In this document: positions 1 to 64,000 of the stretch, in pieces
Layout of the letters: each line of letters starts with the position of its first letter
How positions within the stretch are numbered: the first letter of the stretch is position 1
Assembly: GCF_000003815.2 (NCBI RefSeq)
Contig: NC_049984.1
Span: forward strand, 9,612,440 to 9,676,439
DNA: 64,000 nt
Origin: Branchiostoma floridae
Taxonomy: Eukaryota > Chordata > Leptocardii > Amphioxiformes > Branchiostomatidae
Direction: 5' to 3'
Notes under the pieces: generated by a model
What the model was told of the DNA's origin: nothing
Database searches by the model: none
Seen by the model: only the letters and a program-made list of their open reading frames with translations
Program-made: the position numbers and the translations under genes

Positions 1-239
1 CAGCTTAAGTCATTCACCTAGGATCTGTACAGTAGATATGTTCTCACCTGCGAGACAAAATTATCGACGGCCTTGATGGAGATCTGCAACAGTGCTTGCA
101 GTGCTGATCTGTCCGTGTCAAACCTTTTCTGTTAATGCTGTCGAACCGGTTAACCTTCCTTTTTCTAAGCTCAATATTGCTTGAGGCAAAATGTATAATA
201 AGGTCGGAGGCCACTGGGCACAATAAACGTAGCCACGTG

Positions 240-375
240 TAAGGCCTACGCCTCATTTCTAAACCAGGGCGCGGCCACGACTGTTGTCTTTACGTCTTGT
301 GTAGTTTTGTTTTGTATATCATAATTTTCGTTTCCGAAATTTGCCCGACGGGACCCCGGTATACGTTGAAGGCAT
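240..375. mobile_element. GC-rich MITE copy 1
   Basis: Short foldback with ends resembling AAGGCCTACG and a GGGCCCGGCC-like core (here degenerate: GGGCGCGGCC on the left, CCCGACGGGACCCCGG on the right). The internal words TTTACGTCTTGTGTAGTTT and TTTTCGTTTCCG are shared with the copies near 32069, 32768 and 40833. No transposase is present. Boundaries are approximate. Confidence 0.5.
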
Positions 376-424
376 GGTGAGGGAATGGCTGCGTTGACTG
401 GCCATTGTAAGCTTCTTTCATGTA

Positions 425-1390
425 ATTACCTTTGCCAGAATGGCTAAGGTTGGCTAAGGTTATGTTTTGGGCTTGTGAGTCTGTCTGTGTGTGTGTGTGT
501 TAACAGTATAACTCGAGAAGCCTTGGATGGATCCCGATGATATTTGGTAGGTGGGTAGGGGTCGGGAAAACGAAGGTCAAGTTCGATAATGGGCCCCCTA
601 GCGGCTTGCTAAGGTACTGCAGCAGAACCTCAATTTTTTATATCTCGTGTCCTGGACATGCTGTGGTTATGATTTTTGAGTGGTAGATAGCCCTTGGGGC
701 AGAGAGTAAGTGCGGTAAGTTTGGACCCCCTAGCGGCTTGTTTGGAACTGCAGTCGCCGAATTCCTTTCAAACTTTGGACGAGAATAACTCGAGAACGTG
801 TTGATGGATCGTCATGGTTTTTGGTATGTAGATAGCCCAAGTCACAATGTACACAATGGAACACTTATTATGCAAATCAGCAACTAATTTGCATAATTAA
901 TAAGAAAAGTTTGTAAATCCACTGCATTCCTTTATAGGACTTTCAAACTTGTCACATTTGTAGCTTAGAATAGAGGAAATATCAATACATTATTAATTAT
1001 GCAAATGAGGCCGTCATTTGCATGATTATTAGCAAAATATGAACGTGTTGACGGATCTTCATGATTTTTGGTATGTAGATAGCCGAAGTAAAAACTTACA
1101 TAATGAGATACAAGTTATGCAAATTAACAGCTAATTTGCATAATTAATGAGGAAACTTGATAAATCCACTGCATTCCGTGATAGGACTTTCAAACTTGTC
1201 ACATATGTAACTGAGAAAGATGGCAGAGAGTAAGAGGTGTATGTTTGGGTCCGCTAAACGTCTTTTCTTGAACTGCAGGAGCCGGTTTAGTTTCCTACTT
1301 TGAAAGAGAATAAGTCAAGAAGGGATGAAAGGATCATCATGATTTTTGGTATGCTGATAGCTTAAATGATGCTTGATACAATTCAATATT
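425..1390 (+). repeat. Tandem repeat array, about 260-bp units, with octamer motifs
   Basis: The block 'GATGGATC..CATGATTTTTGGTATGTAGATAG' recurs near 525, 805, 1050 and 1330, spaced about 260 bp. Between recurrences each unit carries a GCAAAT/ATTTGCATAATTAAT block. The left end (TACCTTTGCC..GGTTATGTTTTG) matches partial copies at 46490-46580, 47510-47770 and 52040-52165 and reversed copies at 25440-26490 and 43855-43985. This is a dispersed, non-coding family of unknown class. Confidence 0.65.
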
Positions 1391-1837
1391 ATTATGTAAA
1401 TAGAGATCTAATTTGTATAAGCAATGGCGAAATGTTATGAACCAACTTCAGGCATATAAAATAAAATGCAATGAGTAACACATTTATCTCTACAGACATC
1501 ATTCTACATAACAAACCTGGTTTATTTGGCAAAGGTATGTTTTCTTCTATAATCTTTCAGGTTAAAGGCAACCAAAATGTACAACGTAAACTCCGCCTCT
1601 TTTATATAAACTAACTTATAACCTTGACAATCTTCAATGACAGAAATAAAGCAAAGATAATGCAGTTACACCACAACGATTGTATTCCATATATACAACA
1701 ATTTAAGTAGAAAATAATTAAATTTGCACATTTGTATGCGCTGATGATCAGAACAGAGGTTATATCCACATAACTGATATGCCCTACACACATTATACAA
1801 AACGGCAGGCCAGCTGGTTTGGTTTGGTTGATAAGTG

Positions 1838-4800
1838 TCATTGTGCCGATCTTGGCTGGTCGTCGAACGGGTAATATTTATGTGTCCTGGAGCTGAAACG
1901 AAAACGAAATGAACTAAATCCACTTATTAGTACTATAATATAAGAAAATTGGGAATAAAATAGTATTTCTATATAATTCAACGTCAGAAATTTGACGAAC
2001 GTAAACTGGAACATAATTTGTCGTTGTTCGTCTCGGCTGATGCATCTCATTGATGGTTTGAGAGAATATTGGGTTTTCTCATGTCAGTAAACACGTTCAG
2101 CAGATACTTACTATTGCCACGTGACGTATCGGTGGTTCCTATTCAGACTGTTCAGTTTGGTAATATCATCTTCTGTAAGGCTGAAGTCGAACACCTACGA
2201 AACGACAAAAGAAACAATCGGTTACTAATATGCACAGTTTATTTTACAGTTTTTACATCGTGGTGATTATTATGATATAATTTATGATTCGGCCACATTT
2301 GTGGCGGTGCCCGTCGGGGATGCAGCCCTGGTCGAGCTCCGGAGCCACAAAGTTGTCCCGGTGGACAAACGGACGTTTTCGCGTGTAGGTCATGGTGGCT
2401 ATTTGTTCCCGGGTCCGGGTTGATTTTAACACCGAGTATAAAAATTCCGGGGCCCGGCCAGGCCCAAATATAGCCCAGTAGCCACAGGGCGTCACACGGG
2501 GCCACATGCACGTAGGGGGCAGGCCCGACAGTGCCAAAAACTGCCCGTGAACTGCCCGGCAGGGCGAGAGGAAACACACTTCAATGTGATTCTTTCAAAG
2601 CAAGTTGGGAAAGTACTATTATTGTATCACATCTTCACACAGCACTCTAAAGCCTATGATTCAATCCTGCAGAATTTGAGGCGAGGGCCGGACCATACTC
2701 ACCTCTAAGTTCTGCAGGATCCTGGCCGGGGTGACGCTCTTTGCCAGGACGGAAAGCCCACGTTCAAGGTGATAGCGAAGAAGTACCTACATGGAACACT
2801 TCATCATTAAATCGGGAGAAAAGGGGAATAAATGAGTTCTTTCATCAGTACACTCTACAAGTAGTACACTGGAGACATAGGCCTATCCGCGTATATATAT
2901 CGCTGGTTACTAAGTTAGTAGGTTTTAGGATCATGTTTTTTCTTAACTTTACACTTAAGATTATATTATGCAATGTTTCTTAGACCATAGGCTGTGGCAT
3001 GTACATGTAGTCAACAAACACGAAGTCAAACCTGCGCGGGAGTTTTCCCGTGCCTTTCTCCTATCGCCACAACGACTGGGTCTTCCAATAACCGTGGCTC
3101 ACTGAAAATGTTGTGAAAAAAGAGAGAAAAAACATCACTAGTCACTTAGAGAAATATGTACGATCACACTTTTATCATGAACCTCAGAGGTTTGCCTCGT
3201 ACAGAAAATAGGCGAACGATACTTCAAACAAGTGTCACATCCTTACAGCTCAACAAGGCGTTATATGCGTGGTTACCATTGTTCCAATTTCACAAAGAAT
3301 GAATATCTAGTTGTACCAAAATTGATCCATTCACATATCTCACAACGAAATTGAGAAAATATAGGTAGGCATACCAGTTATGCTTTGAGAAAAAGCCGCA
3401 GAGATGCTTTAAGATCCATCAATATTTATGTGACATCACAGATATCATCACTTATTCGGTTAGATCGTTAGGACGAGAAGAAAATAGACACAATCAACAT
3501 ACTTTCCTATTTCAGGGGTGGAGCCGAAGGGACTGTACGCAGTAAGGATGACATCCTTGGATTGGCAATACTTGATCAGGTCCAACTGGGGCAGGTATGG
3601 GTGCAGCTCCACCTGAAGAGCAACGTTAAGATATGATTAGTCTTGATTGGCGATTTAGGGCAAAACATCTGATGTATACGAAACTGTGACAGACCCTTGT
3701 ACAAATTTCAATATCTTAAATCACGGGCATATGAATCAATATCAATGTTTATCAAACATACCTGATTAACAACAGGTTTAATTCTGCAATCTTGCAGCAC
3801 TCTGTCCACCTGCCGACTGTTGAAGTTGGACACGCCCAGAGACCTGGTCAGGCCTTCATCAACCAGGGACTCCATGGCCTGGAGATCAGGGATCAAGAAT
3901 AAGAGAAACAATTATGGACGACCTGGATTACAATGGTTAACGATCAGAAATGTTGACTTCATTTCTTTTATTCAAAACAATTTACGGATGTACTATTACA
4001 ATGTTAAAAGATTCACAGTTGGACACTTCTCACCTTCCACGTGTCGACATAGTCTGTGTCATCATAGTCACTTTCGCTGGTCGGGCGGATCTTAGGTCCC
4101 TGTGGTACACAGGTAATTCACTTTTCAAAAGGCAAAAACAAACCTTTACACAACACAACAAAGGGAAAACAATCAAACATACATAAAATAAATTCTCAAA
4201 CTTTATTTTTGAGGTCACTTTGCGTATGAGATCAAACCATATTTTTGCTATTGCTGCATTGTACCTTTACAACAATTGGATAGGACTTCCCATGGCCCTA
4301 GAGCGTGTAGCATTAACCTTCAACTATGACATTGGTAGAAGACGTCAATCAATGTTTTAATGGCCATCAAAGTTACTACACGCCAGTTGACGTGCTATGC
4401 TAACCTTAAAGCCCTGAGGACCGTGCATGAGGTACATGTCCACGTAGTCTAGTCCCAGCTTGTCCAGACTGTCCGATATGCCCAGCTTCACGTCTTCAGG
4501 CCGATGGAACGTGCACCAAAGCTGCAAAGACATGAGAGAAAAGGTCCACTCGTGTTAAGATGAAATGAGATTTGTTGACAATAAGTTTGAAACAAAAAGT
4601 GGCACATACTAGTATCTTGTTTTGTCAGCTTTAATAAGCCGTTGCACAAACCTATCACTGATCCATGGGCCCTCTACCCGCCGCAAAAAAGAATGCATTT
4701 GTATTTATAGCTACAACACATATTACATCATATATGCTAGACCCTATATGTTGACTTATTCATACCTATAGATATATTCATATATGTCTGTTTAGTTGTA

Positions 4801-5936
4801 CTGTAAGTAGTTGTATTGTAAATAGATCTTACGAACATCGCTGTACTTTTGTGCTCTTTCGTCGTGTCAATAAAGATTTCCACTATAACGTTATACGTAA
4901 CGTTATCATTATTCTATTGTCATGTCCTTATCCATGTGTTTTTTTCCAGATATAAGTCCTGTTACCTTATGTCTGAGCCACCATAGGTTATATTTACTCT
5001 GTTACCTTGGCGACGATGAAAAGGTCTCTCCGTTTCACCGCCCCGCCACTGAGAGCATCCCTCATCCCCTGCCCCACCTCAGCCTCGTTCCCATAGTTCC
5101 AGGCGGTGTCGATGTGTCGGTACCCTGCATTAATGGCCACCCTCACGGCTGTGGCCACTTCGTTTGGTTTGGACTGTTAAAAGTCATTTTACAAAGACCA
5201 TTGGACATTAGTGACAACGAATCATTGGATATGTACATCAGAGTCTTTTTCGTGGCAATGATGTGCCCGTGGTTGGTCGCCCAAGGCTAAATTTGAAGAA
5301 GCTTACTGAGTTAGAAACTGGACTGGACGGTCCGGAACTTCTCGCAGCGATGTATGACAGGCTGTACTTCACTTGCTGCACCTCATAGAGGATGACAAAT
5401 GATGATTATGATGGCGAATGTGGAAGAAAATTTAAGTAATCAGCCATGATATTGATTCCATCAGATCAAACAGTCAACCACCTGTCATCTAAGTTCTCAA
5501 AATCATATTCAAAGTAAACTGTGAGTTTATTGATAGTGCTGGATGGACTGTGTAGAGACGTCATCTAGCGAGACAACGTATAAGTGCAGGCCGATATCTG
5601 CATTATCGTGCCATGTTCGAAGGGTCCAAAGTGTCGAACATACAGTGTCTCATGCATTATAGAGGCATATATTGTTGTTACCCTACTAGTGATAATATCA
5701 CTTCTCACCTTATAACATCAACATTAACATATAACAACGTTATTTGAAAGCTCTTACTATGAATGGTTTAACGTATACGACGGTCGAAGTCCGATCTAAG
5801 CCGGACCCCGATCTAACGGTCATATGACCTCTCATATGTATTCATGTCATGTCAAATTTGTCACCTTCCATGTTCCAAGTCCCAGTATTGGCAGTCTGAC
5901 ACCAGATCGGAGTATAGTTGGGATGTTAACCGTCAT
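1838..5936 (-). CDS. Aldo-keto reductase, intact, 10 exons (313 aa)
   Basis: NAD(P)H-dependent carbonyl reductase of the AKR superfamily; the substrate cannot be read from sequence. Exons, in coding order on the minus strand: 5936-5865, 5173-5006, 4521-4405, 4099-4034, 3878-3762, 3612-3503, 3101-3032, 2786-2703, 2194-2112, 1892-1838; phases add up to 314 codons including stop. The start ATG at 5936 precedes the usual first strand ([11 protein letters not shown]). The AKR tetrad is visible: Asp and Tyr in DTAWNYGNE, Lys in LFIVAK, His in LMHGP. GVSNFN and the phosphate-binding region [10 protein letters not shown] are also present. The last intron splits codon TA|C, and the tail ends THKYYPF plus a short extension. 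It is head-to-head with a paralogue at 7057. A DR1-like nuclear receptor motif lies at 6005-6017. Family assignment is secure; no specific AKR class is claimed. Confidence 0.93.
2270..2585. repeat. Dispersed GC-rich repeat in last-exon region of the AKR gene
   Basis: Lies between exons 9 and 8 of the minus-strand AKR gene. The segment TTGTCCCGGTGGACAAACGG plus a GGTCATGGTGGCTATTTGT block reappears in reverse orientation at about 49570-49760 inside the kelch gene. Open frames on the minus strand here show no domain and are treated as repeat sequence. Confidence 0.45.
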
Positions 5937-5998
5937 GTTGCAACGTACGGTCAGTCGTACACAGTCCTCTGCAGAATGTTCCGGCTGCCTGTCGAGTT

Positions 5999-7020
5999 GC
6001 ACTGTGACCTTTGTCCCTTGTATGACCCCACATGGTTACCTCAAACGTATACGCGTCATGTAGGTTAGTATGTAAGTAATCTTTAGGGTTGTCACGTGTT
6101 CATGTGCTTACTTCTATTAGGTTAACGTTACATCAACTTTAGCAAAACCATATTTCTTAAGCATGGAATATGTAACTGTAACAGTGGTGTTCAAGTACCT
6201 TCATTTGCAAAGATGATAAGAAATCTAAAACATTATATCAGTAGCATTATAACCAGCAACGATCACGTCTCCAGTTCGAAATAGTTCGGTCTTCACATCC
6301 CGAGTTGAACACTTGTCCGACGGCTCCGGGTCACTTCTTGATAACATGCAAGTCATTGGAGTGAATGACATCATCGTGTCTTCGTGTTTGCGTTTGTCAC
6401 GTGTCCGCCTTACATGCTTATAAAGGGAGGTGTAAAGCATACCGCAACATCAGCAGCGACCTAGTGGCACTGTGACATTTGTCCCTTGTATGACCTCACC
6501 TGATTACCTCAAACGTATGTAGGTATTGTGTTTGCTTATCCCAAACAGACGTAGGTATTGCGTTTGCTTATCCCAAACAGACACAGGGTATTTGCTTGTG
6601 ATGAAAGGTTTACCGGCCGTCATATGGGAGCATGTGAGTCATCTACTTAAGCGTTTTTAGGGTTGTCACGTGTTCATGTGCTTATCAATTTGGATGTTTA
6701 AATACGATACAGCAACTTGAGCAAAAACACATGTTTTAAGTATGGAATGTGTAAGAATTTGCAAAGATGATAAAAATCAGTAGCTTAGCTATAGGTTAGC
6801 AACCTCTGTAGCTAGCAACGATCACATCTCCACTTCGAAATAGTTTGGTCGTCATCCCTCAGTCCACTGCACTTTGTCCGACGGCGCCGGGTCGCCTCTG
6901 CCGGGTCAACTGACCTGATAACATACACGTCATCCGAGTGAATGGCATCATCATGTCTTTGTGTTTGCGTTGGTCACGTGTTTATCAAACATGCTTATAA
7001 ATGGAGCTACCGCAAGATTA
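5999..7020. promoter_or_regulatory. Divergent AKR promoter region with duplicated segments
   Basis: Two copies of an about 370-bp segment (about 6081-6452 and 6655-7016) share the order GTTGTCACGTGTTCATGTGC, CGATCACRTCTCCA, TTGTCCGACGG, GCATCATCRTGTC, a CACGTG box and a TATA-like box (TATAAAG at 6419-6425; TATAAAT at 6996-7002). A second repeated block, TTTGTCCCTTGTATGACC, occurs at about 6011 and 6480, and a 32-bp unit with TTTGCTTATCCCAAACAGAC is tandem at about 6519-6585. The right copy sits 55 bp before the ATG at 7057 and is the likely core promoter of the plus-strand gene. Palindromic nuclear-receptor half-sites GGGTCAACTGACCT lie at 6903-6916. Confidence 0.6.
6005..6017 (-). promoter_or_regulatory. 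DR1-type nuclear receptor motif upstream of minus-strand AKR
   Basis: Minus strand reads GGGACAAAGGTCA, a direct repeat of receptor half-sites with one-base spacing (HNF4/RXR type). It is 69 bp upstream of the ATG at 5936. A degenerate second copy (GGGACAAATGTCA) lies near 6474-6486 in the duplicated block. Binding is inferred from motif only. Confidence 0.5.
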
Positions 7021-7684
7021 GCAGCGAACTAGGTTAGCAGAAGAACGCAAGTCATCATGGCTGGTGCGGGACCAACGGCTGTTCTGAGTTCTGGAAAGAA
7101 AATGCCACTTTTGGGGCTAGGAACATGGCAGGTGCGTATTGGTATTCTACACCCAGGGAATGACTTCTACTGGTGATCGTCCCTGTCCAGTCGTTAAGCT
7201 GTCCTTTTCCCACAAAACAGTTTTCGTCTTCTAGTTTCTTTCGATTTTCCGAAGTGCCATAAAGCCGCCTTCCCCCGGCCTCAACAATCTAGCTTTTAAA
7301 AACTTCCTCCGTGCTTTATGGTAAATCAAGGACATTGTGACGTCAAATGTAGGCACCTCGTTTAAAAAGAATCACCAGCACGACTTCTAGACGGTTTCGA
7401 GCTGTTCAATATATAGGAATACTTTAAGTTAGATTTACTATCGACTGTGCGGCCTGAACATCCAACATCAATCCTTGCACCCTCAGATGCACAGGCCAGA
7501 CTAAGCCCTCACACCTTCTTGTCTTTCCCTACGCACATGATCTCTGAGACAAATGATATTATGGATACGTATGATTTGCAGTTTGTATAGTATTATCCAT
7601 GGTTCATCTGTACTGCATCTGGTTGCAGTTTACAATTCAAACTGTAGAACAAGCAATTCTGTTCGTTTGATTTTTCAATCCTCC

Positions 7685-7875
7685 ATCACATTTCCAAACC
7701 GGGCCCGGTCGGGCAGCTTTCGGGGACGAAACTTATGATCATGATATAAAAGAACCAAACGTATTGAGTAATAGTCGTGGACATTACTTATGTACATTTT
7801 ACGTATACATTTCTATTTTTCTTTTCAACAAGCAGCCCGGCCGGGCCTCTGTTTGGACATGTAACGTTAGCCTAA
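7685..7875. mobile_element. GC-rich MITE copy 2 (AKR intron 1)
   Basis: Opposed ends read TCACATTTCCAAACCGGGCC and, reversed, TGTCCAAACAGAGGCCCGGC, with GTAACGTTAGCCT at the right edge. The family signature is a GGGCCCGG/CCGGGC palindromic core flanking an AT-rich centre. Confidence 0.6.
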
Positions 7876-8301
7876 ATCAGCATCGGGGAAGGTTTTGAGA
7901 ACATAAAACATGCCACGCTAGTTTTAGTATGCTTGGTGACTACGCCCTCGACAATCTGTTGTTAACAACGTTGTTTGCAGATGCGAGCTGCCGAGCCACA
8001 CAGGGCTTCTTTATCTCTTGGGACATGGTTCTGCTCACGATCGGGTGATAAGATACCATGATTACCTGGCTTAAGCGTATTTACTGTTTCTGACTGTTTG
8101 TCACATATCAACTACTTAGCATGAAACACCATAAATTGGCAAATTACAGATCTTACTTAATGAAAATAAACTGGCAGGAGATATTTTGCGTTCTCTTACA
8201 ATCATTAGTTTCCCCACAGCCCCTCCCGGTGATATTCCTCTTTAGTGAGTTGAAACAGTATATGAATATCGTAACATTATCGGACTTCGTCTCCCCAGTG
8301 A

Positions 8302-8565
<264 letters not shown>

Positions 8566-8577
8566 TGATGAGTTTTT

Positions 8578-8715
8578 TTCCAGAAGTGACAAGATATTGG
8601 ACACTGCAGAACAAGGGGCATTTCAGAACCTAACAGAAAACCTAACAAACAACAGGATATAATTTTAGATAGCTCATAGTGCTTTCTGTTAGGTTTAGAA
8701 ATGCGCTGTGTTGTA
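8578..8715. repeat. Dispersed repeat (GATATTGGACA..CCTAACAGAAAACCTAACA family)
   Basis: Located in intron 2 of the plus-strand AKR. The words GATATTGGACA and CCTAACAGAAAACCTAACA recur at 30669-30745 and, inverted, at 31374-31425. No coding content is seen. Confidence 0.5.
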
Positions 8716-11570
8716 TTTATTGCCATATGTACGTTTTTCATGACATTACGACTCTGTCTCTTTTCAGTTGTTTTCCACCTTCCAACGACCAGAACATGTT
8801 CGTGACGCCATGATGCAAAGTCTGGAGGGTCTGGGACTGGACTATGTGGACCTGTACCTCATCCACAGCCCGCAGGGTTTGAAGGTTAGCATTAAACATT
8901 TTTAGAGTGGACAATTGTGACAGTTTCCTCTCGATGTAGGTCATGATGATACCTTAACGTCCAGGATGGACATTTCATTCATCACAGTCTGTAATCGGCG
9001 GACGCCAAACGAATTAAAATGATCAAGTGTGTGCGTGTGGACGTATGTAAATTATCTTCTAAAATGTACCCTATAACTTCATTCATTGCATCCCACTTAT
9101 TTCAAACCCGCACTGCAGTACGGATCCAACCCCTTCCAACATTCCGGTGATGTGGAAGACCTTTTTGATGAAGTGGACTATATCGATACTTGGAAGGTGA
9201 GTGAAAACTGTTTTCGAATGCACCATATGTGGATATATTTCTTGTAGTATCAACGGAACTACTGTAGTGTAACAGCCTAGCTATCTGACAGAAAGTTTGC
9301 AGGAATTTGATGACACAACCTGCCATTTTAGGCCATGGAGTCCCTGGCTGATGAAGGGTTGGCAAAGTCTATCGGGGTGTCGAGCTTCAACACCCAGCAG
9401 CTGGAGAGGCTACTGCAGAACTGCCGCATCAAGCCGGCTGTCAACCAGGTACGTGTGTTTGTTTGTATGTTTGTCAGAAAAGTATTTACCTTCTGAACCA
9501 AAGATACGTCGCAAATTGAGCTTGCTTCTTCTTGCTACAGAGCATCTGCATCCCTCAAGGTTATCCTTTATACGAACAAAGAAAATTGTATTCTCACTCC
9601 GGAGTATCTGAATGTTCTCTTTGTAGGTAGAGCTTCATCCTTACCTGGCCCAGCCGGAGCTTGTGGACTTCTGCAAACGGAATGACATTCTTGTAACGCG
9701 TTCAGTGCACTGGGTGCACCCGCTCGTCCAAAGTTAGTTCTCTGCTACCGAATCATTTCGTAGTTCTTATAAATGTTTTATTTTCCCCGTGTTGAACTTT
9801 TTTAAAGAGAGCTAATTTTGCTGTAGTTATACTGATGGAAACTGTTTCGACTAAAAGAATCCTGACAAATGCTTGATTCAAATCCCACCCTGCCCGCAGG
9901 GCTTTCCAGAGTGGAGAAGATGAACCAGTCCTGATGGAGGATCCGAGTGTGGTGGCTATCGCCAAGAAGTACGGGAAGTCTGCTGCGCAGGTACATAATT
10001 ATGGCACTGCTCGCCAGAAAAATGTATGCGTGTATGTGGTGGCGCCACTATACGAACAAATACGTATACATTGTCGCAAACAAAAACGGAAAGATTATAC
10101 AGTTTAGATTCACGGTTTAGATTTTGAAATAAACAGAAGTTTAGATTTTACAAAGCACGCAGGTATAGTATCTAGGTTTCTTATTTTTGTCTCAGTTACA
10201 ACAGCTTGTATCTAACTTCCGGTACAGGTCCTGCTCCGCTATCATCTGGACCGAGGAGTTTCAGTCATACCGAAGAGCGTGACACCCAGCAGGATCCAGG
10301 CCAACTTTGACGTCAGTAGCCTTTCGTCGACCCGCCATCGCAACTTTGCTCCTGCCTTGTTTCAATGAAGTCTACTCAATGCGGATATACAAATTAGACA
10401 AGGAACTCACTCAAATGTGTGGGGATTATGCGTACAATACCGCTCAGTCTTTGTAAACTTTGGAAACTTTATTCAGCCAATTAGCTACCTACAAGTCGAT
10501 AGATTATTAAGTTGTAATTTTAGGATCATTGGGTGATGTTTCATTTTTCACAGGTTTCCTTGCAGGAGTTAACACAGGAAACTCAAGCCCAATTTGTTGC
10601 CTGAATTCCAACTACATATTATTATTATCATACAATGACATCAGTTTCTTTTATATTTGCATATTGAAGGTCATGGACTTCAGCCTTTCAAAGGAGGATC
10701 TGGCGTCACTCGGTCGGCTGGACCGGAAGTTGCGCTACCTTGGAGGCAACCTGTAAGTTTCTTGAAGACGATAAAAAAGAACAACATATAAAAAAAAAAG
10801 AAAAACATATAGCTGCTGCAAAGTGTACATAAGCATGCGTTCTCTGAAAATATCATATATAGGATATGCAATACTAGTATAATGTCATGCCTGCAAAGTG
10901 TCGAACCGAAATCTGATGTGTTATAATAAACGGTGGTTGTTCCAGATGATGCACAGGTACACAACTGTGTTGCACCTGATGGGTATGACACAGAACTGGC
11001 ACCACGTATCTGGGCAATAATTTGTTTCATCAGTGACCTGCTGTAAAAAGTCCTATTGTGAAAACAAATACAACGAAAGATGAGGTACATAACGTTATAT
11101 GGAATGAAATAGAAGTGATACTCACGCCCTATTGATGTTAACTATCATTGTCATTTTTTTCACAGGTTTACCACGCACAAGTTCTTCCCTTTCTGAAGTC
11201 TTCTGAGGATAACACTACGAAGTCAAGAGTGGCACAGAGCTCCATACACAAGTCTTGAATAATGTATTGTATAATCATGTTTTTAGTGATTGGCTGCTGT
11301 TTTAGACAACAGATCGGTCAGATATAATTTCTTTCAGTTTGAGAGAGACATAGCAATGTACGGGAATACATGGTTAAGAAAAAAATCACTGGTCATAGAA
11401 GAGAAGTGGAAATGCCGTAGGAAAGTTCAGTAGTTTGTACCAACCTGTAACAACTTGGACGAAATGGATGTATTTTTGTCTGTACAACGACTATGAAGTG
11501 CTGTTATAGCAGACACACACAGAGGATCAAACCAGTTTTATTCTTTGAGTACAGGTTATTGTTTGAACAC

Positions 11571-11576
11571 AATAAA
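11571..11576 (+). terminator. Poly(A) signal AATAAA of plus-strand AKR
   Basis: Canonical AATAAA 375 bp after the stop codon at 11196, in an otherwise non-coding stretch. It is the first good signal downstream of the gene. Confidence 0.5.
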
Positions 11577-11689
11577 TTGTGGTACCCTAGAGTTTCAGAA
11601 AGCTTTGATGGTGTTGATATGACTACTTGTTATTGTCCGGTGTGGTATTGAAGAGTCTCTTTTGCAAATGAGAGCTATAGTATGAGTAT

Positions 11690-11774
11690 GTATTTGTGTT
11701 TGTGTGTGTATGTGTGTATTTGTGTTTGTGTGTATGTGTGTGTTTGTGTGTGTATGTGCATTTGTGTGTGTGTG

Positions 11775-11831
<57 letters not shown>

Positions 11832-11870
11832 GTGTGCGTGTGTGTGTGTGTGTGCGCGCGCGTGTGGTTG
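11690..11870. repeat. (GT)n microsatellite
   Basis: Long imperfect GT/TG run with interspersions of TATGTG and CGTGTG. Open frames on both strands here are low-complexity consequences of the dinucleotide. Confidence 0.95.
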
Positions 11871-12581
11871 ATTCCTTGTATATTGTTAGAATTTTCCTCG
11901 TACAACAATGATTATGTCACACTGATACTGGTATTGGCCAAACTCATCAAAATCGTTTCTTGGTCGAGCCCTAGCCCAGTATGTTGTTGCAGAAAACCAT
12001 GTAACCTGATGTTCTTTGGGTATAACTATTAATGCTAGTACAATCTTCACAATATATACAATCACAATATCTTCATACCAGACTACAGGTGAATTGCTAC
12101 ATCTAATTCTAGACTTTTGACTATGCCGTGTTACATGACCTTTAAATGTCTTTCTCAAAATCCTTCATGCAAGCGTCATAGGTACATGTTACATGTAGGT
12201 AAACCTATTTCCCATAAATGCACGAATTAATCGTGTTTACTGAGCAATCTTATCGTCAAATTTTCAGTTGTAATGCAGCTTTGCTTTCGATTGAAATCTT
12301 AGGTTGCTGAGTAGAGTATTCTGCTGAAACATTTTTCGGAGATGTTAACGTTATTACCAATGATAATTTAAATCTTTGATGCGGCAACTCCAAAGGCCCC
12401 GGACACGTTAATGGTTCGGAAATGAACGATGCAAACAGAATGATGTGGTTGTGCAGCAATTTCACAGAGAAGTTGTTTGTGATTATGATCACAGAGATGG
12501 ACTAAATGAGTTCGCCAAATATGTTCTTAACGATGGCAGTACGAACTTCAAGGCAGTACGAACTTCAAAGATAGCGGTCAC
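11871..12581. other. Spacer between AKR paralogue and GPCR
   Basis: About 700 bp without a recognisable exon. It presumably contains the GPCR promoter, but no TATA box or other convincing core element was identified. A short direct repeat 'CAGTACGAACTTCAA' occurs twice at about 12537-12568, just before the first ATG. Confidence 0.4.
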
Positions 12582-14478
12582 ATGTGTGGGTGGCACACGA
12601 GAGTCAGGCACACTTTAAAAGAGCTACCTGCAACAAAGTCTGTAGCGTTGTTGGTAACAGGTCTTCTCTCCGTGATGGCGAATAACAGTAGCCATGTTGA
12701 CGTGAACGAATCGCACATCTTTGAAAACGGATCCTTTTCATTTCATTTTGATAACACGTGGGACCATAGTCTTCCTGTCGTCATCGCACTTTGTTTCTTA
12801 GGACTGTCAGGAGCGGCAGGGAACGCGATTGTTGCCATTGTCGGACTCAAGAGGCAAGAAAAGACGTCGGCTCGATGTTATATCATATCGTTATCGCTGG
12901 TTGACTTTGTGGTTTGTACCGTGGTTATCCCGCTAGAGATCTACAATCTAACCAATCAGTTCAGCTTTTATAACGACGGACTGTGTAAAACGTACATTTG
13001 GCTGTCAGACTTCACCATGTACGCGTCCTTCCTCATCCATGTAGCAGTGGCTGCGGATAGGTACTGGGTCATGAAAACTGTCCACAACACGCAAGCTCAG
13101 ATGTACCAGCATTTCTTCAGCAAGACGGTAACATTTAGTCACGTGAGCATTTTGATAATCGTTGTGGCCTCAGGCTTGATCAGTATTCTTGGCTGCGTTG
13201 GGTACGAATCGGTTCCACTTCTGCTCGGGACAGACTTGTATGCATGTACAAATACCCGCTTTATCGACTTGGGTTATGCTTCGTCGTGGATCAGGACTTG
13301 TCTGTCCTTCTCTTCTATTCTTGTCATGTGTATTTTGTACGTAGCGTTGTTCTGTGGACTTGCTAGAAGGGTGGGTGTTGCCTGGCCACCTCAAGTGGTC
13401 TCCGTTCAAGTGAGGCCGGTATCCCGTCTCGAAGACTCTAGCCAGACAATGGGCAGAGGTACAGAGACTAGCATGAACTCATCTCAACGACAACATACGG
13501 GTGGTGAAACGGATTTCGAGATTCCCAGTGTCGACGCAGGTGTTGAAACAATCGATCCTGGAGCAGGCCGTCGGAGAGGTAAGACATTCTTTGGCGCCAG
13601 ATACAATTAACACGTGGAAGTGAACTCTCCAGTTGAGACCAACAAGCCCGTATCTTGACTCGTAACAACTTGAATAGCATGTTAGTGTACACTAGCAGTT
13701 AGGAGAATTACATGATCTTATATATTCAACTAAAGCCAAAACACAATAATACCTTTGTATGGTCTGTAGTGGAAAAATGATTATTTAGAAAAAAAATCAG
13801 ACTATAACGTTAGTTGTGTTGTCGTGATTTGATTTGTGGAGTTCTACAGTGTCATTCTCACAGCATGATTACGCGAAGATATTCAAGAGTCAACAACACT
13901 GTACATTGTGTTAACTTTTCTTTCAATTGTATAGCCTAGAACATAGTTGTCCTTATTTAATGTATTATAATATCAATTTGCCTTACATTGTACCGCGACA
14001 ACTGTTGCGCAATAAACTTTGACTTGTCTTGACAACATGTGGTGTGATGATATTACAATGTTCCTCCTTTGTAGGTGCTGCTGCTCGGCATGAAGCTGTC
14101 ACAACCGAGGGGCGTGCCCAGCAGAGACAGTCGGGACATCGCACACTGGGCATCGTGCATCGTACAGCACAGCATGCCCGACTCAGCAGCAGGAATGTCA
14201 CCATCAAAAAGGTGTATCGTAGCGCCAAGCTGTTGGCTCTGATAACGGCTGTGTTTGTGCTCACCTGGCTGCCGGAGTGGGTGCTGCATCTGTTGCTACA
14301 GGTCGACATCAATCTGTACCACCGCCTGATGGCCGCCAATCAGTTCGACTTCGCCGAAGGCGCCCTGTGTCTGCGCTTTATAAACAACGCAGTGAATCCG
14401 ATCATCTTTCTCTTTCTCAACAGTGAGTTTAGGCAAGATTGTAAGCGGTTGGTCTGCTGTGTTAGAAGGAGTAGATAA
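12582..14478 (+). CDS. Class A (rhodopsin-type) G protein-coupled receptor
   Basis: Two coding exons, 12582-13578 and 14075-14478 (466 aa from the first ATG; 435 aa from an alternative ATG at 12675). Seven helices are visible: TM1 with GNAIV, TM2 with SLVD, TM3 preceded by Cys and ending ADRYW (intact DRY), TM4, TM5, TM6 with FVLTWLP, and TM7 NPIIF (NPxxY variant). The extracellular N-terminus has Asn-glycosylation sequons (NNSS, NES, NGS). Extracellular loop 2 has a Cys partner (ACTNTR). Intracellular loop 3 is long (about 110 residues, Ser/Arg-rich) and is where the intron splits a Gly codon. Intron retention would give a truncated five-helix protein ending in frame at 13610. The TM4 Trp and the TM6 Cys of CWxP are not seen. 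Ligand unknown; a peptide or amine receptor-like orphan is possible. Confidence 0.88.
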
Positions 14479-16003
14479 GGCATCCATTTTCTATTAAAGA
14501 ACAGGAACACGCAGTCGCTACAGTCGCTAATCATATTTGGCCTCAGTTGCTTATAGCATGTCGCAAAAGCGGGGTCAAGTGTGCAAACATAACTTTCACT
14601 GTGCTTACTTTATCAATGTCCAAGCATATACCGCTCAAGTCCAAAAGGATAATGCTCTACTTCAAGGCTACTCTCAATGCTGTGGTTATTTGAAATGGCA
14701 ACAGATGGAAAAGTGATCGAAATTTGCCATATTGTCTTTTAAATGCCTGTTTTCTGCGTCAACTAGACACACATATATATACCACTCGCCAAGCGCCTGA
14801 TATATTGAGGTGTTCTGAATTGAATTCAGCAGATCGGCAACATCTAGGCGACGCAACTTTATTGATTTTAAGATCTCGTAAAATAAACAGAAGAAATATT
14901 TTGTCAAACACATACTTCATGGCATGCCAGCGTTGTTATTATTGAAAAGAAATGTCTATATGAGCAAATGTATCTAAAATCTCTGTCAATCATGCTGGAC
15001 AGGAACATATGGAGACGCTGGTGTCACCTTTCCGAGGATGAACTGAACTGAACTGAATCTGTCAATATGCTCGTGATAATTTGTCATTGAAAGTCGTTCC
15101 CCTCTTTATCTGGGTACATTAAGTGAGATTTTAGAGCACATTTACTTGTCAACCACAAATATTAATCAAATATTGGGACGTGTCAGTCCAAAACATGATC
15201 CTTACTATTCTAAAATGTACAGTTTGAACGACACTTGTGATTAGCTAGGTCTTTTCTGTTCGAAAATGGCATTTCACATTGTAGCGGTACGTACATATAC
15301 ATTATACATGTACCGAATGGCTTAACAATGATAATCAGATAAAGTTAATTCTCTCCGTTGCTATAAAAGATGTCCAGTCAAAGACGTTTCGGGACTTTGC
15401 ATTGCGTATACGCTAACTTCTTACTTTATCGCTTCCCAAACTGTTTACTAAACACTTGTATGTCATGCCTAACATCCATGTTAACTTGGTAAGGTTAGCA
15501 ACCTCCAGTCTTCAGCATGCCCTAGGCCAGTCTGCAACGTAAGCCGCGCTATTCATACCTACAATGTGTGAAAGGCATTCCGCCCCAAGCGGGGTATTAT
15601 ATCGATCCGATGCTGCCATACTTCTATCGTCTATTGTTCGTGAAACCGGAGCTCTCCTCTTTGCCGTTCTGGTAACACAACACCATGGACATGTTTGGAT
15701 GTATAGCCGACTGCGTGTAGTGGGGGGTACCGGGGCAAGCCGTGACGCTAGCTTAGACATTTATCCACGTTACAAGTGTTCACGATCTGAGGTTTAGGTT
15801 AGGTACTGTGCATAGAGGTATTTTAACAGGTAGGGGACGCCTTTCATCCGTCATACATTCGTTGCTCAATGTATTTCATATGTTAACGTGTACATTCGTG
15901 TAATATTGCCATTCGAAATTTTACGAGCGAAATCTCAGTACATACCAGTGCGTATTTTCTAGCTAAATGACGAGAATTTCATATCACTCTCTGCCATCAT
16001 CGA
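14479..16003. other. Spacer between GPCR and formin
   Basis: No confident exon. There is a short repeat tail (GAACTGAACTGAACTGAAT, about 15040-15058) typical of retroposon 3' ends, preceded by TTTCCGAGGAT. The GC-richer patch at 15560-15760 is open on both strands but shows no domain; it could hold formin 5' UTR sequence. Confidence 0.4.
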
Positions 16004-19000
16004 ATGCTACAATTCAGCATGCTTGGAAAAGTCGAATATAGCCAAGGGAATCCACAACGAGCAGCGCAAGTGTGTCAACAAATCAGATCAATGGTAAGAT
16101 TTGTTTTTCTAAATGCGATATATGTTTTCCTTATCCATCACAATTGTGCTGATAAGTATGGAGATAAAATTGGTTTCTGTTTGCATTCTACGTCGTACTT
16201 CAAACGTTGAAAACGTCTGGCGAAATGTCTGGTGATAGGTATCCTCTCTTCATATAAGCTTGCCTTTAGAACCATATTTCTAGCCATAACCATAGCTGTA
16301 CATTATGTATGCCATGGATAATTTAGTGTCCTTTAATACAAACCCACATGGCAACAGGCCCTAGAATGTACGGTTCACTATACGTTAGAAAAATGCGAAG
16401 AACAGGATAGTCGCTGTGGAGGTCAGGTTTAAAACATGTCTTCTTTACCCCTCTCCCTCGCAACACGCCGGGAGACGCGTTGTCACTCAACCATGGGTAA
16501 GTGGTTTCAGGATATATAATAGGCAAGCTGTATAAGCTTTACAAACGGCGTTGCCACCTAATCCTCCTGATAAGATCTCGTTTAAGACTGTCAAGAGCGA
16601 TCTCACAACTTGTGTGTTTAAAACACCGTATGATGTACTGATATTTGTACACTTCAGAGATCAAACAGTCTCCACAAACATCGATTTCTGCTTATTGGAT
16701 CACCCGATATGTCGTAGTGGAAAGGAATTATGTGGTAACCTCTGTAATGCACTGTGTGCTGAGTCTATCTGAGACTAAACAAGTCTGGGCCGTACTGGAA
16801 GCACATGAGCCTACAGGCATTATGTATGCCGACATCCGATTTTGACTAGATTACTGATCATTTATCTTTACTACCACGATAACAAGAAAGTGAAATTCCC
16901 TACTTCTCGATACTATTCGTCCACTTACTGAAATTTGGTCTGCCCTATATAAACTACTAGTACTGTCAGGGAGGGGGGGGGGGGGTTCAGAGATTACTAC
17001 CAGGGAAGACTTGACTTGGTTGTCAGAGATCATACAATGCATGACATGCTGCGTGGTCTGTCATGTTTATTTTTTGCCACAAAACTGAAATTATGAATCT
17101 TATTCTAGATGTTATAATGCGATGTAAACGTCTTCTAGCTTATATGGGACATGTCGTCACATCAGAAAGGAAAGTTCAGACAAAACCGAAAGATTGAATA
17201 TGGTCATAGACATAGATATAGCTTTCTTTCTATTGCTTTATCTTCAAATGAGTCAGTCATTCTTTGATGTGCCTTTCAGGATACTATTTATGTCAGTAGA
17301 AACAACGCTACATCACATTTAGACGGTTCGCAAGTGAAACCACCTTCTACAGAACTTCTAAACGACTACACACCCCAAAGTACTTCACCTCAAAATCGCG
17401 GTCATCTTGGTGAACAAGACCAGTTCAAAAGGCGAAACGATGTCCTGCATTCTTTTGATGAAATGGCGTTAACTCCAGACGCCTTTGGTGATGGGCAAAG
17501 TGCTAATCAAGCCATTAACTCAGTAACCCACCACACTCTAAACGGTCCTCACGAACGGTTGACTGATTATGTCACAGTGACATCAAGGCTTCAGGGAGAG
17601 AATGATTCTCCAGCGTTATCGAACACTTCACAGACGCCCAGAAGAGGTGGTAGAAATGCATTATTTGTTATGGACGCAACCTCAAATCCGTTTAGTTTAC
17701 CTCTACTTACGCCCAGCAGGAACAGGCAATCGTCCACAGTCCCTGACAGCGGCAAAACCCACATGGCCAAAACGGCGACTTCTGTGCCAACCACAGCAGC
17801 TTCTACTGTCAGTCAAGACGACACAGCCGAAATGGACGCACATTCAAAGTCAGGGGATATTCCTCCGAACAAACTACCCGATGCCTTTTGCCTTCAATCG
17901 CCTCAGAAATGCAATATCTCGAACGATACGACCGTGGAATCGGTAGATTTTGTAAAAGTTGACAAATGCCCAGACTTTGGTGCACGCTATCCAGATGTAG
18001 AGTTTTCTTGTTCAGACCATATCGATCTTGAAAGCAGGTCTGAAAAAGCATGTTCGCTGACGGAAGGGCATGACACCATATCTCAAATAGCCAACAATAC
18101 AGCTGTAACTGTCGTGCCCCCACCACCGGCCCCTCCCCCTCCGCCGAATGGGTATTCTAGCTTCAGTAACGTATTCTCGCCGTCAAAACCACTGATTCGC
18201 CCAACGTTAAAGATGAGACCGCTCTTTTGGAAGAAGATTGTCTTGGAAGGAACATGTGAAGGTAAGAAATGTTCCCACCAATTCGACTGTGAAAGAATAG
18301 CTCATGTGAGTAAACTTGCACGTCACGCTTAACAAGTCTATTTTGATCTAACTATAATGCGAATTTTGTTTATCTAATTTGAGCAATGTCTTTTATCTGT
18401 AATTTACAACTACACGGTGTAGCATATTCATGTACGCTATCATGTCCAAGTCCACGTGACGTTTTTCTAGCAATTTCGCCATGTAATGTATATGGCGATA
18501 TATATTCAATTTGATTACATCTTAAAAAGTTCACTCATTGGAATTCTGACTGCCATTTGTACAACAGATACGAAACCTGAAAACTTCTGGTCCACATCCA
18601 AGGAACCTTCCATCGATGCAGATGAGCTGGAGAGGTACGATAATTTTCCATTCATCTCAAGATTATAGAATTAATCTACATGCATTTCTGATTTGAGGTA
18701 ATAAGCATTTGCCTCATGGCATCAAAATGAGGGAAATCTGGATTTCAATGATTGATAATAAATATAAATTCATTTCAATTTGAAAGATCAAGATTTCAAA
18801 TCGAAATATCAATGAATGAAGACAGTAAAGGGGAGTATGAATGCGTGTATCTATTATCTTATTTTCCGTCACCATTGCCACTCCCTAAGGTTATTCGGAG
18901 TGAGTGCGTCCCTTGACTCTGAAGCGGTGCAGTTCTCAAAAGCACCAAAGCACGGCAAGGGGAAACAGGTCAGTGTTAGTTTACAAGACTCGTCAATTCC

Positions 19001-22000
19001 ATTATTGGATGAAAAAAGAGACTCTTTTCCCACTTTCCTTACTTTATTACTATCGACGTTTAGCTGTCTTCTTGCTTAAGGCAATTCTGACTAGTTCACC
19101 GTGATTTTACTGCAGCTATACGAGTGATCGTAGGCAAAAAACAGGTGTTTAGCAAAACATTGATTTACATATTAACCAGTAATTTGATCCGCTAACTTAA
19201 ATATTAATTTTCAATCCAATCTACTGACGTCCTGGTAGGCACGCACCAGCCGTCGAATACCCCGAATATAAACAATAACAGCGATCGCTCACATAGTCAG
19301 GGTACTTGCCACTATGGTATAGTTGTTGCTGCTAAAAGAATGCGCCCACAAAGGGTTGTGAAAAAGAGTCTCTTTATTCTGTGACGTACCGACCTGATGA
19401 AATTTTCAAGGATCGATTATTGGATGCTGGAAATTCTTAATCAATATTACCCTGCATCTAACAGTAAAGTTGATCACATATATGTACTGCCAATTTTTAC
19501 AGGTGGGAAAGGTGTTAGACGACAAGCGATCACGTGATGTAGCGATCAAGATCAGCCGTCTGCAGATGTCCATGGAGGAAGTACAAGAAGCTATTTACAA
19601 AATGGACGCCAAGAAACTGGGGCTAGACAGGTGAGATAATGGAAAAGGATATGAACGATACACATATTTATTGTTTCATTTAGCTCATTGTGGTAATGAT
19701 ACAATAGCAATATCAACGTAACACTGTAGCGTTCAAAGTCTCTCTGACGCAAACATTGGCATAAAACATGTTATATTTTCCATACGTTTGACTGACATTG
19801 ACCGTATGATATCACAATGACAGGCTGCAGGGACTGTATGACATGCGGGCCACGGAGAAAGAACTGTCAGAGATCAAACGGTTCAAGCAAGAGAACAAAC
19901 ATGGTAAGTACAAATGTATCTATTCCCACTCCCAAGTACAAGATGATGGTCCACAAAGCTTATGGTCTTAATTTAGTTTTGTTGTTACAATGACGCTTAA
20001 CTGCAAACTGCCATGGGTATGCAATCATTTCAAACTTTTATTACAGATAACAAACCATCATAAGCAGGGGAAGAAAGCAATGTGTTTCACACCCTGAATT
20101 ATAGTAGTTTGTCACAAATTTTCAACCAATTAAAAATATACCACAAACACATTGATGAAGCAAGGAAATATGCAATAGTGGCCAAAACTTTTACATTGAC
20201 TTGTTGTTAAGTTCAATTGGCACGGTGTACGAAGAAGTTCTGTGATGTGATCAAATGGTAAAACACTTTCCAAAGTATTATTTCCCTTCCAGTTGTCCTG
20301 GACAAACCGGAGGAGTTTCTGCTCCAGCTTGCCGAGGTTCACAGTCTTCAGGACAGACTGGAGTGTTGGATATTTACCGAACGCTTCACGGAGACAATGT
20401 TCAACCTGCACCAACAGATGAACTCTCTCATGTCGGCGTGCTCGGAGCTAAGGCATAGGTACGTACGCATGTACTGAGTATTCAGTAGGCTGGAACAGCC
20501 TTGGACTACATAGTGGTAGCCTAGCACCATCCACTCTAGGGTTTGGTATATAGCCTCTACCAGTTTCCACAAATCGTTCAGTGGTCATATAGTAGAAATT
20601 GGACAAATAGAGGGAATAGTGTGCTAGGGAATTCGGCCGGTCAGAGGAGTCGGTTTCGTGGGTCGTGTACTGACTTCTCTGGCCGGCCGACTCCCCTAGC
20701 ACACAATTTCCTCTATTGTCCAATTCTACGGTTCTAGGAGCCTGGTAGAGTCTTCACGGCTGCAGGATAACACTCCTACTACCCAGGGATATCCAGGGCG
20801 GCTCACGATAGCCTGACCGCCGGTACTATGCTAGACTACATATATAGTGCACTTTTCAAATAAGCTTTACTAGTGAAAATGAGAAGCTAAGATTCCATGT
20901 GTTCTTCAGCGAGCATCTGCATGCCGTCCTGCGGCTGGTGCTGGCTGCAGGGAACTACATGAATGGCTGCACACCGCGAGGCCAGGCGGACGGATACAAG
21001 CTGGATATCCTCACCAAGCTGAGGGACGTCAGGACAAAGGTAACGTGGAAATGTCTCAATAGCACCATAAACATACGATTTCATGGAAAATGCCCAATTG
21101 TGTGCAAGTAAAAAAAGATCAACCCTACATCTACTTGGTTTTTGGACCAGGTCAATAACCTGATTATACTATATATAGACTCGCCCTATGGTAGTGTTTG
21201 CGAAGAGTCATCCTCCATCTACTTTATTTTTTGGACAAGGTCAGTAACATGATTATATACCGTTAGGCTCGCCATAGTTTTGTGTGCGAGTAGCGATATG
21301 TAGTCAAAAATACAGCCAGGTTTTGTAATCGCAAACCTGTAATTGATCATATCTATAGAGCTAATATGATTATACAGTTCTAATCTCTGTTTGGTTCACT
21401 GCAATTCTAAGCTCTAATTGGATCCTACCAAATGACGACTAGTCTCTACCAGCGGAAATTAAATACTCGCATGATAATTATTATTGTGCCTCTTCCTTCT
21501 ACCCAGGATAAGAGTGGTAACCTGCTACAGTACATAGTGCGGCAGTACTGCCGGCGGAGTGAGGACTGCTGTGATCCGGACGGACACCAGTTCAGGTTGC
21601 CGGCATCAGAACTGATGAAGACAGCCCGACAGGTAGGTTATTACTCAATGTGAGGGACACAACACAAAGGATAAACAAACAAAAGAAATAACCGGAATAT
21701 ATAATAATTTTTTATTCATACGACGTATCATCAATAAAAAATTTGCACGTGTCCTTTTTGACGTTTCCCTAAAACATCACAAGGTGAAACAAGGATGTAA
21801 GAATTCCCTTAGATCAAGGAGGTTAACCTCCTTGCTTAGATGTTGCTAAAACTAGGCTGAAAGTGCCTCATCATCATTACATTTATGTGGGCTAACATAC
21901 TGTTACTTTCTCTTCCTCTAGGCATGTCTAAAAGACAGCAGGAAATCAGTACATAGTATGGGCGAGGGTCTGAAAAGAGTGAAGGGACTGGTAAGAAATT

Positions 22001-24062
22001 CCACTTTTCGTCCACCTTATGTCTGTGGTATTTTCACTTCATTGTTGTTATTGTATTCTGCTCAACAAAAGTGGTTACTAGTAATGGTATTTGTAAACGC
22101 ATATTGTCTTCTTGTGGCAGATTTCCTGGTTTTCTGTAAAACGTAATTAAGGAGTAGACTTGGTTAAAATCGGCTGCAACGTTTTCCGCTATTTTGATTG
22201 CAGGTTCAAACGGTACTGGAGGGAAGTGAAGCCGCCATGGTGACGTCGTTTCGCTGCAAGATGAAGCCGTTCTTATTTCACGGTAAACAACACTTATCAA
22301 ATCTTACCAAGAATGCAGTGACAGCCATCTTTCGTCGTAGACATATGTGAAATAGTTGGGTCTTTTTTTCGTATCACAGTTGGTGTAAGTTCATGCCAGA
22401 GTCCAAGTTAGTGACCATGAATTGTAATCCTTATTTGTGGTGACGATTACAGCCGAACTTACACTGAAACGAGAAGTAAGGAAGCTGGCCGAAGTTGAAG
22501 ACACGTACAAGGAACTGCTTGTCTATTTCGACTGCAAGGAACCGGACATGGTGAGAACTACCGAAAATAGTTGAAACCATACGTTGTATAGACTGACCAT
22601 GATCTGAAGTCCTGACAGATCATTCATATCATTCCTTGAGATAACAAGGTTCGTACTCGTCGTCATGGCTCAGTTGGCTTATTGCATACAAAGAATGACA
22701 ATTTTGCATACAGGTACCAAAGGCAATGCGTTTTTGATTCTTTTTGATCACAAACATTTTTATTGATTGTCTAAGTCATCAATGTTGGCTCACTACAAAT
22801 ATCTGTCATTTCTTTAGGACGACCCTTCGACATTCTTCGAGTTATGGGAGCGGTTCTGTCTGGACTTCCATGATTGCTGGACGGTAGGGCCATTTTCTCT
22901 GTGCCATTGTCTCAATTTGGTACACCTACCGGCTGTCGGAAAGATATGATAAAACGTGACTCTACTTTTATCAATTTTATATCTTTTTTCTTACATATGT
23001 TGTAATCAAGACTGCTTAGATCTGTAGCCTCCCATGCAGTGTCTATGAGAGGTGCTGTTGAGTGCTCATCTCAGTTTTAGAAAAATCAAATTACAAGCTC
23101 TTAGAGCCTGATAAAAAAGGTAACTGTTTACTTAATCTGACTGTTCTTTTAACCTTCCCAGGAAGAGCAGAAGCGGCTTGCAAAGGAAATGTTCCAAAAT
23201 GTCGAGAATGACAAAAGAGTGAGTTGATATCTGTCTTCTTCAAGTCAGTCATGGTGTTGAACATACGTAATGACTGCCATGATAATTATATCAAGTGCAT
23301 ACACTAACTGATTTTTGCCGTTCTGTCACATAGCCACATTGGTAGATTATGTCTTTATTATGTGCATATACTGTGCACTCTAACATGAAGCGTTGCTGAA
23401 GACATAATGAAGAAATATTGATTACTGCATTTTACAATCTTTAGGCCAGACGAAACTCCACAACAACACGCGAGCTGACGGAATGTAGCAAGGGATCCCT
23501 CCTCAAGGCCCGGTTTTCCCGCCAAAACTCACTGACTGACTTACAGGACGGCGACGCAGCAAATACGTCCGAAAATGGCGTTTCAACAAAGCATGATGCA
23601 AACATTGTAAGAAGCCTTGACACCGCAAACGTATCTCCCAAGTTTATTGCATCAGCCAATATGCCTACCTTGGACGAACAGCCCCTGTTGGGAAGCACCA
23701 CGCGTACGGTGCACGGCAACACTGATGACGAAATGGACTTACCAAAGACCATTGATGAATGTAAAAATCAGCAAACAGGTTGTGAGATATCGCACAACTT
23801 GGGCTGCCCTGACGATAGTAGCTTAGTGTCGGCATCCTATGTATATTTGACAGACGAACCTTCTATTTTGGACGATAGAGAGGTCAGAAGAACTTCTTTT
23901 TCTCAACACAAAGCGTCAAACGATTCAGCAGACATGCATGACCAACACAATGAGAATTGGGGATACATGTACTATGAACAGGAACAGGGTCAGACCCATG
24001 TTAGCCCAGACCCTGCTGTAAAAGTGAAGTTTCAAGGAAGTACACTGGTGGTTTCTCTTTAG
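16004..24062 (+). CDS. Formin with FH1 and FH2 domains (FHDC1-like)
   Basis: Actin nucleator/elongator. Exons: 16004-16093 (tentative first), 17280-18261, 18568-18634, 18890-18968, 19503-19630, 19824-19903, 20293-20458, 20910-21039, 21507-21632, 21922-21990, 22204-22282, 22453-22550, 22818-22883, 23162-23218, 23445-24062; phases sum to 945 codons. Exon 2 gives about 260 low-complexity Ser/Thr/Asn-rich residues, then a short proline FH1 (two runs of 4-5 Pro) and the FH2 start MRPLFWKKI. The FH2 core follows with [14 protein letters not shown], the dimer/knob region, [11 protein letters not shown] and [16 protein letters not shown]. The last exon encodes an about 205-residue acidic/Ser-rich tail. 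No DAD, GBD or DID was recognised, so Rho-type autoinhibition is not evident. FHDC1 resemblance rests on FH1-FH2 layout and wording of the FH2 core. Exon 1 is supported only by phase and a good donor (ATG|GTAAGA). Confidence 0.88.
16973..16986 (+). repeat. Poly-G run
   Basis: GGGAGGGGGGGGGGGGG-type homopolymer in formin intron 1; a likely sequencing- and replication-slippage site. Confidence 0.8.
20480..20845. mobile_element. Foldback/MITE-like element in formin intron 7
   Basis: Central inverted repeat: TTGGACAAATAGAGGGAA and TGTGCTAGGG at about 20597-20628 pair with CCCTAGCACACA and TTCCTCTATTGTCCAA at about 20693-20724, around a GGCCGGCC-rich loop. Outer parts (CTCTACCAG versus CTGGTAGAG) extend the pairing. 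It lies wholly between exons ending at 20458 and starting at 20910. Confidence 0.7.
21110..21300 (+). repeat. Two-copy tandem duplication, about 110 bp
   Basis: CATCTACTTGGTTTTTGGAC..AGGTCAATAACCTGATTATA is followed by CATCTACTTTATTTTTTGGA..AGGTCAGTAACATGATTATA, each with a TCGCC..GTTTGCGAAG-like end. Intronic; no coding content. Confidence 0.6.
21815..21834. repeat. Perfect 20-bp AAGGAGGTTA palindrome
   Basis: CAAGGAGGTTAACCTCCTTG is its own reverse complement. It is one of several related hairpins in this window (31863-31901, 42974-43026, 41179-41212). Confidence 0.9.
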
Positions 24063-24248
24063 CCCAAAGTTAGAAACTAGTTATAAGTTTGGGTCTCTGT
24101 GATACGATATGGGGATACTTGTTAGATGCTGATTTGATTAAAAAAATCTCATGTATCACCAAAAAATGTGTCAATAGTTCCACCTTATAAGCAGTAACAA
24201 TTTTTTGTATTCTCCGTAGCATACGCGATGCTATGTATGGTGGGTATC

Positions 24249-24254
24249 ATTAAA
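24249..24254 (+). terminator. Candidate poly(A) signal ATTAAA of the formin
   Basis: ATTAAA 187 bp after the formin stop. The opposing esterase gene ends at 24462, so the two transcripts converge with about 400 bp between stop codons. Confidence 0.4.
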
Positions 24255-24395
24255 TGTCTAGTTGATGATTGACATGAACTTGTAGTTGTTGGATTATTTG
24301 GATATGTATTGCCTATGTCGTACAAATGTAAAAAATCCTATGACGGGACTTTATGGTCAAAGACAGAGACCAGGTGGAAAACTCTCAAAACCACC

Positions 24396-24401
24396 TTTAT
24401 T
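24396..24401 (-). terminator. Poly(A) signal AATAAA of the esterase (minus strand)
   Basis: TTTATT on the plus strand, i.e. AATAAA on the minus strand, 60 bp past the stop codon at 24462. It fits a short 3' UTR for the convergent esterase gene. Confidence 0.5.
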
Positions 24402-24461
24402 ATGAAGATGCGTTGTGGTACAATGTACCGTACATCACATCATCAGCTGGGTGGTGCATCC

Positions 24462-27400
24462 CTACAGATTTTCTCGAAGAATGTCAACTACCCTTTTCAA
24501 GGATTCCCGCCCCAAACTGTAAGAGAACGGTTTGAAACCCATGACGGCAATGCCATGAAAAGCACTCTCCAGGTGGTCATGAACAACAGGAACGCCCACA
24601 GTTTGTAACCGCTTGGCATACATTATCCCGTCATCCCCCAACACGTCAAACCCACAGGTTAGGATGTATGCTGGGGGAAGACCCCTTAGGTCGGCATCAT
24701 CAGCTACCAGTGGGGCAAAATACGGATTCACGATGTCCTTCATATCATCAGGCAAATTCATGACCGGGTTATTGTCCTTTGATCTGACAGTACCCACAGA
24801 GTAAAGACGTTTTCTCAACTCGGGTGGAACGTGGTTGTTACTGGAAAAGTCCGGGTGCCGGGCATGGCTACCAGTTAGGTAGATACACCAATAAAAAGTC
24901 ATCATGTCAATGGTTAAGATGTCCATGCTGTTTCCACGTTTGTACGAGTCCGTTCGGAAGTCTAAGGCCTGAAGTGCTGGGTATAGCAGAGATTGAAACT
25001 TTAATGGCGGAAGGTTTTTCTCTGGACGATTGAGTTTTAATGCGACGGCAGCGGCCAGGTTACCCCCTGAACTATCGCCGAGGACACCGATTCGGGAAGA
25101 GTCAACATTGTAGTATTCAGAGTGTTCTAGGAAATATTCTGTGGCGTGGAGGCAGTCTTCGAGGGGTGTTGGAAATTTGTACTCTGGAGCAAGTCGATAG
25201 CTTTAAAAATAGAAACAAAACATAATGTACAACCAGTTACATGTATGTATACTTGCAGGTGATACTAAGCATAAAACAGAATATTTGTCGGTTGGTATAG
25301 ATTGGAGCATTGGGAGTTGGAGCGGCAAGATATGATGATGGTAAAGATTGGAAATAGTTGTTGTGAGTAAGCATCGGCATCCTGAAATAACATTAAACAC
25401 GATATAAGATGTGCTTGCAATTGTAAATAAAACTAGAGTTCGGCGACCTCATACCTCCATGAAAATTTAGAGCTTTCATAAATTTCAGGCAATTGACCAA
25501 CACATCAACATAATTCATGCATGGTGTTGTTCATCATTGACTAACGTACACATGTCACAATTATAAAATTCCCATTATTGATCATAAAGCGGTTTTGAAT
25601 TTTTACATAAATTATGCAAATAAGTTCCTCATTACCATATTTGGTATCTGCTTATATTCCACCTATCATGATAATTAACATGTGTTTTGAGGTCCAGTTA
25701 TTGAAAACAATGGAACTATACAATTTCCTCATTAATTATGCAAGTTAAGTCCTCATTTGCATAGCATGCATATCATTGTGAACATCTTTGCCTAAGCTAC
25801 CTGCATGCCTAAAATGCAGGCAATCCGTCGTTCCTTTCTGCAGTTATCCGCTTTGGAGTGTCTTGACAAAAACGCCCCTGCAGTTCCACAATTAAATGTC
25901 AGGGGACTGAAACTTGCCCCACATTTTTATGTCGCTAAAAGCTATCTTCCACTTTAAATGTCACAACCATATCACGTCAGTGACAAGAGATACATTGAAA
26001 AAACTGCTATGATAGAATATTCTCATTAATTATGCAAATGTATTCCTGATTTGCATAATTAGTATCTTATCTTGTACAACATTGTCTAAGGTACCTACAT
26101 ACCAAAAATCATGAAAATCCGTTGTTCCCTTCTTGAGTTATCCTCGTCAGAAGTTTTTGACAAAAATGCCCCTGCTATCCCCAAACTAGACGCTAGGGGG
26201 CCCAAACTTATGTCATTTCTTCCTGAACACAAGAGCTATCTAACACTTAAAAATCGTGACCATAGCATGTTCAGAACACCGAGATAGCAAAACCGGAAGT
26301 TGCGCTGCAGCACCAAGGGGAGTTGCTAGGGGGCCCAAAATCCAATCATTTCCAGCTTTCGTCACACACTACCAACACACCAAGTATGAAACCAATCCAC
26401 CCAGCCGTTCTTGAGTTATCTTGTTTACACACACACAAACACACAGACGCACAAACGCGGGGTAAAATATAACCTCCATGACATTTCATGGAGGTAATGA
26501 CGGAACACAAAGCACTGATAGAACTTGACAGATTATGCTTTGAAGCAGACATATACTTACTCTACACAGACAACAACTGCGCCGGTGTTGATCGCAATGT
26601 ACCGGTTAAATGGGTCATATTGATCTGCAACAGAGTTCATATGACATGTCACTATGCATAAAGCATACTGCTTTGATACTCCGATAACCATTTGCATCCC
26701 TATAAAAAATAACGTTACCAACTACTGCCAAAAAGACAGGTAATGTGTTTGATGGTTTGTGATATTTTCTGGCTGTTAAGGGTACCTATAAACCGCGTTA
26801 AAAGGAATATGCGGCTTACTACGTGGGATGTATATGTACATATCCATCTGGGTATAGTGTTTTCTTAACTACATCAAATCAGTGACAAAGCAAATAACAG
26901 GCAACAACTGCGCAGACAATGATTCTTACCGACCGAACCGAAGGCCCACCCTCCGCCGTGGAAGTACAGCACACCTGCCAACTGTTCACCGTGTCTGGCC
27001 TTGGGGCGATATAGTTTTACCTTGACGTCACCGAACGTCATGTCCTGGATAGTCAGGCGGGGGTCCTCAGCTGGACATGGGACTTTCATATTCCCAAACG
27101 TCGCCCTAACGATATCTAGACTCTCTCCGAACCCGAGGGTTTTGTAACCACGAACCTGCATGTGTGGATAATGAATCTTAATCAAGTGATAATTGAATGA
27201 ATTAGAGACATAATCGGCTAGTGAATAAATGAATCGTTAAATGGAATTCATGTTAACTATATGAACGAAGTGACACGTTTATTTCGGTGCCATTGGTACA
27301 TAAGTAACATTTATAACATCTAACACCATTTGGATTTTCTCCGACAAATTTAAAAGAACCTACCTACAATGTAGTACTAAATGACGAGTTGTTGTGTACA

Positions 27401-28380
27401 AGTTAGTAATAACAGAGTGATGTATGTATACTGTGTGTGATATCATTTTGCAAAGGCAAAATAATTGTAGTCCCTTTTGATACATATGGTGAAATGCTAG
27501 TCATATTTTCTTTATAACAAGCAACGTACTCACCACTATACCGGCAAACCGCATGAAGGACATGATGACGGTCGTCTTCCACGGCTCTGTGACACCTTGC
27601 GGTGCGGGGGAGTAGCACAGGTAGCACAGACACAACGTCACAGCTGATAGAGTCAGCCCTAACATCTGCAGGACAACTCCAAGCTGAGGGAAATATCAGG
27701 CCGATCAATGCTAGTACTGATACAATGTAACCATTAATAATGCAAAATATCTTTATCATACATTTCTGCTCTCACGACCTACGTACAGACCAGGAGCATC
27801 GCCTGTGTTGGAGGGGGGCGGCTTACTTTCGGGAGAAATCAAACGACAAAGGAAGGTTTCAAAGTCATCTTATACACGATGTTTACTATGAAGAACAATC
27901 GACGAAAAAAACACGAATTGTTGACGTGATATTGTTCTGTTATAAAGCTTTGCATGCCCTGGTGATGCAACGTACACATATCAAGCTATGCAAACAGACT
28001 TTATGTAAAGCTCTTAGCAATAAGTAACAGCGTGACCCAATTTAACTGGTCAGCAGCTCTATTCTATGTTCAAATGTGGCACATTATTTCAAGGAAAAAT
28101 TGTGACTGACAAAATAAGAAAGTTCCTGACTTATTCAGACAGGTAGTTACATGATTTACAAAGCTATGTTATACTTAAAACAGTCACGCATAATTGTAAC
28201 GAAAAACTAAATTACAATCAAATCCGTTGCACATGGTTGGCGTACACGTACATATCATAGGTTTTATATCGTTTGACGTCAAGGACCCCATACCTTCCAT
28301 GCCATCACTAGGCCTCCAAACGAGCTTCCGACCAGCAAAACCACCACTGAGCGCACACGAGACATGACTGGCACATGCAT
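24462..28380 (-). CDS. AADAC/NCEH1-like membrane-anchored esterase (hormone-sensitive-lipase family)
   Basis: Alpha/beta-hydrolase hydrolysing small esters, amides or lipid esters, probably at the ER. Exons (minus strand): 28380-28294, 27683-27534, 27155-26930, 26624-26561, 25200-24462; 421 aa. The N-terminus has a hydrophobic stretch after MSRVR and a second one with LSAVTLCLCYLC, fitting the type II signal anchor of AADAC relatives. The oxyanion motif is YFHGGGWAFGS, the nucleophile elbow GDSSGG, and acid and base are visible as DVLGDDG and HLESAFHG near the C-terminus. DYRLAPEYKFP is the standard family block and spans the exon 4/5 junction. Length matches AADAC (about 400). Upstream is a perfect hairpin with two DR1 motifs. 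AADAC versus NCEH1 cannot be separated from this alone. Confidence 0.93.
25440..26490 (-). repeat. Reversed octamer-bearing repeat array in esterase intron 4
   Basis: Reverse-complement copies of the 425-1390 family: TAATTATGCAAAT / ATTTGCATAATTA blocks at about 25612, 25735 and 26030-26065, with CTAGGGGGCCCAAA near 26195 and 26325. The right edge is a foldback CCTCCATGA..TCATGGAGG at about 26472-26495. Confidence 0.6.
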
Positions 28381-28414
28381 CGTTCACTGCTGGGGACTCT
28401 GGTGAAGTACGCGA

Positions 28415-28496
28415 ACTGAACTTTGACCTGTGTTTACTGATTGTATAATGTGTTGTTGTTTATTACACAATCAGTAAACACAGGTCAAAGTTCAGT
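28415..28496. promoter_or_regulatory. 30-bp inverted repeat carrying two DR1 and two forkhead motifs
   Basis: Arms 28415-28444 and 28467-28496 are exact reverse complements around a 22-bp loop. Each arm holds a DR1 (AGGTCAAAGTTCA; 28417-28429 on the minus strand, 28482-28494 on the plus strand) and the forkhead word TGTTTAC. The near copy is 37 bp and the far copy 102 bp upstream of the esterase start at 28380. Function as an HNF4/FOXA-type enhancer is inferred from motifs. Confidence 0.6.
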
Positions 28497-28567
28497 ATAA
28501 CTAGCAGTCCCATATAACTAGCATTGGGTGATGTGTGCACTAGTGTGATATATTGTTTGGCAATTAA

Positions 28568-28743
28568 GGGTTAATGACCCGCCCCGAGGTGTATATGGTG
28601 TCATAACACCTGGTCCTTTGCTATAACCACCGAATAAAACCACCTCGTTCGCTTCGCTCACATCGGTGGTTTTATTCGGTGGTTATAGCAAAGGACTAGG
28701 CGTTATGACACCATGTACACCGAGGAACAGGCGGGTCATTAAC
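28568..28743. mobile_element. Foldback MITE with TTAA ends
   Basis: Arms TTAATGACCCGCC..GTGTCATAAC..CCTTTGCTATAACCACCGAA and their reverse complement meet around a CGTTCGCTTCGCTCAC loop near 28645. TTAA borders both ends (TTAA|TGACCCGCC and GGCGGGTCA|TTAA), as for piggyBac or Kolobok target sites. No transposase is present. Confidence 0.75.
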
Positions 28744-29064
28744 GATATTATCATATAGCCTACCCAAACTTGCAAACTCCTGTATGACGCATAGGTCCCT
28801 TGTACTATACGTGTGAATTCCTTTGTCGAATTTCTGAAAATTCACATTTGTACATAACGTTACATTTGTAAGAAGATTACGGATTGCATTTGAAACCAGA
28901 ATTTCCACAGAAAATTGCAGTCTATGGCTTTTTATAACAAAACAAAAAAACTCATTATCAATGTTAATAGAAGGAGCCATTCCCCCTTGCATTCTGTACT
29001 TATTCACTCTGCTCTGGCATATGTTTCGCTCCTTTTGATTGACCAATGCCGGCATATTTCTTAC

Positions 29065-29200
29065 TTTCTTGTGTGTATCGCTCCTTCTGATTGATCAAAA
29101 TGAATCGACACCGGCACCGGTGTCGATTTGCATCGACACTGGTGCCGGTGTCGATTCATTCTGACCAATCAGAAGAGCGATACACACCGGCCTGGCCGGA
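29065..29200. mobile_element. Palindromic element, nearly perfect hairpin
   Basis: ATGAATCGACACCGGCACC at about 29101 pairs with GGTGCCGGTGTCGATTCAT ending near 29158; flanking GTGTATCGCTCCTTCTGATTG and CAATCAGAAGAGCGATACAC extend the stem to about 55 bp per arm. It lies in the spacer between the esterase and the FAM187-like gene. Confidence 0.75.
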
Positions 29201-29279
29201 ATCTATGTGTTATGGCGTCACAACCAACGTCGAACGGGGCCTTCTGATTGGTCCGCGGCGCCTGGCTATATGATAATAC

Positions 29280-30005
29280 ATAAATAAATCACACACTAAC
29301 CCTAACTATTGTTAATAGGATAACAGAGCGTTTGAACGCCATTTTTGAAAACGTCATTGAAAAAAGCCTTTATATTAAGAGTATATTATGTGTTCACACG
29401 TAAGTGTTCAACTATAGTTTTAGATAGATAGGTGCACAGTTCACGTCATGCAGTCATTTCATAATCTCTATGACTGAATCTTGTATTTGCTGTACAAGTA
29501 GTACTTCGACGTTGGCACAGCAATCCACATCAATTCTAAACCTCCCTTTCCAATAAGATGAAAAGGTCTGAAACTTTTCAATTTCTAAAAAAAAGTAAAT
29601 AAAAGCATGAAAGTGTACAGTAGGTCGACCAAACGACTATACTTAATTGCTGATGAAACACTATTTGACATTTTAAAAGATATTTGTTTTAGTAACAGGC
29701 ACCCAGCGTTCCTTATTATTAAGAGAGTGAATGGCAGTTATTATCGCCTGATTCTGTTTAACATAAGTGTTGAATTTTATACATATCTAAGCTTGTATCG
29801 TCAGGACATTTCATTTTATTTCATTTCATTTCATAAATTGACAGAGGGCAACAACAAACCACACGGCCAAATTGTAAGTTTTTTTTCTATCACATAACGT
29901 ACTACCGAAACGATTTGTTCCTACTTTTCTTAATGGTCACTAAGGTCATGAACAAACCTAATAAAGCAACAAACCCCAGACCCAAATAGTTGGTACTTCC
30001 GTACT
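29280..30005. other. AT-rich spacer 3' of the FAM187-like gene
   Basis: No supported exon. It is AT-rich with simple TTTCATTTCATTTCAT repeats near 29815; a minus-strand AATAAA (TTTATT on plus) at about 29815 could serve the gene ending at 30006. Confidence 0.4.
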
Positions 30006-33000
30006 TCAAGTAAATCCGTCTAATGCTATCGCTTCTCTTACAAAGACCTTGATCGAGCCCACGCGACGATTCTTGATCCAACAGGTATAAATAGTCCCGT
30101 CCTGTTTCTGAAGGTCATGTATGTGGAGGGAGTTCACAATGTCTACAAAGACTCTTCCCTTGGTAGTCCTCTTTAGCTCCGTCTCTGTGAGGACCGCGCT
30201 CCCGTTCTTCCAGCTGACCGGGCTGTCCATACCTTCCCCGGGACACGATAGTGTAATGTTTTCCCCTGTCTTCCCGAAAATGCTTTTCTTACTGGTGATA
30301 GTGGGAAGCGTGGGGCGATTCAAGTTTCCTCTTCCTAGATTCAGCACTGACTCCACTATACGGCCACTGGAGTCGGTTACAGCAAGGCTCTGGTCTAACA
30401 GCGAGAAATAAAAATACAGCACTTTAAATATAGACTTCCTTCCATCAATATTTTGTGAAAGCAAAGTATCAAACACATTTCCGTGAAAAGTTTCATCGGG
30501 TTGGTACGTCACTAGTACTGAATGTTTGTGACCGCATCTGAACTGTGAGCAGCGACACCTGTGCTGCAGTACAATGTGAACCAGTCAGAATTGTCTTGAA
30601 GAAGGTGACAAACGGTCGCAGAAACGTTGTTTTATTCAATATTCTATTGTTACACGTGATGTCGGTTCACAGTAGTGGCGAGATATTGGACATTCTGAAA
30701 CATGGAGCACTTCAAGACCTTACAAAAAAAAACTTACAAAACAAAACGGGGTATAGATTTAAATACATCATTGTGTTTTCATAACCGTCTAACTGCAGTG
30801 GCTAGGAATAAAATCTACACCAGGGGTTCATTCATGTCTCCCTTGGGAATTTCAGTGCAGAGTACTGTCTGGCAAACCTTACATGAATTCGGACTGACAA
30901 GTTTCCGACAAACATAACATAACGGAAGCTCGTTGCCCAGTGTCATTCAGTTCAGGCTGCCAATTTTTCCACCAAACCTTACATTACGGAAGTGGTCAAT
31001 TAGGACCAGGTCCTGCTGGGTCCCGTTGCCTGTCCACTATCTCGAGCTGCCAATTTTTCTACCAAATCTTACATTACGGAAGTGGTCCCGGTAAGGTTTG
31101 GTGGAAAAACTTGGTTGCGTGTGTCTTGTTAAGAATGGCCACCTGTAGCTGTGCTAATGCCGTTATGTAAGGTTTGCTTGAAGACTCGGCGTCCCTCTTG
31201 TGTCAGGATGGCGTGTGTCCCTTAGGACTGTGTAAGGTTTTGGAAAAAGGGTTGATGGAAATGTGTATACTGTCCCAGCCCAGACATCATGAAATTCAAG
31301 TACCTGATTGGCATGTAAGGTGTATTGTGTTGCAAAAATCGTTGAATTCCCTTGGGTGCAATATCATTCTATGTTAGGTTTTCTGTTAGGTTTGGAAAGG
31401 CCAAATGTTCCACAATGTCCAATTTCTTGCGAGTTCAGCACCAAGGTCAGTACCAAAAAGAAAGTCAATTCTTCTTTGACCTTCTACCAGAATGGCAAGG
31501 TACAAGATGACTCACCTATCGGGCAGGGCTCGGTACAGAACTCTACCCTCCTCTCATCAGGGCGGCGGATTTCGTAGAAGGGTATCGTGTGTCCAGGACG
31601 GCGGATTTCTTCGCCAAATACCTCTCGAGCGAAAGAGGGAAGGTTCTCGGAGTCACAGGCGAAGACTTTGCGCGTGCCTAAGTGCTCGGGAAAGTTTTCG
31701 CTCTCGACGTGACAAATCCCTGTTGAAATTAAAACAATCCGTTATAGCTCTTGGAATTAGATAATGTCACTTATACACTAGACACAGTTATATTTCACAA
31801 AGTAGATTTTTCCATCCTTTTGTCGTTTGAATAGATATTTGTAAACAAAACAAGCGCGTCTAACCAAGGAGGTTAAAAAACGGATTTTTAACCTCCTTGG
31901 TCTAACTAAAGGAGGGGTCTGATTATTTTGGAAATGCCATAAATCTTCTTACATATAGCATTTTGTGTTTCTGAAGACTACTGACAGGTATATATATATA
32001 TCTACAATCTTTACTACCTCCTTGATAATGAGCCAGTTATATCCCTCGGAAAGCAATATAGTAAGGCTAAAGTCACATTTCCACAAAGGGGCCGGGCCGG
32101 GCAGTTCGGGGGAACGAAATGTGCGGCATAAAAGACAACAAAGACACAAACGGACCACAGATAATTCAACAGCATGCCTTATGCATATTTATTGGCATAA
32201 ACTTAAATTTTTCGTTTCCGCAATCTGCCCGGCCGGGCCCCGGGTAGGATGTGTGACGTAGGCCTAACACGTGACGTGTACGTACCAATCCTGGCGCGTT
32301 CTCCGGACCCGCCACACCTGTTACACTGTCCCCATGGCGACCATAAGCTAAACATCGTCATCTCTGCCGCTGTTCTGTTCGGCAGGGGGTTCTCACTGAG
32401 AGCCACCAGACTTAGCCTGACACCAGACTTAGCCGGTTTGACCGTCAAATCGTAAGAAACTAGAAGTCTCTCTCTAGATGTGTCTCTGCAGTAGTATATG
32501 CCGCTGTCGGTTACCTGCACAAAAAATATCAACTATAAGCTAAGCCTGTTTTTTTTTTCAAAACTAAGACATGCTTGAAGCTGCTTACACACTGAACTTT
32601 TAAGTACTAGCGGTAATGTAAATGAAGTCTAAACAGTCGTAAGACATCGATCTCTGCTCTAGGCAACGGAAAATCGGGTTTCCGGACGGGTAACGTTGTC
32701 TCCTGTATATTCCAGTATATGGCTCACGACTGCTACGAACTTCGCGAAGTACACTAAATGCTTATCAACATCACATTTCCAAACCGGGGCCCAGCCGGGC
32801 TATTTGTGGAAACGAAAATGTATACGTCAAAATATACACAAATAATGCCCATGACTATTATCTTTACGTCTTGTGTAGTTTGGTGTCTTTATATCATACA
32901 TTGTGTTCTCGAAAGCTGTCTGGCCGGGCCCCGGTTTCAAAATGTAACGTAGGCCTTAGCCGCGTTCGTATTACAGATAACAATGCTGTAACGATGCAAA

Positions 33001-34015
33001 GGATGTTCTTAAAAAAGACCAGAACAGGTTGTGTTCTCTCTCTGCCCACCTGAGCATGCCGGATTGTCATGTCAAACTCCGTCCCCAGTTCGAGCCTGTC
33101 CTCCTCGTCAAACAAGACCGGCTTCTCCCCCTGCCCATCCCGCGGGACCACGGTCCAGCTTAGGAGCCTATGTCTTATATTTATGGGTTGGCTGAGGATT
33201 CAGACAGAAATTCTTTTAACATGTGAACATTATAGTTATTTACATGCAAAATCATGCCCGAGGACTAATTCCATGAGCAATATTCTCAAGGGAAAACGAA
33301 ATAATACTTAACACTAATGATTAATCAACTGAAGGTGCATCTATTATTGGATTTGACTTCTTCCCCTACAATGCAAAATGGGTGGGTTTTGTGATTCAAG
33401 TAAAAACGTATTCTTTTAGTGATGTCCTAGATTGTAACAGCTCGGTGAAATTGTAGCGAATGTTTGAAATAATCTGTTTCTTCAACCTCATAGTGAGGAC
33501 ATTGGCTAGTAAAATGCATTTCACATTGACGCTATTGGATGACGCATGAAGCATATGATCTATTAGCAAAAAGACGACCACAAGGCACAAATACCCCACA
33601 ATGTTTTACATATCAATTGAAAGGGTGGGTAGCTCGTTTGCGCGAAGATGCTCGCAACTTTGGGCTAATGTCACATTGACTTGAAAAAAAGGACCCCGCA
33701 GTCACTATATACTACTTACCACAGACAGCGAAGATGCAGAAGTTGGGTGACATAGAACTCCTTCTCCACAATCACTGGGCAATAATCGGCTGCACGGCGA
33801 TTTCTCCTACCAAGCACGATTTCACGATTAGTTACAGCAGCTCTATTCCTTCGCGAACTCCACGCATCTGGGGAGATCAGCTGTGTATCATATGGCTGAT
33901 TGGATGAAGAGTTGTCCGATGACGTCAAGTTCGCCAGAGAAGCGGAAAGTACGGCGGACGACATGTAGATGGGAATCAGTATTGAGAACAAAGACAAAAC
34001 CCTTGCAGCAGCCAT
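30006..34015 (-). CDS. FAM187-like protein with two Ig-like domains
   Basis: Exons (minus strand): 34015-33720, 33158-33050, 32514-32286, 31719-31516, 30394-30006; 408 aa. The start gives a signal peptide (MAAARVLSLFSIL..). Ig-like domain 1 spans exons 1-3, with Cys in HLRCLCW and the closing DSGIYYC. A Trp/Cys module follows (SLWSPWGQCNRCGGSGERAR, then GICHVES), the hallmark order of FAM187A/B. Then come a Cys-spaced linker (VFACDS, FCTEPCP) and a second Ig domain (ITLSCPGE, VSWKNG, LHIHDLQKQDGTIYTCW). The vertebrate family has a C-terminal membrane helix; none is visible here, so this form may be secreted or lack a final exon. The molecular role of FAM187 proteins is not known to me. Confidence 0.87.
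30660..31430. repeat. Complex repeat cluster in FAM187-like intron 4
   Basis: Contains GATATTGGACA..CTTACA (30669-30745), then direct repeats of GCTGCCAATTTTTCYACCAA plus CTTACATTACGGAAGTGGTC at about 30957 and 31051 and an inverted copy GGTAAGGTTTGGTGGAAAAA at 31092. An inverted CTGTTAGGTTTGGAAAGGCC block (31382-31425) closes the cluster. It looks like one or more degraded foldback transposons. Confidence 0.55.
31434..31454 (+). promoter_or_regulatory. RE1-like motif, one core mismatch
   Basis: TTCAGCACCAAGGTCAG followed by TACC: left RE1 half-site exact, right half GGTCAG instead of GGACAG, canonical 2-bp spacing. It lies 62 bp downstream of FAM187-like exon 4 within repeat sequence. No evidence of use. 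Confidence 0.3.
31863..31901. repeat. AAGGAGGTTA hairpin
   Basis: ACCAAGGAGGTTAAAAA and its exact reverse complement flank a 5-bp loop. It lies in FAM187-like intron 3 and belongs to the same short palindrome family as 21815-21834. Confidence 0.85.
32069..32267. mobile_element. GC-rich MITE copy 3
   Basis: Ends: TCACATTTCCACAAAGGGGC with GGCCGGGCCGGGCAG on the left; TCTGCCCGGCCGGGCCCCGG then GACGTAGGCCTAA on the right. It begins 19 bp beyond the FAM187-like exon 3 donor. Confidence 0.75.
32768..32957. mobile_element. GC-rich MITE copy 4
   Basis: Ends: TCACATTTCCAAACCGGGGC on the left and GGCCGGGCCCCGGTTT..AACGTAGGCCTTA on the right, with the shared centre TTTACGTCTTGTGTAGTTT. With copy 3 it brackets exon 3 of the FAM187-like gene. 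Confidence 0.75.
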
Positions 34016-34511
34016 ACTATAGCTCACGTCTGCTAAAATCATGGTGTTACAACAACACACTGTTGTTACTAAGGGCACTGTTCGGTACTGGTATTGAACT
34101 ATTGTGAATTATCGTTCTAGAACACCAAGTTTGTTTTCGCGCCGGGCGTTCCCAGGAAACGCATTATTATATAAAGTGTCATTATCCGGCCGGACACGGA
34201 ACGCTGCAACGCTAGCTTCTGTCAATTTTCACACGTGATATCACACGGCATGAGCAAATTTGGCTAAATAATAGTGTATTCTATAACCTTGGCGCAGTAT
34301 TATGATGGGAACTTCGTCCCTTTTCTTGAGTGAAGACTTTCTGGGCAACAGCATAATTTAATGGTTTGTCAGTTAATTAATTTACGATAACTGATCTGGA
34401 CATGTACACAATGTGATCTAATGACATTGTCATATACAATTTGAGTACAGATTTCATTTAGTACATTGCTTTTCAATTCAATATTGATATTAAGAAATCC
34501 TTCAAGCATTA
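34016..34511. other. Upstream region of the FAM187-like gene
   Basis: No coding exon seen. An inverted CCAAT-type or TATA box could not be assigned with confidence. A TTATATAAAG word at about 34168 lies on the plus strand. Confidence 0.35.
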
Positions 34512-34514
34512 TAA

Positions 34515-35000
34515 GGCCACAGTAAGTAAATTTTATGGATGACATCCCCTGCAGACTGCAAAAATAGTGCGATAGGGCGAGAAAATGGGTGATGACTGTT
34601 GTAAAAAGAATTAAAGGGACAAAACATGGTATCAGAGCCAACAAGGCATTCATTACAGTATTTAAGACATGTACTGATGTGGTAAAAGTGACACTAGTGT
34701 GGTAGACTGGCATCACCAACAAAGTTGGTAACCACACTCATAGCCACTTCCATATTGGTGTCACTTTTACAACTACATGTATCCAATAAGTTTCATTTCT
34801 ACAACTACAGTCCTGGGTACCTCGCAAGTGTCACTTCTACAAGTACAACTATTAGGCTACAACACAATGTATTTGTTAATTTTGGTACTTTATTGTCATG
34901 TTGACCATCCCTGCAGAAGAAAAAAATTTTTTTTCTTCTGAAATCAGGCGAAAAATAATGCGCGCGCTGATGTCATCCATAAAATTTGATTGCTGTGGCC
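34515..35000 (-). mobile_element. PIF/Harbinger-type MITE, copy A (486 bp)
   Basis: Terminal inverted repeats GGCCACAGTAAGTAAATTTT and, reversed, GGCCACAGCAATCAAATTTT, each followed by ATGGATGACATC. The target duplication TAA (34512-34514 and 35001-35003) is the TWA type of PIF/Harbinger. The interior has an open frame similar to that of copy B on the opposite strand, but no transposase motif. Confidence 0.85.
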
Positions 35001-35654
35001 TAATGGCAATAGTTAGAAAACGTTGTAAAAGGCAGTGTACTGGTAGGTTCTCTGATATGATATGACAAGATAAGATAGATTTATTTCGTACACTGTTGAA
35101 TTTTTATTCAGTACACCATTGAAGGTTTCTTCAAACTCAAACACACACAAAATGTTCTGGTGAAGCATTTTTGGTGAAGAAAATACTTGTCTTGAGACTG
35201 TTGTTGTAGCATGCAGATGTATTGCAAGAAATCCTTTTACACAAGAAGAAGTCAAGATAAGTAAACAAAGATCATGCCTACATATACCCTCTATATGTAG
35301 CTACATGCTATCACAAACAAATAATGGTACAATGTGCACTTAAAAACTGATTCCCATACATATAAAGATTTGTACATCTTAGAATGATTTGGCATTTCTA
35401 ATCTTATAGGCACTCCATTGAAAATTGATCTTACATGTGTTATAAGTTACAAAGACAACGAAGTTAGAGTGAATAAGAGGTCATGGTATATATAGCAGCT
35501 GAACAGTGAGTAATGATCTGAGAAGACCAGCTGCCTCTATGATAGCCTGGTACCTATCTGTATTACAGCTGCCAGTTTTGTTGTTGCCCTTCAGCAAGTA
35601 GATGCCAGGTTACATAACACCTAGACTCTTTGCACATGATGTACACAATTTTCT

Positions 35655-35840
35655 GGACAAAATTGGTCCGGATACAGTCAGATCCGGGTCGTTATTCTTC
35701 CATTTGCGGACTGAATACGACCACATCATTGTGGGTGGATATGAGATGCCATTTGTATCCGCCCGTATGTGGCCATATCTAGTCCGGAAACGTAAAAATA
35801 ACGACCTGGATCTGACTGTATCCGGACCCATTTTGTCCAA
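35655..35840. mobile_element. Full-length palindromic MITE next to the RNA ligase stop
   Basis: GGACAAAATTGGTCCGGATA..CAGATCCGGGTCGTTATTCTTCC and its imperfect reverse complement span the element, so similar peptides are readable on both strands. It ends 34 bp downstream of the ligase stop codon and would be transcribed in its 3' UTR. Confidence 0.75.
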
Positions 35841-35873
35841 TCTAGTTCATCTGAAAGTAGAATGGACTGTCAA

Positions 35874-38800
35874 TCAGTCATCACTCCCCTCTGGCTCCTC
35901 CCACTGGCTGGTCACATGATCAGACAGGCCTGTGTCTGAGAGAAACCTGTTCCAGACCACAGGGAACACCCCCGCCACCTCCTCCATGGTGACAGTCCTG
36001 GTCCTGAGGTTGTTGATGACCCAGTGGAGGAACTTGTGCCCCAGCTCCCTCCAGGTGGCCACACTGTCCTCATCCAGCCCCAGCCACTGCTGGATCTCAC
36101 CGATACGTTGTCTTAGCTGAAGCACGAGATCAAGAAGTGTGAAGGTTTTATTGATTGTTGCTGTAGGTGTTTTATTCGTGTTATATCCATTCGCCTGGCT
36201 GTATGTATGAATTTTTGCCAATCTAACATACGTTATACTCTGCCCCTGAGGCATGGCCAAAAGGTACCTGTCAGTCCAAGTCATATTCTATCAATCTAGT
36301 CCACTGAGAAATTGATATGTAGAAAGAGATTTTTTATTTGTTATCATATTAGGAAGATTATTACCTTTCTTAACAATTGCAATTTTTCTTGCTCATGTAA
36401 ATGTTAAATCAATATCATCCAATTTGGAAAAACAATAGGGGTACTTAATCATCACTGCAACATTCGGCCACACCAATTCAATTTCTCGGTTCTCTGATTT
36501 TTTTAGAAAAATATTAGGGCGGTTGGTCGAAAAAAAAAGTCTGTGGTGAACTTATATAACACACAAAAAAAACATTTTAGGTAAGTAGTCAAGTTTTCAG
36601 CTTTTCATGGCATGATTTATCCAATGAATCTCTTCCTTTGATTTTATACCACTGTTCTGATCATGTGACTACGAATTAACACTCTGATTGGTTTATCAGC
36701 AGTAAGGTCTCAGTTCGGAGTTTTCTTTACGATTTGGGGCCGATTTGACTGTCTCTGAGAAAAGCTTCTCAAAACATCGTTTTCCGGACAATTCAATGTT
36801 TCCGATAGAAAAGGGTGCCTTGTCGCTAACCGACAAACTCATTTGACATTTTCTGTAGAAATGTTATTTTTGGTAAAATCATAAAAAATATAAGCCTTTC
36901 ACCCCAAAATTGCTAATCTGGGGCCATTCTTTACAGGACGCTACATGGTAAAAAAATGAGTTTTCCTGGGATAATGACTAATATGGCAATAAAGGTCAAG
37001 ACTTCTTCTGTATACTGAGTAAAAAGGAAGAAAAGTTATCCGATACGTTTTCTGCGAGCTCTGATGGCGCTATAACACCCAAAACGCACATAGAATGCAC
37101 AATCTGGGTAATCAGGCGATGACGCGCTTTACCGCTATCGCACGCACTAACACCAGGAAGTGTTCGCCGCACGATCAAATCTCCGACACCATAAAACGCT
37201 ACGAACAACAAGCATTTGGAGACGTATAAAAGATTATACATTGCTAAAGCGATAGCCGGAAAATCTAGAGCCAAAACTATACAGACAACCTCTGATGCGT
37301 CTTATTCTTACTAGGGACTATTTGGCTATCTGGTCATTTGAAATTCCGAACCGGAATCAGTATGTGCCCCTGGAATGAGATTTTTTTAAAGGTCTGAAAT
37401 AGCTAAACCTATATTATTTTTCTTGCGGCAAATTTTTTTTTTTCTAAATCGGAAAAAAATGGGTCAGGAAATCCGAGAACCAACAAATTAAATTGGTGTG
37501 GCCTTATGACATAAATTTACAATACAAGTAGTCTTTGAAAGTAAGAAATGCTGACACATCAGAGATGTATTATAATTTATATGCCAGACCCTGTTATTAG
37601 CACCCTTCACATCAACAAACGCAGAGTCCCAAACTCCCAGAGAATTTCATCTTACTAACCTTTTTGTCTGACCTGTTGATGTCAAAGTCACTCTTCTTTG
37701 TGTAGGCTTGAGCTGCATTGCGCACTTTTTCCCTGATTGCTCGAATGACAATGTACCTGAAAATAGACATTATCATCAAAATTCATAATAATTAAAACAT
37801 GTCTTTTTAAAGGCTAAAGTGCTGCCTAAAATGTGCATAAAGAAAGTTAACAGCAGCAGGAGGAGTATATGAACAAAGAAGCAGTGTACGTCGATGTAGG
37901 TTAGACATCTAAGTAATAAGATACACCAAAAAGTAGTTACTCAAGCAACTGGATATGGTTTTGGAAACGGTCAGACGTTTCGGATAGAGTCCACTATCCT
38001 TCGTCAGTGACACTGAAGTGATCTGGAAGAAACAGGTCTTTAATAGAAGCAGTGCCTTTAATAGATTTCAGGACTATTCAAGTTTTTTTTTACAAACAAC
38101 ACTATACTTACCTAGCCTGGGTACCATCCGGAAAGTAGTTCGCTCTGGCGTTCATTATTTACTATATACAGTCGCTTCTAGCTCTGACATTCATTATACA
38201 TTATATACAGTCGCTTCTCTGTGTTTCCGTCTCAGGGAACGCGGACCATCTAAACGTCTGGAATCGTCCAAATTCTGGAAGCAGGCGCTGATTGGTCCCA
38301 ACATATGAGCGAATTATGGAATGGTTCCAAGCGATCGTCCGAACAGGCGTTCCAACACCGGACAAGCTCTCCGTCTGCGGGAGGACCTGTTGTCATAGAA
38401 CGAGCGCTCTAGAACCTATTCCTTGATTCGCTTATTAACTGACGTTAGCACCAGACGGTTTGAATGTGCACGTCTCCAGACGGATAGCAGAAGCGAACAT
38501 AGGAGCGAACTACTATCCGGATGGTACCCAGGCTAATACTTACCATATTGTTTTCTTCTTCAGCAAGCCAATAACTGCTCCATCAGCATCAAGGAAGTAC
38601 AGGACTTCCCCTTCATACCCATAACCCTGCCTGATTTGCTTCATATGAGTCTCCACCTCTGATGCAGGCACCAGTTCATATTGCACGGTGGGCAGCCCCA
38701 TGGTCCTTGCTATCTCTATTGCCATGTGTGGAGCCATGCTGCAGAGCTGTGAGTTACTCCTGGGCTCCAAGTCGGTACTGGTCCATGCAATAAACCTGAG

Positions 38801-41800
38801 TTCTGATCTGGAAAAAAGCAAACGGTGGAAATTTCAAGTTTAAGAGTAACTGTTGCTAAAACTTGGGATCAATTGTTACCTATTCTTTCTGCACACTGAT
38901 TGCCTGGAGTTGCGCGAAGATGTGATGCATAACATTCTCCAGACTGTGGGGGTGGGTGGGTGGGCGAAAGAGAAAAACTGCGCTACATTGTGTTAACATG
39001 TCTATACCCGTATCCCCTATTCCACTCCTTCTATCTTTATCCCACTCCTTCTATCCTATGTTGACGTCCTCGACAGAGTCCGGGCTGTGCGGATGAGTCC
39101 GTCAAACTGCACAGTGAATAGTCTTATCTTGCCCTTATATAGGATTGGGTCTTCGCCTAATATGGACCTCGCCAATCAGAGCACAGGAAAGATACAGTAG
39201 GATCAAGGTCTGAGATTGCAAAGGAATTTTATACTAGATTTGTCAGGACTATCTGTTAAAATGAAGTTCAGTACAGACCTTTTCAGGTATGACAGGTCCT
39301 CCACATGCTGGTGGTGAGGCTGTAACACCTCAAACACTGCTGTGTAACCGGTGTGTACCAGGAAACTCAGGAGCCTGCAGACAAGATTCAAAAGTGGAAT
39401 CATAACTGACAACCTTATGCCTTTTCTTAGTACAATGCTAAACTTTCTTCCAACACAAAGTCAAAGGTATACATGGATCAAATTTTCTCCGGGATCAATA
39501 ATGACCAATCACTTTAGAACGTAAACTCATGATTGGTTATTGGTCATTATGGAACCTGAAGTGTCAGTGGTCGATGAACTATTGTGTTGGAATGATTACT
39601 ATCAACACAGATGAACTTCCATGACATATGCATTGTCATCATGACTCTACACAGTCAAATGAATGACATGCAGATAGTTCAAGTAATATGTAATTTAGCA
39701 TGAACATTTGTACATGTGTATGGATGGGTTACAAACATGACAATAGTATACATACCTGTGTCTGTGCAAGTCTGACATGTCATCCAACAGATCCATTATG
39801 GCTGTGCACACCTCCCGAGCCACTTGGTACCTGCTCTCCTTGTACTTCTCTATATGACCTGCCAAAACATACGTATGTAACAATAGATGTTAATATCCTT
39901 ATATCCATTGACATTGTTGGATCCATAAGAACAATTTACCATTACAGTTTCTCATACAGTTTAAAAGCATTTCTCTTAGACAGAGAGAAAGTATGAATGA
40001 CAAATTGAGATAATTCACAGCTGAGCATGAATGTACATGTTTCCTTTGGATTATAAATGTTCTTTATTTAGATTATTCATGTTTCTAGACCAGTCCTAGT
40101 TCTAGACCTGTCATCAGTGATCTGTTGTTTGACTTTAAACTTACCCCTTTGTGTGAACAGCATGTGGACATTTTTAGAGCCTCCACACAGGACAACCTTC
40201 CCTCCAACCAGCCGAGCGCCCAGATGGGCAGCCTCTCCATTGGCCTTCCTTGTGGCCACTACAGTGGTTGCCTCCTCTAAGGGCTAGCAGAATGGGGTCT
40301 TGTTAAAAAACATTCTTTACAATAAGCAACAATTACCTCAGTAGTGATGTGTGTTATATTTCCTTGTACTATTTTCTATACTCCAAGAGCTACCACAATG
40401 ATACTTGATTGGAGTTTGATAAATCCAATATGTCTTTCTAGATTTTACAGATTAGAAATCCAATTATAAGATAGCTATGTATGAATGATGACCAGGCCTA
40501 TACAGCACACAAAAGGTAGTATTATGATGAGTTGGAAGACAGATTATTTTATGCTGGATCAATTTTCAAATTGGATGAAATTTCCACAGTCATCGTCTTA
40601 CCTTAGTGAAATACTTCTTCCATGTGTGGTTGTCACCCTTATCCTTGTCGTCATCATCGCCCAGTCCTCCTGTGAACTTCTTCAGAGCATGGATCACACA
40701 GTAGGTGCCCCTGTCAGGACCAGCTGGGATCTCCAAGAAACTGTTGCCCCTAGCAACCTGATACAACAAAATGTGGAGCAGGAAATCAAAAAGGTGAAAA
40801 GTGGTTTTCTACATTTATGGACTGTACTAGTAAGGCCTAGGTCACAAATACCAACCTGGGGCCCGGTGATGTAGCATTGGAAATGGAAAATATGATAAGA
40901 AATGCAACAAAACACATTAGAAAATAAAAAAAATTAGTCAGGAGCATAATTTGTGTATTCCTTAATAATAAAAACTTTTATCTTTCGTTTTCGTAAACAT
41001 CCTGGCTGGGCCCCACTGAGGAAATGGGATCTCAGTAGGCCTAAGGGAGTAAATTATCAACGGATGAAATAGCATTAGGGAAACAGAAGTTTTACATGAC
41101 AACACATGCATGTGGTACTCAATAAAGTTCATGTTTTGGAAACACAATTAGATCTAATCATCATCTTCTCATTTATCTAGCCAAGAAGGTTAATATTCTA
41201 ACCTCCTTGATCTAGCAATTCATGTAAGCTCAGGCTAAGTCCAACCCTTATCCAATGTGCCTACATTTAACTTACCTTCTCTCTGAATTCCTTATTGGAA
41301 TCATACACAGCATCATCAGGACCATGCTTGGTGAACACCCTGACATCGTGCAGCTCTGCTGTTCTCAGGTCAGGTGAAATTCCAAGCTGGGGGACAGCTG
41401 CTGTCACAACCTTGAGCTGATGCTTCTGGCGAGCCCAGGCCAGCCACCTGGCAGGAAAAGGTTGGAAGCGACATGTTTGTTTGGTTTTAATATATCTATT
41501 TCACATTTTTAGCTACTGACCGGATGGCCCATTCTTATAAGATTTTCTTTGTTGCGTTTTCATTCAGTACACCTATTATTGATGAAACTGCACAAGCAAA
41601 GCTTCCCCTAATAGTGGGTCTGCTGCTTTGTTTTTAATATAACCTCCTTGGTTAAACCCTTTCAAGATTTAATTACCATACTACTGTAGTTTACCTGGAT
41701 GCCTGTAGTCTTTGTTCCTCGGCACTCAACCCGGGTCCACAGCCGTCCAGCCCGAACGACTTGTTCAGACTGTCCCGAGCCTCTCGTACAGACAAGTCTT

Positions 41801-41879
41801 TGTTGTTCGTCTGTAATTCCTGTAGCAAGTCCTCGAGCAGCTGTTTACTTGCAATGAGTGCCATTTCAGAACTCTGCAT
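35874..41879 (-). CDS. RNL: RNA ligase (5'-phosphate/3'-OH sealing type), Branchiostoma RNL-like
   Basis: ATP-dependent RNA-sealing enzyme. Exons (minus strand): 41879-41695, 41447-41276, 40757-40602, 40283-40145, 39858-39756, 39374-39279, 38807-38544, 37756-37660, 36116-35874; 484 aa. Nucleotidyltransferase motifs appear in order: motif I TRKANGEA (nucleophile Lys184), motif III AVFEVLQPHHQHV, motif IV YEGEVLYF (near residue 349) and motif V GLLKKKTIW (Lys367-369). A helical C-terminal region follows. The KxNG motif and the WKKYFTKPLEE lead-in resemble the ligase module of yeast/T4-like RNA ligases. No kinase or cyclic phosphodiesterase module is present, as reported for B. floridae RNL, which needs those healing steps supplied in trans. 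Likely role: 5'-P tRNA-exon or RNA repair ligation. Exon 7's donor is hit by a transposon (38113-38535). The symbol is by resemblance in recalled literature, not a search. Confidence 0.85.
36466..37503. mobile_element. Non-autonomous Harbinger-like element, 1038 bp
   Basis: Ends GGCCACACCAATTCAATTTC and, reversed, GGCCACACCAATTTAATTTG, then TTGGTTCTCGGA-like sequence. Flanks are TTC and TTA, a decayed TWA duplication. The interior has no long open frame. It sits in the last intron of the RNA ligase. Confidence 0.7.
38113..38535. mobile_element. 423-bp TIR element inserted at an RNA ligase splice donor
   Basis: Inverted ends TAGCCTGGGTACCATCCGGA and TCCGGATGGTACCCAGGCTA, extended by AGTTCGCT/AGCGAACT. 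Perfect 9-bp target duplication ATACTTACC at 38104-38112 and 38536-38544. Near the left end an about 40-bp unit (TTCATTAT..TATATACAGTCGCTTCT) is tandemly duplicated. The size of the duplication suggests a hAT or Mutator relative; no transposase. Confidence 0.9.
40833..41043. mobile_element. GC-rich MITE copy 5 (RNA ligase intron 2)
   Basis: AAGGCCTAGGTCACAAATAC..CTGGGGCCCGG on the left and CCTGGCTGGGCCCCACTGAG..TAGGCCTAAG on the right, with TTTCGTTTTCGTAAAC inside. More diverged than copies 3 and 4. Confidence 0.6.
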
Positions 41880-42973
41880 GGTTTAACAGTTGACGGATTC
41901 ACAAGTCTGTGCTGCACCAAACTGACCTGACAAGTCTTCTCAGCACTTCTTGGCGATGTCTGCTATATTGTGTTTCTATACAACAATGTTGTTGCTCTGT
42001 GATCCCGCCATATATCATGTATGTAGACAAATGATGTCGAGAAGTTGTGCAATATCCGACGTCATGGTTTCAGTGTGTGACTCATCGATTTACCTGAATT
42101 GACTGATTATCGGATAAATCTCGGACGTGAGAGGCGTCAGTCAGCAAGATAAGGGGGTTAGTATGATGAGTAGAGAACATGACAGCCGATGAGCAACATC
42201 TATCGGACGGAAAGATAAAGATCCACACCACCTTCTTCTCACTTCCGTGTTTTGTTTCCAGAAGACGCCATCTTAGACTAGACTGTACCATTGGCATTTA
42301 GGTATTTTTAGGTTTCATCGTCTCAACTTAACTTTGTATCCTCATTAAAATCAATCAAATCTTTTAATAGATAAAAAACAAAAAGGGTTCGGAGAAAGTA
42401 CTAATTGAGGACATTTATTGAGAAAAAATTTATAAAATGTCCCCTTTGCATTGATTGGAAGCTTCCGCATACCACATTGCATAATCAGCCTACTCCACCT
42501 CAACAGAGGGTTAGACATTTCGATATTAGTCCATTTTCACTACAATTTTAGGAATGTTACTCTTGAAACTTGTCAATATCGTAATATATTAGTGATAAAT
42601 TTATCATCTATCACATTTTTGTGAGTCTAAACAAATATAGGTTTCGAAAAATTAGACTTCATGTGCCTTTTGAGCGCTTAATATGTACCTTTCAGCGAAT
42701 ATGGACGAGTCCTAACATACTCATGGCGGGAAATATTGCATCACAGGCCGGTGCCGGCCGGTTTGGTTTGACCTGTAGGTCGTACCTTCAAGTGCTAGGA
42801 GATCGGTGTCAGCGAAAGTTGTTTTGGCCAGGTTTGTCCTTCGCAGATTGTGCTAGTATGAGGGACTCTGTCACAGGATCATGAATCATATCCCGATTCA
42901 GTTGAAGGTCAGTACACATCATATTATTCATAATGCTGATTAGTTTAAAGAATTGATGAGTTAACTGTTATAG

Positions 42974-43026
42974 CAAGGAGGTTAAAGAAAGGTCTTTCTT
43001 AAAGAGGTCTTTCTTTAACCTCCTTG
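42974..43026. repeat. AAGGAGGTTAAAGAAAG hairpin
   Basis: CAAGGAGGTTAAAGAAAG and its reverse complement flank a short loop of GTCTTTCTTAAAGAGGT. Member of the AAGGAGGTTA palindrome family. Confidence 0.85.
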
Positions 43027-46000
43027 GTTATAGCTTATGTAATTTGTCATACAAAATCGGCTTAAATCTTTGATTTTAAAGTCTTCCCTCCAGTTCCTGC
43101 ATGACCTTGAAGGTTAAGAATAAGCTCTGTGTTTGCCCAGTGATTTCATCATCCTGTGTCCCCAAAATAGGGTGTGTAAGATGAGTCGTTATTTAAGGAC
43201 AAGGTCTGTTACCCACAGTATAAGTTCTGCTGATCATTGCTCATACATAATCTGTCTTGCTGTCAGGACAAAGGCGCAACAGAATGTCAACAGACGTCTT
43301 TAGGTACGCCCCTCTCCAGATTTGCTGACTAGACGAAAGGTGTCAGGTGAAGACGCTGGTCTCAGCACATTGGAGCTCAGGCCTAGTCAGGGTGTGAGGC
43401 ATGAGGGCGGCTGAGGGATGTTTTGACTTTTGCCAGCTGCGATCCACATTGTGATGGTAAGTGAGTATTTCAACAGTCATCTTCTTGCCTTTCAACTCAT
43501 ATCATCCTTCTCCTTGCTTCGTAACCCGGTTACTACCAGCACAAATTTTGTGCCAAATGGCCATGCAGCTGAGTCAACAAATAAATTGAAAAATGAAAGT
43601 TAATTCTTTTAACTCTTTTAACTTTTAAGCTTGGCCTGAGTGGGTTAGTTCAAGGTTAAGGGTCAGAACTGATGCATTATCACATCAAATCATAAAATTT
43701 AAAGTAATTAAAATTTCCAAGCAGGTGTGGTAGGGTCGTAACTTGGAGGTGGTACATGAAATTAAGGTATGGTGAGGGTCTAGACCTGAACTTTGACCTG
43801 ATTATATTTATAGGCAGCCTAATATTTATAGGGGCCCAAAATGTAATTAATTTTTAGTCTCAACAAGACCAAACCACACACCAAATCCATCAAGGCCATC
43901 TCAGTTTATCATGTTCACAGACGAACACAGACACACTAATGCTACCTCAAAACATAACCTTCTAGCAAAGGTAATTATTATGATAACAATTCTGCTTTGA
44001 GTTTGAGATTACGTAGTGCTCAGGTATCCTTAGCCACACTCTCACAACTGTGTATAACAACCCAGACTGTTCAAAATAGCTCCTGTATATTCCCCTATTC
44101 ATTACTGTGACCTATAGCCTATAGTCAAGCCTGCCAACTATAAGCAAAGGTCAAGTTAAAGTTTGCACCTGCTTAGACCGGATTAGAGCTTCATTTTGTC
44201 ATTCAAGTCAATGCGAAGTAACCACAAACTGTTCTTGTGCTATACTGTACATGTAGTAAACAATTTTCCATTTTGTTTATGTTGTAGAATACCACTATTG
44301 TTTGAACTGTAAATGTGGCCCTGAGTTTATCCAGGGGACAAGCACTGAGAGCATAGTCAGACAAGAGACAAATAAAGCTGCAACAGAACCACAACTAGCT
44401 GGTTTGAACTGGTTAAGGCTGGTTACAAGGAGTGTTTGAGTTGTGAGCTGTGTAACTGGAGCCGGTTGGTTCAAAGGGTTAATATGCAGACATGCAGTCA
44501 CTAGACAGGCAGAGGCTATGTGTGCAATGCAGGATTTAAACTACCCAGACATTCAACTCTGTATGACCTTAAGGTCCTGATGGCCCTAAAAGACATCATG
44601 ATAACATTTCCAGATGAGGACATCTCCACATGGCGTGACCTGACCTTCTGAGAGGGATCAGGGACAGATTGAAATAACCCAGATGGGAGCTCTGCATGCC
44701 TGGGTTCAAGGCTAAAACTAAAAAGCAGTCATTGTGTTGCTTAGGGACCAATCTTACTTATTGTCAGAAGCACTTGCCTGACGTCCAGGTACAAACTAAC
44801 AGTATAGTAACAGACCCAGAATGGGGAATTTCATGGTTGAAAACAAACAAACAGAGAAGGGTCATAAATTAATAAATGAATTAGGCACCTTTATGATTTT
44901 ACAAATTGCCTTCATTTCCAGCAAATCTAAACCCTGTAGCATTGATATGGATAGCCCTTAGATAATGCAGCATTGTTATAGCCAATTTAACCTTACTTAG
45001 ACAGGTTTGGACAGAATGTTGACACTCACGCTGATAAGACACATAAAAATGTCATACATCAATTGGAGAACCAGGTTGTTCAAACATGAAATGTAGGACA
45101 TACGTCTGCTATTACTAACTAACTTGTTAGAATGTACGAGCTGAATGTGCCTTGATTGTGAACATGCCTGACACTGCTGACAGGCCTAGGAGCCTCAGGC
45201 AAGCATAGGTAGGAAAATGTCATGTTAGTGTTACTGGTAACGCTTGTTCACCTTTATCCGTTGAGTTACCTATATCTGTTGTTTGTAAAAACAGTATTTG
45301 GGGATATCACGTCGACGGACGTTTGTTTCGAATTGCAATATTTTCAGGATATTGCAGTTTGAAACTATTACCTGTCGACTTGATATGCCTACGTACCCTG
45401 CATTTAACAACAACGGATATAGGTTACCCAACGAATAAAGGTGAATTAGTGTTACAAAGAGTGATTATAACATTTCAAAAATTAATGTATTTTGGTTTCA
45501 TGTGAAATTGTGTTATAGCAGTTTGCATGCCTGGTTGACAATTGTGACAGAAAATCACAACTGATCAAAGTACAAGCCTGTACTACTGGTCACACTGAAT
45601 AGATGTTTGCATTTATCCTATGTTTTCCCCAGGTGGTATTGTGTTGACATAGGCCACAGCTAACAGGCAGGCACACCCCCTCTTCACTGGTAACAGACAC
45701 TTGTGCCAAAAAGGTAAGACACTACCTCAAGCTGTTTGTTTTTTCTGGGGCTAAAAAGTTCTAGACTATCTGAAGGAGGGACTTCAAATGGGGGATTTAT
45801 TGCAGTCATTGTTTGATGCAATATCTTGAACTTTTCTTCTCTTTAACTTAATGCTTCTGGAAAAAACCCACAACTGTGAAGCAATTGAAAGAAGCAGTCT
45901 AATACAGAAGTATCCTTGGGGGATAATGGTATCAATCATTTGAGAACAGGACTTGCAACAAGATGAATTACCTAAGTGGAGAATTCCTGCCCAGAGACAA

Positions 46001-46377
46001 CTTGCCTCAGGGGTAACCAGGTCCTTATGGTCCCCATATCAACTCAGGGCACCTGTGTCAACAAATTACAAAACAAACAAATCTTATCTTATCTTACAGC
46101 TATCTTTTCAAAAAGTTTCATCTTAGAAATTAAGAGCTAAAAGTATTTGATTAGCTATACGACACAATGATATATGTAGATTATCGGACAGATGGACTAA
46201 GTGCTTTCAAATTGCAAGGTGGTGCTAATTATAGGCGTTAATATTTCATGCTAAAGCATGCAATAATTGTCAATTAGGTTTACTGAGATGTATTTCAGTA
46301 AAACAACAGGTCAGGATATGTCATGTGTCTTGTTCAGAAGATATGTCAGAGACGAGAAGGTTATCTTTTTGGTGTGG

Positions 46378-46438
46378 CTTGTGTGTGTGTGCGTGTGTGT
46401 GTGAGTGTGTGTGTGTGTGTGTGTGTGAGTGTGTGTGT

Positions 46439-46482
<44 letters not shown>
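46378..46482. repeat. (GT)n microsatellite
   Basis: Dinucleotide GT run with GAGTGT interruptions, followed by a fragment of the octamer repeat family. Open frames on both strands are low-complexity artefacts. Confidence 0.95.
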
Positions 46483-46906
46483 ACGCATGCTTGGTGGACA
46501 GCATAAGCCATAACCCAGAAAGCTGTGGATGGATCATTATCATGACACTTTGTATGTCGGTATGGGTCGGAAAACGGTCAGTCTATCCGGTCAGTCTGTC
46601 TTATCCTGCATTTCTGGCTGCCCATTCCATTGTTAATGCCATTTGCTATCGAGATTCTCAAAAAAAGCTTTTACATCCCCACCACATGAGTCTAAATGGT
46701 ACAACCCCTAATTGTGATTGACAGGTCCACACTAAGTCTTGTAGATTGACAGGGCTGCTCCCCCAGTCTGAGGACAGCACTGATAGATCTCAGCAGGAAG
46801 CCTGGTTCTTTCCCCACCTTAAAATAGCTTATCTTAATTCACAGCTGCGACAGTTTCTGGTCAGGAATTCAGAACCATTCATGTCGCAGTGGTGAATTTG
46901 TGCTGT

Positions 46907-49900
46907 ATGCCCCTTTTAAATCCCAAAATGTCATCTAAGCCACTGAGGTAAGTTCTAACTTCACTGGTTTATTGTACAAAGAGTTGTACAAAATGTAAGT
47001 TGCATGTGGGATTATGCTTGCCTAAATGTACTGTGAGGCATATGATTTACCCCTGGGTTTCACAGGGCAGCTGATTAGATCTGATATCTCTTGCACAACT
47101 CCTCATGTTCCACATTCAGTATCATGTTAATGCATACTAGTAACTGTACCTTCTCCACTATCTCAGAATAAATCCCCAGTCTTTCATGGCAGAAAAGATT
47201 TGCTTCATGAACTTAAGACACTTAACTCAGCACAAAAACATAAGATCTATGCGTGAGTGTTGGTCCATTTTTACATTTCGTCTTTGATGGACGATGCTCC
47301 TGTACCTCTACCAGCATGTTAGTTTACCCTCAAACATTCTTTCTATGCAAGGGCATGTGGTATTTGGGTTGACATATTTATAGTTCTGTGGCCTGAGGGA
47401 TAAAAATGTTTTTTTTTCACCAAAGCATGAAAATTCCTGTACTCGTGGTTGGTCGGTGACAAGAGTCATAAAATAAAAATGTCTATCATTCAAGTCTCCT
47501 TTTGTATGGGTGTGTATGACAGTGGACAGGAACTCTAGAAGCTATGGATGGATCCTGGTGATATTTGGTAGGTGGGTAGAGGTCGGAAAATGAAGCAGCT
47601 CAGTACCACAGCGGAAGTTTTAGTTTTGATATCCTGAGTTCTTTTTCTGGATTCTCAAGGCAGAGAAAGTGGTGTAGTTTATATGCAGGGTATTTTAGTG
47701 GCTGTTTTGAACTGCAGGGGCTGATTTTGTTTCATACTTTGGAAGAGAACAACTCAAGATGGGGTTGTTGTTTTAATATATACTACTAGACAGCTGTTGG
47801 CAGGGCATTGAATGTCCGGAAAGGTCATTGCACATCTTTCAGCAGAACTACATTCTAATGTCAGTGTCAATCTACATGTTTTGTGATCACTGCAAACCAG
47901 TTTAGCTTCCTGTCATTAGTTATAAATCATCAGGTCATCTAATTGGCATGATGTAGAGGTGATAAGGCCAATCGTGATGTCACCTTTCCATCAATGTGAC
48001 CCTATCAACGTGACATGCCTGGGGCATGATGTGATTTATGTTTACTGGGTTATGTAATTCAAAGGTTATAAGCTGTAATCTTGAATGCCTTTTTTATGTC
48101 AGTTCCTAGAGACTGTGGTTGTTTGCTAGTTTACCAATGCGTTGTAAGGTTAGTTAGCCTGTTTGATTTGTGAAATGTCCTTACAACTTGTGATATTAAT
48201 AGTCCAGGAAGAGATTCTCAGAAGAGGCCTATATATGTGGTTTTGTAGCCCACCCAGTACTTACTAAAGTTCACTATCATAGAATGATAGCATGTTGACT
48301 CCCGATCATTTTAAGGTATGTTGTTTTATGGTCCAGGTGGGACAGTACATATACACTGTATACCAGTTTTATCAAAAGGCTTTTATGATATTCCCTTTAC
48401 AGCAAGATGACCCCATCCCTGCTGTACCAAGATGGCTGCCAGCCGTGCACGGTGCTCCAAACCCTGCAGGAGTTCAGGAAGTCCAGGGAACTGTGTGATG
48501 TCATCATCCAAGTGGGTTCCTCTGAGATTCCTGCCCACAGGGCTGTGCTGGCAGCAAGCAGCCCTTACTTCAAGTGAGTGGTTTCTCCTTGGGCTGTGAA
48601 AAAAGCCATGGTCAAGCTGTATAGAGTTCAGGACCAAAAGTAAATATTATTCTAGATGGTCATTAATGGTGTTATAAGACAGTCAATCAGAAAAGCTTAA
48701 ACAGCGAGCAGAGTGGCGCGTTGGGACACTTGATCCCTCGATCTCGGAAGTTAAGCAACACGACGGTCCGGGTCCGGACAGTTCTTGGATAGGAGACCAA
48801 CCAAGGATGTCCAGATTACTGTAGCCTCACGAAGTTTTCCACGAAGTCGTCTTCAGGGACGTAAAACGGGGGTCCTGTGCTCGAGGAGGTGCCTCGACCA
48901 CGTTAGACAGCCTCATTACTCATACTTTGGGTACCTACTGGCTGGCAAAATACACCAGATGAATATAAATTTAAAAAATCTTGAGATTTATTCCAAAAAT
49001 CTTGAGATTTGTTCTAAAATATCTTGAGATTTATTCCAAAAATCTTGAGATTAATTCCAAACATCTTGAGATTTATTCCAAAAATCTTGAGATTTATTCC
49101 ACAAATCTTGAGATTTTTCCCAAAAATCTTGAGATGTTGAGATATTCTATAGTACAAATTTAAAACTCTTAGTTTGTAAAGATTACATACTAACCTACAG
49201 GTATGTTATGCTTGACTGAATGCATTACTATACAGACCAAAATTTCCTGATTTAGAAAGGACCGTGTAAAGGTAGAATGAGAATTCTTCTGATTGTTTGA
49301 ACCTTGTTTCAGGGCCATGTTCACAAGTCAGTTGTGTGAGAGCACCCAGCATCATGTGACCATGAGGGAGGTGGATGGTGCTGCCCTGGACCAACTCATC
49401 ACCTTCATCTACACAGCCACCATGACTGTGGGTAACAACAGACAAACTAGAGCCATTTAAGTTTGATGGAAATATCACTGCATAAATGTACTTCTCTAAT
49501 GCTATGGTCCCATTTGATAAAAAGGAGCGCCTCCAATTTAATTAAGGTCTGTTTTACTGCATTATAGGACATGACCTCCATGTGGCCTTGTGGGACACAC
49601 TGTAACTACTGGGCTATTTTGGGGCATGGCCAGGCCCCTAGATTTTTTTAAACTTTCGGTTAAAATCAACCCAGGAGCTGACAACAAATAGACACCTTCG
49701 CCTACCCACTGTCCACCAGGACAATTTTTTTGGGCTTTGAAGCCTAGCCCTTTGTGGCAATCTGTGCAGTTGGATTGTAGCATAACAGTAGTTGTTTGAT
49801 TGATAAATGCTACCTACATTGTTCTACATTAGTTTGACACAGAGGACATGATTAAGTTTCACTCTTCATACATTTGTACCTAAACTCACCTGTGCTTTCA

Positions 49901-52900
49901 AAGTACTTTTGGCAAACATCGAGAAGTTAGTAACAGTATGGATTTCTTTTTACCACAGGTTGATGAAAACAACGTGCAAGCCTTGCTGTCCTGTGCAACA
50001 CTTCTCCAGATGACGGGGGTTTGTGCTGCATGTTGCCAGTTCCTTGAGAAGCAGTTGGCGCCCTGTAACTGCCTGGGGATCCGACAGTTCGCTGACCTCC
50101 ACAACTGTAACCAACTCAGGAACGAGGCCAACAAGTACCTCCATCAGCACTTCTCAGAAGTCATCCAAGAAGAGGAATTCCTCCTTATGGAGTACCAGGA
50201 CTTACACGATCTTGTAACAAGTGATTTCCTTGGAGGTGGAGATGAAGAAACAGTCTTCCAAGCCGTTACGTCTTGGTTAAGCTACGACATGGAAAACAGG
50301 TTATACGCGGCAAAGTCACTGTTTTGTAGTGTTCGTTTCCCTCTCTTGTCCACTAATTTCCTGATCCAACAAGTCAAGGAGAACCCAGTGGTGACCAATA
50401 GTATAGAGTGTTACAAAGAAGTAGCCGAGCAATTGGAGACAAAACTGCAGGTGAAATATTCCAGCCATGCTGATGACATCTTCCCCAGGAGACGTTGGAG
50501 CGTCACAGAGGTAGTCTCATCAGAGGTGTTGTTTTTGTGTGCAGGAGTAGAGATAGACTGATCATGATCCTTACTGTCCATCATAATTAGCAGGTCAACC
50601 AATGATATCATGACAATTAGTGGTTCGACCAATGAGAGAGTGTCTGCATGGCTGTGACATATTTGTCTTTTTATGTTTTTACTACGTTTTGAAGGAAGTG
50701 GGTGGGGCTCTGGGCTATTATTGTCACTCATCATCAATGCTGCCTCTTTCCTGTTTTGCCTCCTTTAAATCTTCTCTTCTGATTTAGAATTGTATGGTCT
50801 TGGTTTTTTTCAATTCTGATATTTGCTAACACTACTACTTTTGTAAACTTGTTCAATGCTTATTCTTTTTACAACAATATGACGTGCTCTTTTCAAAATT
50901 TTCAATCAAGACTTTGTCTTCTAACGGTATGAATTGTGAAGTTTCAAACCTAATATCATCTGCAAAATAACTGCTTCTTTATTAATCTCATCACAATGCA
51001 CACAGGTAGTAGTAGCTGCAGGTGGAGAGTCTGATGGTGTAACATTGAGCAGTCTGGAGTTCTACGACCCCCAGCAGGACAACTGGACCTACAGCCTGCC
51101 CCAGGCCAGGCGTGAGGGTCAGCAGTGTAAGGGGCTCAGCACCCCTCGCACAGGCCTGGGGCTGGTGGCACAGGACAAGTGCATCTACATCTTGGGTGGG
51201 TCAAAAGTAATGGGTAGTGTCAGAGAATATGTCCTTTTTTTAAATTTCTCTTTTTGGCTATCACTGTACATAGAGTGTTTACTTTTCAAATTTGCAGCAT
51301 TTACTTACAAATTTGTAGCACTGGTAAAGGACATATCATAAAAAAAGTACACTGAGGTTGGAATGGAAATAAATGCAATGCAACTGTAGTTGGAAGTGGA
51401 GAAGTGTGTACAGACATTTCTCTTACCCAACTCATGGAACTGGGTGGTTCATTTCTGAGAAGCTTGCAACATTTCTATCATGTATGCTGTAATGTTATCG
51501 TAAAATCTTTATTGAGACATTTGATGTTTTCATATAGTCCAATGGTGTCCTTATACTCCTCCAGGCGGCAGTAACTGTTCCCATCCCCTGCGGACAGTGG
51601 AAGTGTATGACTACCTCCAGAACGAGTGGGACAGTTTCCCCGACATGACGACACCGCGGCATGGTATGGGCGCTGCCTTTCTGGGGGGCAGGCTGTTTGC
51701 AGTGGGTGGCAGGGACCAAACAAGGTACTGTAAATGCATTTAAGTTTGCGGGCATTTAATTTCGCAGTTGGCGGGAAAAGGGACTTTTTGCGGTGGTTTT
51801 AAGTTTGTGGTAGCACCATGCACTGTAGTCTCTTACTGCCATGGAAAAAATTTTCGCGGTGGTTCAAGTTCGCAATGAACATTAAACCACCGCGAAAGTT
51901 TCTGCATTTACAGTAATCTCAGGTCACACCAGTCCTAGTGTATGGTCTGTTTCACTACTAATTTTGGAAATTTTGGCAACTCCTAAGGGGTGGAGCCATT
52001 AGATGTCTGTTCAACTTCTGCATAAGGTTCTTGAAAGTGTTATTACCTTTGCCAAGAAGGTTATGTTTTGTGTAGCATTTGTGTGTGTGTTTAATATCTA
52101 TTTGTGTGTAGAAGACCAGCATAACTCGAGAATGCCTGGATGGATTGTATTGATATTTGGTATGTTTTCACCAATGTTTCCTACATATATCACTGCTGTC
52201 AAAGAGGGTCTTCCGGGTTGATAACTTTGCTGCTGAATTCTGACACCTTCCTTCCCAATATCTGTTTCAGCTACCTGAACACAGTAGAGATGTTCTGTCC
52301 CCAGAACCAGATGTGGAGCGCCGTCTCCTCCATGAGGAGTTGTAGGTGTTTCCTGGGCGTGGCTGAGTTAGGGGGCATGCTGTATGCTGTAGGAGGCTCA
52401 GGTAATGCACAATGTTGGGACTTAAAGACTTTGGCTGGTAACTTTTGCTGGTACAATTTGCATTGCAACATACAAAACAGCAAATGGGATGTATATGAAA
52501 TCTACTCTTATGACTCTGCATCATTTGGCATGAATCAACACAGCTGATTTGGAAGATGTATAATACAGAAGCTTATGCTTAAGACTACCCTACCCCTACT
52601 TTTCTTGCTTGTAGCCATTGTCTTAAGATGTCAAGTGTCAAACGGTTAAAAAATAGTCAAAACAATGTAAATTTTCTTTGCAAACAGTAATTCTGGTATA
52701 CTTGTCTGTCTATTGTTTTTTTGATTTGACAATGTTCTTCATTCTGGGAACAATAAAACCGCAGCCTACAAAACCCACTATTAGCTGAAAATTGTCTTGT
52801 GTCTTTTGCCTTATTTTGGATCATAATAAAGTTTATTGTTCAATCTTCCAATGATGTGTGTCTTTTCGTACAGGAAGTGAAACATCAGGGAGACTGAACC

Positions 52901-53292
52901 AGTACCTCAACACAACTGAGCGGTATGATCCCAACCTTAACACATGGACCAGCATCTGTCCAATGAACGAATGCCGCTCCTACGTCTCCATTGCTGCCCT
53001 GGATGGCTGCATATACACCATTAGCGGGTACAACGGGCTGTGGCACAACACGGTAGAGAGGTACGATCCGCGAATCAACCGCTGGATGTACGTTAGTCCC
53101 GTCCTGACCAAGCGGAGTAGTCATGGGGTCACCATACTCAATGGCTGCATCTACGCCATCGGGGGGTTCAACGGTGTGCGGAACGTTAACGACGTTGAGA
53201 TGTACGAACCCCGTGTGGACAGGTGGAGGAGGGTGTCGCCCATGCGTACTAGGAGATATGGGGCGGGGACCACCACCGTCTGTATTATGTAG
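46907..53292 (+). CDS. Kelch-like protein: BTB, BACK and six kelch repeats
   Basis: Likely substrate adaptor of a Cullin-3 ubiquitin ligase. Exons: 46907-46947, 48403-48573, 49313-49427, 49959-50510, 51006-51195, 51565-51724, 52271-52401, 52874-53292; about 592 aa. BTB: FRKSRELCDVIIQVG, IPAHRAVLAASSPYFKAMF, FIYTAT, then VDENNVQALLSCATLLQM. BACK fills exon 4 (CNCLGIRQFADLHNC, AVTSWLSYD). Kelch blades follow, each with the Gly-Gly pair (AAGGESDG, YILGGSN, FAVGGRD, YAVGGSGSET, YTISGYN, YAIGGFN). The first exon is tentative: it is in frame, phase-compatible (AG|C) and has a strong donor; otherwise translation starts at 48407. In blade 5 the GG is SG. The donor of exon 6 is formed at the edge of a transposon (51728-51913). 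Many amphioxus kelch paralogues exist, so no symbol is given. Confidence 0.92.
48717..48965 (+). mobile_element. 5S rRNA-derived SINE (SINE3-type) in kelch intron 2
   Basis: The head resembles 5S rRNA: GATCTCGGAAGTTAAGCAAC (A-box region, about 48740-48760) and TTGGATAGGAGACC (C-box region, 48785-48798), ending CTGTAGCCTC. An unrelated body of about 140 bp follows (GTCCTGTGCTCGAGGAGGTG..), then an AT-rich tail leading into a 21-bp tandem repeat. It is a retroposon rather than a 5S gene: the 5' third is diverged and the 3' end is fused to other sequence. Confidence 0.75.
48974..49141 (+). repeat. 21-bp tandem repeat, eight copies
   Basis: Unit AAAAATCTTGAGATTTATTCC repeated about eight times with few changes, directly at the 3' tail of the 5S-derived SINE. 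Confidence 0.9.
49570..49760 (-). repeat. Dispersed repeat, reversed relative to 2270-2585
   Basis: Shares AACAAATAGACACC..CTGTCCACCAGGACAA with the reversed 2270-2585 copy. Lies in kelch intron 3; no coding content. Confidence 0.45.
51728..51913. mobile_element. 186-bp TA-flanked MITE at a kelch splice donor
   Basis: Ends CTGTAAATGCA and TGCATTTACAG, flanked by TA at 51726-51727 and 51914-51915 (Tc1/mariner-type target). Inner inverted words TTTCGCGGTGG and CCACCGCGAAA. The left TA is part of the exon 6 donor G|GTACTG. Confidence 0.85.
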
Positions 53293-55640
53293 ATAGATCA
53301 TTGTAAGATGCGTAAACTGGTGCAGTCTATGCATGCAATTGTAACTTTTTTAACAACAAAATTGGATTCTAATTTCCTTTTTTGTGTAATACAGGGAACA
53401 TTTCGCATTTAACAAAAATGAATCAGATGGAGACAGTTATATTGTGAATCTTACAATTTTGTAGGATACAAAGGCAAAAAAAAGGGTTTAGAAAATGTCA
53501 TGTACAGCCAGTATGTTTGTGAAGATAAGTCATCCAGGAATCGTATACTAGTATACCGTTTTGTTAATTCAGTCAATACAACTGTATTACAGCATCAGGA
53601 GTATTAGACATTTCAGATGTCCATCCGACATCTTTCATTAGTGAATGAAAATGAAACAAAAAATGAAATCATGCAGGTAAGTCTAACATCTCGAAAAATG
53701 AAAAAAAAGTTATTGACTGATGAAAGTTGTTGGATGACCATTTGATACTCTCAATATTGCAATCCAGTTGTATACACTGAAGTAAAAAACAGCCAATGCT
53801 GCCAGTGTATCAGATCCGGTGAATTTGCCAGGTGCTATTAGTTATAGTTGGTCTTCCATGTGACAACAATTGTGGTATATATAGAATACAACACGGTGTA
53901 TTCCGTATCGCCCAAGGTATCAGCCCGTACGCGGGAGGGCTGAGACCGAGGGTGATGCGGAATACACCGTGTTGTATTTTATTTATGTCATACCCACCTG
54001 AGAAAACCCATGTTTTGATGCGAAATGCGGCAGAAGTTGAACAAATTTGGTGCCCTCGAAAAAAAAAGCGTTGCAACAGTAATGTTCCAACGTCCGAATC
54101 ATGCAGGACCTGGTATTCGAACTTTCGATGGCGCCGTACTCGGCCCACTCGAAACAGGTCGATTTATTCGAATGGAGCCCGTGTGATAAGCCCGGGCTGT
54201 ACGGAAAGTTATCAGCCGGTCCGGAACACCCGTATTGAACGTTTTCGCGTCACAGGTATGACATAAGAAATACATATGGTACCTCACCTTAATAGAAAAA
54301 TTAAATCTAAACTGCATGTACAATGTACTTGTATAATTATTATGTTTTTGATGGAATCTGCAGTGACCATGTAGTGTCACTTTAAAAGCATCATGTTACT
54401 ATAGCATGTTGAGATTATGCCTCAAGTATAAGTACCATATGGTATAAATACTACCCATGGTACTGAACATACAATTGTGATGATGATTATCATCCTTTGC
54501 ACCTAGGCAGACATCATTGTCTTCCGCAATGTGATACTCATAAAGTGTGATTGACAGGTGTCAATAATGCATAGAGGTCAATTTCGTTCACCTGTCAACC
54601 AACAAATGAAACCTATGTTACCATGGATAAATTGTCAATGGTGTTCTGTTATGTCAGGCTTTATGTCTTTTTTTTCATAGCTGTCATAAATGACATTGCA
54701 TTATTAATGTTTTAATCTCTGTGCAATGCTATTATAATAATTTTTTTTCATAGAAAGGTACACATATATGACGAATTAGACCTTGATGTAATTATGATTT
54801 CAATAATGTTTTGTTACATTTCAGAAGAAAATGTAAGAAGTATCTTTATACGTACAGTATTAACTGTATAGGAATGCTAGTATATGCATTTTACACTGCC
54901 GCAGCATGCTCTCGATATATCATTTCCCCATTGTGTATCTTTCTGATTGAAGAAGATATGACATCAAGTGGCCTTGTGGCTTTGGTCACTGTGTGACTGT
55001 GTTCTAGAATGTCTACTAGCCAATGACAATAGCTAAAACTGCCTTACATTTACCTTAGAGTAATGACATTTACCTCATTGTCTCATGATGTAATGCTACA
55101 TTATTATATAGTGTACATATATCAGTATCTGACAGGTGTTGGTTGTGGGAATGGAATGGGAACATGCACTGGTAACACACAAAGAACTGAGTTCTAATGC
55201 TGGTGAGAACATGTCTGAAACACATTTGTCAATTACTGTGAAATACTTCCCAGGGAGCCAGTATATAGCAATGGAATCGTATATGAATTTCTCCCATATC
55301 TCAACAATATTTGAGTACACAATATGTTTCAGTAGTCATGTCACTTTTATTTTTTATTGTATCTGTTACAAATTTCCAATTTTGTACTTTTGATAATGTG
55401 TGTAACATTTTGATTGGTGCTACGCAGTAACGACTTGTGGGGTATTGTGCCTTAGTGTTTTACTGTAAAACATGGTGCTGGTTACACTTGTTAATATGTA
55501 TAGTTTCTGCCAGTGATGGTGCATGCAAACACGAACTTGTGTTCTGTATCAATATCAGTGTATAAGAGCAGAAAGCATGTGAATTGTAGCTGTTGTCAAT
55601 TTATTGGTGCCAGCTGAATTAAAGCTGTAAAATCTGTATT
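53293..55640 (+). other. Probable 3' UTR/flank of the kelch gene
   Basis: No further coding exon is seen. The region is AT-rich and contains the foldback element at 53885-54266. The best plus-strand poly(A) signal is ATTAAA at 55618-55623, which would give a 2.3-kb 3' UTR; a nearer, weaker site may be used instead. Confidence 0.4.
53885..54266. mobile_element. Composite foldback element
   Basis: A hairpin (53885-53978) with arms AATACAACACGGTGTATTCC and reverse complement around a CAGCCCGTACGCGGGAGGGCTG core abuts a unit bounded by TTATGTCATACC (53983-53994) and GGTATGACATAA (54255-54266). It may be one element inside another. No transposase. Confidence 0.65.
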
Positions 55641-55937
55641 GCAAGTTGTCCTTGAGCAATCATGCGAAAAAAAGTTAATGATAATGAAAATACCGTTGAT
55701 GATGTATTGTCCTTGGATGTAACATTATACATGAGCACAGAAGACACTTGTCTAAAGCTGCGTTGGGGAACCTTAACTTTCAACAGTAATTTTGTCAGGA
55801 TGTTGTAAAAATTAGAGGGAATCTTGGCTAGCTGTGGTGCCTTCAGAAATACATAGCGAATGACAACTCTGGTTATTCAAATTCTCTTAGTTTGCTGTAA
55901 AACCGCTCAGTTAAGGTCAACATACCGCGCAGTCAGT

Positions 55938-55958
55938 ATGCCTGTCCTTGGTGCTGAA
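55938..55958 (-). promoter_or_regulatory. RE1/NRSE-like motif A
   Basis: Minus strand reads TTCAGCACCAAGGACAG then GCAT: both half-sites (TTCAGCACC, GGACAG) and the 2-bp spacing of the REST/NRSF recognition element are exact. Surrounding bases also resemble site C, so it may be an old duplicate. Confidence 0.6.
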
Positions 55959-56208
55959 TGCACCATCAATACAAAATTCAGTGGTTACTGTGATAGGACT
56001 TATTGAATGTACTAATGTAGAGATCAGAAAATATAGCAACCTTTTTACAGGCGTTTTCCTAATTGGGCCTAGACATTTCGACCAATGAGCATCATTGATG
56101 CTAAGACGAAAGGATGTAGCCGTCACGCGGCTCTAAAGCACCGCCTAACGGCTAAAAGTATAATTGCAGAAAACTGCACCGAACATCGGTAAATATTACT
56201 TACACACG

Positions 56209-56220
56209 CACGCACACACG

Positions 56221-56252
<32 letters not shown>
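56209..56252. repeat. (CA)n microsatellite
   Basis: CACACA run with CGCACA interruptions immediately left of the inverted duplication. Confidence 0.9.
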
Positions 56253-56253
<1 letters not shown>

Positions 56254-56535
56254 TGGTCGATTTCAGAGACTGTGATTGGCTCCCGGAGTTCAGTTAATAA
56301 AAGATTATTGTGACGACAAAAGAGCATTCAAGGGGTACATTCATTGCTTTAATGCATTGTTCCCTTAGCCAATCAGGAAGTCCGTCTGGTGATTGTTGCT
56401 ATCAGCCGATCAGCTTCCACCTAGTGCGTTTTGCTCTTGATCTTGGGACTGTAGTTCTTTTTCAGAAATGAAGGATGAGAGCCCACGTAGGGGACGACTT
56501 AACCTTAGGTTGTAAGTGTGTGAACAGATAGCGCG

Positions 56536-56556
56536 ATCAGCACCAAGGACAGAGTG
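56536..56556 (+). promoter_or_regulatory. RE1/NRSE-like motif B
   Basis: ATCAGCACCAAGGACAG then AGTG: only the first base differs from the common TTCAGCACC left half; right half GGACAG exact. It is in the left arm of the inverted duplication. Confidence 0.6.
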
Positions 56557-57496
56557 TCCACTGTCCAGGTTAGGTGTTGAAAAATAAAAGATAACAGACA
56601 CGTTCACTACTTATAAACAAACGGTGGTAGAAACAAATTTACTGTCCGTATCCCTTGTCATTGTCCGATTAGTTACAGTCAAACACACACGTACAGTGAT
56701 AAAAAAACACTAACACAGTCACGAAAACATAACATTTTATCGAAGGTCATAAAGTTTAAAATTTGCTTACGTTTCGAAAGCCACAGCCTTCTCTGTCATT
56801 TTATAATGCACAAAGTACCTACATGGTTGCACTGGGCAGCTTCTGTAGGTGTGAAACCGTGCAGACGTTATGTAGGTCTGTGGTCTTTTTGCTGCACGAC
56901 AGGTTCTGTTGTTTACAACCGTGCTACTCGAACGATAATGCCATAATGGAGCTGCTCTAGTCGAACACCAGGGTTACGTCAGGTCATCGAATGAGAACCC
57001 TGGTGATGGGTGATGTTAGAACAAGCATTCTTATGTTTCTAGTTCCCTAATGACTTGCGGTGATGACGCAGGTGTTCTTACCTGTTCCAAAGAGCATTCT
57101 AGAACTAACCGTTGAAAATGGAGGTGATTTCGTGTGTTGTGAAGATGCATGTATTTGTTATCTCTGCAACGTTATTGCGTTTCACCGCTTTTCATGTCTC
57201 CATACCACCATAACGCGTTAACTTCGATAGTGACAGATGCATGGGAAATTCTACGTTGAACTTCTTTAACTCCCTGTCATTTGTGGAGCTCCACCGTCAC
57301 TTTATTACCATCACCAAGTAGGTACTGCTTTCTTGGCTGTGTGAGTAATATTGTTTAGTGTGTTTTAAATGTAACTATTAAATCACACAACTAAAAGGGA
57401 TAAGGACAGTTAAGTTGTGTCTACCACCGTTTGTTTACAAGTAACGTACGTATCGCTCATGTATTATACTTCTCAACACCGTCCACGCAGCATGTA

Positions 57497-57517
57497 CAGT
57501 CTGTCCTTGGTGCTGAA
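57497..57517 (-). promoter_or_regulatory. RE1/NRSE-like motif C
   Basis: Minus strand reads TTCAGCACCAAGGACAG then ACTG, an exact match to both RE1 half-sites. It is about 475-495 bp upstream of the predicted transcription start of the CBM48-like gene. Confidence 0.65.
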
Positions 57518-57767
57518 CGCACTATCTGTTCACAACAGCCATGATCTAAGGTTAAGTCGTCCCAGGTGTAGGCTGAAAAAGAAACCATTTCCTTTTCTTC
57601 AGAGCAAAACGCACTATAGGTGGAAGCTGAACAGCTAATAGTAATCATCACCAGCCGGGCATCCTTATTGGCTAAATGAAGAATGGGTGAAAACAATAAA
57701 ACTTACTCCTATCACCAATGCTCTTTGTCGTCACAGAAATCTTTAAGTGATGTCATATTTCCGTGAG

Positions 57768-57994
57768 CCAATCACAGTCCCTGACAATCAACCAATAGCA
57801 GCGTTGGGTTTCGGAGTGCAGTGTGCACTAAACTAGATACCTGTTGTATTGACCAATCAGGATTAAGCAATTAAACGGCCCCAGCCAATCAGATCCTGGA
57901 TCGGTGCATGTCAGAGCGCCCTGCCCGTCTTCCATTGTTCTCCAGTGCACCAAAAGGTATAAAAGGCGGGCAAAATCGCCATTCACTATCAGTC
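57768..57994 (+). promoter_or_regulatory. Core promoter of the CBM48-like gene: four CCAAT boxes, TATA, Inr
   Basis: CCAAT on the plus strand at 57768, 57792, 57853 and 57885; TATAAAAG at 57958-57965; initiator TCAGTC with A at 57991, 33 bp downstream of the TATA start. The coding start is at 58095. Several CCAAT boxes at fixed spacings suggest NF-Y control. All elements are read directly; usage is inferred. Confidence 0.75.
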
Positions 57995-58094
57995 TTTACT
58001 GATTCTGCCACCGAGTGAGCAAATCCTCGTTGAGCAAGTTTGAACTTTATACAAACGATTATATTATTTACGTATACCTATCGACGAATTTACG

Positions 58095-61000
58095 ATGACG
58101 AGCCAAGAAAACACCACGGGAACGCCTAGCTACCAATATGGCGACTCCATCTCCAAGGTGAGTTACGATTTCGTGTCCTCCCGAGAAATTTGTTATATTT
58201 TTTGTAGTTTGTTTGTTTGTTTGTTTGTTTTGGATCACCATTAGTGATACTAAATGAAGTGTCACTATTCTTCCTGGTGACCTAATGCCGATATGGCTTA
58301 TCGATTAACAACATGAATATTGGACGAGGCCGACCGAAGTATTCTCTACTATGGTAACGTTACGGTTTGGTACTGTTAGTTTAAATGTAACATATTCGTT
58401 TTGGAGAAAAAAATGTAATTTATTTTACCATGTATGTATGCAATAAGGAACGGACAGATATTTTTTAACTTAGGCCACAGCAAGTAAATTTTATGGATGA
58501 CATCCGCGCGCTCACTAATTTTCGCCTGATTTCAGAAAAAAAAAACAAGAATTTTTTTCTTCTTCAGGGAAGGCCAGATAGACGAAAATGGGTAAAGGTT
58601 GTGTTGTAACCAAATTATTGAATGTAGAATTGACACTAGAGACTCTGTAGCATTGACTGTAGTTGCAGAAGTGAAACTTGATAGATAGTTGTAAGAGTGG
58701 CAGAACTATGGAAGCTATGAGTGTAGTTGCCAACATGGTTAATGATACCAGTCTACCACACTAGTGTCACTTTAACTACACTGGTGCACTTCTTAAATAC
58801 AGGAATGAATGCCTTGTTGGCTGTGATGCCATATTTTGTCACTTCAAGTCTTGTTACAACGTCTATTTTAAAAATTTGCCATCTTGTTTTTTTTACCCAT
58901 CTTGTGTTTTTTTTCGCCCTATCTTATTATTTTTGCAGTCTGCAGAGGATGTCATCCATAGAATTTACTTGCTGTGGCCTTACTGAGTGTTGAGAAAAAT
59001 GATAAGAGCTTGAGTAGGACCATCCTTCATATTTATAGCTAAGAGGAAACGAAACGGCGGCTATAATATGTTATGTTACTTTAAGTGAATCATGCGAATA
59101 ATTATGCCATAATCTAACTCAACATTTCCTCCCCACAGACGGTGTTGGCCAATAAGGCGCCCACCCGGGTCCTGGTGAAGCTCGTGTTTACTTTGGTTGG
59201 AGTGGTCGAAGGGATTGTGGAGGTATTCGGGAGCTGGAACGGATGGAGCGAAGGAAAGAAATTGGAGGAGAGGTAAGACTACTACTTGTGTTTCTACCAC
59301 TTGTCACTAGATAAACAAACGCATTGATCACTAATATTGTCAATTGTTTTCCCTTATCTTATCTTCATGCGGATTTGCTTTAAAATAGCATGTAAATTTA
59401 ATGCGGATTTGCTCCAGAATACTAGGCGAATGCAACATTCTAAGCCACAATCTAAATCTACGACAGTACATTATGCTCTTTACTGTTAACAGAGTCAACA
59501 TCTCTTTCACATTTACAAAACTGTAATATCTTTGATATTGTCCATACTTATATCCATTGTACAGGTAGATTCTTAATTGATTCAGCATCTAAACTTACCT
59601 TTCTGTTATCCGTTTTGTATGAATGTATGTATGTATGTATGTATGTTGTTTACTACTCTTGTTTTATGCTTATGTTTTTGAGTAGAAGGCTTTATATAAG
59701 CAAATTGTGCTTTTTGTCTGATACTCACAAAATATATGTGAATAAAATAAAATAAGCCACAATACTGACGAGTACATGTTGTATTTCCAGGGACGGCAAG
59801 CTGACCGTGGCCATTGATGTCCGCCCGGGGCGGTACGAGTTTAAGTACCGTAAAGCAGACGGAGAGTGGTTTCACGATAATGACCAGGTAAGACAACTGC
59901 TTCAGTATGTAAACTTCAATCCGTTTCTTGACATACCAACATCTATAGTGTTTACTGTATGATACTAGTTCAAAATATGCAACCCTAATCTCGAACATAT
60001 TCATATATGATGTCAAACGATCTAATAAGATGGTTGCATTTTCTTTCGTCTTTAAATGTATATGTATCCTTAAGTTGGTCTTTATTGCCTCCCTTTTTAG
60101 GACACGATCCCAAATGCCTTTGGGACCTACAACAACGTTGTGGAGGTGACTTGCGAGCACAGCATCCCTCAGGAGAAGGAGGCTGAAGACACCCCCGGCT
60201 GTCACGATACTGATGCCGGGCCTGAGGACGCTGCTGCCCCGGAAGTGCCTGAGGACAGCACTGCCCCGGCAGTACCTGTGGCGGACTCTGTTGCCGAAGT
60301 GCCCGAGGACAACGCTGTCCCGGCCGTGCCCGCATCTGTTGCCGAAGTGCCTCAGGACAACGCTGCCCCGGCCGTGCCCGCATCTGCTGCCGAAGTGCCC
60401 GAGGACAACGCTGCCCCGGCCGTGCCCGCATCTGCTGCCGAAGTGCCCGAGGACAACGCTGCCCCGGCCGTACCCGCATCTGCTGCCGAAGTGCCCGAGG
60501 ACAACGCTGCTCCGGCCGTGCCCGCATCTGCTGCCAAAGTGCCCGAGGACAACGCTGCCCCGGCCGTGCCCGCATCTGCTGCCGAAGTGCCCGAGGACAA
60601 CGCTGCCCCGGCCGTGCCCGCATCTGCTGCCGAAGTGCCCGAGGACAACGCTGCCCCGGCCGTGCCCGCATCTGCTGCCGAAGTGCCCGAGGACAACGCT
60701 GCCCCGGCCGTGCCCGCATCTGCTGCCGAAGTGCCCGAGGACAACGCTGCCCCGGCCGTGCCCGCATCTGCTGCCGAAGTGCCCGAGGACAACGCTGCCC
60801 CGGCCGTGCCCGCATCTGCTGCCGAAGTGCCCGAGGACAACGCTGCCCCGGCCGTGCCCGCATCTGCTGCCGAAGTGCCCGAGGACAACGCTGTCCCGGC
60901 CGTGCCCGCATCTGCTGCCGAAGTGCCCGAGGACAACGCTGCCCCGGCCGTGCCCGCATCTGCTGCCGAAGTGCCCGAGGACAACGCTGCCCCGGCCGTG

Positions 61001-61648
61001 CCCGCATCTGCTGCCGAAGTGCCCGAGGACAACGCTGCCCCGGCCGTGCCCGCATCTGCTGCCGAAGTGCCCGAGGACAACGCTGCCCCGGCCGTGCCCG
61101 CATCTGCTGCCGAAGTGCCCGAGGACAACGCTGTCCCGGCCGTGCCCGCATCTGCTGCCGAAGTGCCCGAGGACAACGCTGCCCCGGCCGTGCCCGCATC
61201 TGCTGCCGAAGTGCCCGAGGACAACGCTGCCCCGGCCGTAGCTGCATCTGCTGCCGAAGTGCCTAAAGACAACGCTGCCCCAGCCATACCCGCATCTGGC
61301 GCCGAAGTGCCTGAGGACAACGCTGCCCCGGCCGTAGCTGCATCTGCTGCCGAAGTGCCTAAAGACAACGCTGCCCCAGCCATACCCGCATCTGGCGCCG
61401 AAGTGTCTGAGGACGACGCTGCCCCGGCCGTGCCCGCATCTGCTGCCGAAGTGCCTGAGGACAACGCTGCTAGTGAGCCAAAGAGCCAGGACAGAGAGGT
61501 CACCCACAAAGCTTCCCGCTTCCAAGCACTTAAGTTTTGGAAGAGGAAGTCCTCCACGGCTCAGCAAAAGGCGAAAAAGTCAGGCTGCAGCAGCAGGAAG
61601 TGGAGCATCGTCCGTGGACTCCGCAAGATCCTGCGTTGGAGGCACTGA
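58095..61648 (+). CDS. CBM48-like glycogen/starch-binding-domain protein with 16-aa repeat array
   Basis: Exons: 58095-58157, 59139-59272, 59791-59887, 60101-61648; 613 aa. Residues about 40-120 form an E-set/CBM48-like fold as in the AMPK beta subunit: VEVFGSWNGWSEG, VAIDVRPGRYEFKYRKADGEWFHD, then GTYNNVVEV with the conserved Asn-Asn. No catalytic domain follows. From about residue 160 a 16-residue unit (AEVPEDNAAPAVPASA) repeats 24 times, acidic and Pro/Ala-rich, probably extended and disordered. The last about 60 residues switch to Lys/Arg/Trp-rich (FWKRKSS, GLRKILRWRH), giving strong charge asymmetry and possible membrane, actin or nucleic acid contact. A strong TATA promoter precedes the gene and AATAAA at 62193 follows. 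Binding to glycogen is inference from the fold. Confidence 0.85.
58473..58979 (+). mobile_element. PIF/Harbinger-type MITE, copy B (507 bp)
   Basis: Same family as 34515-35000, opposite orientation. Ends GGCCACAGCAAGTAAATTTT and, reversed, GGCCACAGCAAGTAAATTCT; TTA target duplication at 58470-58472 and 58980-58982. In intron 1 of the CBM48-like gene. Confidence 0.9.
60290..61470 (+). repeat. 48-bp coding minisatellite, 24 full units plus a partial
   Basis: Unit GCCGAAGTGCCCGAGGACAA.. (48 bp, 16 codons), from 60290 to 61441 plus a partial unit to 61470. Central units are almost identical at the DNA level; edges are diverged. The last part shows a 96-bp higher-order period (PKDNAAPAIPASG alternating with PEDNAAPAVAASA). 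Several other reading frames stay open through the array, including long antisense ones. Confidence 0.98.
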
Positions 61649-62597
61649 GACGTTAGATATCAGCCTGGGCTGTACAGATTGTGCGTCATTAGTGAGACAA
61701 ATCGTCAGTACAGACTAGTAATCAAGTGATCCTGCGCTAGAGGCGCAGAGTCTATGAGACTGTTTTAAGTCTTAGTTTACTGTATTCTAAAGATTTCCCA
61801 TTGATATAAAGACAAATAACAGAAGTATGGAAGACCTTGTACCCTTTTCTCATCAATTATGCAGATGAGGTAATGGTTTCCTTGATTTATGTCTTATGTC
61901 TATTTCTGTCAAACTTGTATTTTAGTAGTTTTACAGTAATTGTGTGAATTCTATTTTTCACATGCATATGGGCTGTATGGATGCATCGTTAGCGCGAAAT
62001 AGTGTCATGTAGTTCATGTATCATTACATTATGTATAATTTGTACCGTCAAGTCTCTTTTCAGAAGTAATTCTGACAATTATGATTTGTTCTGATGTCTT
62101 GGTTGATTTAACCTTACCTAAGCTAATCAATTAAGTAATTGATAAAGTCAATATTGCGAATATTGTCCATTAACCCATGTGAAACTGATGACAATAAAAT
62201 GTGACTGGGAATATTGTCGATCTGTCGTTCTCGTTAGTGTGTGAACATTTTAGTGTCGAACATTGGAAAGAAAGTGGTGTTTAATGTAGTTGAGACTGAT
62301 ACGGAATGCGTGAGTGTGTGTGCGTATGTGTGCGTGTATGCTTGTTCACGTGTGTGTGTGCATTCCATTGCGGACATTGTAAATTAATGTTATACGCGTG
62401 TGCACCATATCTGATCAGTGTCAGAATGGTAAGACCAGCAGATACAGTGGTAAAGTCCATGAGTTCACATTGTTTGCTTAGGTTGCCTAATCTTTAATCT
62501 GCTATCTACTGCAAACTTTGCAATGTTTGAGGTCAAAGTTCGTGATTCGTGTGCGGAGATTTGACTAAGCAGAGGATTTGGTCGGCTTCTAGGAAAG
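61649..62597. other. 3' flank of CBM48-like gene and promoter of carboxylesterase
   Basis: AATAAA at 62193-62198 is the likely poly(A) signal of the upstream gene. A short GTGT-rich patch lies at 62306-62360. The stretch 62505-62545 is a candidate promoter block for the carboxylesterase. No exon found. Confidence 0.5.
62530..62542 (+). promoter_or_regulatory. DR1-type nuclear receptor motif upstream of carboxylesterase
   Basis: AGGTCAAAGTTCG, one base from a perfect DR1, 56 bp before the ATG at 62598. Immediately upstream are AATGTTTGA (forkhead-like) and TTTGCAATG (C/EBP-like). Confidence 0.5.
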
Positions 62598-63838
62598 ATG
62601 GCCCGTTTTGTCACTATTCTCGTGTCTCTGTCTATCTTAGGTAAGTGCCCGCTAGACAATAGTTTCTGTACGGTTTATGCAACTACGAGCCCATAAGCAG
62701 ACCTGATATTTTGTGTTTATCATGTGTAAGACGCACGTGGCACTTCATAAGACGATTTCAGCCTACGTTTACCACTCAAATAGGCAACTACCAGACAAAA
62801 GAAGGAACAATCTCGTGCTTGATCGAAGTGTGAATGTGCATTACTCGGTGCCTTCGGTCATTACTTATTATATAGTCCCCCGTTTTTAGAGAAATACAGT
62901 AAAATGGTGATCAAGATCAGCATGTCTCGACAGAATAAACATTTGACTTCCTAAAACAACAGGTTTAGTGGCTTCTGAAGATGGTTCACCCACTGTATCC
63001 ACGGCCAGCGGCAAGGTGCGAGGAACGGTGCAGTACACAAACGACCTACCGGACAAACCTGTCTACACCTTCAAGGGCATCCCGTACGCAGCGCCCCCTG
63101 TCGGAGACCTGCGGTTCCGCGCCCCAGAACCTGTCATCCCGTGGGAGGGGGTGATGGACGCCACCAAGTCGGGGCCTTTCTGCCCACAGCCCGTGGATCT
63201 GCAACACACGATGCCCTTCCGGCTGTCCCAGACTACGACGAGCGAAGACTGCCTTACACTGAATATCGAAACGCCAACAACAAATGCCGATGACGGTTTG
63301 CCAGTATGTGATATATAAGAAAGTTTATTGCAAATTCATGCCCATGGGGCTAATTGCAGGTGAACAAAATCAAATACATGAAGTGATTGAAAACAGGTAA
63401 ATAATCTAAATTCTAACATATGAAGATCAACTAACTGATTGTATGTAACGTTACATACAGAATATCAAATACGACATAGACAGCTGTTCGTGCCCAAGTC
63501 GGTTGATAAGTAATGTCCATCTTAAAGCTAATGGTTTCAGACAGGCCAAGAAGTAGGTCCACATTGAGTAATTGAATTTACCTTATGTGCATTCTAGTGT
63601 TAGACTCCCACCATACATCAATGGATGTCCACATAGGCTAACATAGCTCTCTCCCCAGGTACTAGTATGGATCCACGGCGGGAGTCTGGAGAGGGGAGGG
63701 GGTTACCTGTTGCCCTTCGCGCCTCTTGCTGCCCATCAAGACGTTGTTGTGGTGACCTTCAACTACCGCCTCGGACTGTTGGGTTTCCTCAGTACCGGGG
63801 ACGAGAACGCACCTGGGAACTTCGGCTTCCTGGATCAG
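62598..63838 (+). CDS. Type-B carboxylesterase/cholinesterase family, secreted (5' part; continues past window)
   Basis: Exons so far: 62598-62640, 62963-63303, 63659-63838 (188 codons); donor G|GTTCTG at 63839 leads out of the window. Signal peptide [19 protein letters not shown]. Family blocks: [21 protein letters not shown], the first disulfide Cys in [14 protein letters not shown] (type-B signature 2), [13 protein letters not shown] (oxyanion hole) and [26 protein letters not shown]. The catalytic Ser elbow (GxSxG) would be in the next exon and is not in view, so activity cannot be judged. It hydrolyses carboxylic esters if complete. Same orientation as the CBM48-like gene, about 950 bp downstream of it. 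Confidence 0.92.
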
Positions 63839-64000
63839 GTTCTGTACCATTTTGTCTACACGTATACATACCAGTAGCCATCCATTAACAAGAGAACAAA
63901 TTCACGAACCAAGGAGCCCCAAATCGACCTTGACCTTCGTAAATCCTTCGTCGTCCTAAAGCCCCCTTTACAAATCAAGAATTTAGCTCGGCCGAGTTGT

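Follow-up and report, generated by a model that had tools for sequence, protein, structure and literature searches.

Putative RE1/NRSE repressor sites in large number and a REST-like zinc-finger gene in the genome of the lancelet Branchiostoma floridae

The window analysed here is a stretch of 64,000 nucleotides from the lancelet Branchiostoma floridae (RefSeq assembly GCF_000003815.2, contig NC_049984.1, positions 9,612,440 to 9,676,439 of the forward strand). Its recognised neighbours by Pfam are a Kelch/BACK gene at 49.9-53.3 kb and carboxylesterase exons at 62.9-63.9 kb, neither of which is, to our knowledge, a REST target. A preliminary description of this DNA had reported three RE1/NRSE (REST) motifs next to a CBM48-like gene. 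The gene was not supported, as Pfam detected no CBM48 domain in the 10 open reading frames of the window that were scanned, but all three motifs were recovered with both half-sites, the left half TTCAGCACC and the right half GGACAG, at a spacing of 2 bases, two of them exact and one with a single mismatch. Copy 1 is an exact core, TTCAGCACCAAGGACAG, at 55942..55958 on the minus strand; copy 2, at 56536..56552 on the plus strand, has an A for the first T (ATCAGCACCAAGGACAG); and copy 3, again exact, lies at 57501..57517 on the minus strand. The start given earlier for copy 2 was correct, while those for the other two, 55938 and 57497, were off by 4 bases, and the two sites are on the minus strand. 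The motif scan also detected a fourth core that had been missed before, at 31434..31450 on the plus strand, with one mismatch (TTCAGCACCAAGGTCAG). The vertebrate 21-mer ends in a 3' GCGCC, which none of the three clustered motifs has. With up to 3 mismatches allowed, the window holds 5 RE1 matches against 0.28 expected (none of 100 shuffles reached 5), and with the spacer left free it holds 6 against 1.43. Other repeats in the window include a perfect 17-base inverted repeat with a 5-base loop at 31863-31901 and a 48-bp repeat in 24.7 copies at 60287-61470, inside an open frame of 515 codons (60101-61645) that matches no Pfam family.

Copies 2 and 3 occupy mirror positions in the two arms of a long, diverged inverted repeat, identified by alignment and genome search, with its left arm at approximately 56220..56754 and its right arm at approximately 57300..57826. 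The arms are 69% identical with gaps counted and 77% identical over ungapped columns. When 404 bases of the right arm (57381-57784) were compared with the whole genome, only two matches were obtained, the query itself and the left arm (71% identical). Copy 1 sits in a short, diverged relative of the surroundings of copy 3, with about 63 aligned columns in common. Since copies 2 and 3 lie in paired arms and copy 1 is related to copy 3, the three represent one duplicated site, and three independent sites in the window are ruled out by this local duplication. Within the arms, special conservation of the RE1 stretch was not seen: among 542 windows 17 columns wide, 42 were conserved equally or better. 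Another inverted repeat of the window, at 58472-58505 and 58947-58980, has 34-base arms that are 97% complementary and 441 bases apart.

Across the 513 Mb genome, the exact core TTCAGCACCnnGGACAG (TTCAGCACCNNGGACAG) occurs at 7,427 places, 3,462 forward and 3,965 reverse, and its reversed control at one. With one mismatch allowed, the totals are 16,728 cores and 22 in the control. The earlier judgement that the motif is an RE1 core unlikely to arise by chance is thus borne out by shuffles in the window and by the reversed control in the genome; chance matching is refuted as an explanation, and we give it virtually no probability. The window has 2 exact sites and 4 with at most one mismatch, compared with the 0.93 and 2.1 per 64 kb to be expected from the genome totals. 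Because the density in the genome is close to that of the window, the window is ordinary for this genome and the cluster, originally singled out as special, is a set of local duplicates near the genome average. Among the first 100 exact sites listed there are 44 clusters under a 500-bp rule, which corresponds to an estimate of about 3,270 separate loci if the start of contig C1 is typical.

The 2-base spacing is almost exclusive, with 7,427 exact sites against 212 for spacings 3-20 together (control 3). Of the first 100 cases listed at these larger spacings, 81 are canonical sites (at most 2 mismatches) with an additional GGACAG or an additional site, and 19, including 7 at gaps 7-9, lack a canonical partner. 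Expanded spacings were considered as an extra REST signature and set aside, the unexplained cases among those listed being too few.

A scan with the pattern TCAGCACCNNGGACAG and one mismatch gave 19,050 sites genome-wide, against 81 in the control. The same scan of zebrafish Zv9 is given as 1,102 sites in the excerpted text of PMC3531662. By this one pattern, the lancelet has about 17 times the number of sites and, if the zebrafish genome is taken as 1.41 Gb, about 48 times the density. The vertebrate form of the site resembles the lancelet form in having both half-sites, a fixed 2-base spacing and a variable spacer, with a core as in zebrafish (TCAGCACCnnGGACAG; PMC3531662, in excerpt), whereas the 3' GCGCC is nearly absent here, as the vertebrate 21-mer ending in GCGCC occurs at 9 sites genome-wide, and a G is favoured directly after the core. 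Many of the putative lancelet sites also differ in standing in arrays. The missing GCGCC does not disqualify the lancelet motif as an RE1, since in zebrafish a 16-base core lacking it was enough to suppress a reporter outside neurons (PMC3531662, in excerpt).

The preliminary description had proposed looking for a REST-like zinc-finger gene in amphioxus, and one is present, a further likeness to the vertebrate system. A 79-residue human REST query had its top hit at C4:20317697-20317924, with 55% identity over 76 residues, and the gene scores 28.2 bits with Pfam zf-C2H2_REST (cut-off 27). An identity to human this low would argue against a jawed-vertebrate origin. The exon contains FDRKVNYEAHKRTH, SSQKTHLNRH and ANQHEIVRHVRQV. 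In the recognition helices of fingers 4-6, 17 of 24 positions equal those of human REST, and the next best of the 258 three-finger windows examined has 10 of 24. An open frame after this exon starts with finger 7, beginning TADRS as in human REST, and reaches a 100-N assembly gap that takes up parts of fingers 7-8; a further finger, CDFCGRFFTDRDIWEQHVQRH, ends an open frame downstream. Upstream fingers on the same strand may belong to the same gene. The exon was not listed for a 200-residue human REST query, for which 150 of 4,260 candidates were scored, and a PDB search with the exon returned no REST entry among the 60 matches listed. Taken together, the genome is predicted to encode a REST-like zinc-finger protein with matching recognition helices.

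In vertebrate REST, a separate C-terminal finger binds CoREST. A query with the human C-terminal finger had one hit only, which fell not in the REST-like gene but in a second multi-finger gene 64 kb away (G000:C4:20245200-20255204; L083, L082), whose last finger, CIYCDRSFTDKNMWTQHISRH, resembles the REST C-terminal finger. The recognition helices of this second gene are different, and none of its windows is among the best 8 by REST helix match.

Since a REST-like protein occurs together with the site and its grammar in one genome, REST binding is the simplest explanation of the motifs. Vertebrate REST recruits corepressors and silences nearby genes outside neurons. By analogy, the finger array of the lancelet protein would read the two half-sites at their fixed 2-base spacing, and the bound protein would draw in corepressors and prevent the expression of neighbouring genes in non-neuronal cells. 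From the match of site and fingers we infer that the REST-like protein would bind the RE1 sites, with silencing as the likely outcome. The motifs are therefore best described, in our assessment, as probable RE1/NRSE cores, putative sites for a REST-type repressor encoded in the same genome and parts of a REST/RE1 silencer code that appears greatly expanded.

The surroundings of the sites were compared in 40 loci, all from contig C1 at 0.4-8.7 Mb and containing 42 of the 44 clusters mentioned above. One exact site per locus and one from the window gave a set of 41, in which columns -40 to -1 and +17 to +56 were examined. Only two of these columns reached p<1e-4, with a G at +17 in 22 of the 41 loci and an A at -33 in 26, and the others were at background. 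The A at -33 was also seen in 9 of 13 sites of loci L061-L069, but in only 7 of 17 one-mismatch sites. Addition of the nine loci with the 21-mer gave a set of 50, whose mean flank identity was 15.9 of 60 against 15.3 of 60 for shifted flanks; an upstream CAGCA was commoner in this set than expected (15 of 50 loci against 5.0). The spacer varied as well: in the 41 loci its first base is A in 34 (not A in 7, 17%) and its second in 21 (not A in 20, 49%). Genome-wide, the ratio of one-mismatch to exact cores (9,301 to 7,427) corresponds to a change of 7.7% per core position if decay is even, which is below both spacer bases.

Changes within the core are unevenly placed. A degenerate form of the RE1 consensus is NTYAGMRCCNNRGMSAG; the core positions that are degenerate in a vertebrate RE1 consensus are 1, 3, 6, 7, 12, 14 and 15. 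Outside arrays, in 34 loci, these seven positions account for 14 of the 16 single changes (p=0.0009), and in 10 of the 16 the new base is one that the vertebrate consensus permits. Within arrays, the same positions take 25 of the 35 changes (p=0.003); the most frequent change there, C to T at position 6 (10 of 35), is outside the consensus. A set of 15 bases kept while flanks and spacer vary is unlike a decaying repeat, and from the dispersed sites we infer, on indirect evidence, that selection probably keeps the RE1 core. The core would be kept in this way while flanks and spacer change in the course of duplication and minisatellite growth.

How the sites multiplied bears on whether they need any regulatory reading. 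Mammalian L2 and ERV copies carry RE1. Spread of RE1 assisted by transposable elements has been reported (PMC4499139, in excerpt), and the lancelet likewise has a binding site multiplied across its genome, although the sampled sites here have no common element around them. The preliminary description had named high copy number simply as part of a transposon family, together with no conservation at orthologous loci and no RE1-binding factor, as the outcome that would refute its reading. The copy number is indeed high (7,427), and occurrence on both strands fits such a family, but the flank columns of the 41 loci are almost uninformative, the window arm has no genome match beyond itself and its partner, and BLASTN among the 50 loci with the core masked found 2 of 1,225 pairs similar in register with the motif (22 other pairs were similar elsewhere). 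For the loci sampled on contig C1, a single motif-carrying family is by now mostly refuted as the source, and we regard it as highly improbable. A more local origin has more in its favour. The core could have arisen incidentally from the turnover of minisatellites and local duplicates, in which a 43-bp unit was copied and its old flanks were lost, with no regulatory role. The copies in the window arose by local duplication, clusters of at least 3 within 500 bp take in 61 of the first 100 exact sites listed, and the best flank pairs among the 50 loci belong to a minisatellite-like group of seven (L011, L015, L020, L027, L032, L034 and L048) that have parts of a 43-bp flank in common. Moreover, spacer and core change alike in six arrays, at 15 of 224 positions (6.7%) and 108 of 1,678 (6.4%), against 320 of 3,010 (10.6%) for the rest of the unit; the comparison is significant singly in 2 of the 6 arrays, which were picked for containing exact cores. 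Against this explanation, most sampled loci have no common flank, and decay that erased the flanks would erase the 15-base core too. The arrays are also of more than one kind: by Tandem Repeats Finder, the units are 43 bp in L015, L034, L048 and L032, but 40 bp in L009, 51 bp in L046 and 24/47 bp in L038, and these others have different sequence. Minisatellites of the type described by Jeffreys have unrelated units with one short core in common, and the unrelated units here likewise carry one short core; the difference is that this core is a known repressor site and is found in single dispersed copies as well. Nor would turnover explain why a genome that has a REST-like gene should carry a motif equal to the vertebrate RE1, and we consider this origin improbable.

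A further alternative accepts binding and questions its purpose. The sites might be bound by the REST-like protein, or another of the same specificity, mainly for chromatin organisation or the silencing of repeats and not for the repression of neuronal genes. The number of sites exceeds the needs of a neuronal gene set, arrays are common, and the second zinc-finger gene with its REST-like last finger lies 64 kb from the first. The one neuronal-type gene examined also has no close site: the Pfam stathmin family has 3 matches in the genome, and no RE1 site with up to 2 mismatches was found in the stathmin-type loci (L085, L086 and L087) or in the 9.9 kb upstream (L089), a search that covers one gene only. 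The closest RE1 known lies about 30 kb upstream (L088 2206-2240, G000:C2:12702806-12702840) and is double, with two exact tandem cores 18 bp apart. A single gene is, however, no test of targeting, and the fingers of the second gene mismatch the REST recognition helices. We hold this role to be unlikely.

Most accounts of REST present it as a repressor of vertebrates. The lamprey shows an enrichment of REST-NRSF motifs in one class of accessible regions within introns, according to the excerpted text of PMC6795873, and the words REST and NRSF are absent from the main text of the amphioxus regulatory paper PMC6292497. In the open-access literature, a scope outside which subscription papers mostly fall, we came across no paper describing RE1 sites from a lancelet. 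Clustered RE1s had been expected to bear on the age of the network in an invertebrate chordate; it is the exact core and the REST-like gene that do so, whereas the cluster itself is ordinary for the genome.

Overall, this lancelet has come to carry over 7,000 exact RE1 cores at roughly 3,000 distinct loci, an expansion in which local duplication and the growth of minisatellites had a part. Judged by site and fingers, the silencing code looks older than vertebrates, and its expansion here looks far greater than in fish. More speculatively, and as a reading that we think unlikely, the roughly 3,000 loci may form no modest neuronal silencer but a genome-wide system in which single RE1s repeatedly founded minisatellite arrays whose every unit kept the site, with REST acting as a chromatin organiser or repeat silencer and the neuronal role of vertebrates being narrower, later or reduced. 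Thousands of near-identical sites in unrelated sequence offer a natural case of binding-site multiplication without a transposon. The lancelet genome suggests that the exact site code, together with the finger helices predicted to read it, predates the vertebrates, and the age and first role of the REST network become testable in the lancelet.
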